Assembly: GCA_003217895.1 (NCBI GenBank)
Contig: QHMS01000205.1
Span: 1-36,474 of the forward strand
DNA length: 36,474 nucleotides
Reading direction: 5' to 3'
Source: Verrucomicrobiota bacterium
GTDB taxonomy: Bacteria > Verrucomicrobiota > Verrucomicrobiia > Chthoniobacterales > UBA10450
Part shown: one piece after another, positions 1 to 36,474 of the stretch
Numbering within the stretch: position 1 is the stretch's first letter
Layout of the letters: every line of letters starts with the position of its first letter
Translations under genes and position numbers: made by a program
The notes under the pieces: model-generated
What the model saw: only the letters and a program-made list of their open reading frames with translations
What the model was told of the DNA's origin: nothing
Database searches by the model: none

Positions 1-293
1 ATCAAACGATAATCCACTTGCTGCGAAATCGGCCAGCGACTCACGTCGATTTTCTTCCAGCGCGCTTCGAACGCGGCCAAATCCTTTCGTCGCTGCTCAA
101 TGCTCGCTCGCGACCAATCGCGGATCCCGCCCGGGCGCTCGAGTCGATTCACGTCGTCGCCAGTGAATGGCGCGTATTTCGCGCGCCAAGTCCAGAAATC
201 CCCTGCGACTTTCTCGAGAGAACCAGTTTGGGCGCACAAACTGGTTAACGAAGCGGGAAAGAAAATTACTAACGCGGCGTATGCACTTTTCAT
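1..293 (-). CDS. N-terminal part of a secreted protein, possibly DUF885 family (truncated by window edge)
   Basis: Minus-strand frame open from ATG at 293 to the window edge: MKSAYAALVIFFPASLTSLCAQTGSLEKVAGDFWTWRAKYAPFTGDDVNRLERPGGIRDWS...FEARWKKIDVSRWPISQQVDYRL. It has a signal-peptide-like N-terminus. It is missing from the ORF track because it has no stop in the window. The family call is from memory. Confidence 0.5.
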   Translation of the reverse strand, partial: MKSAYAALVIFFPASLTSLCAQTGSLEKVAGDFWTWRAKYAPFTGDDVNRLERPGGIRDWSRASIEQRRKDLAAFEARWKKIDVSRWPISQQVDYRL

Positions 294-443
294 TCTTCAT
301 AGTTTTGAGAAGCAGGCAGGATGAGAAAAGCAAAAATTAGAGCGATCGACGGTTTGCGCGAGACCGAGTTTGCGAGACGACGGGAAAGCTCCAAATTCCA
401 AGCTCGAATATCCATTGAAACTGCAAGCTTCAAATCCGCAACG

Positions 444-539
444 CCGTCATTCCAAGCGAAATCGCGGAATCCCGCGGCAGAACCCACAGATAATTCTACG
501 GGATCCTTCGACTCCGCTTTGCTTTGCTCAAGATGACGG
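444..539. repeat. Imperfect-palindrome intergenic element, 'TCATTCTGAGC' type
   Basis: Ends CCGTCATTC...AAGATGACGG are inverted. The body GCGAAATCGCGGAATCC / GGATCCTTCGACTCCGC is partly self-complementary. Related to 35044-35127. Confidence 0.6.
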
Positions 540-540
540 T

Positions 541-2601
541 GTGGCGAAGCTTTGTGCCGGCGTCGTATTTCTTATTGCGCTGCTTCTCTTTAGCTGGACA
601 CTCGCTCCCACGGTGACTCCGACCGACAGCGGCGAATTGATTCTGGCCGCTCATGGGCTTGGGGTCGCGCATCCCCCGGGTTTCCCTCTGTGGGTCATGC
701 TCGCGCATCTCGCATCGCTCGTGCCGTTGGGAAACGTTGCGGTGCGGATCAATTTTTTGGATGCCATTTTCGCCGCGCTCGCTTGCGCAGTGCTCACTCT
801 CGTTGTGGCGCAACTAATGCTCACGGCCGCATATCTTGCCACGTCGAAACGAAGCAAAAAAGGCGCGCAATCCCGCAGTCGCGGGGCATCCTCCACAAGT
901 TCGGCTGCAAGGGATGAAGATTCGGGCATTGACCGGCTTTTGGTGTTCGCACCTGCGCTTGGCGCGGGCTTGCTCATGGCATTCTCTCGCACGCTTTGGT
1001 CGTATGCGACGATCGCCGAGGTCTATACTCTCAACACGCTGCTTATCCTCATTGTCTTCTTTTTGATGTTGCGGTGGCGGCGGCTCGTGACACAGACAAT
1101 GCTGTCTGCGCGTCTGCACGCGGCCACGGCGGTCACCAAGCACGACGGTTGGCTCTATGCCGCGGCTGCGGTGTTTGGCTTAGCGCTGGGCGATCATCAC
1201 GTCACAGTGGGACTGACGCTTCCAGCAGTAGCTGTTATCGTCTACAGGACGCAGGGCCTGAAATTTTTTGCGAGCCGCCGACTACTCTATGCCGCAGTGA
1301 TTTCGATCGGCGCGCTGGTCGTTGTTTATGCGTATTTGCCATTTGCGGCGTCGCGCTCGCCTCTCATCAACTGGGGCAATCCACATTCGCTGCAAGAGAT
1401 CTGGTGGCACATCACCGGCAGACAATATCGGGTGTTCCTCTCGTTTACTCCCATGATGATGGGAGCCCAGTTCGTAGAATTTTGCCGAATGCTCCTGCGC
1501 GAATTCGGACCTGCGTGGCTGCCTTTGCCGCTGGTGCTTGCCCTTGCGGGCTTCGCCGCTGCTTTCAAGCAAGACCGCACAACTTTCTGGTTTCTTGCGT
1601 TTATCGTCATTGCCAATTTCGCGTATGACTTCAGCTACGAAATCGCGGAGGATAAAGACGCGTACTACCTGCCGGTGTTTATTTCCATCGCGCTTGCTGC
1701 CGGGTTCGGTATCCGTTGGCTGATCCAGCTGAGCTCTGCGAAGTCCATCTCGTTGGGAAAATCGTACGGTGTTGCCGCGACTGCCGTTCTGCTCGCATCA
1801 GCGACAGCGTTCGTGGCCAATTGGCCGTTCAACAACCGCAGCCATTACTTTATTGCGCACGATTACGTTGAAAATCTGTTCAGCGCGATCGCGCCCGATG
1901 GACTGTTGCTGACGCAAGACTGGCAGGTCGTGTCCCCAATGTTCTATGTACAAGAAATCGAACAACACCGGACCGACGTGAAGGTGCTTGATATTAATCT
2001 GCTGCGCCGCTCGTGGTATTTCGATTACCTGAAGCACGCGCATCCCGGATTGATGGATCGATCGCGGGAGAAAATCGATCCATACGTTGAGCTTCTTAAA
2101 CAATGGGAGCGCGATCCCGCGGCCTTTAAAAACAACGCGCTGCTAACCCAAAAAATCAGCACGGCATTTTTGGAAACGGTTCAGTCGATGGTGAGGAATG
2201 AATTCAAGGTCGCTCCGGTTTACATGACTAATGATGTGTTGTCGGCCGACAAAACGAACGGCTACTTGACTCAATGGATCCCGCAAACCTATCAACTTGT
2301 CCCGCAAGGCCTGGTTTTTAACCTTGCAACTGATTCAAGCTTTCACGATTCGTCTGACCTGCGGCTCGAGACCCGTGGTTTGAATGACAGCACCGTGCGA
2401 TTTGAGAAAGATGACGTTGTGAACCTCAAGATCTTGTCTGCCTATACCAGCATGCTGATCAACCGCGGCCGCTATCTAGCGGCATTCAATCAGCACAGCC
2501 GCGCCATTATTACCTTTAAAGAGGCACTTGCGCTAGATCCCAGCCTCGCTGCTGCGCAACAAGGTCTCGCGGAAAGCGCAGCAAAAATGTCGACTCCGTA
2601 G
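541..2601 (+). CDS. DUF2723-family multi-pass membrane protein with C-terminal TPR-like segment
   Basis: PTDSGELILAAHGLGVAHPPGFPLWVMLAHLASLVPLG signature and many TM segments. The ORF extends to 370, but that part is the palindromic repeat, so GTG at 541 is a more plausible start. Confidence 0.85.
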   Translation: MAKLCAGVVFLIALLLFSWTLAPTVTPTDSGELILAAHGLGVAHPPGFPLWVMLAHLASLVPLGNVAVRINFLDAIFAALACAVLTLVVAQLMLTAAYLATSKRSKKGAQSRSRGASSTSSAARDEDSGIDRLLVFAPALGAGLLMAFSRTLWSYATIAEVYTLNTLLILIVFFLMLRWRRLVTQTMLSARLHAATAVTKHDGWLYAAAAVFGLALGDHHVTVGLTLPAVAVIVYRTQGLKFFASRRLLYAAVISIGALVVVYAYLPFAASRSPLINWGNPHSLQEIWWHITGRQYRVFLSFTPMMMGAQFVEFCRMLLREFGPAWLPLPLVLALAGFAAAFKQDRTTFWFLAFIVIANFAYDFSYEIAEDKDAYYLPVFISIALAAGFGIRWLIQLSSAKSISLGKSYGVAATAVLLASATAFVANWPFNNRSHYFIAHDYVENLFSAIAPDGLLLTQDWQVVSPMFYVQEIEQHRTDVKVLDINLLRRSWYFDYLKHAHPGLMDRSREKIDPYVELLKQWERDPAAFKNNALLTQKISTAFLETVQSMVRNEFKVAPVYMTNDVLSADKTNGYLTQWIPQTYQLVPQGLVFNLATDSSFHDSSDLRLETRGLNDSTVRFEKDDVVNLKILSAYTSMLINRGRYLAAFNQHSRAIITFKEALALDPSLAAAQQGLAESAAKMSTP

Positions 2602-2679
2602 CAGCCGATTAGAAGCTGGATCGCTAAGTTAACCGATTCATTTCTTGCCAGATCAGCGGATTGCTTCTAAACGGGCAGG

Positions 2680-4050
2680 ATGAAAATCACATTACGTGTT
2701 TTTGTAATTTTCTTGTCTCTCCGCATCGCGGCGCAGGCTGCGGATCAGTTAATCGTTTTGAAGGCGGCGCGATTCTTTGACGGTAAGTCGGACGCGCTCG
2801 TGCAAAATGCCGTGGTGATCGTTCAGGGCGATAAGATTATCGATGCCGGGAGCAATCTGCCGGTCCCGAGCGACGCGCAGGTAATCGATCTGGGTGATGC
2901 AACACTTTCCCCTGGCTTCATGGATGCGCATACGCATCTGACCGCCGATTTTTCTGGTAATTACAATGAGCGCCGGCTGCAGGAACTCGATCTGAACGTG
3001 TCCGAACACGCGATCCGCGCGACGGCCTTTGCCCGGGCAACCGTCGAAGCCGGGTTTATAACCGTGCGCGATTTGGGCAGCCGTTTCGTTGGCAGTCACG
3101 AATTCGTCGATGTTGCCCTGCGCAATTCGATCAACAAGGGCGTGATCGCCGGACCTCGCATGCTGGTTGCGACCAAGGGAATCGGTGCCACGGGCGGTCA
3201 CTTTGATCCAACAAACGGGTTCCGGGATTTCCTTTTTCGGCGCGAATCGGATTTCACCGATGGAATCGCGAATGGCCCCGACGAAATCCGAAAAGCAGTG
3301 CGATTTGAGGTGAAGAATGGCGCGGACGTGATTAAGGCCGCAGTTTCCGGAGGTGTGCTTTCGCTCGGGGACGAAGTGGATACGCCGCAATTGACGCCGG
3401 CGGAAATGACGGCCCTGGTTGATGAATCGCACAGGTTGCGCAAGAAAGTGGCCGTGCATTGTCACGGCGACCAGGCCGCCCGCGAGGCCATCGAGGCGGG
3501 CGTCGATTCCATTGAGCACGGCTCGTTTATGAAACCGGAAACGCTTACGATGATGAAAAAGAAGGGAACTTTCCTCACGCCGACGCTGATGGCTTCGGAG
3601 TGGATCATGGGCAAACTCGACAATTATCCGCCGGCGCTACAAGCGAAAGCAAAGGCGGCCTACCGTGCGCGCTCGGAAATGTTTCGAAATGCGGTCAAGA
3701 TGGGCATCAAGATTTCATTTGGAACCGACGCCGCGGTCTTTCCACACGGACAGAACGCGAAAGAATTCAAGTTAATGGTCGATCTAAGCATGAAACCAAT
3801 CGACGCATTGAAATCCGCCACGGCAAACGATGCCGAGCTTCTCGGCATCGCGCAAAAAGTCGGGACTCTGGAAAAAGGAAAACTGGCCGACATCATTGCA
3901 ATGCCAGGCGACCCGACTTCAGACATTACTGCAACCGAGCGCGTCACGTTCGTGATGAAAGAAGGCAAAATCATTCGGCAAGGCCCGCGCACGGCGCAGG
4001 GAACCGTCAAAGCGACGATCATGCCCGATGTCTCAGAGCCAGTGGATTAA
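2680..4050 (+). CDS. Secreted amidohydrolase-family protein (imidazolonepropionase/prolidase-like)
   Basis: Signal peptide, then LSPGFMDAHTHLTAD, VAVHCHGDQAAREAIEAGVDSIEHGSF, ISFGTDAAVFPHG and LEKGKLADIIAMPGDP. Confidence 0.92.
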   Translation: MKITLRVFVIFLSLRIAAQAADQLIVLKAARFFDGKSDALVQNAVVIVQGDKIIDAGSNLPVPSDAQVIDLGDATLSPGFMDAHTHLTADFSGNYNERRLQELDLNVSEHAIRATAFARATVEAGFITVRDLGSRFVGSHEFVDVALRNSINKGVIAGPRMLVATKGIGATGGHFDPTNGFRDFLFRRESDFTDGIANGPDEIRKAVRFEVKNGADVIKAAVSGGVLSLGDEVDTPQLTPAEMTALVDESHRLRKKVAVHCHGDQAAREAIEAGVDSIEHGSFMKPETLTMMKKKGTFLTPTLMASEWIMGKLDNYPPALQAKAKAAYRARSEMFRNAVKMGIKISFGTDAAVFPHGQNAKEFKLMVDLSMKPIDALKSATANDAELLGIAQKVGTLEKGKLADIIAMPGDPTSDITATERVTFVMKEGKIIRQGPRTAQGTVKATIMPDVSEPVD

Positions 4051-4075
4051 CGGAGCGATTTGTCGACGCAAGGCT

Positions 4076-4103
4076 TTGACAAACCGGAGATAGAGGCTAC
4101 GTT
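4076..4103 (+). promoter_or_regulatory. Candidate sigma70-like promoter upstream of rplA
   Basis: TTGACA (4076-4081), 16-nt spacer, TACGTT (4098-4103). Perfect -35 and weak -10, in the gap before rplA. Confidence 0.3.
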
Positions 4104-4189
4104 CCGTGTCCCGCTCGTTGGATTTGACCGGGAAAACTTTTTAAGCAGGAGCCTGGTTGCACGTGACCGGGCATTTGAACTGCACGGGA

Positions 4190-4891
4190 ATGCAAAGAAA
4201 TCGAAGCAAACGTTATCGCGCGGCCGCCGAGCAGGTGGATCGGAGCAAGAGTTACAATCTTGCAGACGCTGTCTCAAGACTGAAGAAGTTTCCGCCGACG
4301 AAGTTTGATCAGACCGTGACGGTCTCGTTTCGCCTGGGGGTTGACCCAAAGCAATCTGATCAGATGGTGCGCGGGACCTGCCCGCTTCCGCATGGACGCG
4401 GCAAACAGGTGCGGGTCCTCGTCTTCGCGGAAGGTGAGGCGGCGAAGGCCGCCACGGAAGCTGGCGCGGAATTTGTTGGCATGAAAGAGCTGATTCAAAA
4501 ATGCCAGGAAGGTTTTCAGGATTTTGATGTTGCGATCGCCACTCCTGCTGCAATGGCGGAAGTTCGGAAACTGGGAAAGGTGCTCGGACCGCGCGGATTA
4601 ATGCCAAATCCCAGAACTGGAACAGTGTCCGACGACACCGCAAAAGCGGTGCAGGAGGTGAAGGCGGGCCGGGTCGAATTCAAGCTCGACAAGAACGGCA
4701 ACGTGGCGGTGCCGGTTGGAAAGGTTTCGTTTGAAGAAAATGCGCTTGTGGAAAATGGAAATGCAGTAATCGAAGCGGTTGTGCGGGCGCGCCCAGCGAC
4801 AGCCAAAGGTCGCTACCTTGAAGGCGTGACAATCAGTGCGACCATGTCCCCCGGAGTTCGCGTTGATCCAGCCCCGTATTTGAGTCTATAA
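4190..4891 (+). CDS. rplA: 50S ribosomal protein L1
   Basis: MQRNRSKRYRAAAEQVDRSKSYNLADAVSRLKK...GKVLGPRGLMPNPRTGTV. Start placed by homology to the usual L1 N-terminus. Confidence 0.97.
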   Translation: MQRNRSKRYRAAAEQVDRSKSYNLADAVSRLKKFPPTKFDQTVTVSFRLGVDPKQSDQMVRGTCPLPHGRGKQVRVLVFAEGEAAKAATEAGAEFVGMKELIQKCQEGFQDFDVAIATPAAMAEVRKLGKVLGPRGLMPNPRTGTVSDDTAKAVQEVKAGRVEFKLDKNGNVAVPVGKVSFEENALVENGNAVIEAVVRARPATAKGRYLEGVTISATMSPGVRVDPAPYLSL

Positions 4892-4905
4892 AGAATGAGC
4901 GAAGC

Positions 4906-5439
4906 ATGAGACCAGAAAAACCCGACATCGTTTCAGATCTGTCTGACAAATTGAAACAGTCGCCTTATGTGCTCGTAACCGATTATCAGCACATGAAGGT
5001 GGCTGATTTCAGCGAATTGCGGAACCGGCTGGCCCCTGCCGGTGCCGAGATGCACGTGGTGAAAAATAATTTTCTTAAACGTGCCATGGCCGATTCAGGT
5101 TTCCCGGACATCGGGGACCAGTTGGTTGGCCAAACGGCTGTTGTAACAGGCGAGAAGGACGTGGCGCCAGTTGCAAAAATTTTTAAGACGTTCGCGGCCG
5201 AATTTAAAATCGCCGCCCTCAAGCTTGGCTTTGTCGATCGCACTGTTCTGTCCATTGCGGATTTGGAAACGTTGGCCGACTTGCCACCGCGCGAAATTTT
5301 GCAGGCGCAATTCCTGGGACTGCTCCTGTCGCCTGCCACAAAACTGGTGCGTTTATTGAATGAACCAGCCTCCGCATTGGCACGGTTACTCAATGCAAAG
5401 GCTCAAAAGGAAGCAAAACCAGCGGAGGCGAGCACATAA
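4906..5439 (+). CDS. rplJ: 50S ribosomal protein L10
   Basis: MRPEKPDIVSDLSDKLKQSPYVLVTDYQHMKVADFSELRNRL...VVKNNFLKRAM; located between rplA and rplL. Confidence 0.96.
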   Translation: MRPEKPDIVSDLSDKLKQSPYVLVTDYQHMKVADFSELRNRLAPAGAEMHVVKNNFLKRAMADSGFPDIGDQLVGQTAVVTGEKDVAPVAKIFKTFAAEFKIAALKLGFVDRTVLSIADLETLADLPPREILQAQFLGLLLSPATKLVRLLNEPASALARLLNAKAQKEAKPAEAST

Positions 5440-5490
5440 AGATTTCGTCCCGTCTTTTGGCGGGTCGAGGAACTAAACGAAAACTGTCCG

Positions 5491-5508
5491 AGCCGATGGC
5501 TATCGGCT
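5491..5508 (+). terminator. Attenuator/terminator-like hairpin between rplJ and rplL
   Basis: AGCCGAT-GGCT-ATCGGCT (7-bp stem, 4-nt loop) followed by TTAATTCTT. A second short hairpin CCCGTC-TTTT-GGCGGG lies at 5449-5464. Confidence 0.45.
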
Positions 5509-5554
5509 TTAATTCTTCGAAGGCTTTCGGAGGCGGCAATTGGAGGAAAATAAA

Positions 5555-5950
5555 ATGGCAGATACAGAAAAATTGGTGGAGCAACTCAGCAACTTATCGG
5601 TGCTGGAGATTGCTGGATTGGTGAAGCAACTTGAGGAAAAATGGGGCGTGAGCGCAGCCGCGCCGGTCGCAATTGCCGCTGGCCCTGCTGCAGCGGGCGC
5701 ACCTGGCGGAACCGCAGCTCCCGCGGCTGAGGAAAAAACGACGTTTGACGTGACGCTGAAGGAAATGGGTGCGAACAAGATCGCCGTGATCAAGGAGGTC
5801 CGCGGCGCCGTGCCGGGACTTGGTTTGGCGGAAGCGAAAGCGCTGGTCGAAGGAGCGCCTAAGATAATCAAGGAAGGCGTGACGAAGCAAGAGGCGGACG
5901 AGATGAAGAAAAAGATCGAAGCCGCCGGTGCAAAAGTTGAAATTAAGTAA
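5555..5950 (+). CDS. rplL: 50S ribosomal protein L7/L12
   Basis: [32 protein letters not shown]...[24 protein letters not shown]...[20 protein letters not shown] upstream. Confidence 0.98.
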
Positions 5951-6085
5951 AGAATCGAGGTTTTGGTCGGCCGCTAGGGCAGAAACGACTTGCGCAGCGG
6001 CTGATCTGGAGTAAAATTGGTTTGGTTAAAGCTAGGCAGAGGTTATTTTAACGCGGTACTCGACGACCGAACACAAAATTGGCAG

Positions 6086-6123
6086 CAAAACAGTGGCCAT
6101 TGATTTGACAGACCACTGTTTTG
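6086..6123 (+). promoter_or_regulatory. 11-bp perfect inverted repeat in the rplL-rpoB spacer (candidate attenuator), with TTGACA in its loop
   Basis: CAAAACAGTGG (6086-6096) and CCACTGTTTTG (6113-6123) are exact reverse complements. The 16-nt loop contains TTGACA at 6105-6110. Confidence 0.5.
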
Positions 6124-6230
6124 GTGTCATCTTTGTGCCCTTCGCTCGTCGCTGAACTGGTAAAATCTTGCCCACGTTGGCTACAGTTGGGGTGTCGCTG
6201 CGAGGTTTTAGCTCTTGAGGTTAAGTGACT

Positions 6231-8336
6231 ATGTCGGAACGCATACATTTTGGCAGCATTAAGGAAGGCATTGAACCGCCCAATCTGATTGAGGTTCAAG
6301 CCAATTCATACGTCGATTTCCTGCAGAAGGATGTCCCTTATTCGAAGCGAAAAAATCAGGGACTCCAAGCTGTTTTCAAGGAGGTTTTCCCAATCGAAAG
6401 CTACGACGAGAAAGCGGTGCTTGATTTCAGTCATTATGACATCGGCGAGCCGAAACTGACCGCTCTCGAAGCGCAGCGGGAAGGACAGACATATAGCGCG
6501 CCGCTGCACGTCACGTTCCAGCTGCGAGAAGAGAAAGGCACCAAGGAAGAAAAGGTGTACATGGGCGAAATCCCCCTGATGACGCCGCAAGGTACTTTCG
6601 TCATTAATGGAGCAGAGCGTGTGGTTGTGAGTCAGTTGCATCGCTCTCCGGGAATCGCCTTCGAATCAACGGTCCACGTCAACGGCAAAGTGCTCTACAG
6701 CTTTCGGATCATTCCAGACCGCGGTTCATGGATTGAAGTGCAATTCGATACGGCAGATCTTCTTTACATTTATCTCGATCGACGCAAGCGGCGTCGAAAG
6801 TTTCTCGCCACTACGTTCCTGCGTGCACTGGGTTATGGTTCCGACGAAGAGGTGATCAAGCTATTCTACAACATCGAGAACCTGAAGCTGAGCGAGAAAC
6901 TTGATGAAGAGAAGCTCGCGACCAAGGTGCTTACTGCAGATATCCGGGATGGTGAAGTGACGGTGGCGCGCGCGTTCGAACCGCTCACTCTGGCGACTGT
7001 TCGCCAAATTATCGCACTCAAGATTCACGAGGTGAAAGTGATCGACATCTCGACCGATGACACCATCGTTAAGGCGCTGAGAAAAGATCCGGCGCATGAC
7101 CAGGAAGAGGCGCTGAAAGACATTTATCGACGCCTTCGCCCAGGTGACCCGCCCACCGTAGCCAACGCCCGCGCCTTGCTAAAAAGGCTGTTTTTCGATC
7201 CAAAAAAATATGATCTTGGGCGCGTCGGCCGTTACAAGATTAATCAAAAACTGGGGATCAACGTCGATCCCACCGAGCGGATCTTGACCGACAAAGATTT
7301 CATCGCGGCAATTAAGTATTTGATCAATTTGCGCCGCGGCGAAGGCACCCTCGATGATATTGATCATCTCGGCAGTCGGCGAGTGCGCACTGTAGGCGAA
7401 TTATTGGCGAACCAATGCCGCGTGGGTCTTGCTCGCACGGAGCGCTTGGTCAAAGAGCGTATGACGCTTTTCGACATCAATGTTGATGGAATGACACCGC
7501 AGAAGCTCATCAATCCAAAAGCGCTCAGTGCGGTTATCCGGGATTTCTTTGGGCGTTCACAGCTTTCACAGTTTATGGATCAAACAAATCCCCTCGCAGA
7601 ATTGACGCACAAGCGGCGTTTGTCAGCTCTCGGTCCTGGAGGTCTCAGTCGAGAACGTGCCGGATTCGAAGTGCGTGACGTTCATCCTTCCCATTATGGG
7701 CGCATTTGTCCGATCGAGACGCCTGAAGGCCCAAACATTGGGTTAATCAGTTCGATGAGCACTTTCGCGCGCATCAATGAGTTTGGTTTTATCGAGACGC
7801 CTTATCGGAAGGTGGAAAAAGGCCGCGTGAGCGACGAGATTGAATACCTTACCGCCGACCGCGAAGAGAATTTCCTCGTGGCGCAAGCCAATGCGCCTGT
7901 GGACGGACGCGGACATTTCACCGGGGAAAAAGTTTCTGTGCGCTACCGCGGCGACTTTCTCGAAGTCGATCCCGCCAAAGTGAATTACATGGACGTTTCT
8001 CCGAAACAGCTGGTGTCGGTAGCAGCCGGCCTCATCCCCTTCCTTGAACACGACGACGCAAACCGGGCGCTGATGGGATCTAACATGCAACGTCAGGGCG
8101 TGCCGCTGGTCGTTTCCGAGGCCCCGCTCGTAGGCACCGGGCTGGAGCAAAAAGTGGCGCGAGATTCCCACGCCGTTGTGTTGGCCGCTGAAAGCGGCAA
8201 GGTCGCGTCCGTTACGGCGGACCAAATTGTTGTTACCAAGGATGGCCATCTACCGGAAAGCAAAAAGAAGCTGAAGACGGATCCCGAGGCAGGGATTCAC
8301 GTTTATGAACTCCGCAAATTCATGCGGTCCAACGCA
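6231..8336 (+). CDS. rpoB: RNA polymerase beta subunit, N-terminal part (reading frame breaks after 8336)
   Basis: [32 protein letters not shown]...[68 protein letters not shown]...[14 protein letters not shown] at 6225 is an alternative start. The ORF runs to 8420 but is non-homologous after RSNA. Confidence 0.95.
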
Positions 8337-8341
8337 GTCAC

Positions 8342-9940
8342 GGCGAGCTCGCGCTGGGACGCAACGTGCTCGTCGCATTTATGCCGTGGAACGGATACAA
8401 CTTTGAAGACGCCATCATGATTTCTGAAAAGGTCGTGAAGGAAGACATCTACACGTCCATCCACATCGATGAATTCGAGATCGGGGCACGCGATACCAAG
8501 CTCGGACCGGAAGAAATCACGCGGGACATTCCGAACGTCAGCGAAGAAGCTTTGCGCAACCTTGGCCCGGATGGCGTGGTGCGGGTCGGAGCGGAGGTAA
8601 AACCGGGCGATATTTTGGTTGGGAAAATTACGCCGAAGAGTGAGACAGAATTGGCGCCGGAAGAGCGCCTCCTTCGCGCGATCTTTGGAGAGAAAGCAGC
8701 GGACGTAAAGGATACCTCGCTGACCGTTCCCTCAGGGACGTACGGAATCGTGATGGATGTGAAGGTCTCATCTCGTCGCGAGGTTTCGCGGGAAAAACTA
8801 ACCCCGGCGGAAACCAGACGGCAGCTCAAAACCATCAGCGAAGAACATAAGCGCAAGAAAGAGGCGCTCATTGAACAATTGACCGATTCCCTTTCGAACG
8901 TCCTGCTCGGTGAAAAAGTCCCTCTTGACGTCGTCAACGCCAAGAATGGTGAGATCATCATTCCAGCCAATCGCAAAATTACTAAAACGCTGTTGCGAAA
9001 ACTGGCAACGGCGCATGATCACATCGAGATCGATCCGAGTCCGATCCGCAACAGGATCCGTGAAATCATTGGTGCGTACGAGCACAAGTTCGCCGAGCTG
9101 GAGCTGGAACGCGATCGCGCGATGGATCGGGTCGAGAGCGGAGACGATATCGATCCGGGGATCATCAAGCAGGTCAAGGTTTACATCGCGAGCAAACGCA
9201 AGTTGAGTGTCGGTGACAAGATGGCTGGCCGGCACGGCAACAAGGGAGTCGTCGCCCGCATCGTGCCCGAAGAAGACATGCCTTTCCTGGCGGATGGAAC
9301 CCCCGTTGAAATCGTGCTTAATCCGCTTGGTGTCCCGAGCCGCATGAATGTCGGACAGGTTCTGGAAACGCACCTGGGCGTTGCTGCGAAGGCGCTCGGA
9401 TTCAAGGTAGCGACCCCCGTGTTCGACGGGATCAAGGAAAAGCAGATCCGTGAATATTTGCATGATGCCAAAAAGAAGGAGGGTTTTACTTGGATGCAGG
9501 AAAGCGGTAAAGCGCGCCTTTTCGACGGACGCACTGGAGATACGTTCGATCAGGAAGTCGTGGTTGGCTACATCTACATGATGAAGCTGGGTCACCTGGT
9601 GGCAGACAAAATTCACGCGCGCGCCGTGGGGCCGTACTCCCTTGTTACTCAGCAGCCGCTTGGCGGAAAAGCGCAATACGGTGGACAACGCTTTGGTGAA
9701 ATGGAGGTCTGGGCTCTCGAGGCCTATGGTGCCGCCTATACGTTACAAGAATTGCTGACCGTCAAATCTGACGACGCCCAAGGCCGAACCCGCATTTACG
9801 AATCGATCGTTAAGGGCGACAACTCGCTCGAAGCGGGGACGCCAGAATCTTTCAACGTTCTGATCAAGGAAATGCAGAGCCTCGGTCTCGACGTAAAGGT
9901 AGGCGGCCAGGCACCTACCTTCATGGAAAGCGTCGCATAA
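8342..9940 (+). CDS. rpoB: RNA polymerase beta subunit, C-terminal part (different frame from the N-terminal part)
   Basis: [32 protein letters not shown]...[46 protein letters not shown]...[30 protein letters not shown]. Confidence 0.95.
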
Positions 9941-9956
9941 TTTTAGAGTCATCCGC

Positions 9957-9980
9957 CTTCGGTCGCCGCGGCGACCGAAG
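9957..9980. repeat. Perfect 24-bp palindrome between rpoB and rpoC
   Basis: CTTCGGTCGCCGCGGCGACCGAAG equals its own reverse complement. Confidence 0.85.
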
Positions 9981-10016
9981 ACGGGAAAGAAATCACAACA
10001 CTGAATTGAAGAATAA

Positions 10017-13000
10017 ATGAACGAACATTCCTGGCGTGAGTTAGTGGGCGAAGAGCGCCCCGTAGGTTTTGATCAAGTCGCCATCGGCGTTGCCTCGAGC
10101 GATACCATGCGTTCGTGGAGCAAAGGTGAAGTCAAAAATCCCGAGACAATCAATTATCGTACGTTTAAGCCGGAAAAGGGCGGCCTTTTCTGCGAACGCA
10201 TTTTTGGTCCGACGCGGGATTGGGAATGTTCGTGCGGAAAATACAAGCGCATTAAGCACAAAGGAGTGATCTGCGACCGGTGCGGCGTGGAAGTCACCCT
10301 GGCGCGCGTTCGCCGCGAACGCATGGGTCACATCGAATTAGCCGTACCCGTTTCGCACATCTGGTTTTACAAATGCATGCCCTCGCGCATCGGGCTCATG
10401 CTCGACATGAGCGCGCGGCAGCTCGAACGAGTCATCTATTACGAGGACTACATCGTCATTGATCCAGGCAAGACGCCGTTGCAGAAAGCACAATTGCTTA
10501 ACGAAGTCGAATACCGTGAAGCGCAGGAGCAGTACGGCGACGATTTCGTAGCCGGGATGGGCGCGGAAGCAATCAAGAAGCTTCTCGCCGAGATCGACCT
10601 CAATAAGCTCAACAAAGAGCTGGAGAAGGCGATGTCCGCCACCAAGAGCAAACAAATCCGTAAGAAGCTGGCCAAGCGTCTCAAGCTTGTTCAAGGATTC
10701 CAGAATTCACATGCGCGTCCCGAATGGATGATTCTGGATGTGTTACCAGTCATTCCGCCGGATTTGCGGCCTTTGGTTCCGCTGGAGGGCGGGCGTTTTG
10801 CGACATCCGATTTGAATGATCTTTATAGGCGCGTCATTAACCGCAACAACCGGCTCAAGAACCTGCTTCTGCTTAAGACACCTGACGTCATCATTCGCAA
10901 CGAAAAGCGAATGTTGCAGGAAGCGGTTGACGCTTTATTCGACAACGGCAGACACGGTCGCGCCGTGACAGGAGCGGGCAATAGGCCTCTTAAATCGCTC
11001 AGTGACATGCTGAAGGGTAAGGGCGGCCGTTTCCGCCAAAACCTGCTCGGCAAACGCGTCGATTATTCAGGCCGCTCGGTTATTGTTATCGGCCCGGAGT
11101 TGAAGCTGTTTCAGTGCGGTTTGCCAAAGAAGATGGCGCTCGTGCTTTTCGAGCCGTTCATTATCCGTCGGCTGAAAGACCTCGGTTACGTGCACACGGT
11201 GCGCAGCGCGAAAAAGATGATCGAGCGCCAGACGCCTGAGGTGTGGGACATTCTTGACGAAGTAACCAAGGGTCATCCGGTGTTGCTTAATCGCGCGCCC
11301 ACGTTGCATCGATTGTCAATTCAAGCTTTCGAACCGCAATTGATCGAGGGCGAAGCCATTCGCATTCATCCGCTGGTTTGCACTGCGTACAATGCGGACT
11401 TCGATGGCGACCAGATGGCAGTGCACGTACCGCTCTCGGTGGAGGCCCAAATGGAAGCGCGCATGCTTATGCTCGCTCCGAATAACATTTTCTCTCCCTC
11501 CAGCGGCAAGCCCATTACCACGCCTTCCCAGGACATCACTCTGGGTTGTTATTACCTTACGCAAAATCCGCGTGGTCAAAGTAAAGACGGCCAGCGGCTC
11601 CCGCTCTTTGCCGATGGAGCCGAAGTAGAATTTGCCATGACGGATGGCAGCATTCACACGCACGACCGCATCCGGATTAAGAACCCTGATTGCGGGAGAA
11701 AAACCATCTACGGGAATGCTGAAGCCAAAATTATCGAGACCACGCCAGGGCGCGTCATTTTCAATGAGATTTGGCCCAGCCAGCTTGGATTTTTCAATAA
11801 ACCTGCCGGCAAAAAGCAGCTCAGCGACATTATCTGGCGCTGTTACCAAATTGCTGGCCCGGCGGAGACCGTCGCTACGCTGGACAAATTAAAGGAGCTC
11901 GGTTTTACCGAAGCGACCAAAGCCGGCATCTCGATTGGAATTTCGGACATGATCATTCCGAAAGAGAAGCAGACGGAGCTGGAAAATGCATACAAGCAGA
12001 TCCGCCAGGTTGAACAGCAATATCGCAAGGGCATCATCACCGACGGGGAGCGTTACAACAAGATCATTGACATCTGGACGCACGCCGGAGACGAGATCTC
12101 CAACATCATGTTCCGCACCCTTGAGCACAACGAGGGTCGCAAGGAATTGAATCCGGTTTATTTGATGGTCGATTCCGGTGCGCGCGGCAACCGGCAACAG
12201 GTGCGTCAGCTCGCCGGCATGCGCGGTTTGATGGCCAAGCCGAGCGGCGAAATTCTCGAGCATCCGATCACCTCCAACTTCCGTGAAGGTCTTAGCGTGC
12301 TTGAGTACTTTATCTCCACTCATGGCGCTCGCAAAGGTCTTGCTGACACCGCGCTCAAGACCGCGGACTCCGGTTACCTCACCCGCAAATTGGTGGACGC
12401 GGCGCAGGACGTGATCATCAATGTGGAAGACTGCGGAACAGTGAATGGAATCGTGGTGCGCTCCATTTATGAGGGCGACGAAGAAGTGGTTGATCTTGGG
12501 CAGCGCATCATCGGCCGGGTCAGTTGCGAAACCATTCCCGATCCGGTGGACAAGAAAAAAAAGATCGTAAAGGTGAATCAGTACATCGATGAAAAGATCG
12601 CAGTGGAGCTTCAGCGGGTGGGCGTGGAGAGCTTGAAGATTCGTTCGGTTCTTACGTGTGAGTGTGGCCGCGGCGTTTGCGCGATGTGCTACGGACGCAA
12701 CCTCGCGACCGGCCAGTTCGTGAAAATGGGCGAAGCAGTTGGCATCATCGCCGCTCAATCGATCGGTGAGCCTGGAACGCAATTGACGATGCGCACATTC
12801 CACATTGGCGGCACTGCCAGCCAGACTTTCAAGCAGCCGATCATCAAAGCCGACAATGACGGCAGGGTACGTTTCAATGATCTGCGAACCGTGCAAGCGC
12901 TCGATGGCAGCTGGATTGTCTTGAACAAGAACGGCTCAATCAGCGTGCACAACGAGGAGGGGCGCGAACTAGAGCGCCACAACGTAGTCATCGGCTCGAT

Positions 13001-14195
13001 GATTTCCGTTCCGGATGGAGCGCATGTGAAAGGGCCAAAAAGAGACGCACATGGCAAGATCGTTCGGGACAAAAACGGTAAGCCGGAAGTCGAAGGTCAA
13101 GTTCTCGTGCAATGGGACCCGTACAACATCCCGATTCTTACCGATAAGGGTGGCAAGATCGAGTTTCGCGATATGATTGCGGGCGTCACCATCAAACGCG
13201 ATGTGGATGAAGCAACTGGTCTAATGGGCACTGTTATTATCGAGCACAAGGAAGATTTGCACCCGCAGGTGGTCATCGTGGGCGACAAGAAGGAAGTGCT
13301 CGCGAGCTATTCCATTCCGGCCGGCGCGCACGTCGTAGTTGAAGAAGGACAGAAAGTCCGCGCGGGCGCCCTGATGGCAAAGACCCCGCGCAAAGTCGCA
13401 AAGACGAAAGACATCACCGGCGGTCTGCCGCGTGTCGCTGAATTATTCGAAGCCCGCCGGCCGAAGGACGCAGCTGAGATTGCCAAGATAGATGGCATAG
13501 TGGAAATGGGAGGAACTGTCCGCGGGAAACGACGCCTGATTCTAAAAGATCCCGAGACGGGAGCTGAGGAAGAGCATCTGATCCCGCTTACCAAGCACAT
13601 TATCGTTTTCAAAGGCGATTTCGTGAAGAAAGGGCAGCAACTCACGGAAGGCCCGATCGTGCCGCACGAGATTTTGGAAGTGTGCGGTCCGCAGGAATTG
13701 CAGGAGCATTTGGTCAACGAAGTGCAGGAGGTCTACCGGTTGCAGGGCGTAGAGATCAATGACAAGCACATCGAGATCATCGTGCGCCAGATGTTGCGCA
13801 AGGTGAAAATCACCGACCCGGGCGACACGTCGTTGCTCTGGGGCGATCAGGTGGATAAGCTCGACTTCGAGCAAGAAAACAAAAAGGTCGTCGAAAAGGG
13901 CGGTAAACCGGCAGAAGCCGTTCCTGTTCTTCTCGGCATCACGAAGGCTTCACTGGAAACCGACAGCTTCATCTCTGCTGCGTCATTCCAAGATACCACC
14001 CGTGTTCTTACCGAAGCGGCTACACTGGGCAAGGTCGATAAATTGCGTGGATTCAAAGAAAACGTGATAATGGGCCACTTGATCCCTGCTGGAACCGGGT
14101 TCGGACAGCATCGTCAGATCAAGCTAGTCGAAAAAGGCGAGCCAATCGGCGCGGCGGTAATGGAAGAAGCGGAGCCGCAGCCGGCGATCGGATAA
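10017..14195 (+). CDS. rpoC: RNA polymerase beta' subunit
   Basis: [59 protein letters not shown]; 1392 aa. Confidence 0.99.
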
Positions 14196-14212
14196 GTGCG
14201 ACAGTTTTTGTT

Positions 14213-14268
14213 CAGCGTCTGTGTCAGGCGCCATTACTGAATTGGCGTTTCACAGAAACGCCTTACAA
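14213..14268. repeat. Twin hairpins after rpoC, degenerate member of the TGTAG/GGCGTTT palindrome family; possible rpoC terminator
   Basis: GCGTCT-GTGTC-AGGCGC (one G.T pair) then GGCGTTT-CACAG-AAACGCC (14244-14262) and TTACAATTT. Loop and stem match the 33229 copy (GGCGTTT-GTGTC-AAACGCC). Confidence 0.5.
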
Positions 14269-14276
14269 TTTAGCTC

Positions 14277-14822
14277 GTGTCGATCGTCACTAAAACGGGC
14301 GATAATGGCGAAACGTCGCTGATGTACGGACGGCGCCTTTCGAAATCCGATCCGCGTGTTGACGCCTATGGGTGCATCGACGAGCTGACCGCCGCCCTTG
14401 GTTTAGCTCGATCCATTTCAACCGATAAATTTCTTTCGGACGAAATCTTTGCCGCGCAAAAAGACTTGATCGTTGTCATGGGCGAGCTGGCGATGGCTCC
14501 AGGCGACCGGGAACGCTACATTAACGATGGCTTTCACGTTACCACGGCTGAGATGGTGGACCGAATCACGGCAGTCGTTTTCGATCTTGAGAAAGACAAA
14601 TCGCTTTATCCCAAAGACTGGGTGATTCCTGGCGGAACCGCGGTCTCCGCGGCTCTCGATTTTGCGCGCGTAACCTGCCGCCGCGCAGAGCGGCACATCG
14701 CCGCATTCAGTGCCGGAGAGGAAGATTTTAACCGGGAGATTTTGCGTTACCTCAATCGGCTTTCCGATCTCTGCTGGGTGCTGGCAAGATTTGCCGAGAA
14801 AAAGTCACCAAGTTCCAGTTAG
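14277..14822 (+). CDS. PduO-type ATP:cob(I)alamin adenosyltransferase
   Basis: MSIVTKTGDNGETSLMYGRRLSKSDPRVDAYGCIDELTAALGLAR...CRRAERHIAAF...RYLNRLSDLCWVLAR; GTG start. Confidence 0.95.
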   Translation: MSIVTKTGDNGETSLMYGRRLSKSDPRVDAYGCIDELTAALGLARSISTDKFLSDEIFAAQKDLIVVMGELAMAPGDRERYINDGFHVTTAEMVDRITAVVFDLEKDKSLYPKDWVIPGGTAVSAALDFARVTCRRAERHIAAFSAGEEDFNREILRYLNRLSDLCWVLARFAEKKSPSSS

Positions 14823-14949
14823 ACGCGTGTTGCTTCCACATGGTCCGGATCGACAATATGTGAGCGGCAATTTCAGGTTGCGCGGCGACGCGTGCTGTAG
14901 CATCTTCACGCTCCCGCTCTGGAAGCTCCCGCCCTCGGGAATTTCTCTT

Positions 14950-15681
14950 ATGGCAGATACAACAGAATTAGTGCCTGAATTGTTGGAAGCTGGCGTCCAT
15001 TTTGGACACCAGACAAAACGCTGGAATCCGAAGATGAAGCCTTTCATCTTTGAACAGCGCAATCAGATTTACATTATCAATTTGGATGAGACCGTGCTTC
15101 AACTTCGGCGGGCCACGGAATTTCTCCAGGACGTTGCGCGCCGCGGCGGCAAAATTTTATTTGTCGGCTGCAAGAAGCAGGCGCAGGAAGCGATAAAAGA
15201 GGCGGCACTGGCTTGCGGACAATTTTATGTAAATCAGCGCTGGCTCGGTGGGACACTGACTAATCTCGCCACCATTCGCAAGAGCATTGGGCGACTGAAA
15301 TACATCGAAGAAATCGAGCAGTCGCCTGAATACAAGAAAATGGGAAAACAGGAATTGGCCGCGCTTAATCGCGAGGCGGCAAAGCTCCGGCGTAACCTCG
15401 ATGGGATAATCGAGATGTCGCAATTGCCAGACGCCCTAGTGGTGATTGATACGATTCGTGAGCAAAACGCCGTGAACGAGGCGCGGCGTCTCGGAATTCC
15501 AGTGGTCGCCATTGTAGATACGAACGCGGACCCCGAGGTCATCGACTACCCAATTGCTGGCAACGATGATGCGATTCGCGCTATTCGCGTGATCCTGCAG
15601 AAGCTTGTGGATGCCATTGTTGCGGCGAGCAACGAAGCGCGTATTCGCGAGCAGGTCGAAATGGCGGGCGTTTCCGCATAG
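14950..15681 (+). CDS. rpsB: 30S ribosomal protein S2
   Basis: ELLEAGVHFGHQTKRWNPKMKPFIFEQRNQIYIINLDET...QRWLGGTLTN...PDALVVIDTIREQNAVNEARRLGIPVVAIVDTNADPE. The listed ORF (14710) is over-extended. Confidence 0.98.
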   Translation: MADTTELVPELLEAGVHFGHQTKRWNPKMKPFIFEQRNQIYIINLDETVLQLRRATEFLQDVARRGGKILFVGCKKQAQEAIKEAALACGQFYVNQRWLGGTLTNLATIRKSIGRLKYIEEIEQSPEYKKMGKQELAALNREAAKLRRNLDGIIEMSQLPDALVVIDTIREQNAVNEARRLGIPVVAIVDTNADPEVIDYPIAGNDDAIRAIRVILQKLVDAIVAASNEARIREQVEMAGVSA

Positions 15682-15690
15682 CGGAAGGGA

Positions 15691-15725
15691 ACGTCCACCG
15701 CTCAACGCCGAACGCCCAACGTTCA
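15691..15725 (+). repeat. Five 7-bp-phased degenerate repeats abutting the tsf start codon
   Basis: ACGTCCA CCGCTCA ACGCCGA ACGCCCA ACGTTCA | ATG. Confidence 0.7.
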
Positions 15726-16343
15726 ATGAAAGCAACAACTGAAATCGATCCGCAACTGGTAAAGCAGCTCCGCGAAAAGACCAACGCGGGAATGATGGAT
15801 TGCAAGCGTGCCCTTATCGAAAGCGGCGGCGACCTTGAGAAGGCCGAAACAATCTTGCGCACGAAAGGTGTCGCTGCTGCCGGCAGAAAAGCTGCGCGCG
15901 TAACGAAGGAAGGCATCGTTGCCGCCTACATTCATCTTCAAGGCAAGGTTGGAGTGCTTGTCGAGGTGAATTGCGAGACCGATTTTGTAGCGAGGAACGA
16001 GAATTTCCGCGAATTCGTGAAAGACATTACTCTGCATATTGCCGCAGCGGAACCACAGTATGTCAGCCGCGCAGATGTTCCGGCCAACCGCATCGAAGCC
16101 GAGCGCGAGATTTACAAGGCACAGGCAAAAGGGAAACCGGAAAATGTGGTGGAGAAAATGGTCGAAGGAAAGCTCGACAAATTTTACAGCACCGTTTGTC
16201 TGCTCGAGCAAGGATTCATCAAAAATCCGGACGAAACCATCGGTGACCTCCTAAAAGCCAAGATTGCAGAGTTAGGCGAGAACATCGTGATTCGCCGCTT
16301 TGTCCGCTATCTCGTTGGGGAGCCGTTGCCTAGCGAGGGGTAG
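15726..16343 (+). CDS. tsf: Elongation factor Ts
   Basis: LVKQLREKTNAGMMDCKRALIESGGDLEKAETILRTKG...VGVLVEVNCETDFVARNENFREFVKDI; short (205 aa) form. Confidence 0.97.
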   Translation: MKATTEIDPQLVKQLREKTNAGMMDCKRALIESGGDLEKAETILRTKGVAAAGRKAARVTKEGIVAAYIHLQGKVGVLVEVNCETDFVARNENFREFVKDITLHIAAAEPQYVSRADVPANRIEAEREIYKAQAKGKPENVVEKMVEGKLDKFYSTVCLLEQGFIKNPDETIGDLLKAKIAELGENIVIRRFVRYLVGEPLPSEG

Positions 16344-16349
16344 GACTGT

Positions 16350-16422
16350 CGTAGCGGCGTTCGCCGCGGCGAACGTCGAACTTGCAAGTCTAAGCTAGGC
16401 GCTTGGCACAAGCGCCTCTACA
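16350..16422. repeat. TGTAG/GGCGTTT-family palindromic element (73 bp)
   Basis: CGTAGCGGCGTTC...AAGCGCCTCTACA near-inverted ends; internal 18-bp palindrome CGTTCGCCGCGGCGAACG (16358-16375); hairpin GGCGCTT-GGCAC-AAGCGCC (16398-16416). Confidence 0.7.
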
Positions 16423-16465
16423 ACTGCGCGTGCAGCTAACTGATCCGTGGGTAGGTTGTCTAGAC

Positions 16466-18232
16466 ATGGCCCTCGAGGAATACAAACGGAAACGCGACTT
16501 CAAGAAGACGGCTGAACCGGCAGGCAAACCGCTGCCTAAAAAAGTTAAAGGCGCATCGCGCTTTGTGATTCAAAAACACGACGCCCGCCGTCTGCACTAC
16601 GATTTCCGACTGGAGATGGATGGTGTGCTGAAATCGTGGGCGCTGCCAAAAGGACTTTCCTGGAAGCGAGGTGAAAAACATCTTGCGGTAGAAGTGGAAG
16701 ATCATCCAATCGAATACGAGGACTTCGAAGGCGTCATTCCAGAGGGCCAATATGGCGGCGGGACAGTGATGGTATGGGATCGCGGGAGCTACTATGTGTA
16801 CGGAGAACAACCCGTGAAATCATTGCGGGACGGCAAGCTCCACCTCGTTCTTGATGGCGAAAAAGCTAAAGGCGAATGGACCCTCGTGCGGATTCGCGGG
16901 CGTGATGATGCAAAAAATCAGTGGCTGATCTTGAAAACAGGCGCGGACGCCAAGCCGCCGTCGAAAAAACTCGACGACCATTCCGTCAAGACCGAGCGCA
17001 CGATGAAACAGATTGCTGACGCGCGCGACGCGGAGTGGGAGTCCAATCGCGACGAAAAAGATGCGAGCGCCACGTCGCGATTTAAGGCGCGCATTCGCGA
17101 TGCCATAAAAAAAAAGACAAACGATGAAGCTGTAGGGCAGGCGCACTTGCCCGCCGTAGCTTCGGCGAAGGTGGGTCTCTTGCCTGTCGAAAAGCCACGC
17201 AGCCGAAGCGGCCACTCTACAATCGCATCCTTGCCAGAGTTGCCTTCGGCAAGAGCGCGCTTCGTCGAGCCGATGAAAGCGAAGCTGGTGAAGGAACCAC
17301 CGGTTACGGGCGACTGGCTTTACGAACTCAAATTCGATGGAATCCGGCTAATCGCGCTTAAGGCGGATAAAAAAGTCTCGTTGCTGTCGCGAAATCAAAA
17401 TGAATTGGGCGCGCGTTTCCCGGAAATTGTTGAGGCGATGAAGAATTTGCCGGCGCACGAATGTGTGATCGATGGCGAAGTGGTTGCGCTCGACGAGGAG
17501 GGTCGTTCCTCGTTCCAACTCCTGCAAGCGCGCGAGATGGAAGATCGAAAATCGCCCAGTTATTTCTATGCATTTGATCTGCTCCAGCTCGACGGCAAAA
17601 GCTTGGTTGGGCTGCCGCTTGAGGCGCGCAAAAGCGTTCTGGAAAAACTCTGCGGAGGCACAGGTGATCTAATCCGTTACTCGGGTGCGATTGGCGACGT
17701 TGCCGAACGCCTTCTCAAAGAAGTGAAGCGTCGCGGTCTGGAAGGAATTATCGGCAAGCAACGCAACTCCGTTTACGAACCCGGACGAAGGAGCGGCGCA
17801 TGGATCAAGCTCAAATGCGTCGCACAACAGGAATTTGTCATTGGCGGATACACGCCACCGCAAGGCGCGCGTAAACATTTCGGCGCAATTTTGGTTGGCT
17901 ACTACGAGAACAAAAAGCTTGTCTTCGCCGGCAAGGTTGGCACGGGATTTACGACAAAGTTATTGGCTGTCTTGCACAAGAAATTTCGGGACGAAGAACG
18001 CGCGGATTGTCCGTTCGTCGATCTCCCGTCAAAACAAAACGGCCAATGGATCCAGGGGATCACGCCATCGCTGATGCGCAAGATGCACTGGATCAAACCG
18101 GTGTTCGTCTGTGAAATCAAATTCGCAGAGTGGACGCGCGATGGGAAATTGCGTGCGCCCGTTTTCCTCGGGTTGCGCGAGGATAAAAAGCCAAGCGACG
18201 TAATGCGCGAAGCGGTGTCACTCGAATCGTAG
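16466..18232 (+). CDS. LigD-type 3'-phosphoesterase plus ATP-dependent DNA ligase (no polymerase domain)
   Basis: SRFVIQKHDARRLHYDFRLEMDGVLKSWALPKG...EGQYGGGTVMVWDRG (PE); WLYELKFDGIRLIALKADKKVSLLSRNQ...CVIDGEVVALDEEGRSSFQLLQ (ligase motif I KFDGIR). Confidence 0.94.
   Translation: MALEEYKRKRDFKKTAEPAGKPLPKKVKGASRFVIQKHDARRLHYDFRLEMDGVLKSWALPKGLSWKRGEKHLAVEVEDHPIEYEDFEGVIPEGQYGGGTVMVWDRGSYYVYGEQPVKSLRDGKLHLVLDGEKAKGEWTLVRIRGRDDAKNQWLILKTGADAKPPSKKLDDHSVKTERTMKQIADARDAEWESNRDEKDASATSRFKARIRDAIKKKTNDEAVGQAHLPAVASAKVGLLPVEKPRSRSGHSTIASLPELPSARARFVEPMKAKLVKEPPVTGDWLYELKFDGIRLIALKADKKVSLLSRNQNELGARFPEIVEAMKNLPAHECVIDGEVVALDEEGRSSFQLLQAREMEDRKSPSYFYAFDLLQLDGKSLVGLPLEARKSVLEKLCGGTGDLIRYSGAIGDVAERLLKEVKRRGLEGIIGKQRNSVYEPGRRSGAWIKLKCVAQQEFVIGGYTPPQGARKHFGAILVGYYENKKLVFAGKVGTGFTTKLLAVLHKKFRDEERADCPFVDLPSKQNGQWIQGITPSLMRKMHWIKPVFVCEIKFAEWTRDGKLRAPVFLGLREDKKPSDVMREAVSLES
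17131..17221. repeat. Palindrome-family-like element embedded in the ligD linker coding sequence
   Basis: TGTAGGGCAGGCGCACTTGCCC...GCGGCCACTCTACA with TGTAG/CTACA termini. It encodes low-complexity linker VGQAHLPAVASAKVGLLPVEKPRSRSGHST between the PE and ligase domains. Confidence 0.5.
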
Positions 18233-18259
18233 CCCTTTGGCTCGTTAGATTGACACGAC

Positions 18260-18394
18260 GAGCTGGCATATTCCCAAGCGAGCTTCCGTGAAGCGAAATT
18301 ACATGCGCCCGTTTCCCTCATTTTAAGCGAATATAATAAGCCGGGCGACGTTATTCGCGACGCGAACAGCGCGTTTCGATTCGCGCAGTTCTGA
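18260..18394 (+). pseudogene. Decayed duplicate of the ligD 3' end
   Basis: In the ligD frame: ELAYSQASFREAKLHAPVSLILSEYNKPGDVIRDANSAFRFAQF* aligns to EIKFAEWTRDGKLRAPVFLGLREDKKPSDVMREAVSLES*. The shared GAAATT anchor lies at 18145 and 18295, an offset of 150 bp. Confidence 0.75.
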
Positions 18395-18461
18395 TTTGAC
18401 CTGCTTGGGTCAGGGCGAAAATTTCTAATTAAGTTGATATTCAAGGAGGATGGGGATCGTT

Positions 18462-19544
18462 ATGCGAATTGCTCAGGTGGCGCCGCTTTTTGAAAGCGTA
18501 CCGCCGAAATATTACGGAGGTACGGAACGGGTTGTATCGTACCTCACCGAGGAACTGGTCCACCAAGGTCACGAGGTGACGCTTTTCGCGAGCGGAGACT
18601 CGGTGACCAAGGCGCGGCTGGTGGCGGGATGCCAGCGCTCGTTGCGTTTGGACAACCAGTGCATCGACAAACTGGCCCACCAGACGGTGATGCTCGAACG
18701 CGTGTTCCAGCGTGCAGCAGAGTTCGACATTGTTCATTTCCACGTTGACTATCTGCATTTTCCGCTGAGCCGGCGTCAGCCGATCACGCATGTGACTACG
18801 TTGCATGGCCGGTTGGATATTCCTGATCTGGTTCCGTTGTACCAGGAATTTCGAGACATGCCGGTCATCTCGATCTCGAACGCCCAGCGGGGGCCTTTGC
18901 CGTGGGCAAAATGGCAGGCGACGGTTTCCCATGGGCTGCCGGCTGACCTCTACCAGTTCCGTCCAGAGCCAGGAAGTTATCTTGCTTTTGTGGGACGAAT
19001 TTCCCCAGAAAAACGAGTGGACCGAGCGATCGAAATAGCCAAACGCGTCCAGATTCCGCTTAAGATTGCGGCCAAGGTGGATCCAGTGGACAAGCGCTAT
19101 TTCAAGAGCATGATCAAGCCACTGCTGTGCGAATCATTGGTTGAGTTTATCGGCGAGATCGGCGAAGGCGAGAAGGACGAATTCCTGGGAAATGCTCGTG
19201 CTCTGCTTTTGCCGATCGACTGGCCGGAGCCGTTCGGGCTTGTGATGATTGAAGCAATGGCCTGTGGCACGCCAGTGATTGCGTATCGTGATGGCGCGGT
19301 GCCGGAGGTGATCGAAGAGGGCCACACGGGTTTTATCGTCGAGGGACTGGAAGACGCGGTGGAAGCGGTTCGGCGCATACCGGAATTGAGCCGAAAACGG
19401 TGTCGCGAAGTTTTTGAAGAGCGTTTCACGGCGACGCGGATGGCCCACGATTACATAAAAGTATATGAGTGCCTGATCGGTGGAAAGTCCGCTACGGCGG
19501 ATTCGTCCTGTGGCGAACAAGACAAAGTATCGGAGGCTGCATAA
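18462..19544 (+). CDS. Glycosyltransferase family 4 protein
   Basis: MRIAQVAPLFESVPPKYYGGTERVVSYLTEELVHQGHEVTLFASGDS...FVGRISPEKRVDRAIEIA...WPEPFGLVMIEAMACGTPVIAYRDGAVPEVIEEGHTGFIV. Confidence 0.95.
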   Translation: MRIAQVAPLFESVPPKYYGGTERVVSYLTEELVHQGHEVTLFASGDSVTKARLVAGCQRSLRLDNQCIDKLAHQTVMLERVFQRAAEFDIVHFHVDYLHFPLSRRQPITHVTTLHGRLDIPDLVPLYQEFRDMPVISISNAQRGPLPWAKWQATVSHGLPADLYQFRPEPGSYLAFVGRISPEKRVDRAIEIAKRVQIPLKIAAKVDPVDKRYFKSMIKPLLCESLVEFIGEIGEGEKDEFLGNARALLLPIDWPEPFGLVMIEAMACGTPVIAYRDGAVPEVIEEGHTGFIVEGLEDAVEAVRRIPELSRKRCREVFEERFTATRMAHDYIKVYECLIGGKSATADSSCGEQDKVSEAA

Positions 19545-21724
19545 TGGCCAGGGGAGAAGTCATTCGCATTCGGGACGAGTTCTACATCCGTTCGTCGTCC
19601 CCCCGTGTGGACGTTCGCAGGCGCGTGTTGAAGCAGGGGGACACCTTCGCTGTGTTCGACCGGTTTGGCGACATCGAGACGCTTGGCACCGGCGAACTCG
19701 GGCTGTATTACCAGGACACGCGGTTCTTGTCGCGGTTGACGTTAAAGCTGGGAAAAGATCGGCCTCTGCTACTCAGCTCCACAGTGCGAGAGGACAACGC
19801 CGTTATGGCTGTGGACGCCACTAACCCCGACGTTTGGCGCGACAGCGAGATCGTAGTTCCGCGGGGAACAGTGCACTTCTTTCGCTCGAAAATTCTTTGG
19901 CAGAGAACATGTCACGAACGCCTTCGAGTCCATAACTACGGACGCGCAGCGGTCGATATTTCTTTCGCAATCGAATTCGATGCTGATTTTGCCGACATTT
20001 TCGAACTGCGCGGAATGAATCGAGAACGTCGCGGCCGACGCTTGGAGACGCAGGTTACGAAGGACGGACTCCTGCTCGGGTACGAAGGATTGGACAATCG
20101 CCTTCGCAGGACACGAATTGTTTTCGATCCGCCGCCTACCCGGCTGAACCATTCCGTCGCCGCGTTTCTAATCCATCTGGAACCTGGTAAAGAAGCCACC
20201 TACCGGTGCGCGATTGCATGCGAAGTGGATGGCGATTCACGAAACAAGGTCACGCCTTGCTACGAAAGTGCCGTTGAGGAGGCGGCGAGCGCGCTCGAAC
20301 GCGTGCGCGAGCGAGAGCCCCAGATTTTTACCGGAAACGAACAGTTCAACGATTGGCTAAACCGTTCGCTCGCCGATCTCCACATGATGCGGACCGAAAC
20401 GTCCTATGGGCCGTATCCTTACGCGGGTGTTCCGTGGTTTAGCACGGTGTTCGGAAGGGACGGAATTATCACCGCGCTCCAGTGTCTGTGGTTTGACCCA
20501 TCTGTAGCCCGTGGTGTCCTGGCGTATCTGGCAGCCAACCAAGCCGACACTGATAACGCTGAGCAAGATGCCCAGCCGGGCAAGATATTGCACGAGTTCC
20601 GCGAGGACGAAATGGCTACTCTGGGCGAGATCCCATTTAGGCGCTACTACGGCAGCATCGATGCGACGCCGCTTTTTGTCATGCTCGCCGGGGCGTACTA
20701 CAAACGCTCGGGCGACCGCGCGTTCATCGAATCAATTTGGCCGCACGTGGAGCGGGCGCTTGAGTGGATCGATCGTTACGGAGACTCGGATGGCGACGGC
20801 TTCGTGGAATATTCGCGCAAGTCTAAACACGGTCTCGCTAATCAGGGATGGAAAGATTCTCACGACGCGATTTTCCATAAGGACGGCACCGCAGCCGAAG
20901 GCAGCATCGCCTTATGTGAAGTGCAAAGTTACGTGTATGCGGCAAAGGGCGCGGCGAGCGAGCTTGCAAAAATTCTCGGCGATGCTGTACGATCACGAGA
21001 GTTGTCAAAGCAGGCACAGGCGCTCGGTAGCCGGTTCGAGAAAGCCTTTTGGTGCGAAGATCTTTCGACGTACGCCATTGCGCTCGATGGTAGCAAGCAG
21101 CCCTGCCGAGTGCGAACGTCGAACGCAGGGCATTGTCTTTTCGCCGGTCTCGCCAGACCGGAACAGGCGCGCCTCGTCGCGACGACTCTCACAGACGAAA
21201 TCTCGTTCTCCGGATGGGGGATCCGCACGGTGGCTACAAGTGAGGCACGCTACAATCCCATGTCCTATCACAATGGATCGGTCTGGCCGCACGATAACGC
21301 TTTGATTGCGGCGGGATTCGCGCGATATGGATTAAAAGAGTCCGCGGCGATGGTCCTCGCAGGTTTGCTCGACGCCAGTCTTTTCTTCGATCTGCATCGT
21401 CTCCCGGAACTATTTTGTGGCTTTCCCAGGCGTTCTGGTGAATCTCCAACGCTCTATCCTGTAGCGTGCGCACCGCAGGCTTGGGCGTCGGGTGCAATCT
21501 TTCTTTTGCTCGAAGCTTGCCTCGGCTTAAGCGTGTCGGCGCCCGAACAGACGGTGGTATTTTCCAAGCCGGTTTTGCCGGCATTCCTTCCCAAGGTGAG
21601 CATTCGCGATCTGAAAGTAGGAGATGCTCGAGTCGATCTTCTGCTCACCAGACACGATGAAGGCGACGTCGGAGTGAACGTGCTCCGTCGCGATGGAACA
21701 CTCGAGGTTTTGATCTTGAAGTAA
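19544..21724 (+). CDS. Amylo-alpha-1,6-glucosidase / glycogen debranching-type glycoside hydrolase
   Basis: FAVFDRFGDIETLGTGELGLYYQDTRFLSRLTL; GVPWFSTVFGRDGIITALQCLW; SYHNGSVWPHDNALIAAGFARYG. ATG overlaps the stop of the GT gene (TAATG). Confidence 0.93.
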   Translation: MARGEVIRIRDEFYIRSSSPRVDVRRRVLKQGDTFAVFDRFGDIETLGTGELGLYYQDTRFLSRLTLKLGKDRPLLLSSTVREDNAVMAVDATNPDVWRDSEIVVPRGTVHFFRSKILWQRTCHERLRVHNYGRAAVDISFAIEFDADFADIFELRGMNRERRGRRLETQVTKDGLLLGYEGLDNRLRRTRIVFDPPPTRLNHSVAAFLIHLEPGKEATYRCAIACEVDGDSRNKVTPCYESAVEEAASALERVREREPQIFTGNEQFNDWLNRSLADLHMMRTETSYGPYPYAGVPWFSTVFGRDGIITALQCLWFDPSVARGVLAYLAANQADTDNAEQDAQPGKILHEFREDEMATLGEIPFRRYYGSIDATPLFVMLAGAYYKRSGDRAFIESIWPHVERALEWIDRYGDSDGDGFVEYSRKSKHGLANQGWKDSHDAIFHKDGTAAEGSIALCEVQSYVYAAKGAASELAKILGDAVRSRELSKQAQALGSRFEKAFWCEDLSTYAIALDGSKQPCRVRTSNAGHCLFAGLARPEQARLVATTLTDEISFSGWGIRTVATSEARYNPMSYHNGSVWPHDNALIAAGFARYGLKESAAMVLAGLLDASLFFDLHRLPELFCGFPRRSGESPTLYPVACAPQAWASGAIFLLLEACLGLSVSAPEQTVVFSKPVLPAFLPKVSIRDLKVGDARVDLLLTRHDEGDVGVNVLRRDGTLEVLILK

Positions 21725-21793
21725 GAATCTCTACAGATGAACGGAGCTTAGACGATTGCGCTTATCCGCGTAGTGGCCGACAAATATCGGGAA

Positions 21794-22129
21794 ATGATGA
21801 AAGCAAAAGTGATTGTGATGCCAAAGGCGGCAGTGCTCGATCCGCAAGGCAACGCAGTCCGTGATGCGATGCGGCACCTGGGAATGCCAGAGGTGCGCAG
21901 CGTGAGGATCGGCAAGTACATGGAGATCGATATTAAGGGACAAGACGGGGAGCTCGAATCCCGGTTGCATCGTCTTTGCCGCGATTTGCTGTCGAATCCA
22001 GTGATTGAAGATTACGAGCTGCGGCGATCCGAAGGCGAAGCTCGGACGTCAGGAGCCAGAAGTCGGAAAGTGTCGAACGCCCAATTACAGAAGAGTAAGA
22101 CGAAGCGTAAGAGCAAGAAGGGTTCGTGA
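21794..22129 (+). CDS. purS: Phosphoribosylformylglycinamidine synthase subunit PurS, with Lys-rich tail
   Basis: MMKAKVIVMPKAAVLDPQGNAVRDAMRHLGMPEVRSVRIGKYMEIDI...LCRDLLSNPVIEDYEL; followed closely by purQ. Confidence 0.92.
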   Translation: MMKAKVIVMPKAAVLDPQGNAVRDAMRHLGMPEVRSVRIGKYMEIDIKGQDGELESRLHRLCRDLLSNPVIEDYELRRSEGEARTSGARSRKVSNAQLQKSKTKRKSKKGS

Positions 22130-22311
22130 TGAAAGCGCTGCGATATTTTTTCTGCGTGGTGCTGCCGCCGCTGGCGGTGCTTATGACCGGTCGCATTGGC
22201 AGCTTCTTTCTCAGCCTCATTTTAACTTTGCTCGGCTGGATTCCAGGAATCATCCACGCCTGCCTGGTGGTGAATGATTATCACGCCGAGCAGCGCGCTG
22301 CGGCACGTTAG
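22129..22311 (+). CDS. Pmp3/YqaE (UPF0057) family small membrane protein
   Basis: PPLAVLMTGRIGSFFLSLILTLLGWIPGIIHACLVV; ATG overlaps the purS stop (TGATG). Confidence 0.88.
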   Translation: MKALRYFFCVVLPPLAVLMTGRIGSFFLSLILTLLGWIPGIIHACLVVNDYHAEQRAAAR

Positions 22312-23052
22312 ATGGACATGAATTTCGCCGTCATCCGGTTCCCCGGCTCAAACTGCGATCAGGATTGTGTCGCTGGTATTAACGGCTTGGATGGATTACG
22401 TGCCGAGTACGTCTGGCACAAGGAAACCTCGCTCGATGATTTTGACGCGATCGTGCTGCCCGGCGGATTTGCCTACGGGGATTACCTTCGTTGTGGAGCT
22501 ATCGCTCGTTTCTCGCCGGTCATGAAAGCGGTCGTCAGCGCGGCGCACTCTGGCAAACTCCTGCTGGGCACGTGCAACGGGTTTCAAATCCTGTGTGAGG
22601 CTGGCCTCTTGCCGGGCGCGTTGGTGCGGAATCGTTCGCTGCGTTTCGTGTGTGACATGGTCACGACTCGTGTGGAAATGGATGACTCGCCGTTCACTCA
22701 CGGCTGCCCGAAAGGGACACTGCTGCGCCTCCCTGTAGCTCACGGCGAAGGTTGTTTTTTCGCTGATGCGGAAACTTTGAGTGAGTTGAACGCCAATAAG
22801 CAGGTGATCTTGCGCTACACGGACGGAAAAGGGCGGATCGTTTCAGACGCAAATCCGAATGGGTCAATTGAGAACATTGCTGGCATTTGCAATCGCGAAC
22901 GGAATGTTTTTGGCTTGATGCCTCATCCTGATCGCGCCTCCGATGCGCGGCTCGGCAGCGCAGATGGCGCGAAAATTTTCCGGTCAATGGTTCAAACGAT
23001 TCGCACCAATCGTTCGACGGGCGCGTCCGAGCGCGTGGCACACGTCGCGTGA
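22312..23052 (+). CDS. purQ: Phosphoribosylformylglycinamidine synthase subunit PurQ
   Basis: MNFAVIRFPGSNCDQDC...VLPGGFAYGDYLRCGAIA...LLLGTCNGFQILCEAGLLPGAL...VFGLMPHPDRASD. Confidence 0.97.
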   Translation: MDMNFAVIRFPGSNCDQDCVAGINGLDGLRAEYVWHKETSLDDFDAIVLPGGFAYGDYLRCGAIARFSPVMKAVVSAAHSGKLLLGTCNGFQILCEAGLLPGALVRNRSLRFVCDMVTTRVEMDDSPFTHGCPKGTLLRLPVAHGEGCFFADAETLSELNANKQVILRYTDGKGRIVSDANPNGSIENIAGICNRERNVFGLMPHPDRASDARLGSADGAKIFRSMVQTIRTNRSTGASERVAHVA

Positions 23053-23261
23053 GTCTCTCCATGTATTGCCGGAAACAATTTGCGTTGCTCGGCGTCGCAT
23101 TGATGTCCGCTCCGGGAATGAATGACAACATTGCTACGGCGACCAATGCCGACATTTTAATTAAAATTCTAAACGTGTCGTTGCTTTCTAAACTAGGAGA
23201 AAACCTGAAGGAACTCCCGGTTGACTGGCGACGCATGGTCGATTCGACTAGGGAACATTAA
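23049..23261 (+). CDS. Possible small ORF overlapping the purQ stop (hypothetical)
   Basis: 70-aa open frame after purQ. No recognised family; coding status uncertain. Confidence 0.25.
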   Translation: MSLSMYCRKQFALLGVALMSAPGMNDNIATATNADILIKILNVSLLSKLGENLKELPVDWRRMVDSTREH

Positions 23262-23362
23262 CGTTTTCAGTTGATACAGGATTGTAACGAAAACGAACAC
23301 AATCCGCCCAGCATCGCAAAGCTCGCCTGGCCAGCATTCAATCATACCGACGTCAGTTTCTG

Positions 23363-23746
23363 ATGGTGACACGTGCAACGGTGACGTCATCCAAGACGGT
23401 CGATTTCAGTTTTCGCGGCCCGCTCGGTTTCGAGGCGCATACGGTGCTTCTATCGGTCGATGGCGACTCGCCGGATCAGTATGCGTTCGAATCCGTGGGC
23501 GGGAATATTGAGCTGATGGGCATCGTTGATTTCGCTGAGATTCGCCCAAACTGCACAGAGGTCACCCTGGCGGTTCACTACGACATCAAGAACAAACTGT
23601 TTGCCTGGCTCGACCGGCGTTTGCATTTTGTGGACAGCTTTCTGACTGCGGAACTGCGCAGCATCCGCGCGCACTTCGAGGGCATCGCTGCCAGTTATCT
23701 GGATCACGCGCGGGTCATGCCCGTTCTCCAAACGGCGACAGCCTGA
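23363..23746 (+). CDS. Hypothetical protein, possibly SRPBCC-like
   Basis: 127 aa: VTRATVTSSKTVDFSFRGPLGFEAHTVLLSVDGD...ELMGIVDFAEIRPNCTEVTLAVHYDIKNKLFAWLDRRLHFVDSFLTAELRSIRAHFEG. Followed by a strong terminator. Confidence 0.65.
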   Translation: MVTRATVTSSKTVDFSFRGPLGFEAHTVLLSVDGDSPDQYAFESVGGNIELMGIVDFAEIRPNCTEVTLAVHYDIKNKLFAWLDRRLHFVDSFLTAELRSIRAHFEGIAASYLDHARVMPVLQTATA

Positions 23747-23761
23747 GGAGGCGGAAGATCC

Positions 23762-23799
23762 AAGAGCCACGTAAGTTCGGGGGGGCTTGCGTGGCTCTT
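23762..23799. terminator. Bidirectional intrinsic terminator between convergent genes
   Basis: AAGAGCCACGTAAG ... CTTGCGTGGCTCTT (14 bp with one G.T pair), loop TTCGGGGGGG, then TTTGC. Confidence 0.88.
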
Positions 23800-23816
23800 T
23801 TGCTGTACGCAGACGC

Positions 23817-24998
23817 TTATGCAACACGCACCGCGTGCCTTTTGTCGATACGAAGAATCTGACCCGATTTGAGTTTGATCACTGCTTTGGGGTCGCGAAT
23901 CTTCTGTCCGTCCAGTTCGACGCTTCCCTGTTTGATCAATCGTGAGACTTCGCTTCGCGATTTTTCGAGGTCAAACGCTTCGCGGTAGGCGTTCCAGACC
24001 AGTGTCACAAGGTCATGTTGCTTGAGACCGCTTACTGAAAACGCAGGCAGATTGGCGTGTTCCAGGTCGCGGTTGCTGAAGCGGGTATTCCATTCATCGA
24101 GGGTCTTTTGGGCGACCGCAGCCGAGTGGTACGTTTGAACGATTTCGAAGGCGAACTGCTTTTTCGCGTTGAGCGGGCGCATGCCAGCCGGCGCAGCGCG
24201 CCCGAGTAGCAATTCATAATAACGCGCCATCAACTCATCCGAGATGCTCATCAATTTCCCAAACATGTCTGAGGCAGACTCGTTGACCGCCACAAAATTC
24301 CCGAAGCTCTTGCTCATTTTTTTGGAGCCATCCAATCCTTCGAGGATCGGGACGAGGAAAACGACCTGTTGCGGCAAGCCCTCTTCTCTTTGAAAATCGC
24401 GCCCGATTAAGATGTTGAATAGCTGATCCGTTCCCCCGAGTTCGACATCCGCTTTTACCATCACCGAATCCCAGCCCTGCATAATTGGGTACTGAATTTC
24501 GTGTGCGCGAATCGATTGCTGCTTATCGATCCGTGCCTTGAAATCTTCGCGCTGCAGCAATTGCTGCAACGTTACGCGGCTGTTCAGCCGAATGACATCT
24601 TCGAATGACATGGCTCGGAACCAATCGCCGTTGCACACTGTCTCGGTGCGTGCGGGATCAAGGATTTTGAATGCCTGCTCGCGATAGGTTGCCGCATTTG
24701 CGATCACTTCCTGATGCGTCAATTGCGGCCGCGTAACAGAGCGACCGCTCGGATCGCCAATCATTCCCGTGAAATCGCCAATGATGAGAATCGCCTGATG
24801 ACCCAGCTCCTGAAACTGTCGTAGTTTTCGAAGAACAACGGTGTGGCCAAGATGAATATCGGATGTCGTGGGATCGACGCCCAGCTTTACGCGCAACGGT
24901 CGGCCGAGCGCGATTTTGTCGCGCAGCTGATCCTCGCTAATGATCTGCGCGGCGCCTCGTTTTAAGAACGCGAAAGCTTCTTCTGGTTGCATGCTCAA
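23817..24998 (-). CDS. tyrS: Tyrosine--tRNA ligase
   Basis: VKLGVDPTTSDIHLGHTVVLRKLRQFQELGHQAILIIGDFTGMIGDPSGRS; GSKKMSKSFGN; C-terminal S4-like domain. Confidence 0.97.
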   Translation of the reverse strand: MSMQPEEAFAFLKRGAAQIISEDQLRDKIALGRPLRVKLGVDPTTSDIHLGHTVVLRKLRQFQELGHQAILIIGDFTGMIGDPSGRSVTRPQLTHQEVIANAATYREQAFKILDPARTETVCNGDWFRAMSFEDVIRLNSRVTLQQLLQREDFKARIDKQQSIRAHEIQYPIMQGWDSVMVKADVELGGTDQLFNILIGRDFQREEGLPQQVVFLVPILEGLDGSKKMSKSFGNFVAVNESASDMFGKLMSISDELMARYYELLLGRAAPAGMRPLNAKKQFAFEIVQTYHSAAVAQKTLDEWNTRFSNRDLEHANLPAFSVSGLKQHDLVTLVWNAYREAFDLEKSRSEVSRLIKQGSVELDGQKIRDPKAVIKLKSGQILRIDKRHAVRVA

Positions 24999-25025
24999 AG
25001 ACAGAATAGCGATCCAGTGATCGTG

Positions 25026-25544
25026 CTACTTGTTTTTGTTCAGCAACTCGCGCACCTGCTCGATCGTGAGCGGCGCATTTTGCTTGTTGAGCGATTTTTG
25101 ACTTTTGCCTTCGTCCAGGAACGGCCGGTTCTCTGCGTACGCGCGAACGGGAACTTTCTTCCCAGACTGCGAAGCGTCGCGAACGCCGCGAGCGTTCTGG
25201 TTCGCATACGCAGGCTGGGAATTTGCCACGCCTTGGGGTGATGAAGTCTCGAATTTGTTATGTTTGCTGTGGAACGGCTGCGAAAGGAATTGCCCGGTGG
25301 AGAACTCTCCCGTGGCTGAAAACGTTTTGGAATTCGATTTCTTCTGGACGTAGAACGTTCCCACGCTTGCGTGCTTGTTCATCGACGAGGTTCGATCGCC
25401 GATGAATTTTTTGTTTTGCGCCGCGTTTTGCAGTGTCATCTCCGGCTTGAGCAGGCGATCGATGAGCTTGCGTTCTTGGTCCTGAGCGCGCGCGCAGGAG
25501 AGAGCAGCTACACCCAATGCGCAAATAGCGACCGATTTTCGCAC
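25026..25544 (-). CDS. Hypothetical secreted protein
   Basis: GTG start at 25544 gives signal peptide VRKSVAICALGVAALSCARAQDQ then low-complexity S/K/N/Q-rich mature part. The longer ORF to 25640 would include a palindromic repeat. Confidence 0.6.
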   Translation of the reverse strand: MRKSVAICALGVAALSCARAQDQERKLIDRLLKPEMTLQNAAQNKKFIGDRTSSMNKHASVGTFYVQKKSNSKTFSATGEFSTGQFLSQPFHSKHNKFETSSPQGVANSQPAYANQNARGVRDASQSGKKVPVRAYAENRPFLDEGKSQKSLNKQNAPLTIEQVRELLNKNK

Positions 25545-25569
25545 AACGCGAGGCTGCCGGAGTTCAAAC

Positions 25570-25656
25570 AGGTTTGTAAAGCAAATTTCGTAGTTGGCAG
25601 GGTCGGCGCGCGGCGCCAGCCGGCCGCCGCTGCGCAGCATCCCTACCTACAAACCT
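25570..25656. repeat. Palindromic element (87 bp) with perfect 9-bp terminal inverted repeats
   Basis: AGGTTTGTA (25570-25578) / TACAAACCT (25648-25656), with GC-rich self-complementary interior (GGCGCGCGGCGCC..GCCGGCCGCC). Confidence 0.65.
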
Positions 25657-25704
25657 CCCAGGCTTTTTATTGTATTCCATTGCGAGCTGCGAAATAATGA
25701 CCCT

Positions 25705-25914
25705 ATGCCCCATCACGTTTACAAAAAAATTGAGATAGTTGGTTCGTCGCAGAACGGATTCGAGGAGGCTGTGCAAAATGCGCTGGCACGCGCCAAAAAG
25801 ACAGTCCGCAGCATGCGATGGTTCGAGGTAACGGAGACCCGAGGATACATCGACGACGGTAAAGTGGCTGAATGGCAGGTAACGCTAAAAATCGGTTTCA
25901 CATTGGAAGAATAA
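25705..25914 (+). CDS. Dodecin family protein
   Basis: [69 protein letters not shown]. Confidence 0.95.
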
Positions 25915-25935
25915 GATTGCTTCGATTAAGCCGAA

Positions 25936-25955
25936 GGCGATTGAGGTCAATCGCC
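25936..25955. terminator. Hairpin between convergent genes (candidate terminator)
   Basis: GGCGATTG-AGGT-CAATCGCC perfect 8-bp stem; no strong U-tract. Confidence 0.45.
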
Positions 25956-25960
25956 CTTAC

Positions 25961-26266
25961 CTAGTTCTCTTCCTGGCCCGCCTGATACAGCTTGGCAGCG
26001 CCATAAATCAAAATCGCTGGTTTTAACGCGAACACGAGCAGTCTAAAAAGACCGCCCAGAACTTTGCCGAGCGGGAGGCGATTCAGAATGTAGCCAGCCG
26101 CAAACGCGCACAGAAGAGATTCTGCTGGTTTTTTCTGCACATAACTTTCCGTTTCGGTGAGAACCGCCTCGATTTGGTCTTTCACCCATTGCGCTCCACG
26201 TTCCGGGAGTTCGGCCGCTACCTCGGCAGATGACTGTTTCATTTCGTTTAATAATTCGCATCGCAA
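25961..26266 (-). CDS. Small membrane-anchored protein, DUF883/YqjD-like
   Basis: Amphipathic N-terminus, then ESYVQKKPAESLLCAFAAGYILNRLPLGKVLGGLFRLLVFALKPAILIYGAAKLYQ. Start may be internal (MKQSS). Confidence 0.6.
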   Translation of the reverse strand: MRCELLNEMKQSSAEVAAELPERGAQWVKDQIEAVLTETESYVQKKPAESLLCAFAAGYILNRLPLGKVLGGLFRLLVFALKPAILIYGAAKLYQAGQEEN

Positions 26267-26307
26267 TCCTGTATTGCGCGCATGGGACTGTCAACGCAAA
26301 GCAAGTC

Positions 26308-26409
26308 GGAACATAGGCTTTCAGCCTGTGCGCCCATCGGTTTTGGAAACCGCTCGACCAACAAGGGGCAACATACCCGTTGGGCGCACAGAGGGGATAT
26401 CTATGTTCC
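26308..26409. repeat. Nested-inverted-repeat element (102 bp)
   Basis: Outer arms GGAACATAG/CTATGTTCC (26308-26316, 26401-26409); inner arms CTGTGCGCCCA/TGGGCGCACAG (26326-26336, 26381-26391); apical CGGTTT-TGG-AAACCG. Confidence 0.85.
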
Positions 26410-26425
26410 TTTAGCGCAGCGTCTG

Positions 26426-27376
26426 TCAACGCAGAGCGAGCCAAATCGAGCTTGCGCCCGCACCCGGCGGAAAATCAGGCAGTTGGGACGACCGATGAAA
26501 TATAGCGGCCCGGCGCGTTGCTTTTAGGCAATAGCGCGCCATCACTTCCAGTGCATGCTCGCGCACTACAGAGCAATTGGTCGAAAGCAAGACGTGGCTG
26601 TCTCGCTCTGCCAGTTCGAGAGCATCAATCAGCAACTTTTCGAAATCCTCTTCGACATGGAACGTTTTTGCTCCCGGTGAACGTGAAAAGGTTGGCGGAT
26701 CGAGAATGATTGCGTCGAATTTCTCGCCTCTCCGCGCTAGGCGCGGCAGCACCGCCCTCACATCATCCGCGATGAAGCGGTGGTCCATGGTTGGCAAATT
26801 GTTCAGCGCAAAATTCTGGCGTCCGCGCGTCAGATATTTCTTGGAAACGTCAATGTTAAGGGTAGTCGCCTCCCTGGATGCCGCACTGACAGAAAACGAG
26901 CAGGTGTACGCAAAGCAGTTGAGCAATCGTCTCGGTGCAATATGGTGCACGTAGCGGCGATTTTCTCTTTGGTCCAGGAAGAGGCCTGGGGAATAGCCCG
27001 TCCCGAAATCGATGCCGAATTTAAGATGTCGCTCGGTAGCGATTGTCTGCAAATTTTCGCCGGGGTGACCAAATATAACACGCGGCGGTTTCCGCTGTTC
27101 ACTTTTGCGAGGGACGAATCTTGCGAAAATATGTCGGAACTGAAAGCTGACAGAGCCGGCCCACGATTCCAGTTCTGTGAGAAGGCGCTGGCGGGTCAAC
27201 ACTCTTTTGAAAGAGATGAGGACGTCGCGTCCGAAGCGTTCCACCCAGCCATCCTCCATCGTACAGAGTCGGTGGGAGTCGGTTCCCTCTGCCTGAAAAT
27301 CTCGAAGTAATGCGGGATCAATCCACCCAAAATTCATTTTTCGTGTCGTCTCCAACCGCATACTTCGAATCGGCAT
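26426..27376 (-). CDS. Class I SAM-dependent methyltransferase, rRNA (cytosine-C5)/RlmI-like
   Basis: GIDFGTGYSPGLFLDQRENRRYVHHIAPRRLLNCFAYTCSFSVSAASREATTLNIDVSKKYLTRGRQNFALN...FDAIILDPPTFSRSPGAKTF. Start may be ATG at 27337. Confidence 0.88.
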   Translation of the reverse strand: MPIRSMRLETTRKMNFGWIDPALLRDFQAEGTDSHRLCTMEDGWVERFGRDVLISFKRVLTRQRLLTELESWAGSVSFQFRHIFARFVPRKSEQRKPPRVIFGHPGENLQTIATERHLKFGIDFGTGYSPGLFLDQRENRRYVHHIAPRRLLNCFAYTCSFSVSAASREATTLNIDVSKKYLTRGRQNFALNNLPTMDHRFIADDVRAVLPRLARRGEKFDAIILDPPTFSRSPGAKTFHVEEDFEKLLIDALELAERDSHVLLSTNCSVVREHALEVMARYCLKATRRAAIFHRSSQLPDFPPGAGASSIWLALR

Positions 27377-27419
27377 CGCGCAACGGATCGGTTGCCGCCC
27401 GAGGCCGCGTTGCTACACT

Positions 27420-27459
27420 GCCGCATCGTAGGGCATCGTCGCGCGCACCCTGATGCGGC
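27420..27459 (+). promoter_or_regulatory. Stable hairpin immediately upstream of the thrB start
   Basis: GCCGCATC-gt-AGGG ... CCCT-GATGCGGC, 12 bp with a 2-nt bulge, ending 10 nt before ATG 27470. Confidence 0.5.
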
Positions 27460-27469
27460 GGACTTATCT

Positions 27470-28369
27470 ATGGAACAAATTACCATTCGCGTTCCCGCGA
27501 GCACTTCCAATCTCGGTCCTGGCTTTGATTGTCTCGGTGTTGCCCTGCGCATCTACAATACTATCACCATAGCTCGCAGCAGTGCGTCGCGTCAGCGTTT
27601 TCATCCGCCGATTGTCTGTGAGGCAGCGGATCGATTTTTCAAAAAGGCGCGCCGCGCCGCGTTTTTCTTTTCCTGCTCAATTGTGGAGCAAATTCCGCGG
27701 TCGCGTGGTTTGGGGAGCAGTGCAACCATTCGCGTCGGCATCTTGCTTGCACTCAACCGGCTAAGCGGAAACCCACTGGATCAATTGAAGATTTTCCAGT
27801 TATGCGCCCAATTAGAAGGACATCCTGATAACGCCGCGCCCGCAACTTTCGGCGGGTTCACTTTAGTGCAAAGTAGGGCGACCGTCTCGGTGGCGCAGGG
27901 CAAGAGGGACACACACCCTGGCATTCAGCGCTTCGCAGTCTCGCCGCGATTGCATTTCGTTCTCTTGGTTCCCAAGCTTGAGATTCAAACTTCGAAAGCG
28001 CGAAATGTTCTGCCTTCAGAGATTTCACACGTCGAGGCAGTGGAGAATTGTGCAAATGCGTGTGCACTTACGGCGGCTTTCGTATCACAAGATTACAAAA
28101 AACTGCGCGGCGTTTTTGCCGACCATCTTCACCAACCGTTTCGCGTAAAATTGGTTCCATTTCTTCCAAGGGTGGTCGCGGCCGTTGAGAAAGCTGGCGG
28201 ACTCGGTGCCTTCCTCAGCGGCAGCGGATCGACAATTTGTGCAATTACGTTGCAAGATCGGGATCGAATCGGCGCCGCGATGAAACGCGCGGCAGGATCG
28301 ATCTCCTCGCGCGTAATCATCACGCACGCTGACAATCGTGGAGCATGTGTTATCCGATCACCCGATTAG
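27470..28369 (+). CDS. thrB: Homoserine kinase (GHMP family)
   Basis: ITIRVPASTSNLGPGFDCLGVALRIYN; IPRSRGLGSSATIRVGILLALNRL; EGHPDNAAPATFGGFTL; GAFLSGSGSTICAI. Confidence 0.93.
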   Translation: MEQITIRVPASTSNLGPGFDCLGVALRIYNTITIARSSASRQRFHPPIVCEAADRFFKKARRAAFFFSCSIVEQIPRSRGLGSSATIRVGILLALNRLSGNPLDQLKIFQLCAQLEGHPDNAAPATFGGFTLVQSRATVSVAQGKRDTHPGIQRFAVSPRLHFVLLVPKLEIQTSKARNVLPSEISHVEAVENCANACALTAAFVSQDYKKLRGVFADHLHQPFRVKLVPFLPRVVAAVEKAGGLGAFLSGSGSTICAITLQDRDRIGAAMKRAAGSISSRVIITHADNRGACVIRSPD

Positions 28370-28398
28370 ATTACTGATCACTGATCACCGTTTTTCGA

Positions 28399-29586
28399 AT
28401 GGGCCGCCGACTTGAAAAATTAGAGGAGTTTGGCATCGACGTTGTTCTGGAGCGCCGTCATGGTGTTCGAGCGTCGGTGCTTCGCGGAATTCTTTACGCG
28501 CTCTCATTCGTTTACGACCGCGTAGTCCAGCTACGGCTTTATCTCTATCGCAAAAGAGTCTTCCGCGAACGCACGCTAGGCTGTCTGGTCATCAGTATCG
28601 GCAATCTTACCGTGGGCGGGACGGGCAAGACGCCGATTGTTGAAAAGTTTGCCCGCGCTTTGCAGGCGGGTGGACGGCGCATTGCTATCCTGAGCCGCGG
28701 TTACAAGAGCGTGCCGCGCAAGCGAAACTGGCGAAGCTGGCTTCGCGGAGACTCGGACCCTCCCCGCATTGTCTCCGATGGCAAATCATTGCTGCTCGAT
28801 TCGCTGACCGCCGGTGACGAGCCTTACATGCTCGCGCACAACTTGAAGGACGTAATCGTGCTCGTGGACAAAAACAGGGTCAAAAGCGGGCGGTTCGCCA
28901 TCGACAAATGGCGGGTCGATACATTGCTGCTCGATGATGGATTTCAGTATCTCCATCTCAAACACCGGCTGGACATGGTGCTCGTAGATCGACAAGCGCC
29001 TTTCGGGAACGAATTCTTGCTTCCTCGGGGCACGCTGCGTGAAATGCCGCGCAATCTTCGCCGCGCCAGCTATATCTTTATCACAAAAAACACCGGCGAG
29101 CCTAATTTCGAGCTGATGAGACGCATCCGGCGTTACAATCGCACCGCGGAAGTCATTGAATGCGCCCATAAACCGCTCTATCTCCAAAATGTTTTTACGG
29201 GTGAACGATTGCCGCTTGAGGCTTTGCGGGACACGTTCATCGCCTCGCTCTGCGCGATCGCCGCGCCCGCAAGCTTTGAGGACGCTTTGCAAAAGCTCGG
29301 GGGGCGCGTGGATCTCGCGAAGAGCTACATCGATCATCACTATTACACCGAGGCGGAACTGATCGGCTTCATCAAGCGTTGTGTCCGTCGCGACCTGGCA
29401 ATGATTGTGACCACCGAGAAAGACTCGGTGCGAATGCCGCATTTGCCTGAAGCGGAAGTGAAAGTGCCGATTTATTTCCTGCGGGTCGAAATTGAAATCC
29501 TCAGCGGACACGAAAGTTGGGAGCATTGCGTCGCGCGCATCTGCAAGCCCAAGCCGATACTCTCCCCCGAGCGTTTCTTTGCCTAA
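28399..29586 (+). CDS. lpxK: Tetraacyldisaccharide 4'-kinase
   Basis: [29 protein letters not shown]...ILSRGYKS...[11 protein letters not shown]...[24 protein letters not shown]. Confidence 0.95.
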
Positions 29587-29602
29587 TCATCTCCTGAATT
29601 CG

Positions 29603-29637
29603 ACGTTGGACGTTGGGCGTTGGACGTTGAACGTTTG
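29603..29637 (+). repeat. Five 7-bp-phased repeats, same family as 15691-15725 in opposite orientation
   Basis: ACGTTGG ACGTTGG GCGTTGG ACGTTGA ACGTTTG. Confidence 0.75.
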
Positions 29638-29645
29638 CTTCACCC

Positions 29646-30563
29646 ATGCCAAGCAAGGCTGAACTCGTCGTTGAAGATCGCAAGATTCAGGTATCGAACT
29701 TGGACAAGGTTCTTTATCCGAAGGTCGGATTTACCAAAGGTCAGGTGATCGATTACTACATTCGGATCGCGTCTGTGCTTTTGCCGCATTTGAAGGATCG
29801 GCCGCTCACTATGAAACGCTATCCGGATGGCGTCGAAGGCGAATTCTTCTATGAGAAGAATTGCCCGTCGCATCGACCGAAGTGGGTGCAGACAGCAAAA
29901 GTATGGAGCGAAGGCAACCAGCGGACGATGCACTATTGCCTCGCCAACGATCTGCCGACGCTTGTCTGGGCCGCGAACCTGGCCGATCTCGAGTTGCACA
30001 CTTCGCTCTCGCGCCAAAATAACATCGAACGCCCGACGATGATGGTGTTCGATCTCGATCCCGGCGCGCCTGCGAACATTGTCCAATGCTGCCAGGTCGG
30101 GTTGTGGCTTCGCGATTTGTTAGGCCAAATGAAACTGAGATCGTTTGCAAAGACTAGCGGATCGAAAGGCCTCCAAGTTTATGTACCGCTGAATACGGCA
30201 CTTGCCTACGACAAGACCAAGAACTTGGCGTTAGCGCTTGCCCAGTATCTGGAGCACGAACATGCCGATCTTGTGACCTCGAACATGTCCAAGGCGGTGC
30301 GCAAAGGCAAAGTGTTCGTCGATTGGAGCCAGAACGACGAACACAAAACCACCATCTGCGCTTATTCACTCCGCGCGAGAGAAGAACCGACAGTCTCAAC
30401 TCCGGTCAGCTGGGAGGAAGTCGAAAACTGCCTCAAAAAGAAAAAGGCAGAGCTTTTGAGGTTCCGCTCCGGCGAGGTCCTTGCCCGCGTCGAAAAATGC
30501 GGCGACCTCTTTGAGCCTCTCGAAAAACTTAAACAAAAGCTGCCGAAGAAATCGCAGATATGA
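29646..30563 (+). CDS. LigD-type polymerase/primase domain protein (standalone)
   Basis: VSNLDKVLYPKVGFTKGQVIDYYIRIASVLLPHLKDRPLTMKRYPDGVEGEFFYEKNCPSHRPKWV; MVFDLDPG; SGSKGLQVYVPL. Confidence 0.94.
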   Translation: MPSKAELVVEDRKIQVSNLDKVLYPKVGFTKGQVIDYYIRIASVLLPHLKDRPLTMKRYPDGVEGEFFYEKNCPSHRPKWVQTAKVWSEGNQRTMHYCLANDLPTLVWAANLADLELHTSLSRQNNIERPTMMVFDLDPGAPANIVQCCQVGLWLRDLLGQMKLRSFAKTSGSKGLQVYVPLNTALAYDKTKNLALALAQYLEHEHADLVTSNMSKAVRKGKVFVDWSQNDEHKTTICAYSLRAREEPTVSTPVSWEEVENCLKKKKAELLRFRSGEVLARVEKCGDLFEPLEKLKQKLPKKSQI

Positions 30564-30594
30564 TGTAATCCGCTATGGCACAGAATTATCGAAG

Positions 30595-30849
30595 ATGAAC
30601 AACCAAGTTTGGTTTGATGGAGTCGGATGGGTGGGAGCCGCGGCGCTCCTTGTCGCTTATGCGATGGTTTCCCATAAGAAGTTGGAAGGAAACTCGGCTG
30701 CGTATCAACTGCTTAATATCAGCGGCAGTCTTCTGCTGGCCGCAAACACCATTTTTTATGGTTCTTATCCTTCCACATTTGTGAACCTCATCTGGGCAGG
30801 CATCGCCGTCTTTTCAATTATGACGAGAAAGCGACTTGAGTCCGAATAA
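30595..30849 (+). CDS. Small CBU_0592-like membrane protein
   Basis: FDGVGWVGAAALLVAYAMVSHKKLEGNSAAYQLLNISGSLLLAANTIFYGSYPSTFVNLIWAGIAVFSI. Confidence 0.75.
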   Translation: MNNQVWFDGVGWVGAAALLVAYAMVSHKKLEGNSAAYQLLNISGSLLLAANTIFYGSYPSTFVNLIWAGIAVFSIMTRKRLESE

Positions 30850-30933
30850 TACGCAAGGTGACTGTAGAACCATTGACGAGGGCCAAGGCTTGCAGGCAAG
30901 ACGGCCATTTGGCGGCGTTTAAGAAATAAACTC

Positions 30934-31434
30934 ATGCTGCGATTTATCATTGCAGGCTTCGTAATCGGTTTCGTGCTCAATCTCACAGGTTGGGCGGGGA
31001 ATGTTTTCTTGCTCGGCTCGATGTGGGAACAAGCAGTCGCGGTCGCGCCGCCGCCGATGCATTCACCTTTTTCGCCCCTGGTGCACGCGATCCTTCAATT
31101 TGTTTCCGATTTTGTTTTCGCGTTCGTGTTGTGTGCTGTCTATCGGCTCGGGATCTCCAGTTGGCGTGGGTCACAAATGGGCCTTGCATTTATCTGCGGC
31201 GTGATCGTTTGGATGGGCGGGGTGCCGATGTGTTATCTCGGATTAGTTAACGGCGGTTACTTGCCGATGGGCGTTTCGATCGCCACAACGCTCCTGGCGC
31301 TGATAACATTTTTTATCGTCGCGCCCTTACTGAAAATCGCCGAAGGGAAAGTTTGGACGCGTGTCGAAGAATATTTCGATTGCGCTCGGACGCGAGCCGG
31401 AATCGCTGGATTTATCGAAGCGGCACCCATTTGA
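30934..31434 (+). CDS. Multi-pass membrane protein, C-terminus overlapping a cupin gene
   Basis: MLRFIIAGFVIGFVLNLTGWAGNVFLLGSMWEQ...; hydrophobic segments. The last ~25 aa are read out of frame through cupin coding sequence. Confidence 0.7.
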   Translation: MLRFIIAGFVIGFVLNLTGWAGNVFLLGSMWEQAVAVAPPPMHSPFSPLVHAILQFVSDFVFAFVLCAVYRLGISSWRGSQMGLAFICGVIVWMGGVPMCYLGLVNGGYLPMGVSIATTLLALITFFIVAPLLKIAEGKVWTRVEEYFDCARTRAGIAGFIEAAPI

Positions 31435-31792
31435 TCTCGCCCTGGTGCGAATTCCCAAGGGCAAATCGCTTTGTCCTTATCACGCGCACGCGGCGGAATC
31501 GGAGCTTTATCTCGTCGTCTCTGGTCGCGGCAGCGTGCGCGACAAGGATGGGACAACTGAAGTCGGCCCGGGTGATGCGTTTTTCTTTCAGCCGGGCGAA
31601 GCGCATCAGCTAACTAACGCTGGCGACGAAGATTTTGTTTATTACGTGATCGCCGATAATCCGAGGAGCGGCGGCGCAACCGGTGATTCCTGTTATTATC
31701 CGGACAGTAGCAAATGGGCGGTGGCGAAAGAGGGATCAGAAGAAGTGATCATGAAAGGAACTGGGACCGATTATTTCGATGGCGAAGAATGA
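31361..31792 (+). CDS. Cupin domain protein (N-terminally short paralogue)
   Basis: ISIALGREPESLDLSKRHPFDLALVRIPKGKSLCPYHAHAAESELYLVVSGRGSVRDKDGTTEVGPGDAFFFQPGEAHQL...TDYFDGEE. Confidence 0.88.
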   Translation: MSKNISIALGREPESLDLSKRHPFDLALVRIPKGKSLCPYHAHAAESELYLVVSGRGSVRDKDGTTEVGPGDAFFFQPGEAHQLTNAGDEDFVYYVIADNPRSGGATGDSCYYPDSSKWAVAKEGSEEVIMKGTGTDYFDGEE

Positions 31793-31874
31793 TTTTTCAC
31801 CGGGGAAGAGGACACGGATAAAGATTTAGGTTTTGCTCTGCGAACTCAGCGAGGTCTACGGTGAATCGACAGTC

Positions 31875-32363
31875 ATGAAAAAGGTTAATATCAATGAGAT
31901 CAAAGAAGAGGCATGGCAGTCACCTGGCGGAAAGTATGCCGTCTCTTTCAAGGGAATCTCTGAAGCGCTTGGGCGCGAGCCTGCGTCGCTCGATTTATCC
32001 AAGCGTCATCCCTTCGATCTGGAATGGAGTCGCGTGCCTCCTGGCAAACCAAATTTTCCTTACCACGCACACTCGGCGCAATGGGAGCTTTACTTGATTA
32101 TTTCGGGTGAGGGAACTGTCCGACATAAAGATGGTACGACCAAGGTCGTGGCTGGTGATGCGTTCATCTTTGGACCTGACGAACCGCATCAACTGATTAA
32201 CTCTGGCGAGGCAGACCTCGTTTATTATGTGATCGCAGACAACCCGATAGGCGAATCGGCCTATTATCCCGAGAGCGGGAAGTGGAAAGTAAACAAATCA
32301 TCAGCGACGAATCGCGTCGTCATAAAAGGTCGGGAAACTGATTATTTTGACGGCGAAGAGTAA
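31875..32363 (+). CDS. Cupin domain protein
   Basis: MKKVNINEIKEEAWQSPGGKYAVSFKGISEALGREPASLDLSKRHPFDLEWSRVPPGKPNFPYHAHSAQWELYLIISGEGTVRHKDG...TDYFDGEE. Confidence 0.92.
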   Translation: MKKVNINEIKEEAWQSPGGKYAVSFKGISEALGREPASLDLSKRHPFDLEWSRVPPGKPNFPYHAHSAQWELYLIISGEGTVRHKDGTTKVVAGDAFIFGPDEPHQLINSGEADLVYYVIADNPIGESAYYPESGKWKVNKSSATNRVVIKGRETDYFDGEE

Positions 32364-32373
32364 ATTTTGAACC

Positions 32374-32760
32374 ATGAAATCTGGCAAGTCGCCGCAAGAT
32401 TTTCCGTACAAGACTTACCTCAACATTCTGCACGGGCCGCTTGAATTGATCGATGTGCAGAAGCTGGCTGATGCCTGCAAGGACAAATGGTACAATCAGA
32501 CGCTTTGCAAAGTGAACGATTCGGTCGTCAGGATGGCGGTAGTCCATGGCGAGTATCACTGGCATGAACATGAAGAGATTGATGAATTCTTCTTTGTTCT
32601 GGACGGACGTTTTCTGATCGATCTCGAAGATCGCACCGTCGATCTTTTGCCACGCCAAGGCTTCGTTGTGCCCAAAGGTGTGCGCCATCGGACCCGCGCG
32701 CCTGAACGAACGGTGATCTTGATGGTCGAGCGCGCGGACATTGTTCCGACCGGCGACTAA
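32374..32760 (+). CDS. Cupin domain protein (distinct subfamily)
   Basis: VVHGEYHWHEHEEIDEFFFVLDGRFLIDLEDRTVDLLPRQGFVVPKGVRHRTRAPERTVILMVE. Confidence 0.92.
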   Translation: MKSGKSPQDFPYKTYLNILHGPLELIDVQKLADACKDKWYNQTLCKVNDSVVRMAVVHGEYHWHEHEEIDEFFFVLDGRFLIDLEDRTVDLLPRQGFVVPKGVRHRTRAPERTVILMVERADIVPTGD

Positions 32761-32777
32761 ATGCCTCGCGACGGAAG

Positions 32778-33233
32778 GTGAAAATAATTTCGGGTGGGCA
32801 GACAGGCGTTGATCGCGCGGCGCTCGACGTAGCGCTAAAGCACGTAATGGAGTGCGGCGGGTGGTGTCCGGCCGGGCGCCTTGACGAATTCGGCAGGATA
32901 CCGGCTCGGTATCCACTTCAGGAGTTGGAATCTGGCGGGTTTAGTGAGCGTACGTTTCAGAACGTCAAAGATTCAGATGGAACCGCCATCATTTGCCCGG
33001 GGAAACTTGGCGGCGGCACCGGGCAAACAGTCTGCTTTTGCCAAGAGTTACAACGGCCATACGAATTGATCGACGCATCACGGGTTCCGGCACAAGACGC
33101 GGCGAAATTGATTTTCGATTTTGTGCGCAAGCACAAGATCGAGATTCTCAATTTTGCCGGCCCGCGTCAAAGCGAGTGGCCGGAAGGATATCATTATGCA
33201 TCTCGCGTGCTTGAAGCCTTCCTCAGGTTGTAG
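32778..33233 (+). CDS. SLOG-fold putative molybdenum-carrier/YpsA-like protein
   Basis: MKIISGGQTGVDRAALDVALKHVMECGGWCPAGRLDEFGRIPARYPLQEL...TAIICPGKLGGGTGQTVCFCQE; GTG start. Confidence 0.88.
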   Translation: MKIISGGQTGVDRAALDVALKHVMECGGWCPAGRLDEFGRIPARYPLQELESGGFSERTFQNVKDSDGTAIICPGKLGGGTGQTVCFCQELQRPYELIDASRVPAQDAAKLIFDFVRKHKIEILNFAGPRQSEWPEGYHYASRVLEAFLRL

Positions 33234-33293
33234 CGGCGTTTGTGTCAAACGCCGAGGTGGAGACGCGCGCTCGCCGCGGCAAGCGCCTCTACA
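33229..33293. repeat. TGTAG/GGCGTTT-family palindromic element (65 bp) filling a convergent gap
   Basis: TGTAGCGGCGTTT-GTGTC-AAACGCC ... CGCCGCGGC AAGCGCCTCTACA. Outer ends TGTAGCGGCGTTT vs TGTAGAGGCGCTT match 11/13. Confidence 0.78.
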
Positions 33294-33296
33294 GCC

Positions 33297-34589
33297 CTAT
33301 TCGTAGCGCAGGGCCTTCACCGGATCGAGGCGCGCGGCGAAGTAGGCAGGAATCAGCGCGGCAACTGAGCAGATAAAGAAGGCGCTGATGCAAATAATGG
33401 CAACGTCTCGCGGAATGACTTCCGCGGGAATGGATGAAAACTGATAGACTTCGCGTGGGAAAATCTCGATGTGCAGCGTCGAAGCGAGCCAGTGACTGAA
33501 TTCGTTCCGATAGCGAATCAACGTCATCCCAAGCCCCAGACCGGTAAGGGTTCCAAAGAGACCGACGACTGTTCCCTGGCCGAGAAAAATCCAGATGATT
33601 TGCGCGATATTCGCTCCGAGCGCCTTCATGATTCCGATCTCGCGTCGCTTTTGCACGGTCACGGTGATCAGCGTGCTCATGATTCCGAATGCCGCCACGA
33701 CGACGATAAAGAACAATAGAAAGAACATTACCGTGCGCTCGAGCCGCACTGCTTCAAAGTATTGGCGGTTCATCTCGATCCACGTCTGAGCATATTGTGG
33801 CGGCTCGAGAAATTGTTGAATCGCCTGTTTGACCCGTTCGGCGCCGTAGGGGTTATCGGTCTTGACGGTGATGCCGTGCAACGCGTCACCCAGACCGTAT
33901 AACTCCTGCCCGGTATAAACTGGAACGAGAAGAAACTCGGAATCGTGCAAGTAATGACCGGTCTCAAAAATACCGGTCACGGTTAGTTCTTTTGGCAGGA
34001 TCACGTCGCGTAATTCGTCGACGACCTTTTTTTCGTCTTCGCCCTTGGCGTTCTCGAGTTTCTTAATGGTGTCGAGCATCTGACCCACATTACCGGGCGA
34101 ATACACCGTAATCTTGTCGCCGACACTTACCTGTAATTTTCGCGCGAGCTCAATCCCGAGCACGGTGGATTCACCCTCCAGATCGAGCTTGCCGTATTTG
34201 ATGAATTTTTGGAGGGGGATGACTTTTTCTTCCTGCGCGGGATCGATACCGCGAATCAACGGCGCGAGCCGCCGATTTTGAAATTCCACGATCACTGGTC
34301 CTTGGATGTAGGGCGCACTCGCGACGACGCCCGGCGTATTGTCGATCTTCGTTTTGAGTGTTCGCCAATCGCGCAAAACGTCCTCGGAGCTCACGAGAAT
34401 ATGCGCATCGAAATCGATCACTTTTTGGCGTAGCTCCCGGTCGAACCCCGTCATTACCGAAATCACAAGGATCAGCACCGTCACGCCGAGCATCACGCCA
34501 AGAACCGAGATCAGTGTAATGATCGACAGAAACGTGCGCTTCGGTTTGAGGTACCGCAACGCCAGGAAAAGACTAAATGGAAGCTTCAA
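33297..34589 (-). CDS. LolC/LolE-type ABC transporter permease
   Basis: LALRYLKPKRTFLSIITLISVLGVMLGVTVLILVISVMTGFDRELRQKVIDFDAHI...FGIMSTLITVTVQKRREIGIMKALGAN...ARLDPVKALRYE. Confidence 0.94.
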   Translation of the reverse strand: MKLPFSLFLALRYLKPKRTFLSIITLISVLGVMLGVTVLILVISVMTGFDRELRQKVIDFDAHILVSSEDVLRDWRTLKTKIDNTPGVVASAPYIQGPVIVEFQNRRLAPLIRGIDPAQEEKVIPLQKFIKYGKLDLEGESTVLGIELARKLQVSVGDKITVYSPGNVGQMLDTIKKLENAKGEDEKKVVDELRDVILPKELTVTGIFETGHYLHDSEFLLVPVYTGQELYGLGDALHGITVKTDNPYGAERVKQAIQQFLEPPQYAQTWIEMNRQYFEAVRLERTVMFFLLFFIVVVAAFGIMSTLITVTVQKRREIGIMKALGANIAQIIWIFLGQGTVVGLFGTLTGLGLGMTLIRYRNEFSHWLASTLHIEIFPREVYQFSSIPAEVIPRDVAIICISAFFICSVAALIPAYFAARLDPVKALRYE

Positions 34590-34643
34590 TTTCCTTCTAG
34601 CGTGGCGGCAAACTCACTGGGATTCAACCGCGCGTGCGCTAGC

Positions 34644-35003
34644 CTATTTCAACGCGTGCGCCCTAAGCTCTTCCAGCGTGACAAATTCGAGCGCCGAAGC
34701 ATGGGTGGCTTCCAGATCGACAGGAGCGGCACGGTTGTGATTCAGTGCGTCTTTCCAGCGCGTGACGCAGACGCACCATTTGTCGCCCGGTGTTAGCCCG
34801 GGGAAACCCCACTCCGGATGCGGCGTGACCAGGTCGTTCCCATCGAGCACGGAAAAATCCAGAAACTCCTGTGTGACTTGAACGCAAACGGTGTGCTGCC
34901 CGACATCTTCCGGACCTGTTCGACAAAAGCCGTCGCGGTAGAATCCGGTCATCGGGTTGCGGCAACAACATTTCAATTCTGTTCCCAGAACATTTGTCGG
35001 CAT
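34644..35003 (-). CDS. DUF2237 family protein
   Basis: MPTNVLGTELKCCCRNPMTGFYRDGFCRTGPEDVGQHTVCVQVTQEFLDFSVLDGNDLVTPHPEWGFPGLTPGDKWCVCVTRWKDAL. Confidence 0.9.
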   Translation of the reverse strand: MPTNVLGTELKCCCRNPMTGFYRDGFCRTGPEDVGQHTVCVQVTQEFLDFSVLDGNDLVTPHPEWGFPGLTPGDKWCVCVTRWKDALNHNRAAPVDLEATHASALEFVTLEELRAHALK

Positions 35004-35043
35004 AAAAGAAAATAACGGGTTAGAGCGACCTATTAAACAGCAC

Positions 35044-35127
35044 TGCCATATTGAGCGTAGCGCAACATCTCGATTTATTTCTCCGTACAGAAACAATCAG
35101 AGATTCTTCGCTTCGCTCAGAATGACA
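35044..35127. repeat. Imperfect-palindrome element (84 bp), 'TCATTCTGAGC' type
   Basis: Left arm TGCCATATTGAGCGTAGCGCAACATCTC vs reverse complement of right arm TGTCATTCTGAGCGAAGCGAAGAATCTC: 21/28 identical. Confidence 0.75.
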
Positions 35128-35175
35128 TGAGGAGAGTGCTTGTAATATTTAAAACTTTACCGAGGAAGAACGACA

Positions 35176-35631
35176 ATGCCAATACCCGCCAAGTACGTTC
35201 ACACAAATCTGATTGCCAGAGATTGGAAAAGATTGGTTCGCTTTTATACCGACGTATTCGGATGCAAGCCCAAAGATCCCGAACGCGATATGTCCGGCTC
35301 TTGGCTTGATAGCGTGACCTCGCTTGGGAACGCGCATCTTACCGGGGTTCATTTGCGTCTGCCGGGGTACGAACAGGATGGACCGACGTTAGAGATCTTC
35401 AGCTATGATGAACTCGTTGAACGCGGCATGCCAGCCGCGAACCACTGCGGGTTCGGGCACATTGCATTTGCGGTTGACGATGTGGACCAGGCGTTGCAGG
35501 CAGTGATTGCGGCTGGTGGCGGGGTCGTCGGAAAGATTGCTACAACCGAATTACCAGGCGTCGGTGTCCTTCGCGTTGTCTATGCGCGAGATCCCGAAGG
35601 CAACATCGTCGAGCTGCAAAAGTGGAGTTAA
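35176..35631 (+). CDS. VOC family (glyoxalase/bleomycin-resistance-like) protein
   Basis: YVHTNLIARDWKRLVRFYTDVFGCKPKDPERDMSGSWLDSVT...GFGHIAFAVDDVDQALQAVIAAGG...VYARDPEGNIVELQKWS. Confidence 0.93.
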   Translation: MPIPAKYVHTNLIARDWKRLVRFYTDVFGCKPKDPERDMSGSWLDSVTSLGNAHLTGVHLRLPGYEQDGPTLEIFSYDELVERGMPAANHCGFGHIAFAVDDVDQALQAVIAAGGGVVGKIATTELPGVGVLRVVYARDPEGNIVELQKWS

Positions 35632-35637
35632 CCTCGC

Positions 35638-36171
35638 GTGTCCACACGAATCGTCATTGCTTACTGGCTCATTCCGGCGGAGCCAGCGCGCAGCTTTTTT
35701 CAGGGAGTGATCAACGATCTCGCGCGGCGATACGACGCATCTCTCTTCGAGCCGCACGTGACCGTTCATGTGGGATCGAATCGCGCAGATTCCGCTGGAG
35801 GTGCGATCTCACAAGCCGCGCGCGTTTGCAAACCAATCAAACTCAAAGCGCTTGAGATCGGTCACTCCAGCGAGTTCATCAAAACGCTCTTTGTGCAATT
35901 CGCGCTGAATACAGAACTGCGGCGACTCAATGAAATCATTCGCGACGCAGCGCAGGATTCCTCCCACTACGAGCTCAAACCGCACTTGAGCCTGCTCTAC
36001 ATGAAAATGCCGGCTCCAGCGCGTCGCCAATTGGCAGATTCGATTAAGGTGCCGTTTTCGGAAGTTACTTTCGATGCACTTAGGGCCGTCCGCTGCGTTT
36101 CACCTACGCGAACATGTGCCGAAGTGGAAGCGTGGCGCGCGGTAGCGACAACACAGCTGTTTGCGCGGTGA
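35638..36171 (+). CDS. 2H phosphoesterase / cyclic phosphodiesterase-like (2'-5' RNA ligase superfamily)
   Basis: Two HxTx-type motifs: EPHVTVHV and KPHLSLLY; about 177 aa; GTG start. Confidence 0.82.
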   Translation: MSTRIVIAYWLIPAEPARSFFQGVINDLARRYDASLFEPHVTVHVGSNRADSAGGAISQAARVCKPIKLKALEIGHSSEFIKTLFVQFALNTELRRLNEIIRDAAQDSSHYELKPHLSLLYMKMPAPARRQLADSIKVPFSEVTFDALRAVRCVSPTRTCAEVEAWRAVATTQLFAR

Positions 36172-36175
36172 TGCT

Positions 36176-36474
36176 TCAACGCTGCGAAGCCGTAGGCGTC
36201 GGGCTCAACTCCACCGGCGTCGATGCAATCGCTGGCGACGGAGCTGCAGAAGTGGCCGCGAGTCTTGTTTTCGCTTCGTCGAGCAATTTCTCCTCTTCTG
36301 GATAAATCTTTCCGTTCTCGGCTGCCGCGATGTACTCCTGTGCGCCGCCGAGTTGGTTTGCCTCAGCCAGCAACAGCGCGACATAAACGGCTGCATGCTG
36401 GTCATGCAACTGGTCAGGCGGCAAATTCTGCACAATCGCAAGCCCCTCGGAGTTTCTGCCGAGACGAGAGAGGG
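36176..36474 (-). CDS. C-terminal part of a TPR-repeat protein (truncated by window edge)
   Basis: Open minus frame to the edge: SRLGRNSEGLAIVQNLPPDQLHDQHAAVYVALLLAEANQLGGAQEYIAAAENGKIYPEEEKLLDEAKTRL. Confidence 0.7.
   Translation of the reverse strand, partial: LSRLGRNSEGLAIVQNLPPDQLHDQHAAVYVALLLAEANQLGGAQEYIAAAENGKIYPEEEKLLDEAKTRLAATSAAPSPAIASTPVELSPTPTASQR

Follow-up and report, generated by a model that had tools for sequence, protein, structure and literature searches.

The window, the whole 36,474-nucleotide stretch of DNA that was analysed, belongs to a 2.74-Mb draft genome in 347 contigs. On its minus strand lie a gene for a SAM-dependent methyltransferase (26426-27376; PF10672, 1.7e-24) and, downstream of it, a small gene (25961-26242) encoding 93 amino acids with no match in Pfam. 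Between them is a palindromic element with a 102-bp core (26308-26409) that begins with GGAACATAG and ends with CTATGTTCC; these are its outer arms (26308-26316 and 26401-26409, respectively), and nested inside them is a second pair of complementary arms, CTGTGCGCCCA (26326-26336) and TGGGCGCACAG (26381-26391). An initial annotation described this nested inverted repeat as bracketed by an 18-nt direct repeat, and the repeat is present as claimed: CTGTCAACGCAAAGCAAG (26288-26305) and CTGTCAACGCAGAGCGAG (26423-26440) are identical at 16 of 18 positions. That the second 18-mer is the 3' end of the methyltransferase gene is also borne out, since it specifies the last four codons and the stop (LALR*) of the minus-strand ORF. 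The element folds far more stably than shuffled sequences (z = -5.65 as RNA; -3.0 as DNA with its flanks), and nothing in the entire window matches Rfam above the gathering score. As has been proposed for REPs in general, a strong hairpin placed here, between genes that run in the same direction, could attenuate or stabilise the transcript.

The background of direct repeats of comparable quality at 30-250 bp spacing is about one per 35 kb (21 were counted in 731 kb), and there is no genome-wide excess of flanking direct repeats. The pair in the window is more than a chance occurrence, as it abuts the element and its flank score exceeds every value of the cross-paired null.

The relatives in a named collection are Candidatus Udaeobacter and other soil Verrucomicrobia; the methyltransferase gene was found in all 35 genomes of the genus. 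If the element had been inserted, relatives should hold empty sites, and they do: in about 40 related genomes the methyltransferase stop directly abuts a single spacer and the element is absent. Where the 3' end of the gene is readable, the next start usually lies 50-53 nt past the stop, the spacer between them is conserved, and the small gene follows; the window alone bears this element at the junction, set between two copies of the junction itself. (The exception to the single spacer, one other species, G016, has at the same place an unrelated short hairpin insert, ~70 bp in total including a diverged copy of the gene end.) When the window's flanks are aligned to three element-free relatives (L107, L108 and L130), they overlap by the identical 28 bp each time (GCGCATGGGACTGTCAACGCAAAGCGAG in L107). 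By this comparison the distal copy of the duplicated target is 28 bp long (26278-26305) and runs on into the native leader of the small downstream gene, while the gene-side copy (26414-26440; 27 bp with one 1-nt deletion) supplies the last four codons of the methyltransferase, its stop and the next bases. An 18-bp duplication is thus replaced by one of 28 bp, and the 13-nt gap that might have passed for filler is mostly target sequence, only TC (26306-26307) and TTTA (26410-26413) separating the target copies from the arms. Of the bases next to the core, the C at 26307 is that of the family consensus described below; the consensus G that should follow the core is a T (26410).

Because the site is empty in about 40 relatives and the same 28-bp overlap is obtained against three of them, the element is, on this comparative evidence, a true insertion with a 28-bp target duplication that left the C-terminus of the methyltransferase intact. 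Homology-guided insertion, the other possibility raised by the initial annotation, is not needed: the 28 bp are target sequence in the relatives and lie outside the element. They flank no other copy, which also disposes of the idea that the 18-mer belongs to the element itself wherever it occurs. Between the two 18-mers there are 2 differences in 18 positions (11%), which resembles the 10-11% divergence from G014 and G018 around the site. The insertion may accordingly date from about the time of the split from these nearest relatives, a rough estimate that rests on two changes.

The window element is one member of a dispersed, covarying, REP/BIME/REPIN-like family that occurs in Udaeobacter and in a related genus. 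Of the 35 Udaeobacter genomes, 19 contain copies by DNA search and 11 contain two-ended copies by an exact two-ended pattern. G316, a member of another genus of the same family, has 51 exact copies with a consensus longer by one base pair (CGGAACATAG...CTATGTTCCG; element ~105 bp). In an even draw of 335 genomes from across the class, the element occurs in the window's own genome and in G316 alone; the draw also contained three congeners of G316, all without copies. The copies are multiple, dispersed and mostly intergenic, ACATAG is invariant in them, and half copies (single units) also occur (L003, L027, L034, L036 and L044). Their ends are precise: in G316 the C before the element is present in 41 of 50 copies and the G after it in 38 of 50. 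Alignment of 20 copies yields six helices (an outer stem, two small hairpins, an inner stem and two inner hairpins) in which 93.8% of cells are paired, with 75 double-change cells compared with 22.5 in shuffles. Slid versions of the model lower the paired fraction to 31-45%; as the structure was drawn from the same alignment, this control is biased towards it, and the double changes carry more weight. In L032 and L098 the CTATGTTCC end appears to provide the downstream gene with its start codon; the left end overlaps the upstream stop codon. A literature search, partial in its coverage, came upon no description of this repeat family, nor of target duplications for REPs.

If the duplication were the family's signature, other copies should have flanking repeats of 15-20 bp, and mostly they do not. 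Flanking duplication as a general trait is not seen across 80 two-ended copies (30 from Udaeobacter, 50 from G316). Among the 30, the window copy alone is distinguished by a repeat that abuts the element; the flank score of L098 is also high, yet its repeat lies away from the element ends and inside coding sequence. For the 50 copies of G316, flank similarity is 6.88 against a null of 6.79, with one outlier, L326, in which 24 bp of the upstream gene's last codons are repeated with three synonymous differences. L326 might have been a second clean case, but its congeners hold other inserts at that place and a near-empty site in G133 shows no overlap; a target duplication there is only suggested by the repeat. 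Orthologous sites were located by both flanks in a relative for 27 other copies. The target is duplicated in three of these (four of 28 with the window): L331, with a 26-30 bp overlap made up of last codons of the upstream gene (7 bp when a third relative is the reference); L268, with 22-23 bp at a stop-to-start junction, against three relatives; and L258, with 13 bp of last codons, against two. The remaining 24 show no overlap of note or have lost spacer, up to tens of bases, although filled and orthologous sites diverge by ~5-35%, so that some apparent losses may reflect spacer drift after the insertion. When each site is compared with a single reference, overlaps of at least 13 bp are found at 4 of 19 sites (window included) as opposed to 1% in a null made by exchanging flank ends among sites. 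The 28-bp target duplication in the window is genuine and, within the family, rare though not unique. Insertion with a long target duplication, as initially proposed, accordingly describes the window copy but not the way in which the family inserts: most of the 80 copies and 24 of the 27 orthologous sites lack it, and where it does occur its length varies (13, 23 and 30 bp).

Two further observations concern repeats of other kinds. In relatives (L177, L174, L187 and L339) the same intergenic positions are taken up by hairpins of another family (GTAGCC...GGCTAC), as if such junctions were shared hot spots. L243 (8301-8437; G006:C154) contains a perfect direct repeat of 23-24 bp, CGGGATCGAACCAACAGTGCGGTT, at 109-bp spacing and unrelated to the family.

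Genes with the Y1_Tnp domain are found in 32 of the 35 genomes. The search for an associated RAYT, also suggested by the initial annotation, came up empty in the window's own genome, where none lies beside the family and none of six Y1 loci is flanked by its copies. In a single case, the carB gene of G316, a RAYT-type Y1 domain has a full family copy on either side. A Y1 transposase may make the element copies and is a candidate for the cognate enzyme. L196 (1196-2005; G009:C116) looked at first sight like an autonomous parent, since a family copy there is split into halves with a Y1 gene between them. This was rejected: the Y1 cassette between the ACATAG-element halves is bounded by inverted repeats of its own (~17 bp), is accompanied by a second hairpin family and looks nested, and at an apparently orthologous site (L090, G003) the short element is uninterrupted. 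RAYT-type Y1 domains also occur in-frame within housekeeping proteins, bounded by repeat-coded peptides, in L016 (the window's genome, C291), L215 (G010), L283 and L286 (G316) and L290 (G291). The hosts are CarB in L283 (by Pfam) and in L215 and L290 (by eye), a RecG-like protein in L016 and a MetH-like protein in L286; open frames of ~1350 amino acids with Y1_Tnp recur across the genus.

How, then, might the element have come to lie between two copies of a gene end? The explanation that we think probable, with modest confidence, is a repair-joined insertion of a REP-like element with exact ends and a variable outcome at the target. The element would have entered the junction of the methyltransferase and the next gene around or after the split from the nearest sampled relatives. 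A RAYT-type Y1 transposase would perhaps make the copy, which repair would then join into broken DNA, by end joining with fill-in of staggered ends or by template switching. At entry 28 bp of target were duplicated, as the empty sites show, and both genes survive, the gene-side copy giving the methyltransferase its last codons and stop and the distal copy keeping the leader of the downstream gene. Both genes are indeed kept in the arrangement as it stands; that it was selectively retained we infer. Repair capture is favoured over a transposase with a fixed duplication because the ends of the element are precise while the target fared differently from copy to copy across the family, with 13-30 bp duplicated in some, no duplication in others and tens of bases lost in yet others. 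Ku is encoded in all 35 genomes, often more than once, so the capacity for end joining exists, though Ku signifies no more than that capacity. Selection may favour duplication at tight junctions, where the upstream end and the downstream leader are both kept, although this is no requirement, since L024 and L032, whose spacers measure no more than about ten bases, show no duplication. Against repair joining stand the want of a genome-wide excess of flanking direct repeats and the fact that the coding parts of the window's target copies differ synonymously, a pattern also expected if gene ends had recombined.

Such recombination, by gene conversion or transfer from a relative, could have brought the element and left a second gene end behind. 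In its favour, the differences between copies in coding sequence, read by eye, are synonymous at 2 of 2 positions in the window, 3 of 3 in L326 and 4 of 5 in G016. In the window, however, the methyltransferase and the part downstream both show ~90% identity to one and the same set of relatives and nothing points to a foreign donor, and we regard this origin as improbable. Rather unlikely, if a more serious contender, is insertion of a single strand by a RAYT/Y1 enzyme without target duplication, the 28 bp being an unconnected local event where two genes closely adjoin. Transposition of the IS200/IS605 type makes no target duplication, and most copies of the family have none; the wide distribution of Y1_Tnp genes and the carB case of G316 also fit, as does the single-stranded nature of IS200/IS605 transposition (PMC8266576). 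Four of the 28 informative copies nevertheless have such a duplication next to the element, and this calls for a linked cause; the Y1 loci of the window's own genome are unflanked by family copies. A MITE of a DDE-type insertion sequence with a long, fixed target duplication would account for the terminal inverted repeats and the clean 28 bp of the window copy; it is contradicted by the null-like flanks in G316, by the one outstanding copy in 30 from Udaeobacter and by the differing lengths at orthologous sites (13, 23, 28 and 30), and has very little chance of being correct. The least credible account of all is an artefact in a metagenome-assembled genome. The assembly is fragmented, and another family copy (L039/L093) lies at the centre of a mirror-image stretch (L093 ~1500; G003:C177:6665-6761; ~196 nt per side) that represents an inversion or a misassembly, but substitutions and an indel distinguish the window's two target copies from each other, and other genomes offer similar cases.

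Repair joining may be extended, tentatively and with some doubt, to REP-type elements at large: these would be joined, with exact ends of their own, into variably processed breaks, and some survivors at tight junctions would carry a 13-30 bp duplication that ends the upstream gene and leads the downstream one. If so, gene-end duplications beside palindromic repeats are fossils of the insertion step. How REPs and REPINs enter new sites is an unresolved question (PMC8266576). Orthologous filled and empty sites yield insertion footprints, whose variability leads to a testable prediction of repair-dependent joining and bears on why such repeats gather at gene ends.

Among known systems, REP doublets, BIMEs and REPINs (PMC3116915, PMC3733652, PMC8266576) come closest: they too are short, dispersed and intergenic, with two inverted halves that fold together, and also occur as single halves, often adjoining gene 3' ends. 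The described REP superfamilies bear a GTAG or CGTC tetranucleotide beside the hairpin (PMC3733652); the window family has ATAG instead, comprises four small hairpins and two long stems in ~105 bp, has only a candidate RAYT and shows long target duplications at a minority of copies. The Y1 gene of L196, bounded by its ~17-bp inverted repeat, recalls the TIR-associated tyrosine transposases (TIRYT, PMC3733652), but that repeat is foreign to the window family and looks like a later insertion into the element. With MITEs of DDE insertion sequences the family shares terminal inverted repeats, the lack of coding capacity and, in the window copy, a target duplication; it differs in having no consistent duplication across copies. 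An integrative element with attL and attR at a gene 3' end would carry its core repeat in every copy, whereas the sequence duplicated in the window is the target as it exists in relatives.
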